Source: a virus
Length of the DNA stretch: 20,867 nt
IMG/VR virus record: IMGVR_UViG_3300037264_001061
Coordinates: 1-20,867 of that record
Direction: 5' to 3' (one strand)
Shown: positions 1 to 20,867 of the stretch, in pieces
How the letters are laid out: the number at the start of each line of letters is the position of its first letter
Position numbering within the stretch: position 1 is the first letter of the stretch
The notes under the pieces: model-generated
Databases searched by the model: none
The model's input: the letters and a program-made list of their open reading frames with translations, nothing else
What the model was told of the DNA's origin: nothing
Position numbers and translations under genes: made by a program

Positions 1-2
1 GT

Positions 3-92
3 TCAGCATGTGGAACGGCAATAGTGCATGAGTTCGTTGATGAAGTGCCGACCCAACCGGCGGCACCGAAAATTGAAGGACAAGGAGCATAA
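3..92 (+). CDS. C-terminal end of an upstream gene (partial)
   Basis: Twenty-nine codons are open from the left edge of the window to a TAA at 90-92; the other two forward frames are closed by stops within the first 30 bases. The visible tail is hydrophilic and ends in a Pro/Ala/Gly-rich stretch (VPTQPAAPKIEGQGA), which looks like a flexible C-terminus. The stop lies 8 bases before the next ATG at 101, and the GGAG at 84-87 that probably serves that gene lies inside this one, so the two genes appear coupled. The family cannot be recognised from so little. A terminase subunit would be a usual occupant of this position upstream of a portal, but nothing here shows that. Confidence 0.5.
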   Translation, partial: SACGTAIVHEFVDEVPTQPAAPKIEGQGA

Positions 93-100
93 GCTAACCA

Positions 101-1150
101 ATGCCACTGACAGTTGTACCAGATAGACAAGTAGAGTTAGACCCCGTAACAAGTCAAAATGTTCGAGTGCAAAAGCTCGACCCCGCATTTATATTAAGAG
201 ATACGGGTATTGCTTTACCAGGGGGGTTATACAGACTCGCCCATGATAGTACACTGACGCGCTTGCAGTTACTTAGAAACAAAGCTGTCGCGGGTGATTT
301 CTCTGATTTTGAATCTATTGTGCAAGTTTTACCCAACGCTACCGCTTCTCAGCTACAGCTTCCGCGTGTATGGACGGGACGTTGGCTTACTTTTGGTAGC
401 TCCTATACTGTGGCGACTGTTGATTCGTTCGATAATCTATCTTTGTTTGTTGAAGCAGGAAGTGGAAGACTGGCATTTGCGGATAGTGGCGTTGCCAGGA
501 TACTTGCCCACACAGTTGACACCGTGAATCACCGCATCTCATCCGCGACCCCCGCATTTGAACTGCGGGATACCGACCAAGCTCTCCCGAACGGACTGTG
601 GCGAATCCGACAGGACGAACTCAAGGTGAGAATCGAGCGCAACACGGCTGCTGGGGGAGACTTCTCAACAGACCAAGACCACATGAACATCATCAACAAC
701 CCAACCGGCAACGAAGTTGCGGTGGAGATTTTTGGCACTATGACGTTGTTCTCGCTTGGGACGGCGGGTTCTCCGGCGGTGCGGTTCGAGGATGCGGTTA
801 CAGCAGTAAACGCTACACCCAAGTCCATCTACCGAAACTCTGTAGACAGCAGACCCCACTGGACAACGACGGCGCATGTGTTCCCTGGTGGGCCGGCGGA
901 CGAGCGGGTTATTGCATTTCACGAAGACATGGTAGTGCGCGAGACCCCTTCCGGCGCTGTGGATGGTGTAAACGTAACCTTCACATTGGCGTTCACTCCG
1001 GTTACTGGTAAAGAGCAAGTGTACCTGAACGGTATCTTGCAGGATGCTGGGGCTACCAACGACTACACGATTTCCGGTGTGACCATCACCTACAACACGG
1101 CTCCGGTTTCTGGCGACAAATTGCGCGTAAGCTACATCTACAAATCGTAA
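101..1150 (+). CDS. Beta-rich phage structural protein with internal duplication and C-terminal fibre module
   Basis: The protein has 349 residues, no signal peptide and no membrane segment. It holds two diverged copies of one domain: residues 27-120 begin DPAFILRDTG.ALPGGLYRL and residues 150-235 begin TPAFELRDT.QALPNGLWRI. Both contain a [VG]GDFS turn and end near RLAFADS or VRFEDA. Residues 280-349 are a separate module with the pattern ETPSG.vDGVN.tFtl, vYLNGi, NDYTISG and aPvSGDkL.v.Y, which recurs in the proteins at 17857 and 18459. I recall this last module as common in phage virion and fibre proteins, where it is usually uncharacterised. A role as a virion-surface or fibre-associated protein is therefore likely but not proven. 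Codon use changes along the gene: the first 400 bases use TTA, ATA and AGA freely, while after about base 530 CTC, CTG and CGN dominate. This suggests a mosaic gene. GGAG at 84-87 is the likely, rather distant, ribosome-binding site. Confidence 0.85.
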   Translation: MPLTVVPDRQVELDPVTSQNVRVQKLDPAFILRDTGIALPGGLYRLAHDSTLTRLQLLRNKAVAGDFSDFESIVQVLPNATASQLQLPRVWTGRWLTFGSSYTVATVDSFDNLSLFVEAGSGRLAFADSGVARILAHTVDTVNHRISSATPAFELRDTDQALPNGLWRIRQDELKVRIERNTAAGGDFSTDQDHMNIINNPTGNEVAVEIFGTMTLFSLGTAGSPAVRFEDAVTAVNATPKSIYRNSVDSRPHWTTTAHVFPGGPADERVIAFHEDMVVRETPSGAVDGVNVTFTLAFTPVTGKEQVYLNGILQDAGATNDYTISGVTITYNTAPVSGDKLRVSYIYKS

Positions 1151-1161
1151 AGGAGATAATT

Positions 1162-1437
1162 ATGGTTGATGCAATCGTAGCTGTCTTAGCTGTGGCAGCG
1201 TTCATGTGGGCGTTTGGTTCGGCTGGTCTTCGCTGGTGGGTGTGGTTTTGGGCGGGGATGACCGGACTGCTCGCGCTGTTTGAACTCGCGTCCAAGCTCG
1301 AAACGGGGCGAACGTTGAGCCAGCAGTTTTGGGCGTACTCCCTGAATCACCACGCGGGCGCATGGATGCTTGCCGGACTGGTAGCAGCGGGCGGAATCGG
1401 GTTAGCCGCACACCTGCTCTGGAAGATTATTAGGTAA
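1162..1437 (+). CDS. Small three-helix membrane protein, holin candidate
   Basis: The product has 91 residues with three hydrophobic segments at about 4-20, 25-43 and 66-88, and a short basic C-terminus (WKIIR). Size and topology fit class I phage holins, which form the inner-membrane lesions that release endolysin. A three-helix membrane protein of another role is equally compatible, because holins share no reliable sequence signature. AGGAG at 1151-1155 lies 6 bases before the ATG, an excellent ribosome-binding site. The next gene encodes a coiled coil followed by one membrane helix, the arrangement of XhlA-type holin partners, which strengthens the lysis reading. No endolysin is visible in the window, which weakens it. 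Confidence 0.75.
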   Translation: MVDAIVAVLAVAAFMWAFGSAGLRWWVWFWAGMTGLLALFELASKLETGRTLSQQFWAYSLNHHAGAWMLAGLVAAGGIGLAAHLLWKIIR

Positions 1438-1446
1438 GGAGAGAAT

Positions 1447-1719
1447 ATGAAACGTAAACGAAGCGCGACCCTTGAGGAAAGGGTTACAACGTTAGAAACC
1501 GAACTCCCACATATCTACAGGGAGTTGAAAGAAATCAAAAAGCAGATAACGAACGACATCCCACACCAGATTGCGGCATTGGAGGACTCGGTGGAGAAAA
1601 TCGGGCGGCGCTATGGCGACCTTGATGCAGTCTCCCGCTTTCTATCAGTGTGTGTCAAAGGTGTGGCGTTGCTGCTGGGCGTATTATGGAGTTGGAGGCA
1701 GTTGTTCGGAGGTAAATAA
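1447..1719 (+). CDS. Coiled-coil protein with C-terminal membrane anchor, XhlA-like
   Basis: The product has 90 residues. Residues 1-60 are charged and helical with heptad-like spacing of hydrophobic residues (LEERVTTLETEL, then IAALEDSVEKIG). Residues 66-84 form one hydrophobic segment (SVCVKGVALLLGVLWSW), followed by a short basic end. This layout matches the haemolysin XhlA family, membrane-associated partners of phage holins, but the sequence itself is not diagnostic. AAGGAG at 1436-1441 sits 5 bases before the ATG. The stop overlaps the next start as TAATG, so translation of the two genes is coupled. A role with the preceding membrane protein in lysis is an inference from topology and adjacency. 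Confidence 0.7.
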   Translation: MKRKRSATLEERVTTLETELPHIYRELKEIKKQITNDIPHQIAALEDSVEKIGRRYGDLDAVSRFLSVCVKGVALLLGVLWSWRQLFGGK

Positions 1720-1919
1720 TGGACGCCGCCACGATGACGAAGCTCCGAGACCTGATAACGCAGTTGGAAAAGCTGCGCCGGACTAAGGTGCCCTCGGACT
1801 ATGCCTACGGGCAGCGCGGACGAAACGAGAATGGACGGGTGGGTGGAAAACTTGGAATTACCGCCCCAGGCAATGACCCCGACAACCCCAGGCTTGTATT
1901 CCCGATTGGGGAGGTCTAA
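1719..1919 (+). CDS. Small hypothetical protein
   Basis: The product has 66 residues. Residues 1-25 form a probable amphipathic helix (MTKLRDLITQLEKLRR). The remainder is Gly/Asn/Pro-rich and probably extended (RGRNENGRVGGKLG, then GNDPDNPRLVFPIGEV). It has no cysteines or membrane segment. The start overlaps the previous stop by one base, with GGAGG at 1708-1712 in good position, which is the main reason to believe the gene. I do not recognise the family. Its place between the membrane-protein pair and an HTH protein says little about function. Confidence 0.65.
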   Translation: MDAATMTKLRDLITQLEKLRRTKVPSDYAYGQRGRNENGRVGGKLGITAPGNDPDNPRLVFPIGEV

Positions 1920-1935
1920 CGGCGAGACATGATAA

Positions 1936-2226
1936 ATGCAACAGACCTTAACACAAGAACAGCAGCAAGCGGTTGTGTCATTGTACCATGCGAACGCAAC
2001 GGTCAACGAAATCGCGCAGAAAACGGGCCTCGACCCGAAGGCGGTACTGTTCTATCTTACAGGGCAGGGCTTGTGGAGCGAGTTTTGCAGTGGATGTGTT
2101 CTAAAGCGGTGCTACGATTGTCGGGGGCTGTCAGAACTTGGTAAGCCCATCTCAATTCAGGACGAAGTAAACTTATTGGCAACGTTGAGAAAGCCGAGGG
2201 CAACCAATGACAGACAAGCAACTTGA
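1936..2226 (+). CDS. Small helix-turn-helix protein with four-cysteine cluster
   Basis: The product has 96 residues. Residues 8-45 read as a helix-turn-helix of the Hin/transposase-N type: QQQAVVSLYHAN, turn, VNEIAQKTGLDPKAVLFYL. They are followed by C51-x2-C54-x4-C59-x2-C62, which could bind one zinc ion. The combination suggests nucleic-acid binding, for example a small regulator or a packaging-associated DNA-binding protein, but no family can be named. I prefer this frame over a competing ORF from 1929 because it carries the coherent HTH pattern and runs to the overlap with the next gene. The upstream ribosome-binding site is weak (GAG near 1923). The end overlaps the metallopeptidase gene by 20 bases. 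Confidence 0.75.
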   Translation: MQQTLTQEQQQAVVSLYHANATVNEIAQKTGLDPKAVLFYLTGQGLWSEFCSGCVLKRCYDCRGLSELGKPISIQDEVNLLATLRKPRATNDRQAT

Positions 2227-2602
2227 GCAGAAGGTCAAGGCGGCAATCCAGAAGTGGGCAGCAGCCCTGGGCATTAGTGATTACACCTACACGATTGAGC
2301 TTTGCACTGACAGGAAACTCCGTGGCAACTACGCGGAGGTCAACACGGATGACGAGACGCGAGAGGTTACGGTATCCATGAATAAGCACCGACTCTCCCG
2401 CGAACCGAACGAGCTTGAGAAAACAGTGGTACACGAACTTTTACACACACGGCTAAATGAATACGCCGAACACGCAATTACCATCATAAACGAATACGTA
2501 ACAAGCCCAAAGACCAAACACCTACTTGGAAAACAGCTTGAGAGACTTGAACACAAGGTCGTCGTGGCGCTGACAGATGCGTTGACGCGAAAAGGAGATT
2601 AA
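2207..2602 (+). CDS. Small HExxH zinc metallopeptidase-like protein
   Basis: The product has 131 residues. The motif H76-E77-L-L-H80, preceded by TVV and followed by TRLNEYAEHA, is the zinc-binding helix of zincin peptidases: two histidines ligate zinc and the glutamate activates water. Candidate third ligands are glutamates in the following helix (E85, E88) or around E96. Residues 25-60 predict beta strands (DYTYTIELC and TREVTVSMNK) as in SprT/minimal gluzincin folds. Short proteins of this type are frequent in phage genomes and mostly uncharacterised, so the substrate is unknown. GAGGG at 2196-2200 precedes the ATG, which lies inside the end of the HTH gene. The gene ends directly against the portal start. 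Catalytic activity is inferred from the motif only. Confidence 0.8.
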   Translation: MTDKQLEQKVKAAIQKWAAALGISDYTYTIELCTDRKLRGNYAEVNTDDETREVTVSMNKHRLSREPNELEKTVVHELLHTRLNEYAEHAITIINEYVTSPKTKHLLGKQLERLEHKVVVALTDALTRKGD

Positions 2603-4558
2603 ATGGGACTGTATGACATGCTGAAACCAGAGGCGAAGAACGCGGAACAACTGGTGAAATCTGCCCAGGAGTTTATGTTCCGGTTTGCGTCAGGGCTGAA
2701 GAAGAAAGAGGACGAAGACCGACCGGAGCCGGAACCGCGCAAGGGTATTTGGCGCTTTCTGAACACGGTTACGAACAAGAAACAACAGCGGACGTTTCAA
2801 CTCAACGCTGCTACGCTCAAGAGGCTGGCGAATAGCGACCCCGTTACGTGGTCAATTCGCCGAACCATCAAGTCCCTGGTCAACCAGGCAGAGTGGGACA
2901 TCGTGGTGGACACGGAGAAAACCGAGAACGAGTTGGACAGGTGGGAAGACCTGGCACTCTCCTACGTATCGCCGTATGCTGTGAAAACCGAGAGCGCAGT
3001 GGACTTCACGACCAAGCACGTTGAGCCGAAGCTGGCGAAGGAACTTAAGAGCAAGTTGAAAGAGATTTACGACTCCCCGTTGGCGGAGCCGGAGAAAAAG
3101 AAGGCAATTCGTTGGTGTTTCGAGTCAGCCACCCGTCAGGTAAAGGAAGTGGCGGAAGGACACAGGGAGCCGGTGAAGGCAATCCTTGAGAAGCCCACTA
3201 CGCGGGGTATCGAATCCAACTGGCGGATGCTGCAAGAGCGCGTGTTGGAAGACCTGCTCCTGTATGATGCGGGCGTGATTGTCAAGAACGACAACCACGA
3301 TGGCGAACTGGCAGAACTCTACACCCTTCCAGGGCACGAAATCCGGCTCTACCGGAACGAAGACCTGACCATTCCCCAAGCCCCCGAACCCGCCTACGTG
3401 TGGGAGGACAAGGGCGTAATCCGTGCCGAGTTTACGTGGGACGAACTGATTTACGTGATGCAGAACCCACAGGAGAACGGGTACGGTATGAGTCCGTTGG
3501 AGGCAGCTTCGCACGTCATTGTGGCGGGCATCTACGCGGACGAATACAACATTGACTACTTCAAGAACAGCAACGTGCCCCCAGGCGTTTTCAACTTGGG
3601 TGAGGATGTAACCGAAGACCAGCGGGCAATGTTCCGCCAGATGTGGGAACAGGAAGTCCGAGGGCGTGGTGGACTGCACCGCATGATGTTCATTAGCGGG
3701 AGCAAGAACCCAGACTTCATCCCGATGAAGATTCACTCCAACCGCGACATGCAGATGATGGACTACGTGAAGTGGACGACCGGAGTGAAGTGTATGGCAT
3801 ACGGACTCTCGCCACAAGACATTGGGCTGGTAATGGACTTCCACCGGACAACGGCGGAGGAACAGCAAATGCTCTCGCAAGCGCGGGGCATCAAGAATGT
3901 GCTGCACCTGCTCAAGTCGTACTACAACGATGAGATTGTCAAGAAGGAGTTTGAGTTCAACGATGTGGAGTTTGATTGGCAGAGCACGGACAATACGGAT
4001 GAGAAAAAGTCATCCGAGATTGACAGCGTGGACATTTCGCGGGGCGTAATTTCCCGTAACGAGCGCCGGAAGAAGCTCGGACTCAAGCCCGTGGATGGTG
4101 GGGACATCATCACAAGCGACTCGCAAATGAACCCCATTTCGACCCTCGAAAATGCACAGGAGATGGCAATGGGCGGAGCGACAGGGCAACCTGGTCAGCC
4201 CGGCCAACCTGGACAGCCAGGACAGCCTGGACAGGGTGGATTTGGAGGGCAGGGAGGGCAACCAGGCACCCCGCCAGGTGCCCCCCGCGTAGGAGGCGGA
4301 GGCCCCCCAGGAAGCCCCGTACAGGGGCAACCAGGCGCACCAGCCAAGCCGCCAGCAGGGGCGGGTGGGTTCCCAGGAGGCACGGAGCGGGAAGTAACCC
4401 CTATCAAGCTGGGGAGCAAGCCCGTGGTCAAACTCAGCATCAACCGCCGGAAGCCAATGGGGACGCAGAAAGAGGCGATGGACGGGGTAGTGAACGAATT
4501 GAAGACCAAAGGCGTAGACGCCGAAATCAGGATTGGCTTCGATGATTCGCAGGTGTAA
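2603..4558 (+). CDS. Phage portal protein, HK97-type, with collagen-like C-terminal tail
   Basis: The portal is the dodecameric ring at the capsid vertex through which DNA is packaged and ejected. The 651-residue product shows the HK97-type pattern: an N-terminal part with ANSDPVTWSIRRTIKSLVNQ near residues 74-95, a central stem region with YFKNSNVPPGVFNLG near 320-335, then DFIPMKIHSNRDMQMMDY and the GLSPQDIGLVMDFHRTTAEE segment, and a terminal SRGVISRNERRKKLGLKP segment. About 120 residues follow that ordinary portals of this class lack. Residues 524-593 are Gly/Pro/Gln-rich with five consecutive GQP triplets, and residues 594-651 return to a mixed sequence. AAAAGGAG lies just before the previous stop, and the ATG at 2603 directly follows that stop. 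Family assignment is secure; the role of the tail is unknown. Confidence 0.92.
   Translation: MGLYDMLKPEAKNAEQLVKSAQEFMFRFASGLKKKEDEDRPEPEPRKGIWRFLNTVTNKKQQRTFQLNAATLKRLANSDPVTWSIRRTIKSLVNQAEWDIVVDTEKTENELDRWEDLALSYVSPYAVKTESAVDFTTKHVEPKLAKELKSKLKEIYDSPLAEPEKKKAIRWCFESATRQVKEVAEGHREPVKAILEKPTTRGIESNWRMLQERVLEDLLLYDAGVIVKNDNHDGELAELYTLPGHEIRLYRNEDLTIPQAPEPAYVWEDKGVIRAEFTWDELIYVMQNPQENGYGMSPLEAASHVIVAGIYADEYNIDYFKNSNVPPGVFNLGEDVTEDQRAMFRQMWEQEVRGRGGLHRMMFISGSKNPDFIPMKIHSNRDMQMMDYVKWTTGVKCMAYGLSPQDIGLVMDFHRTTAEEQQMLSQARGIKNVLHLLKSYYNDEIVKKEFEFNDVEFDWQSTDNTDEKKSSEIDSVDISRGVISRNERRKKLGLKPVDGGDIITSDSQMNPISTLENAQEMAMGGATGQPGQPGQPGQPGQPGQGGFGGQGGQPGTPPGAPRVGGGGPPGSPVQGQPGAPAKPPAGAGGFPGGTEREVTPIKLGSKPVVKLSINRRKPMGTQKEAMDGVVNELKTKGVDAEIRIGFDDSQV
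4172..4380 (+). repeat. Collagen-like Gly-x-y coding repeat in the portal gene
   Basis: Nine-base units of the form GGN-CAR-CCN occur five times in a row from about 4184, coding GQP triplets. They are followed by irregular Gly/Pro-rich sequence to about residue 593 of the portal. Codons vary between units (CAA/CAG, CCT/CCC/CCA, GGG/GGT/GGC/GGA), so the run is not a fresh slippage product. Collagen-like segments are known in phage structural proteins, where they can form trimeric stalks; on a portal this would be unexpected, and the segment may simply be a flexible linker. Confidence 0.85.
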
Positions 4559-4564
4559 ACAATC

Positions 4565-4996
4565 ATGGGATGGGAAAACACTCAGGTTCAGTGCCAAGTT
4601 TGCGGGGCGTGGTCAACGCTCCCGTCCGACTTCTTTCCAGACGAGGCGAGAAGTCAGATTTACCGAGGCTTACAGTGTCTCAACTGCGACAACGTAACGC
4701 TGCTCCTTTACACGCCGAGCCGAGGGGTAGATGTAGTCGAAGCATCTTCGACTTATTCTATGGGCGAACAGATGTTTGGGTACTTCTTTCCGCCATTCGC
4801 CAATATGCCAATAGGAATTATCCCCATCGAGGAGATGCGGGCGAGGGTACGGGAAGGCGCAACGAAACAGCGGAAGCCCACCAAACGCAACAAGCGTCGG
4901 TGGAAAATTATTTATAAAGGAAAGCTCAGCGACGATGAGAGTCATATTAGACACCCCGACCCCAATAGAAAAACTAAGAAAGACATACAACGATAA
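4565..4996 (+). CDS. Four-cysteine zinc-ribbon-like protein with basic C-terminus
   Basis: The product has 143 residues. C10-x2-C13 and C38-x2-C41 (CQVC and CLNC) form a zinc-ribbon-like pair. A central Gly/Phe/Pro-rich part (MFGYFFPPFANMPIG) follows, and then a strongly basic tail from residue 88 on (KQRKPTKRNKRRWK). The basic tail suggests contact with nucleic acid or with an acidic partner. The start lies 6 bases after the portal stop, with AGGTG upstream. The end overlaps the MuF gene by 62 bases in another frame, an unusually long overlap for this operon. I do not recognise a named family. A packaging- or portal-associated role is suggested only by position. Confidence 0.75.
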   Translation: MGWENTQVQCQVCGAWSTLPSDFFPDEARSQIYRGLQCLNCDNVTLLLYTPSRGVDVVEASSTYSMGEQMFGYFFPPFANMPIGIIPIEEMRARVREGATKQRKPTKRNKRRWKIIYKGKLSDDESHIRHPDPNRKTKKDIQR

Positions 4997-7472
4997 AGTA
5001 ACGTTCATCACCACGACACAGGACTACCCGTTAATTACCGAAATCGAGATGTTAGGTAATTACCTGGGTGGGATGCGAAAGCGTCTAGTGCCCGTGCGCG
5101 TGGGGAAGAAGGTGGACAAACTTATCGCCCGCTACGCCAAGCGGTTGAATCGTATTTGGAACCAATACCAAAAGGAACTGGTCAACACACTCAGCCTGGA
5201 AGGGCTGAAGAAACTCGCGCCGGAGAACGAGGTGGAGAAAGCAGACGCCCCGACTCTGGCGCAAGTGCTTTCCGAGACAGACCCGACCAGGCAGCAGGTA
5301 CTACACATGAAGTACCTGAAGGCTCGCCGAGAAAAGCTCATCAAGCCCAAGCTGGAACAGATGAAGCAGGAACTTCAGCGAGCCGCTAAGCCTATGTTTG
5401 AGTCCGCTTACTTGCTGGGCAAAGAGCGCGGGCAAATCCTCACGCAGCAGGAGATGGACGACGACCTGAACGACGAGGATGAGGAGCTTCTTGCCGAGAA
5501 GGAAGATACGAACGAGGAGTTTGTAGCTATCTTGGTGGCAGACACTTACGACGATTACGAGGAGGCGCTTGGGGGGGAGTACGAGACCGAAGCCGAACTG
5601 ATGGCAGGGCTTCGGGACGCGCACAAATCCCAGCAGACCAGGTTGGGTAGCTTTGCGGCTACGCTGGGGGCGGCGCTCCTTGCGGCGGGGATGTCCCAGG
5701 CAATCCGCGACATTCAGGAAGTGGATGCGGATGGTGAGCCGACCGGAGAAGTGAAGACCGACCCCGAAACCGGAGAACCGCTTGGGGAGGTAGTGGAGGG
5801 CGGCTACTGGCACACGCGGACTGACGAGCGGGTGTGTGAGGGATGTGAGGGGAACGATGGTGCATGGATGACCCTAGAGGACTTTCAGGAGGAAGCCAAC
5901 ACCAACGAATGTCTCTCCAACTGCCGGTGCATCGAACTCTTTGAACCGGCTCCTATGCCAACCGACCAGGGCGAAGTGTGGACGGGCACCCCAGGCATAG
6001 ATAAGATGGTGCAATTGTTTGACCTCATCAAACATTCGCCACACGGAATCTCAAAACACCTTCCAGGCAAGCATGACCAGGCGGAACATTCCCCCACAGG
6101 CGCACCCGCGAAGGAGAAACCTGCGGCAACTCCCACAACTGACGCGCCAACGGTGGCGGAGACCAAGCCCGCAGAATCAGGTTTCCTAAGCGAGGAACGA
6201 TTTAATCCCAGCTTTGTTCAATCCGCTAAGGCGGAGACAGAGAACGCGAAGAAATACCTCGAAGTGAAGGAGCCAATTTCCAGGGAGGCGATTGCCGAGG
6301 GATTCAACCGGCACCTTAACCGAGCTTTCGAGGAAAAGATTGCGAGCTATAGGGGAGTGGTAGCGAACAGGCGTGAAATCGTAAATCAAAGAACAGTGGC
6401 GTTGGCAGCGGATAAAGCCAAGCTAGAGACCGCCACTGACGAAAATCGCGGTCTCCTTGAGAGTGAGCTTCACTTCGCAGAGCAGAACCTAGCAGAGGAC
6501 AAAGTACGTCTCCGCAACTCAGAAAATACACTGACCTTCTTGGAGAGCGAAGTGGGGCGGGTAGGTGTCCAGGGAATTGTAGACAAAGCCATTGAGGAGC
6601 TTTCAAAAGCCAAAAGTATTGGAGAGCAGAAAGACTTGATGCGGCGTATACATCAAACTGCCGTCGCTGCGACAGGAAAGGCATGGCGAGCTAAGGGAGA
6701 GAAGGCGGAACTCCAACGGGAACTGACAGACACTTACTACAGTATTGTAAGAAATCGAAACGCCCAATTTCAAACCTACGAGGAAGATAGTCTCAAGGGG
6801 TACATGGAATCGCACAACGCTTCCATTATTCAAGCAACCAGTGAGGAAGGGGACGCCACCTATAAACATACCCGCCGCATGGTTGAGGGTGATGCAACGA
6901 AAACCATTCAAGGGCGACCTAATTTTAAGGAAGGGCGCGATTGGATTCTCAATAATTTTAACCCAGCGGTTCTTGCGAGTATGACTACTCCCGTGAAATG
7001 GGAAGCCAAGCGCGGTGCTGGTGGGGGACGTTCGTGGTACAGAAGCGCAGACCAGACGATTACCCTTGCCAGGGATGACCGACCAGGGACAATCCCGCAT
7101 GAGTTTGTCCATCATCTTGAGAGGCAAGTTCCTGAGATTTCCTCGTTCTTTGAGGACTACTACGCGCAGAGAACGGGCACGGAACAGCCCGTAAAAATGT
7201 CGAAGATTCGCGGGCATGGCGGGTACGAGTCTTACGAATATACGCGCCCCGACAAGTTTGCAGACGCATACATGGGGCACGTAAACATCATGGCATATGG
7301 GAGCGAAAATCGCCGTGGGGGAGAAATCTTTTCCCAGGCGGTTGCGATGCTCTCTACTCCCCAGGACGCTGCCCGACTCTACCGAAAAGACCCTGAGCTA
7401 TTTGGGATTACCATGTCTGTACTGAAGGGCAACGTCCCGCACCGAACCACCCACAGGGCGGTATCTGGCTAA
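4935..7472 (+). CDS. MuF-type head morphogenesis protein fused to HExxH metallopeptidase-like domain
   Basis: The product has 845 residues. The N-terminal 330 residues are the minor head protein part: a charged helical region, then W292-H-T-R-T-D-E-R-V-C301-E-G-C304 and C326-L-S-N-C330-R-C332, the conserved end of the SPP1 gp7/Mu gpF family, whose members sit by the portal and take part in capsid assembly. A linker (IDKMVQL at 355-361) leads to KHLPGKHDQAEHSPTG at 374-389. Residues 430-610 are charged and probably coiled coil. The C-terminal part has H722-E723-F-V-H726-H727 and a later GGEIFSQAVAML segment whose glutamate could be the third zinc ligand. MuF proteins with C-terminal toxin or enzyme domains are known from temperate phages, so this domain may be ejected cargo. 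AAAGGAAAG at 4917-4925 supports the start. Activity and target are unknown. Confidence 0.88.
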   Translation: MRVILDTPTPIEKLRKTYNDKVTFITTTQDYPLITEIEMLGNYLGGMRKRLVPVRVGKKVDKLIARYAKRLNRIWNQYQKELVNTLSLEGLKKLAPENEVEKADAPTLAQVLSETDPTRQQVLHMKYLKARREKLIKPKLEQMKQELQRAAKPMFESAYLLGKERGQILTQQEMDDDLNDEDEELLAEKEDTNEEFVAILVADTYDDYEEALGGEYETEAELMAGLRDAHKSQQTRLGSFAATLGAALLAAGMSQAIRDIQEVDADGEPTGEVKTDPETGEPLGEVVEGGYWHTRTDERVCEGCEGNDGAWMTLEDFQEEANTNECLSNCRCIELFEPAPMPTDQGEVWTGTPGIDKMVQLFDLIKHSPHGISKHLPGKHDQAEHSPTGAPAKEKPAATPTTDAPTVAETKPAESGFLSEERFNPSFVQSAKAETENAKKYLEVKEPISREAIAEGFNRHLNRAFEEKIASYRGVVANRREIVNQRTVALAADKAKLETATDENRGLLESELHFAEQNLAEDKVRLRNSENTLTFLESEVGRVGVQGIVDKAIEELSKAKSIGEQKDLMRRIHQTAVAATGKAWRAKGEKAELQRELTDTYYSIVRNRNAQFQTYEEDSLKGYMESHNASIIQATSEEGDATYKHTRRMVEGDATKTIQGRPNFKEGRDWILNNFNPAVLASMTTPVKWEAKRGAGGGRSWYRSADQTITLARDDRPGTIPHEFVHHLERQVPEISSFFEDYYAQRTGTEQPVKMSKIRGHGGYESYEYTRPDKFADAYMGHVNIMAYGSENRRGGEIFSQAVAMLSTPQDAARLYRKDPELFGITMSVLKGNVPHRTTHRAVSG
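6054..6107 (+). other. KHLPG-HDQ-H motif, copy 1
   Basis: Codes KHLPGKHDQAEHSPTG at residues 374-389 of the MuF protein, followed by Ala/Pro/Thr-rich linker. It separates the MuF domain from the coiled-coil and metallopeptidase-like part. Three histidines and an aspartate have the spacing H, H+6, D+7, H+11. Confidence 0.85.
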
Positions 7473-8599
7473 TGCGACTCAACCTCCTATTCGATAATGA
7501 AGTCGTCCTGGGTGCCGAGTTTACCGACCCCTTGCAGGGAGCGGTAGCTATTGTCTACGTAAACCCGTCCTTCGAGAACACGATAAAGCAGTGGCTTTCT
7601 GAGGAGCAGTTCATCCTCTCCCATGACGAGGAGACGGGCGGGTACGCCGGACGGACAAACGGATTAGACGACATTCGCGCATTTGAGCAGCGTGTTCTGG
7701 CGCTGGTGCATGAGATGGGAGATGGCTGGGACTACAAGGTAGTGGGCGACGACGTGGCGAAGCACCTTCCTGGGCAGCATGACCAACTTACCCACGCGAG
7801 CGGGAGTGTGGGTCGCCGACCAGAGGAAGCGGCAGGAAGACCGACCATCAAGCCGGACTACGAAACCATGCTCCGCAGTGCAATCTCCAAGCTGAGCACA
7901 GATGAGCAGCGGAAGATTCAGGATATTCGGGAGAAGTTGAAGACGACGCAGACTACGAAGCAGCAGTATTATGATGAGGCGACGAAGCAGTACACGCCGG
8001 AGCGCCAAGCTCTCCATGACAAGATTGCGGGGGCTATGCTGGCAGAGGGGATGACCCAGGAGCAGCCCACTATGATTCTGACGGGGGGACTCCCTGGCAG
8101 CGGCAAGTCGAGCATCACCAGCCAGAAGGACATCAGGGACTTCGTAAAGATTGACTCGGACGCTATCAAGGCACAATTGCCGGAGTACGACGGGTGGAAC
8201 GCGGCGCTGTTACAGAATGAGGCAGACGACATTATCAGCCGCGTCATGGTTCAGGCGGTGAAAGAACGGAAGAACGTATTGTTTGACGGAACCATGAAGG
8301 CGCAGCCGAAGTACAACGCTCTGGTTGACCGCTTCTCCGCGTTCAACTATAAAGTGGGAATCTGGTTTGCGGAGTTGCCGATGGAGAGCGCGATGGATAG
8401 GGTTATCTCCCGCTGGCGCGAGACGGGGAGGTTCGTTGACCCGACCTACGTAGCGACCCACAACGGACACAACAAAGAGACATTGGACAGAATCAAGGAC
8501 GAGGTAGATTTCTACGAGGTCTACGACTCGAACGTGCCATTTGGTGAGCCAGCTAAGTTGAAGGAGCGCGGACATGCCACAGCCGAAGCCCGAAGATAA
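7472..8599 (+). CDS. Zeta-toxin-like P-loop kinase with capsid-associated N-terminal part
   Basis: The product has 375 residues. Residues 206-213 form a perfect Walker A motif (GLPGSGKS), followed by KIDSDAIKAQLPEY with candidate catalytic D230. NEADDIISRV then precedes a VLFDGTMK strand near 265-275, and ISRWRETGRFVDPTYV near 310-325 supplies the conserved arginines. This is the zeta toxin/PezT pattern; family members phosphorylate UDP-N-acetylglucosamine or related sugar nucleotides and block wall synthesis. The first 96 residues are a separate unassigned domain ending in the motif KHLPGQHDQLTHASG (97-111). Start and previous stop overlap as TAATG. No epsilon-like antitoxin is adjacent. The gene lies in the structural operon, so delivery in the virion or assembly-time action is more likely than a classical plasmid-type toxin-antitoxin role. 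The actual substrate is not determined. Confidence 0.85.
   Translation: MRLNLLFDNEVVLGAEFTDPLQGAVAIVYVNPSFENTIKQWLSEEQFILSHDEETGGYAGRTNGLDDIRAFEQRVLALVHEMGDGWDYKVVGDDVAKHLPGQHDQLTHASGSVGRRPEEAAGRPTIKPDYETMLRSAISKLSTDEQRKIQDIREKLKTTQTTKQQYYDEATKQYTPERQALHDKIAGAMLAEGMTQEQPTMILTGGLPGSGKSSITSQKDIRDFVKIDSDAIKAQLPEYDGWNAALLQNEADDIISRVMVQAVKERKNVLFDGTMKAQPKYNALVDRFSAFNYKVGIWFAELPMESAMDRVISRWRETGRFVDPTYVATHNGHNKETLDRIKDEVDFYEVYDSNVPFGEPAKLKERGHATAEARR
7760..7804 (+). other. KHLPG-HDQ-H motif, copy 2
   Basis: Codes KHLPGQHDQLTHASG at residues 97-111 of the zeta-toxin-like protein, between its N-terminal domain and the kinase domain. Compared with copy 1 the codons for Pro, Gly and Gln differ although the residues are kept. 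Confidence 0.85.
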
Positions 8600-10100
8600 G
8601 CCAGACCCATACCTAAACGACCTGACATCCGAGTTCGTGGATGAGGGGGAGGACGGAACCCTGGACAGTGTACTCGCAGCGTTGGAGGAGGTAGGAGGCG
8701 AGGAGGGCGAGGTTTCCAAGCACCTAGAGGGGCAGCACGACCAATCCTCTCACTCTCCTACGGGCGCTCCCGCGAGCGGGCGCGAGGCAGCTTCGCGTAT
8801 GCCGAAGAACATTGCCAATGCTAAGGCTTACGAAGTTGCCCAGCAGTATGTGAAAAGTAGGGGACTCGCGCCTATAGGCGACCGCGAGAAGGTGACGGTA
8901 GACCCCGCCCGTGGACAAAAGATAGCCGAAGCCTACGAACAGATGAAAAGCGACCCTACCGCTACCGAAGTTGTGGCTGCGTACAAGGCGCTGGGTGACG
9001 AGGTTCAGGCGCAATACGATATTCTCCCCGCCAAAGTGGAGTGGGCAGGAGCCGACCCGTACAAGTCGTCAAAAGAAATGATGGAGGACGTGGCAACCAA
9101 CAACCGGCTGCGGGTGTTTACGGGAGGAGAGCCGCACCCGCTCTTGGGCGCGAAGGATAAAGATGGGGTTTCCCTCAATGACAAGTTCCGCGCTGTCCAT
9201 GACTACTTTGGACATGCTATGCGGGGAAACCAGTTCGGGGCGAGCGGCGAAGAAAATGCGTGGATTTCCCATAGCGAGATGTTCTCTCCTCTGGCACAGC
9301 GAGCCATGACCACGGAAACGCGGGGGCAGAACTCCTGGTTTAACTTTTCACGGGGAAATGCCGGTAAGTCCCCGCAAGACCGCAAGTTTGCCGAGCAGAA
9401 GGTGGGTATTCTCCCCGATGAGTTCCTTCCGTCGGCGAGGACGAAGCGAGGAGAATCTTCTCCCGTGGAGGAAGATGACCAGAGCCACTACTGCCCACTG
9501 CACAGGAATGGGGGCACGGTTGCAAAGCATACGCCTGGGGGACAAGACCACGACCAATCCACGCACAATCCCCACGACTCAGGTGCCGGAGGGAAGCCCG
9601 ACATCGGGAATGACAGACCCGAAACACCAATTCCCGATACGTTGAGGAGCTTCGACGGCATCAAGAATCACCTAGCCCGTGGCACCAAAATTATTCTCTC
9701 CGCCGAGAATCCAAAGGGGCGACGACTGACCAATGACGATAACGACCGGAGGAGTGTTGCTCTCAAGCGGATTTTAGAGAACGACGCGGATGAGATAGTG
9801 ATGCAGCGGTGGCATGAGGGGGGCAATCCAGTTGAGCGGAGCTACATTGCCACCCCAAAGAATGAGGAATCGCTACAAGGAATTGCTGACCTCGTTCTCA
9901 ACCCGAAAGAGTTTGACCAGGAATCTATCATCGTAATTCGCAATGGGATTGCCGAGACAAGGTATCAGGACAAGAGACCTTCAACCTACGCGATGGTGGC
10001 AGAAGTCAAGGAAGTGCCGGACGCGACCGGATATTACTCCCAGGTAGGCGGCATCCGGTACGTGTTCGACTTCAAATACAAGAGGGAACCCAATGGGTAA
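8574..10100 (+). CDS. Two-domain putative cargo protein: HDYFGH-type domain plus DUF3293-like domain
   Basis: The product has 508 residues with two copies of the histidine motif, at 49-67 and 318-333. After an acidic N-terminus and copy one comes a domain with strongly patterned residues: H209-D-Y-F-G-H214, G225-E-E-N-A-W230, H233 and T247-E-T-R-G-Q-N253. I recall this pattern from uncharacterised phage proteins; the invariant-looking His, Glu and Arg suggest an enzyme or metal site, but I cannot name a reaction. After copy two, residues 345-508 include GTKIILSAENPKGRRLTNDDN near 370-390 and a later SYIATPKNEESL segment, resembling DUF3293. That assignment is tentative. AAGGAG at 8561-8566 lies 7 bases before the ATG, inside the end of the kinase gene (26-base overlap). 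The next gene overlaps its end by 8 bases. Confidence 0.85.
   Translation: MPQPKPEDKPDPYLNDLTSEFVDEGEDGTLDSVLAALEEVGGEEGEVSKHLEGQHDQSSHSPTGAPASGREAASRMPKNIANAKAYEVAQQYVKSRGLAPIGDREKVTVDPARGQKIAEAYEQMKSDPTATEVVAAYKALGDEVQAQYDILPAKVEWAGADPYKSSKEMMEDVATNNRLRVFTGGEPHPLLGAKDKDGVSLNDKFRAVHDYFGHAMRGNQFGASGEENAWISHSEMFSPLAQRAMTTETRGQNSWFNFSRGNAGKSPQDRKFAEQKVGILPDEFLPSARTKRGESSPVEEDDQSHYCPLHRNGGTVAKHTPGGQDHDQSTHNPHDSGAGGKPDIGNDRPETPIPDTLRSFDGIKNHLARGTKIILSAENPKGRRLTNDDNDRRSVALKRILENDADEIVMQRWHEGGNPVERSYIATPKNEESLQGIADLVLNPKEFDQESIIVIRNGIAETRYQDKRPSTYAMVAEVKEVPDATGYYSQVGGIRYVFDFKYKREPNG
8718..8774 (+). other. KHLPG-HDQ-H motif, copy 3
   Basis: Codes KHLEGQHDQSSHSPTGAPA at residues 49-67 of the two-domain protein. 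The HSPTGAPA end is identical to copy 1 in the MuF protein. It directly precedes the HDYFGH-type domain. Confidence 0.85.
9525..9572 (+). other. KHLPG-HDQ-H motif, copy 4 (variant)
   Basis: Codes KHTPGGQDHDQSTHNP at residues 318-333 of the two-domain protein, with two extra residues before the HDQ. It lies between the HDYFGH-type domain and the DUF3293-like domain, and is preceded by HYCPLHRNGGTVA. Confidence 0.75.
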
Positions 10101-10392
10101 CATCATCACACCAAAAAAACTTTTGAAAAACGGTAAGGAAACTTGGCAGACCAAGAAGGACAAGAAGGCGACTCAGGCTACCAAGATGGTGCGGACGGGC
10201 AAGGAAACTTTCAACATCCACCACGATAACGGGGACATGTTCGAGTGCAAAATAGACCCCACGAAGGTCAAACTCCCTCCTCTGGGAGGCAAAATGTTCC
10301 TAAGTGGCTCGGAAATAAGGGCTAAGAACGTGATGTCGAACGCCGACAGGCGTAAGTTGGGCTTGGAACTCGACCCAGACCTGCCGGATTAG
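10093..10392 (+). CDS. Small hypothetical protein with lysine-rich N-terminus
   Basis: The product has 99 residues. The first 45 are very lysine-rich (KKLLKNGKETWQTKKDKKAT). The middle alternates like beta strands (KETFNIHHDNGDMFECKIDP), and the last third is mixed with a Leu/Pro/Asp end. It has one cysteine and no membrane segment. Its start overlaps the preceding gene by 8 bases, with GAGGGAA just upstream, so it looks translated with the cargo genes. I do not recognise a family. The basic N-terminus would allow contact with DNA, but this is not evidence of function. Confidence 0.7.
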   Translation: MGNIITPKKLLKNGKETWQTKKDKKATQATKMVRTGKETFNIHHDNGDMFECKIDPTKVKLPPLGGKMFLSGSEIRAKNVMSNADRRKLGLELDPDLPD

Positions 10393-10443
10393 GTTAAAAA
10401 ATGGGGTGTGTAATAGAGAGGTATGGGAGGACATATTTTCATT

Positions 10444-10872
10444 ATGAGCGGAGAAAGAACTTCGATTGACCCGAACAACCCGTTTGCGGGCAACGCTTTT
10501 GGCAATCCTGCTGCGCGAGAGGTACTTAGCGCACTCCCAGGCGCGATGGCTGGGCGGGGCGGCGCAACAGACTCGGCGGCCCCAGGAAAACACGTAACCC
10601 CTGACCAGATAGACATTTACACCATAATCAACAAGCTAGATGGGGACTTTGTTCGCGGATACCTACTGAAACTTGAGGAGGCAAAGACGCTCCTCAAGAC
10701 GTACCTCGACCGTTTGGGCGACTTTTCCAGGCGTCTTGAAAAAGGCGATGCGATAACCAGGAAGGTGCTGGGAGAGGACGCCCTGGTTGCCAAGATAGCG
10801 GTGCTTGAGGAGACCATTGCAAAACTCAACGCACACGAATTGGCGTCCCTTAAGCGGTTGAGGAATGAGTAA
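10444..10872 (+). CDS. Helical/coiled-coil hypothetical protein
   Basis: From the preferred ATG the product has 142 residues. The first 50 are Asn/Pro/Gly/Ala-rich and probably disordered. From about residue 55 on it is helical with a heptad-like pattern (YLLKLEEAKTLLKTYLDRLG, then KIAVLEETIAKL). An in-frame ATG at 10423 would add seven residues, but its only upstream purine run ends 1 base before it. The GGAGG at 10426-10430 serves the ATG at 10444, so I choose the latter. The end overlaps the next gene by 8 bases, implying coupled translation. A scaffold-like or membrane-complex partner is possible; no family recognised. Confidence 0.7.
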   Translation: MSGERTSIDPNNPFAGNAFGNPAAREVLSALPGAMAGRGGATDSAAPGKHVTPDQIDIYTIINKLDGDFVRGYLLKLEEAKTLLKTYLDRLGDFSRRLEKGDAITRKVLGEDALVAKIAVLEETIAKLNAHELASLKRLRNE

Positions 10873-11434
10873 CGAACCGTTCTCTTTCAAAAAGTTTGTC
10901 GGCGGGTTGAATCCCGTTGACCCCGTGGGTTGGGCTAAATCCATTTCACTCACCCTCCGGTCAGCCATTCTCATAGGGCTAATCCTCGCGGGCTACGGCT
11001 ACTACCGAGGATACAAAAACCGCCCCGTCCAAGTGGACTTAAAAGATGGCACCGTGATTGAGTTGGTGAATGGGGATAACAAAACTCACAAACTCGAAGC
11101 AAAAAGGGGCAAGCTATATTTCGATGGGCAGCTTGTCCGCACGAAAGACGTGAAGGGCCTCAAGCCTTATGGCGTGGAGCTTCATCCCAAATTGATTGCG
11201 GGCGTAACTACTTCAGGAAACGCCGCTGCGGGACTTGGACTTGAGGTCGCCCATTTTCAAAAATTGAATCTGGACTTGCTGGCGTTGTACAAGTTCCTGG
11301 GCGTTGGCGTGTCTTATGACATCCAACTGGAAAAGCCCGTGGTGATTGACAACACCAGTATCGGTATTGGCATTGGGCGCGACTTCGAGACCAATGAGAA
11401 CGCCGCAATCATGTATATGGGGATTGAGTTCTAA
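10865..11434 (+). CDS. Membrane-anchored hypothetical protein with beta-rich C-terminal part
   Basis: The product has 189 residues. One hydrophobic segment at about 31-48 (RSAILIGLILAGYGYY) with a basic residue ahead of it should act as a signal anchor. Beyond it come a beta-prone stretch (PVQVDLKDGTVIELVNG) and then, from residue 115 to the end, alternating strands rich in Gly (AAAGLGLEVAHF, FLGVGVSYDIQL, SIGIGIGRDF) finishing on Phe. This alternation and terminal Phe resemble outer-membrane hairpins, but the segment is too short to claim a barrel. It overlaps the coiled-coil gene by 8 bases, so the two may work together at the cell envelope. GAGG precedes the ATG. Not recognised as a known family. 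Confidence 0.7.
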   Translation: MSNEPFSFKKFVGGLNPVDPVGWAKSISLTLRSAILIGLILAGYGYYRGYKNRPVQVDLKDGTVIELVNGDNKTHKLEAKRGKLYFDGQLVRTKDVKGLKPYGVELHPKLIAGVTTSGNAAAGLGLEVAHFQKLNLDLLALYKFLGVGVSYDIQLEKPVVIDNTSIGIGIGRDFETNENAAIMYMGIEF

Positions 11435-11440
11435 GGAGGA
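11433..11440 (+). promoter_or_regulatory. Ribosome-binding site deciding the protease start
   Basis: AAGGAGGA is a near-perfect Shine-Dalgarno sequence. It lies 11 bases before the ATG at 11452 but only 2 bases before the in-frame TTG at 11443, so the ATG is the better start. Confidence 0.7.
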
Positions 11441-11451
11441 CTTTGTGCCAA

Positions 11452-13245
11452 ATGGCAGACATGCTACGATTTTTTGTTCCCATCGAAAAAGTGGATAAGG
11501 AAGCCCGTACCGTATCAGGATGGGCGACCACTGAAACCATTGATAAGCAGGGCGAGATTGTGGACTACGGCGCATCAAAGGCGGCGTTCGCCGAGTGGCG
11601 CGGCAACATCCGCGAGATGCACGAACCAAAAGCTGTTGGCAAGTCCCTCGAAGCCCTCGCCGACGACAAAGAGCGGAAGGTTTACGTAAAGGCGCACATT
11701 TCCAAAGGCGCAGAAGATACCTGGCAGAAGTGCCTGGACGGTACACTGACAGGTTTTTCCATTGGTGGGCAAACCATTGATAAGATGGTGCAGCTTGTGA
11801 AGGACGCAGAGACCAAAGCGGCTCGCACCGTTACACGGATTACGAAGTACCGGCTTAATGAGTTATCGCTTGTGGACAACCCCGCGAACCCTGACGCGCA
11901 GTTCCAGTTGGTCAAGATGGATACCGCAACGGGAACGCTCCACCAGACGGCGGTTGTGGAAGACTCCAAGAAGATTGTGATGACGGAGGCACAAGACCAT
12001 TTGGGTGAGGAAGTTCGGGAGCATCGAGAAAAGGCAGATGGACTTGCAAAGAAAGTGCTGACCGAGCAGGACATATCAAACCTGCCCGATGACGATTTTG
12101 GTGTGGTTCGACGGTATAGTTCTCCACAAGGAACAGCAGTTAAGGAACGGCTATTTGCAATGCCGGACAAAGTTCACGCATTTTCAGCGTTGAAGAAAGT
12201 TGTGGGGTATCCATTGTCCGACGAGGAACGTGAGGAAGTTCACAAGAAAGCAGCAGGGATTTTAGGTACGTCCCATAAGCAGGACGAATGTACGCTATGC
12301 AAAACGCATATCGAAAAGGAAGGTGAAAATACCAAAATGGAGCAAAAGCAACTTGAGGAACTACTGAACAAGGTTGCCGCTCTGGTGCAGCAAGTTGAAA
12401 CGGTCATCAAGGCGTGGGAAGGTGCCCATGCTCCTGTTGCGGGCGCGAAGGCGACTCCGGCAGAGTCGGGTGCAAATCCGACCAGTGCTCCGGCAGTTAG
12501 TCCGTCCGCCCCTGAAAAGACAGGTGCAGCCGATGGCGTCCAGGCGCAAGACCCGAAGGGCGCGTATCCAGCGGAAGGCCCCGTGAAGACGGCAGATGGC
12601 AGTCCTACCGAGAAGGCGGACATGTCAAAGCCCGATTCAGCAGGTGTCCAGACGCAGGAGACTCCGGCAGTTCCGGCAGTAGCCGGTAGCCCCTCTGGTG
12701 AAGTGAAAGCCAAAGATGGCGAAGGCACAGCATCAAGCCCAGCGAAGGCTGGCGACCCAGGCGACGGTAGTGTGCAGACGCAAGACCCCGCTGGCTCATA
12801 CCCAGCAGCAGGGCCAGTGAAAGCGGCTGGCGTAGTGGCAGTTACGGAGGATGGGGAGGAAGACAAGGACAAGGATAAGAAACCCATGCCCGCCGCACTC
12901 GCAGCAGCTACCGAGAAGACCGACAAACCAGGCGACATCCAGAAGACCGAAGGCACAGATAACGACATGCAGAAGCAAGTTGACTCGCTGAGGAAGCAAG
13001 TCGAAGAACTCAGGAAGCAGCCCAAACCCCGAAAGCACTTGGTTGAGAAAACCTACGGTGCTGGCGAGGAAGGAAACTCCGAAGACGCAGAGAAAGAAGC
13101 TGCGGAGATTCAGAAGGCTTACGACGAGACGATGACGCTTGTTAAAAGCGGTAAGCCTCTCACCCGCGAGCAGGAAGCTCGGCGTTCATGGGTTGTAAAC
13201 AAGATGTTGGAAGGCAAGGTAGGAGACATTCGGAAGATTCAGTAA
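11452..13245 (+). CDS. Prohead protease (His/Ser, XkdF/HK97-type) fused to scaffold-like region
   Basis: From the ATG the product has 597 residues. Residues 1-150 are the protease: VSGWATTETIDKQGEIVDY, candidate catalytic H57 in REMHEPKAVG and S103 in LTGFSIGG, ending in LNELSLVDNPANP. Such enzymes cut scaffold and capsid proteins during prohead maturation. Residues 195-275 (LTEQDISNLPDDDFGVVRR, FAMPDKVHAFSALKKV) form a second small domain, tentatively DUF6582-like, followed by a CTLC pair. From residue 296 the sequence changes to a coiled coil, then an Ala/Pro/Gly-rich region with three copies of a VQ[AT]Q[DE] repeat (from 363, 399 and 441), and a final coiled coil (MQKQVDSLRKQVEELRKQ). This is a scaffold-like composition. 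The gene precedes the capsid gene, the usual place. AAGGAGGA at 11433-11440 supports the start. Confidence 0.88.
   Translation: MADMLRFFVPIEKVDKEARTVSGWATTETIDKQGEIVDYGASKAAFAEWRGNIREMHEPKAVGKSLEALADDKERKVYVKAHISKGAEDTWQKCLDGTLTGFSIGGQTIDKMVQLVKDAETKAARTVTRITKYRLNELSLVDNPANPDAQFQLVKMDTATGTLHQTAVVEDSKKIVMTEAQDHLGEEVREHREKADGLAKKVLTEQDISNLPDDDFGVVRRYSSPQGTAVKERLFAMPDKVHAFSALKKVVGYPLSDEEREEVHKKAAGILGTSHKQDECTLCKTHIEKEGENTKMEQKQLEELLNKVAALVQQVETVIKAWEGAHAPVAGAKATPAESGANPTSAPAVSPSAPEKTGAADGVQAQDPKGAYPAEGPVKTADGSPTEKADMSKPDSAGVQTQETPAVPAVAGSPSGEVKAKDGEGTASSPAKAGDPGDGSVQTQDPAGSYPAAGPVKAAGVVAVTEDGEEDKDKDKKPMPAALAAATEKTDKPGDIQKTEGTDNDMQKQVDSLRKQVEELRKQPKPRKHLVEKTYGAGEEGNSEDAEKEAAEIQKAYDETMTLVKSGKPLTREQEARRSWVVNKMLEGKVGDIRKIQ
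12337..13245 (+). CDS. Possible nested scaffold protein from an in-frame internal start
   Basis: An ATG at 12337, in frame with the protease gene, opens a 302-residue product beginning MEQKQLEELLNKVAALVQQV. AAGGAAGGTGA lies at 12316-12326, close to a full Shine-Dalgarno sequence with one extra base, about 10 bases upstream. The preceding residues (EKEGENTK) read like translated leader. The start falls exactly where protease-type sequence gives way to scaffold-like sequence. Nested scaffolds made this way are established for lambda (C/Nu3). Whether this start is used cannot be told from sequence. Confidence 0.4.
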   Translation: MEQKQLEELLNKVAALVQQVETVIKAWEGAHAPVAGAKATPAESGANPTSAPAVSPSAPEKTGAADGVQAQDPKGAYPAEGPVKTADGSPTEKADMSKPDSAGVQTQETPAVPAVAGSPSGEVKAKDGEGTASSPAKAGDPGDGSVQTQDPAGSYPAAGPVKAAGVVAVTEDGEEDKDKDKKPMPAALAAATEKTDKPGDIQKTEGTDNDMQKQVDSLRKQVEELRKQPKPRKHLVEKTYGAGEEGNSEDAEKEAAEIQKAYDETMTLVKSGKPLTREQEARRSWVVNKMLEGKVGDIRKIQ

Positions 13246-13312
13246 GGCACAGATAGATACGCAGGAACGAAAACCAAAACGCAACACCTAAAAGGAGAAA
13301 ACAAAAACGAAA
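13246..13312 (+). promoter_or_regulatory. A-rich leader and ribosome-binding site of the capsid gene
   Basis: This short gap is strongly A-rich. It holds AAAAGGAG at 13290-13297, about 15 bases before the capsid ATG, a long spacer filled with AAAACAAAAACGAAA. An unstructured A-rich leader would favour strong translation of the major capsid protein. I see no clear -35/-10 promoter. Confidence 0.5.
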
Positions 13313-14305
13313 ATGAGTAACGCACAGTTAATCGAAAATGCCCTTCAGGACTTGCAGAAGGCCATTACGGAAACGGCTGTGTCAGGATTGCTGCTCGTTC
13401 GTGAGGACTTACAGGCCGAGATGGCTGTCATGGCTCCCACGGACACTCCGATGCGGAACCGGCTCAACCGGATTCAAGGCAACGGTAAGGCACACTCCTG
13501 GTACAAACTGATTCCGACTTCGCAACCGGAAGGTTTGTTCTTGGGTACGCCTCCATCGGCGGGCTTTTTCGCTAATGGTGGTCTGCCTACGGCTACAACT
13601 CCGTCCTACAAGCATGTGTCGGCTCCGTATGCTTCACTCGGCGACCTTGCGACGGTCAGCTTTTTTGACCAAATGGCGGGGGGTACGTACACCGACATCA
13701 AAAAGCACCAGTTGAAGGTTAAGATGCTCAACGTTGCTCTGATGGAAGAATGGGCCATTATCAACGGGGATTCAGGCGCTAACCCGTTGGCGTTCGATGG
13801 ACTCCGTGTTCAGATTACCACGAACACGAAGGACAACGCGAACGCGCCCCTCGCTCTTGCTGACCTCGGTTCCATTATGCACACGATTGTCAACAAGGGT
13901 GGGAAGCCCCAGGCGGTTGTCTGTAGTTACCGCGAAGCCCAGCGGATTTCGGAGTTGGTGCTTTCAGGTTTCTACCGATTGGTTCAGGCGGGCGCTGGCT
14001 CCCTGGCGGACATCTCCGCTGGTGTGTCAGTTACCAAGTGGACTAACGCCTTCGGTGTCGTGGACATCATCGGGTCTCGTTACATCGTCCCGACGGGTGC
14101 TCCGGCTGTGGCTGATGTGTTGGTGATTGATGACGTTTCCGTGCTCGAAGATGGGAACGCCGTCCAGATGGTTGACTTGATGCCGCTGAGTGCAGTTGAC
14201 TTGGCGCTCCTTCAGTCTGCCTACCGGACTCTGGTGGCTGAGTTCACCGTGCTTCAGATGACGGCAGAAGCCTTCCAGGGCAAAATCATCAACGTTGGGC
14301 CATAA
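13313..14305 (+). CDS. Major capsid protein, HK97-fold
   Basis: The product has 330 residues. After a short helical N-terminus come an N-arm/E-loop-like part (RNRLNRIQGNGKAHSWYKLI), a central LMEEWAIINGDSGANPLAFDGLR segment, the A-domain-like part SIMHTIVNKGGKPQAVVCSYREAQRISELV, and a C-terminal PTGAPAVADVLVIDD and LVAEFTVLQMTAEAFQGKI. The INGD...FDGL and 'vviDD' patterns are typical of HK97-fold capsid proteins, probably the SU10/DUF5309-like group. Hundreds of copies would form the icosahedral shell. There is no protease-domain fusion and no long delta domain, consistent with the separate scaffold-like region in the upstream gene. A strong hairpin follows at 14340. Assignment rests on pattern, position and length. 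Confidence 0.88.
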   Translation: MSNAQLIENALQDLQKAITETAVSGLLLVREDLQAEMAVMAPTDTPMRNRLNRIQGNGKAHSWYKLIPTSQPEGLFLGTPPSAGFFANGGLPTATTPSYKHVSAPYASLGDLATVSFFDQMAGGTYTDIKKHQLKVKMLNVALMEEWAIINGDSGANPLAFDGLRVQITTNTKDNANAPLALADLGSIMHTIVNKGGKPQAVVCSYREAQRISELVLSGFYRLVQAGAGSLADISAGVSVTKWTNAFGVVDIIGSRYIVPTGAPAVADVLVIDDVSVLEDGNAVQMVDLMPLSAVDLALLQSAYRTLVAEFTVLQMTAEAFQGKIINVGP

Positions 14306-14339
14306 CGTAGGCTGACCAGCGAATACAATTTGTGGTATG

Positions 14340-14368
14340 GGTGGAGAGGACTAAAAATCCTCTCCACC
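14340..14368 (+). terminator. Strong hairpin after the capsid gene, without U-tract
   Basis: GGTGGAGAGGA and TCCTCTCCACC form a perfect 11-base-pair stem around a 7-base loop (CTAAAAA), 34 bases after the capsid stop. The sequence after it (TTCACCACTC) has no run of T, so intrinsic termination would be inefficient. It may instead be a partial terminator or a 3' end stabiliser of the capsid message. Confidence 0.7.
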
Positions 14369-14405
14369 TTCACCACTCGCACGGTAGGAGAAACGTTTGG
14401 CAAAC

Positions 14406-14468
14406 ATGATGAACAAGGCTTGGGCAGAGCTAAAGTTATCGGGATTTTTCTATTTCACCAACCAGTGA
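14406..14468 (+). CDS. Possible 20-residue peptide ORF
   Basis: In the 183-base gap after the capsid gene, an ATG-ATG at 14406 opens 20 codons ending TGA at 14466-14468 (MMNKAWAELKLSGFFYFTNQ). AGGAG at about 14386-14390 lies roughly 15 bases upstream, distant but similar to the capsid gene's spacing. A short TTTCAC/GTGAAA inverted repeat covers its end. Evidence is slight. The ORF could be a leader peptide or chance. Confidence 0.25.
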   Translation: MMNKAWAELKLSGFFYFTNQ

Positions 14469-14488
14469 AACGGGGAGATAAGTGAAAC

Positions 14489-14896
14489 ATGAAAATGCTG
14501 TTGTGCCCGAAAGGGTATGTGGCAACAAAGGTTAGCTTGAACGGCGCATGGCTTGATGTTCATATTGACATGGTTACGCCGGAGGAGCGCGGCTATACTC
14601 TCGTTGATGACACGATAGCTCAAATCCTCCTTCAGCGCCCTGGGTATGAGGCAGTGCCGGAGCGGACGTACCCACGCTCCATCGAGGAGTTGAAGGAGAA
14701 GGTAGGCAAGGAACTCCTCGCCATTGGCATTTTACGACAGCAACCCATTGTCCCCGTTGATGTTGCAACATTACCGCCGGACACGCAGCGGCACATCAGG
14801 CTGGGGAGAACGGGCGAGAGCCAGGAGGCGCGGCGAGGAACGACCCCACATAAGAATTGGTGGACACGAATCACACAGATTTTTAGGAGACGATAA
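14489..14896 (+). CDS. Hypothetical protein downstream of capsid gene
   Basis: The product has 135 residues. Residues 1-55 look compact and beta-rich (YVATKVSLNGAWLDVHIDMV, then GYTLVDDTIAQILLQRPGY). A helical stretch follows (SIEELKEKVGKELLAIGIL), and the C-terminus is strongly basic (WWTRITQIFRRR). It has one cysteine and no membrane segment. GGGGAG at 14472-14477 lies 11 bases before the ATG, and the stop overlaps the next start as TAATG. Its place right after the capsid gene would suit a head-associated protein. I do not recognise a family. Confidence 0.7.
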   Translation: MKMLLCPKGYVATKVSLNGAWLDVHIDMVTPEERGYTLVDDTIAQILLQRPGYEAVPERTYPRSIEELKEKVGKELLAIGILRQQPIVPVDVATLPPDTQRHIRLGRTGESQEARRGTTPHKNWWTRITQIFRRR

Positions 14897-15093
14897 TGGC
14901 AATCACCCAAGCCCAACTCAACGGACAACGCACAGAGAAAATCCTGCCGAATGACGGAAGCGGACGAGCAATTCAGGCAATCATGCTCCCCGTGGTCAAC
15001 GTGACCACCGGAGTCATTGAAGGCTGGATTCCAATGGCGTATACCGTGGACGCAGACGGCAAGGCGATTTTGCACGTCAAAGTCATCCCGTAA
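14896..15093 (+). CDS. Small protein sharing a module with the next gene
   Basis: The product has 65 residues. Residues 30-65 (LPVVNVTTGVIEGWIPMAY, then DADGKAILHVKV) align with residues 27-64 of the next protein (ITDPGTGLIVGYLPIKAL, then NGDGTATIKVDT): a TG-[VL]-I-x-G-[WY]-[IL]-P core followed by a DG-x-A-x3-V strand. The gene therefore looks like a stand-alone copy of that N-terminal module, perhaps a capsid or fibre attachment element. Its start overlaps the previous stop by one base, with AGGAGA at 14884-14889 upstream. The biochemical role is unknown. Confidence 0.75.
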   Translation: MAITQAQLNGQRTEKILPNDGSGRAIQAIMLPVVNVTTGVIEGWIPMAYTVDADGKAILHVKVIP

Positions 15094-15112
15094 GGAGGAC
15101 TGAGTTTCTACA

Positions 15113-16285
15113 ATGCCAGCACCAACCCCACAATACTATCAGGGGAAGCGGATTCTTCAACACCCCTATGGCGAAAATCAGACGCCCATTCCGCCTCTGT
15201 TCGGTGCCATTACTGACCCTGGCACGGGGCTGATTGTTGGCTACCTGCCAATCAAAGCCCTGGACAACGGGGACGGCACCGCCACAATTAAAGTAGACAC
15301 GGAAATTACCGTCAACGACCCCACCATCAACATTGGCAACATCAAAGTGGGGTCTTCTGATAATCAGACAAGTGGGAACCGCTGGCTCCGTGTGGAAGGG
15401 GATGGAACGGTTCATGTCATCGTTGACTCCCTCCCCATTCAAACTACGGACGTTGCAATGTGGGGCGGGACTCCGGTTACGGGCGCGGACATTACGCCCA
15501 ACATTCTCAATCTTGATGTGCTGCTTTCCACTAGGGCATCCGAAGCTACCCTTCTGGCGCTTGCAGCTTCCGTAGCCTCAATTGATACTGATATTGACAC
15601 CCCACTTTCATCCCGTGCCTCGGAAGCCACTCTCGCCGCGTTCTTAGCAGCGTTCAACTTGGAAGATTTTGCAACACAGACGACGCTTCTCACCAGGTTA
15701 GCAGACGCGACCTTTACTTCTCGAATCAACACCCTGGGGCAGAAGACAATGGCAACGTCTACGCCCGTTGTGTTGCCTTCTGACCAGTCGCCTATTGATG
15801 TGAATATCATATCAACTCCTGGTGGTGAGGCGGCTGATGCAGGACAACTTTTTGCGGGGGCAAATCCCACTATCAATCTTACTTCCGCAGGAAGCGAACA
15901 GGCATATATGCTAATTCGCAATCCGGCAGCAAGCGGAAAGGTCGTCAAAATCAAGCGGTTTGTGCTGTCGGCGATGACGTTGAATAAGGCGGTGGCATAC
16001 TTCATCTATTTCGCCCCAACTGTAACGGCGAATGGGACAGCGGTTTCGGGTTTCAGTACGACCGCCGGAGTAGCAACTGTTCCCGTAGCACTAATAACTA
16101 CCCTGCCAACTGTAACTGCATTTGGCAATCGGATAATTAGCTCATCAGCATCCAACGGTAGCACCGTGATTCTTGATGAGGAGTTTGCGATTCGGATTCC
16201 CGCAAACACATCCCTTTTGATTACGGTGATTCCGCAGACGACCAACACGGATACGACCATAGCTGTTTTGTGGGCGGAGGTATAA
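15113..16285 (+). CDS. Fibre- or head-decoration-like structural protein
   Basis: The product has 390 residues. An N-terminal module (27-64) is shared with the preceding small protein. Residues 135-205 repeat the pattern LS[TS]RASEATL.A and end in LADATFTSRINTLG, a helical/stalk type common in phage fibres. Next comes QKTMATSTPVVLPSDQSPIDV (200-220), also a widespread phage-structural signature. Residues 250-390 form a beta-rich domain (AYMLIRNPAASGKVVKIKRF, then EEFAIRIPANTSLLITVI) resembling jelly-roll-like heads. A trimeric stalk with a globular tip is a reasonable reading. Because the gene lies between capsid and connector genes, it may be a head fibre rather than a tail fibre. AAGGAGGA at 15093-15100 precedes the ATG by about 12 bases. 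Confidence 0.8.
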   Translation: MPAPTPQYYQGKRILQHPYGENQTPIPPLFGAITDPGTGLIVGYLPIKALDNGDGTATIKVDTEITVNDPTINIGNIKVGSSDNQTSGNRWLRVEGDGTVHVIVDSLPIQTTDVAMWGGTPVTGADITPNILNLDVLLSTRASEATLLALAASVASIDTDIDTPLSSRASEATLAAFLAAFNLEDFATQTTLLTRLADATFTSRINTLGQKTMATSTPVVLPSDQSPIDVNIISTPGGEAADAGQLFAGANPTINLTSAGSEQAYMLIRNPAASGKVVKIKRFVLSAMTLNKAVAYFIYFAPTVTANGTAVSGFSTTAGVATVPVALITTLPTVTAFGNRIISSSASNGSTVILDEEFAIRIPANTSLLITVIPQTTNTDTTIAVLWAEV

Positions 16286-16288
16286 ACA

Positions 16289-16648
16289 ATGCTTCCAAAC
16301 TTTTCTGACCAACTGTATATTGGTTCACTGCTCGTCCAGATTCCCGCAGGACAATCCTCGGCAACTACCGATAAGAGTTTTGCGTTTGGGACAAAGCCCG
16401 TTGGCGCAATCGTGATTGTGGCGGACTGTAAATATGGAGACGTGGGTAAGCTCGAAGTCATCCACCCCCAGGCGGGCGTTGTAGGGGAACTCGGAACCGT
16501 CCACTTGCCGGAGGGACAGCGAGATATTACCGTTGCCAACCTGAACCCGAACACGGAAGTTCCTGTCGGACTATCTTATCGGTTCACGTTGACGGCAGTG
16601 GACACCAACGGTAGAAACATAATCCTTTGGCTACTGGTGAAGAAATAA
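16289..16648 (+). CDS. Beta-rich hypothetical structural protein
   Basis: The product has 119 residues, almost wholly beta-prone (YIGSLLVQIPAG, PVGAIVIVADCKYGDV, VGLSYRFTLTAVDTNG). It has no membrane helix and one cysteine. Size and composition would fit a capsid decoration protein or small fibre subunit, but I recognise no family. GGAGG just before the previous stop lies about 9 bases upstream of the ATG. The stop TAA overlaps the connector start as TAATG, so its synthesis is coupled to that of the connector. Confidence 0.7.
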   Translation: MLPNFSDQLYIGSLLVQIPAGQSSATTDKSFAFGTKPVGAIVIVADCKYGDVGKLEVIHPQAGVVGELGTVHLPEGQRDITVANLNPNTEVPVGLSYRFTLTAVDTNGRNIILWLLVKK

Positions 16649-17526
16649 TGGCGCTTTCCTACTTGTACGCCAAAAAGGACGACGTGAAGAAGCACATGCT
16701 GGGGCTGGACATCAGCGACCTCCCAAGCTCCCTGGACGCGGCAATCGAATCCAAGTACCTAGTCTGGGCACAGCGCGACATAGACACCTATTGTGGACAG
16801 AACTTCGACCAGACGGTAACTGAGGAGTATTACGATGGTAGCGGAACCAACATGCTCATACTGCGCCGCCGCCCCGTTCGAGAGATTTTGCGTATTCGCC
16901 TAGACATCATCCCTCCCGTTGAGTGGGTGCGATTCAAGCGGTGGTTTTATATTCAAACTCAAACACGGACGGGCATCACGGTTGCTCGCGCAGGAGGGGT
17001 TGAACCCGCGCCAGTTACTTCTGAGCCGCCATACGTATTTCCCGCCGGTCTGGGATTCATCACTGAGGACTCTAATCCTGTGAACCAGACTGCTACCTTT
17101 TCCAATACAGATACACAATATGAGCGGGTTGACCTCCTGGTAAATTGCGAGATGGGGATGTTGCAGATTCCGGCGCGAGTGCTGTTCATGGAAGGACAGG
17201 CAACACCGTTCTGGAATTATACCTGGCTCCGAGGAAACGGGAACGTGCGAATCAAGTATTCCTATGGGTACACCGACCCCGCAACCACGGACAACCTCAT
17301 TGGTGGCCCAGGAAACCTGCCCCCCGAAATCACAGATGCGGCGGCAATGTGGGCATGTAAGTATATCTTGATGGACAAGGCGGTAACGATGGGGGCAGGG
17401 GCAAAATCCCTGTCAGTGGACGGCGTGAGCCGGTCGTTTGGTGAAATGCCTTACGAGGGCGTAATCAAGATGCTGGACGAGCGGGCAAAATCCATCATGT
17501 ATCGTTACAAAATGCTTGGTGTATAA
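16648..17526 (+). CDS. Head-tail connector protein, gp6-like
   Basis: From the preferred ATG the product has 292 residues. The first 85 show the connector pattern: an acidic helical start, AIESKYLVWAQRDIDTYCGQNF, then EEYYDGSGTNMLILRRRPVREIL. The C-terminal third has LPPEITDAAAMWACKYILM followed by GAKSLSVDGVSRSFG, also typical of gp6/adaptor proteins. These bind the portal ring and form the platform for the tail. The middle (105-175) is a longer beta-rich insertion than in the smallest members. An in-frame TTG at 16627 exists, but the ATG at 16648 overlaps the previous stop by one base and is the natural start. Confidence 0.85.
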   Translation: MALSYLYAKKDDVKKHMLGLDISDLPSSLDAAIESKYLVWAQRDIDTYCGQNFDQTVTEEYYDGSGTNMLILRRRPVREILRIRLDIIPPVEWVRFKRWFYIQTQTRTGITVARAGGVEPAPVTSEPPYVFPAGLGFITEDSNPVNQTATFSNTDTQYERVDLLVNCEMGMLQIPARVLFMEGQATPFWNYTWLRGNGNVRIKYSYGYTDPATTDNLIGGPGNLPPEITDAAAMWACKYILMDKAVTMGAGAKSLSVDGVSRSFGEMPYEGVIKMLDERAKSIMYRYKMLGV

Positions 17527-17790
17527 ATGGCAAAGACCGTTTCACACATCACCCTGCAAGGGGACATACTCACAATCTACTATACGGATTCCGAAGACCC
17601 GTCAGTTGACGAGCGGGCAGCAATCATTCGGTGGAAGAAGCACCCAAAGGTCATAAAATTAGTACAGGGGTTCTTTCAACTCATCGGTGAATACTTTTTA
17701 ACTGAGAACAAAAGTTTAGATGCTCTGGCGGATGAGCAAATTGACGACCTGCTCCGACGGTTGGTACAAGAGGAACCGCCCGCGAGCTAG
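17527..17790 (+). CDS. Small hypothetical protein after the connector
   Basis: The product has 87 residues. The N-terminal 30 are beta-prone (SHITLQGDILTIYYTDSEDP), and the remainder is helical with an acidic end (ALADEQIDDLLRRLVQEE). It has no cysteine or membrane segment. The ATG directly follows the connector stop with no strong ribosome-binding site, so it is probably translated by coupling. A head-completion or tail-assembly role would fit the position, but nothing in the sequence shows it. Confidence 0.65.
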   Translation: MAKTVSHITLQGDILTIYYTDSEDPSVDERAAIIRWKKHPKVIKLVQGFFQLIGEYFLTENKSLDALADEQIDDLLRRLVQEEPPAS

Positions 17791-17856
17791 GGTCGCTGAA
17801 AAATGCAGGAATAGGAACTACGTATGAAACTTGAGTCCTGAAGGAGAACATGACAC

Positions 17857-18123
17857 ATGGCAGTGTTAAAAGGCGGTACAGTAGCGGCAGCATCGCTAAC
17901 GTTTAAGCGGGAAGTTCCGTCAGGCGTGGTAGACGGAGTGAACATGGCGTTCAATACGTCCATTGCGTACCAAGCTGGAACACTGATGGTATTCCTCAAC
18001 GGAATTGCGTTGACTCCGACAGACGACTTTTCTGAGGGCGGGGGAACTTTGCTCACGCTCGTTAGTGCCCCAAGCAATACCGGCGGATACACGGACAAAC
18101 TTCTTGTAACGTTCTTGGTGTAA
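17857..18123 (+). CDS. Single-module beta protein (recurring fibre module)
   Basis: The product has 88 residues. Residues 17-88 are one copy of the module seen at the C-termini of the proteins at 101 and 18459: REVPSGVVDGVNMAF, MVFLNGIAL, a DDF in place of DYT, then a final hydrophobic strand (DKLLVTFLV). Here it stands alone as a gene, which suggests the module folds independently and can be a virion subunit by itself. AAGGAG at 17841-17846 is 10 bases before the ATG. A 66-base gap separates it from the previous gene. Confidence 0.8.
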   Translation: MAVLKGGTVAAASLTFKREVPSGVVDGVNMAFNTSIAYQAGTLMVFLNGIALTPTDDFSEGGGTLLTLVSAPSNTGGYTDKLLVTFLV

Positions 18124-18124
18124 A

Positions 18125-18424
18125 ATGACGAAGAACATTGCTGAGCAGATATTCCTCAACATGCTTGAGGAAATGAAACTGGTGCTCGACCTGGGAGAAT
18201 ACAAGTTGGGAGCCGACAAGAAGGCGTACACCTATTTCAAGCGGGTTGTGATGGACATTTTCTATGACAGCACCAGGAAGCTCCTGGTAACTATGGAGAA
18301 GGACGGCAAGATTACGCAGTGTAAGTGTGATGCAAACCTGAGACATGGCTATACCCAATGCCCGCAGTGTCATGGGGCGGGCTATGTAAATGTGAAAGAT
18401 TCCGAGCAGAAAGCTCGCAAGTAA
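18125..18424 (+). CDS. Small protein with DnaJ-like cysteine cluster
   Basis: The product has 99 residues. The first 60 are helical (AEQIFLNMLEEMKLVLDLG, then FKRVVMDIFY). C66-x-C68 and C79-P-Q-C82-H-G-A-G-Y follow; the CxxCxGxG half resembles one zinc-binding repeat of DnaJ. One zinc ion could be bound. The gene starts 2 bases after the previous stop. No known family is evident, and a chaperone-like or assembly role is only suggested by the motif. Confidence 0.75.
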   Translation: MTKNIAEQIFLNMLEEMKLVLDLGEYKLGADKKAYTYFKRVVMDIFYDSTRKLLVTMEKDGKITQCKCDANLRHGYTQCPQCHGAGYVNVKDSEQKARK

Positions 18425-18458
18425 GTGAAGAAAAACTAAAGGGAGGAGAAACACATAA

Positions 18459-19460
18459 ATGGCTATTACACAGATTCGTGGCGCACAGGTTCTTGACCTG
18501 ACAATCACATCAGCGGACTTAGCGGCTGATTCGGTTATCACGTCAAAGATTCTGGACGCCAATGTTACGTTGGCAAAGCTGGCAGCGAACTCGGTTGACA
18601 GTTCCAAGATTGTTGACTTGTCAATCGCGTCGGCGGATATTGCTGCTGATGCGATTATCACGTCGAAGATTTTGGACGCCAATGTTACGCTGGCTAAATT
18701 AGCAGCGAACTCGGTTGACTCGTCAAAAATCGTTGACTTGTCCATTGTGGCGGCTGACTTGGCTTCGGACTCGGTTATTACGTCGAAGATTCTTGATGCC
18801 AATGTTACGCTGGCAAAGCTCGCATCGGACTCGGTGAACTCGTCAAAGATTGTTGACCTGTCCATTGCAACGGTAGACCTCGGACACGGAATTGTTACCG
18901 TGGAGAAGTTGTCTGACCTCCGCGTTACGCAGGGCACGGGTGCTCTGGCAGTGGACGTGGCGGCAGGGTTTGTCCGTGATGACAATGTGGTAACTACGGT
19001 TGCTGCAACGGATGAACTTGCGGTTACAAACACGGCAACGAACTACGTTGAGGTAACAGGCGTAGGGGTGGTTTCCACCAACACCGTTGGCTTTACCACC
19101 GGACGTATCCCGTTGGCAGAGGTTGTGGCTGCTGGCGGTGTCATTACGGCCATCAACGACAAGAGGGCGTGGCTCGTTACCACTGAAGGTACGGCAACGC
19201 TGACCAACTCGAACTTCGTTGACAACGCTCAGCGGTACGGTGCGACGACTAACGGCATTGCAGGAGACCTGGACGGCGTGGATACAACCTACGTCCTTGA
19301 CTTCTCTCCCAGCCCTGCTGCAAGTTTGGCGCTGTACCTGAACGGTATTCGGCAGTTGTCTGGCGCGGGGAATGACTACACGCTGTCGGCTGCTACGATT
19401 ACCTTTGCGGTGGCTCCGGTGTCTACCGACCACCTTGTAGCGGACTACCGAAAGGCGTAA
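18459..19460 (+). CDS. Fibre-like protein with 40-residue tandem repeats
   Basis: The product has 333 residues in four parts. Residues 14-133 are three near-identical 40-residue repeats (L[ST]I..ADLA.DSVITSKILD, then ANVTLAKLA), with the start of a fourth at 134-141. Such [DN]S[VI]...KI arrays are typical of elongated beta structures in phage fibres. Residues 155-240 form a domain shared with the protein at 19835 (NYVEVTGVGVVSTNTVGFTTG, then ITAINDKRAW). Residues 265-333 are the recurring beta module (DLDGVDTTYVLDF, YLNGIRQL, NDYTLS). The first residues (MAITQIRGAQVLD) also resemble the start of the 19835 protein. GGGAGGAG at 18440-18447 lies 11 bases upstream. A receptor-facing fibre or fibre-base role is likely. 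Confidence 0.85.
   Translation: MAITQIRGAQVLDLTITSADLAADSVITSKILDANVTLAKLAANSVDSSKIVDLSIASADIAADAIITSKILDANVTLAKLAANSVDSSKIVDLSIVAADLASDSVITSKILDANVTLAKLASDSVNSSKIVDLSIATVDLGHGIVTVEKLSDLRVTQGTGALAVDVAAGFVRDDNVVTTVAATDELAVTNTATNYVEVTGVGVVSTNTVGFTTGRIPLAEVVAAGGVITAINDKRAWLVTTEGTATLTNSNFVDNAQRYGATTNGIAGDLDGVDTTYVLDFSPSPAASLALYLNGIRQLSGAGNDYTLSAATITFAVAPVSTDHLVADYRKA
18498..18857 (+). repeat. Three tandem 120-base coding repeats
   Basis: Units lie at 18498-18617, 18618-18737 and 18738-18857, each coding 40 residues. The best-conserved part of each codes ITSKILDANVTLAKLA. Differences are mostly synonymous third-base changes with a few substitutions (A/S, N/D), so the array arose by duplication and has since diverged. 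Confidence 0.9.
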
Positions 19461-19485
19461 TTTGAACTTGAATAACTAATGGAAT

Positions 19486-19515
19486 GGGAGTAGGGGTTTA
19501 ACCGCCCCTACTCCC
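19486..19515 (+). terminator. Strong hairpin after the repeat-fibre gene, without U-tract
   Basis: GGGAGTAGGGG and CCCCTACTCCC form a perfect 11-base-pair stem around an 8-base loop (TTTAACCG), 25 bases after the stop of the fibre gene and 16 bases before the next ATG. TGACCTGAAAGG follows, with no T-run. Stem length and style match the hairpin after the capsid gene. Confidence 0.7.
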
Positions 19516-19531
19516 TGACCTGAAAGGTGAA

Positions 19532-19831
19532 ATGAAACGGTCAGGACAGGCAGTAGATGTAGTCCCGCCTGTGGAACCAAAAGTCCCACAGACGGTTGAG
19601 CAGCAGATGTTAGCAGAAGCCGTTGCCACATTCGATATGTTCAAGAAGGATGAGGCAACGCTGATGACCGCAATCAAGGCGCGGAGCGAGCAGGTTAGTG
19701 CGCTGCAACAGGAGCAGAACCAAGATATTGAACACTTGCTCCGTGTCAAGGGCGCACTGTCGGCGCTCCAACACCTTGTTACGGTCTATAAAGACAAGAT
19801 TCAAAAGGCGCGAGCAGCGCAGGGAGAATAA
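19532..19831 (+). CDS. Coiled-coil hypothetical protein
   Basis: The product has 99 residues. A Pro/Val-rich start (VDVVPPVEPKVPQ) is followed by a nearly continuous helix from residue 22 to 95 rich in Gln, Glu, Ala and Leu (QMLAEAVATFDMF, then QVSALQQEQNQDIEHLL), which should form a coiled coil. It has no cysteine or membrane segment. AAAGGTG lies 2-8 bases before the ATG. The gene is wedged between two fibre-like genes with matching domains, so it may be a fibre trimerisation or assembly partner. That is inference. Confidence 0.7.
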   Translation: MKRSGQAVDVVPPVEPKVPQTVEQQMLAEAVATFDMFKKDEATLMTAIKARSEQVSALQQEQNQDIEHLLRVKGALSALQHLVTVYKDKIQKARAAQGE

Positions 19832-19834
19832 CCA

Positions 19835-20623
19835 ATGCCGCGAACAGAAGTACGGGCGGAACAGATTAAGGATGAAACAATCCTTATTGATGACTTGCGG
19901 GATTTTGCCCCCGAAGATGGTGGTGGGCTAAATCTTACCGTCCGCGCCGGTCGCATCCGAAACGACAACACGATTACCGATAAAACACAGCAAACGGTAG
20001 CCCTGACGCTCAGCACCACAAACTATGTGGAGATTGACAGCGTAGGTGTAGCAACTGCAAACCTTGTTGGCTTCACGACCGGAAAACTCGCGGTTGCGAC
20101 CGTTGTAACTGGCGTTGCCAGCATCACCACCATTACGGACAAGCGCACCTGGGTAGCAGCGGCGGGGTCTGGTGGTGGGATAAGCGGTTCTGGTACGACA
20201 AACCGCCTGGCACGGTTTACCGGCTCTACGGCAATCGGGGATGCCCAGATTAGCCAACACGCTACTACTGGCGCACTTACATTTTTGAAGGGCGTTGCTC
20301 CGACTGCCGCGAACCTGACAGACGGCGCAAATATCGCCACGGACGCCTCATTAGGAAGCGAGTTCCGTGTAACGCTGGCAGGGAACCGGACGCTTGACAA
20401 CCCGACGAACCCCACGGACGCGCAGCGGGCAGTGTGGCGATTCAAGCAGGATGCAACAGGTAGCCGGACAATCACATTGGGAAGCAAGTTTCGGCTGGGG
20501 GCAGACATCTCAGCAGTTACACTGTCAACCACCGCAAACAAGATTGATTACATGGGCGCAATCTACAATCTCACGGACGACAAGTGGGATGTGGTGGCGT
20601 TCGTGACAGGATACGGAGGCTAA
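19835..20623 (+). CDS. Fibre-like protein sharing a domain with the repeat-fibre protein
   Basis: The product has 262 residues. The start (EVRAEQIKDETILIDDL) resembles that of the protein at 18459, but without the repeat array. Residues 31-110 are the shared domain (LNLTVRAGRIRNDN, NYVEIDSVGVATANLVGFTTG, ITTITDKRTW). After a Gly/Ser linker, residues 122-140 (NRLARFTGSTAIGDAQIS) are a common fibre segment. Residues 160-262 form a C-terminal beta domain (FRVTLAGNRTLDNPTNPTDA, WRFKQDATGSRTITLG, then KWDVVAFVTGYG) found at the ends of many phage fibres. GGGAG lies before the previous stop, and the ATG follows that stop by 3 bases. A tail-fibre or spike role is likely. Confidence 0.85.
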   Translation: MPRTEVRAEQIKDETILIDDLRDFAPEDGGGLNLTVRAGRIRNDNTITDKTQQTVALTLSTTNYVEIDSVGVATANLVGFTTGKLAVATVVTGVASITTITDKRTWVAAAGSGGGISGSGTTNRLARFTGSTAIGDAQISQHATTGALTFLKGVAPTAANLTDGANIATDASLGSEFRVTLAGNRTLDNPTNPTDAQRAVWRFKQDATGSRTITLGSKFRLGADISAVTLSTTANKIDYMGAIYNLTDDKWDVVAFVTGYGG

Positions 20624-20624
20624 T

Positions 20625-20867
20625 ATGGCGATTTCTTCTGGACTACAGGCTACGTGCGATGCGAAGGTAGACGACCTGGTTACACAGTTGTCTACACTTC
20701 AGACTACCTACAAGACGACCAACGGGAAGTATTGGCAAGGATTAGCTTGCCCAATGACTATGCCCGCCGACGGCGCTACCGTGGCGTCTACGCCTACCGT
20801 CATACCGTCAGACCAGGCTAGGGTGCAAATCAACAGCGTGTGGTATGGGGGCGACTGGAATCATGTA
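20625..20867 (+). CDS. Structural protein, N-terminal part only (runs off window)
   Basis: Eighty-one codons are open from an ATG at 20625 to the right edge. GGAGG at 20615-20619 lies 5 bases upstream. Residues 5-35 are helical (LQATCDAKVDDLVTQLSTL), followed by KYWQGLACPMTMPADGA, a pattern I recall from phage structural proteins of unknown role. The segment VASTPTVIPSDQARVQIN resembles STPVVLPSDQSPIDVN in the protein at 15113. The stop one codon before the ATG belongs to the previous gene, so the two are closely coupled. Confidence 0.75.
   Translation, partial: MAISSGLQATCDAKVDDLVTQLSTLQTTYKTTNGKYWQGLACPMTMPADGATVASTPTVIPSDQARVQINSVWYGGDWNHV

Follow-up and report, generated by a model that had tools for sequence, protein, structure and literature searches.

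In phage lambda, the gene for the protease C includes, at its 3' end and in the same frame, the coding sequence of the scaffold Nu3, which has its own start; the C-terminal part is common to both proteins. Lambda C is an S49 / ClpP-like protease. In phage P2, gpO undergoes self-cleavage. The accessible parts of two papers describe protease and scaffold as encoded by a single gene in P2 and lambda (PMC8508860) and list the lambda scaffold as an independent protein (PMC10275583). For phage Mu, the accessible text of a third paper places an in-frame start for the scaffold within the protease gene and, for gene 27 of the Mu-like Pseudomonas phage PaMx73, proposes a start at Val177 behind the Shine-Dalgarno (SD) sequence ACGAGGA with a 9-nt spacer (PMC4378225). 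No such internal start is mentioned in the portions available from three further papers (PMC10945586, PMC12749128 and PMC7302621). Our literature search, with most subscription papers outside its reach, returned no report of nested protease/scaffold genes in the PHROG 9427-type clade.

The DNA analyzed here, referred to as the window, is the whole 20,867-base stretch of viral DNA in IMG/VR record IMGVR_UViG_3300037264_001061. A head-gene cassette is recognized in it, with large accessory ORFs between the portal gene and the protease-scaffold gene. Upstream of the capsid gene, a protease and a scaffold-like part are joined in a single open frame, as in the following features.

2603-4558: portal gene of the head cassette
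11433-11439, plus strand: Shine-Dalgarno sequence AAGGAGG of the full-length gene, with a 12-nt spacer to ATG 11452
11452-13245, plus strand: fused head maturation protease-scaffold gene, 597 aa (PHROG 9427, E 6.3e-44; Pfam S78, E 5.7e-05)
11464-11982, plus strand: protease part, residues 8-180 counted from TTG 11443 (PHROG 9427)
11998-12273, plus strand: mid-domain, model residues 183-274 (AlphaFold2 model and alignment; absent from relatives L004 and L005)
12316-12326, plus strand: putative internal Shine-Dalgarno sequence AAGGAAGGTGA (sequence; position kept in relatives)
12337-12339, plus strand: candidate internal start codon ATG, residue 296 of 597 (sequence; adjoined by linker 291-295 in the model)
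12337-13245, plus strand: predicted free scaffold of 302 aa, sharing the protease frame (internal starts of relatives and alignment; helix and disorder in AlphaFold2)
12949-13221, plus strand: helices at the scaffold C-terminus, residues 500-590 of the model (AlphaFold2 model and alignment)
13313-14305, plus strand: major capsid protein gene of the SU10 type, next 3' of the protease-scaffold gene (Pfam SU10_MCP, E 8.2e-15)

The reading frame is open from TTG 11443 to 13245, with ATG 11452 the more likely full-length start. Judged by its profile matches and predicted fold, the protease is of the S78 / T4 gp21 kind, in contrast to the S49 / ClpP-like lambda C. The Pfam S78 match scores 23.7 bits against a cut-off of 21, and the best solved-structure match of the model is the T4 prohead protease gp21 (5jbl; Foldseek E 1.8e-4, TMt 0.57). 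The S49 / ClpP-like domain of the lambda C family was not found by Pfam in the window protease (no S49 match in the gene at E up to 1; S78_2 below cut-off). H57 and S103, the predicted catalytic residues, are invariant across 16 aligned sequences and are presumably the conserved His and Ser of the PHROG 9427 protease kind.

An AlphaFold2 model built on 16 relatives has a mean pLDDT of 62 and a pTM of 0.28, so that its local parts alone are trustworthy. It contains a beta-rich protease domain at about residues 4-141, a low-confidence linker at residues 291-295 just ahead of the internal Met 296, a predicted helix (281-325) that spans this linker, disorder at 326-500 and helices at 500-590. The C-terminal half, by its place before the capsid gene and its predicted make-up of helix and disorder, fits a scaffold. 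Positions 12337-13242 gave no match to a scaffold family in Pfam or PHROG at E up to 1; the corresponding part of the isolate Yaboi weakly matches the head scaffolding protein family phrog_73 (E 6e-4). The mid-domain corresponds to a PDKVHA region, and a similar-looking stretch precedes the internal start in phage THSA-485A (L146).

The first-pass annotation of this DNA had noted AAGGAAGGTGA ahead of an in-frame ATG at 12337, a product beginning MEQKQL and the residues GENTK in front of it. All of these are present, the sequence at 12316-12326 and the codon at 12337-12339, and the preceding residues read KEGENTK. The site had also been placed at the change from protease-type to scaffold-type sequence; its joint with the scaffold stands, but the mid-domain separates it from the protease end. 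In L004 and L005, both without the mid-domain, the SD and ATG directly follow the protease. One point against dual expression is that the SD of the window is interrupted and sits at a rather long distance from its ATG. Its spacer is 10 nt after the pairing 7-mer, and several other gene starts of the window, capsid included, have 10-14 nt (14 nt between the end of the SD-like AAGGAGA and the ATG for the capsid gene). Counted from the end of GGAGG or its equivalent, the spacer is 13 nt, as it is in L020 (the same gene as L004), L048, L043 and L049. RNA folds computed for six start regions showed nothing notable. Taken alone, the internal site of the window is not beyond chance: its best in-frame SD energy is -11.4 against a mean of -10.0 in 60 synonymous shuffles, a third of which contain an in-frame start that pairs at least as well (p = 0.33), and the strongest SD-like 9-mer in the scanned part of the gene sits elsewhere than the joint. 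The case for the site therefore rests on the relatives.

Relatives were collected from viral contigs with the capsid protein, a capsid alignment and a protease alignment as baits, and the sample includes the best 80 of 547 confirmed protease relatives. A close-relative search with the full protein gave two distant loci only, the capsid protein being the better bait, and a scan of genome contigs with the protease alignment found no relative. All 87 distinct homologous genes (window included; the protease matches being the best 80 of 547) are fused, no stop separating the protease from the long C-terminal part that follows, although 5 of the 87 end at a contig end. Isolates contributed 4 of the 86 complete genes, contigs and the window the other 82; clustering at 60% identity x coverage reduced these to 39 representatives.

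Conservation of the start in relatives, which the first-pass annotation had named as a check, was found in most of these. By our own, non-blind reading of the tables (joint or not joint; codon sites likewise), 28 of the 39 representatives have their strongest in-frame internal start at the joint, with dG <= -10. Seven more (NiceHouse, L041, L042, L046, L061, L002 and L033) have a weaker joint start; four (L044, L047, L056 and L111) have none, which counts against dual expression. An SD with an in-frame start at the joint is, in this sense, conserved.

Across the 39 representatives, 39 of 731 in-frame internal starts reached dG <= -10. The same threshold was reached by 2 of 576 in portal genes (51 genes), 4 of 562 in capsid genes (26) and 0 of 107 in connector genes (9) of the same loci, and by 29 of 2017 and 4 of 210 in the other two frames of the protease-scaffold representatives. 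When the strongest SD-like 9-mer was picked blind to start codons, 27 of the 39 genes had an in-frame ATG or GTG at the right distance, where 5.5 were expected; the 12 misses include the window, and the hit in L111 is off the joint. The binomial P of 9e-15 for this count is indicative only, since P-values overstate independence where the representatives are related. Synonymous shuffling gave p <= 0.05 in only 30 of the 87 genes. This counts against dual expression, yet much of the SD comes from the encoded residues themselves, hence the few passes, and the null, which keeps the residues that spell the SD, is conservative for that reason.

The site is also present in the cultured isolates Yaboi (GTG), Jay2Jay (ATG), Gilson (GTG) and NiceHouse (ATG). 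Eleven further isolates were taken after the rule had been fixed, some of them congeneric with each other or with the earlier ones and hence not fully independent. Nine of these (Trina, Peregrin, Weasels2, Muntaha, Tomas, Annadreamy, Emma1919, Paradiddles and THSA-485A) have their strongest in-frame start at the joint, THSA-485A with an additional strong site at codon 162. In Dorin the joint start ranks second. Polewnik, 1 of the 11, has no joint start, which again counts against dual expression. The actinophages (Stanwilliamsviridae, Trinavirus, Weaselvirus and Rhodococcus phage Dorin) carry the same fused gene as the window, and in 12 of 13 actinophage isolates, Dorin being the second-ranked case, the joint start is the strongest in-frame internal one, as in the relatives of the window. 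In the 13 annotations, the protease gene stands directly before the gene for the capsid or virion structural protein, and no scaffold is annotated between them. There the gene is labeled solely as a protease, unlike the two-product reading proposed here for the window gene.

A comparison of the joint in the nearest nine relatives, extended to codon usage across the representatives, indicates that DNA, rather than protein, is conserved at this point. The joint reads GGA GGT GAA AGT AAC GAT ATG in L004, AGA GGA GGT ACA AAT ATG in L010 and CGA GGA GGG AAT AAC GTG in L016, and the residues vary (KEE, KEV, KEG, KGG, EGG, RGG). The first Gly codon is the SD-compatible GGA or GGG at all 21 joint sites of the pattern GG-x(1-4)-M/V, compared with 0 of 13 such sites elsewhere and 37% of all Gly codons. 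Where the joint pattern ends in Val, the codon is GTG in 8 of 10 cases, GTG making up 12% of all Val codons; in the remaining two, L030 and L057, the start codon follows one residue later. Among the 30 representatives with a joint start that were placed on the protease tree, the SD is spelled GGA GGN (or equivalent) in 24 and AAG GAG G in 6, with a spacer of 4 to 13 nt from the end of GGAGG (or equivalent) to the start. Left out were the other 9 of 39, namely L042, L046, L061, L002 and L033 (weaker) and L044, L047, L056 and L111 (none). On this tree the SD changes codon frame 3 times, at least 2 of them forced by well-supported branches, and ATG and GTG are exchanged 6 times, at least 4.

These codon patterns bear on the ways in which a conserved joint might arise in a gene with a single product. 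The full-length fusion could be the only product, with its own protease cleaving near the joint to free the scaffold and the conserved residues forming a cleavage or linker motif. The self-cleavage of P2 gpO is a precedent, and the model places a flexible, low-confidence linker next to the protease. The single gene for protease and scaffold in P2 and lambda, as given in the accessible part of PMC8508860, points the same way. At the joint, however, it is the residues that differ and the DNA that is kept: the SD shifts codon frame, the first residue alternates between M and V as ATG and GTG, and the Gly codons are SD-compatible in 21 of 21. We set the cleavage-motif reading aside on this codon evidence (Gly codons, SD frame, ATG/GTG) and regard a fusion-only gene as unlikely.

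The SD-like sequence and ATG might instead be a functionless by-product of chance or of codon usage in a linker rich in Lys, Glu and Gly, in line with the p of 0.33 for the window and with a shuffle test that is not significant for most single genes. Chance is very improbable, however, given that an SD and a start codon recur at this position in 35 of 39 representatives, strong in 28 and weaker in 7, and in 9 of 11 later isolates, and that portal and capsid genes are without such sites. Ribosomes can bind SD-like sites inside genes, and the internal site could serve another end, such as a pause that helps the protease fold before the scaffold is synthesized. A pause needs no start codon, yet an in-frame ATG or GTG follows the strongest SD far above expectation in the blind test, and we give this explanation hardly any weight.

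The reading we prefer is that the protease-scaffold gene very probably yields two proteins from one frame, a fusion and a predicted free scaffold. For the family, dual expression is well supported on comparative sequence evidence; for the window, it is probable. Initiation at ATG 11452 would yield the 597-aa protein of protease, mid-domain and scaffold, and the SD at 12316-12326 would guide other ribosomes to ATG 12337, giving the 302-aa scaffold alone. The free scaffold, likely the commoner product, would direct the assembly of the SU10-type capsid protein encoded downstream. The shared scaffold tail could bring the tethered protease into the procapsid, where it would later remove the scaffold. 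Use of the internal start, the relative amounts of the products and the roles of both are inferred.

Split protease and scaffold genes at the same position, a further check named in the first-pass annotation, were found in 7 of 7 sampled Herelleviridae (phiSA012, BtpYZU04, SPO1, EF24C, LMTA-148, Lpa804 and BSP21). All seven have the gene order protease, separate second gene, capsid gene. As with the scaffold-like part in the window, a scaffold-like gene stands between protease and capsid (SPO1 gp3.2/gp3.3, Kayvirus ORF70/71), and the protease is related, that of phiSA012 matching phrog_9427 (E 6e-5); unlike in the window, these are two genes parted by a stop, with no fusion product. SPO1 gp3.3 is annotated as a putative head scaffolding protein and its gene overlaps the protease gene by 1 nt; the second gene of the other six is hypothetical. 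Gaps between the two genes range from -17 to +22 nt, the frame differs in 5 of 7, and in overlapping pairs the scaffold SD is contained in the last part of the protease gene. The scaffold-like gene of Brochothrix phage BtpYZU04 overlaps the protease gene by 17 nt in a different frame (L129:4444-4460), which resembles a form midway between the split and the fused arrangement. The disordered scaffold parts were compared with the Herelleviridae scaffolds through PHROG scans only. In these, phiSA012 ORF71 (E 0.055) and Brochothrix ORF6 (E 3.4e-4) each resemble the back part of phrog_1028, a hint that this family includes fused members.

In the T5-like Vibrio phage phi 3, the protease gene stands directly before the capsid gene, without a scaffold gene. 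On the protease tree, which is unrooted and has long branches that were flagged, the split group forms one clade (100/100), and the labels fused, split and T5 need 2 changes, the minimum possible. Being unrooted, the tree does not separate fusion from fission. The first-pass annotation had proposed a protease/scaffold gene fusion that keeps the old start, as in lambda C/Nu3. The comparison with C/Nu3 holds for the expression strategy, an in-frame nested scaffold with its own start and a shared C-terminal part, but not for the protease, which is of the S78 / T4 gp21 kind; the proposed history is compatible with the tree, which gives it no direction.

The arrangement itself is known; its predicted widespread occurrence in another protease family, the T4 gp21-like one, is new. 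As described in the accessible text on Mu and PaMx73, the scaffold start there likewise lies in frame inside the protease gene. The present genes appear to differ from those of Mu and PaMx73 in that they have matches to PHROG 9427 and to the fold of T4 gp21 and precede an SU10-type capsid gene. An internal scaffold start is likely the norm across the large PHROG 9427-type clade, which spans Stanwilliamsviridae, Rhodococcus phages, a Thermoanaerobacterium phage and environmental phages with SU10-type capsids. Every member would hence have an unannotated scaffold, and the ratio of protease to scaffold would be set by how strong the internal ribosome site is and how it is spaced. If true, this supplies the scaffold for a whole phage group in which annotators list just a protease and a capsid gene, and it extends nested protease/scaffold genes to a protease clade for which the literature searched gave no report. 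The prediction is testable in cultured actinophages. The fused genes and the split genes of Herelleviridae also form a natural pair for the study of fusion or fission in assembly genes.

Several other features of these loci were observed. Between portal and protease, the ORF at 7472-8599 of the window contains a Zeta-toxin-type kinase domain (Pfam E 2e-22). A KHLPGxHDQxxH-like motif (e.g. SKHLPGKHDQAEHSPTGAPA) occurs in four copies on the plus strand of the window (starts at 6054, 7760, 8718 and 9525), spread over three consecutive ORFs of the same interval; none was found in the forward frames of the other loci compared. It is possibly a packaging or cleavage tag. Immediately 5' of the protease gene, several relatives share with the window a conserved ORF of about 189 aa whose family is unknown (window 10865-11434; L004:2719-3288; L007:2286-2852; L009:1618-2205). 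In three relatives, the capsid gene is seemingly interrupted around codon 26-38 (L015:4166-5229; L009:4219-4917; L008:138-863) and is preceded by an ORF with what we take to be a LAGLIDADG-like motif. Rfam gave no group I intron match at the gathering threshold in L008 and L009, and identified a group I intron at 5028-5229 of L015 (RF00028, 65.9 bits).
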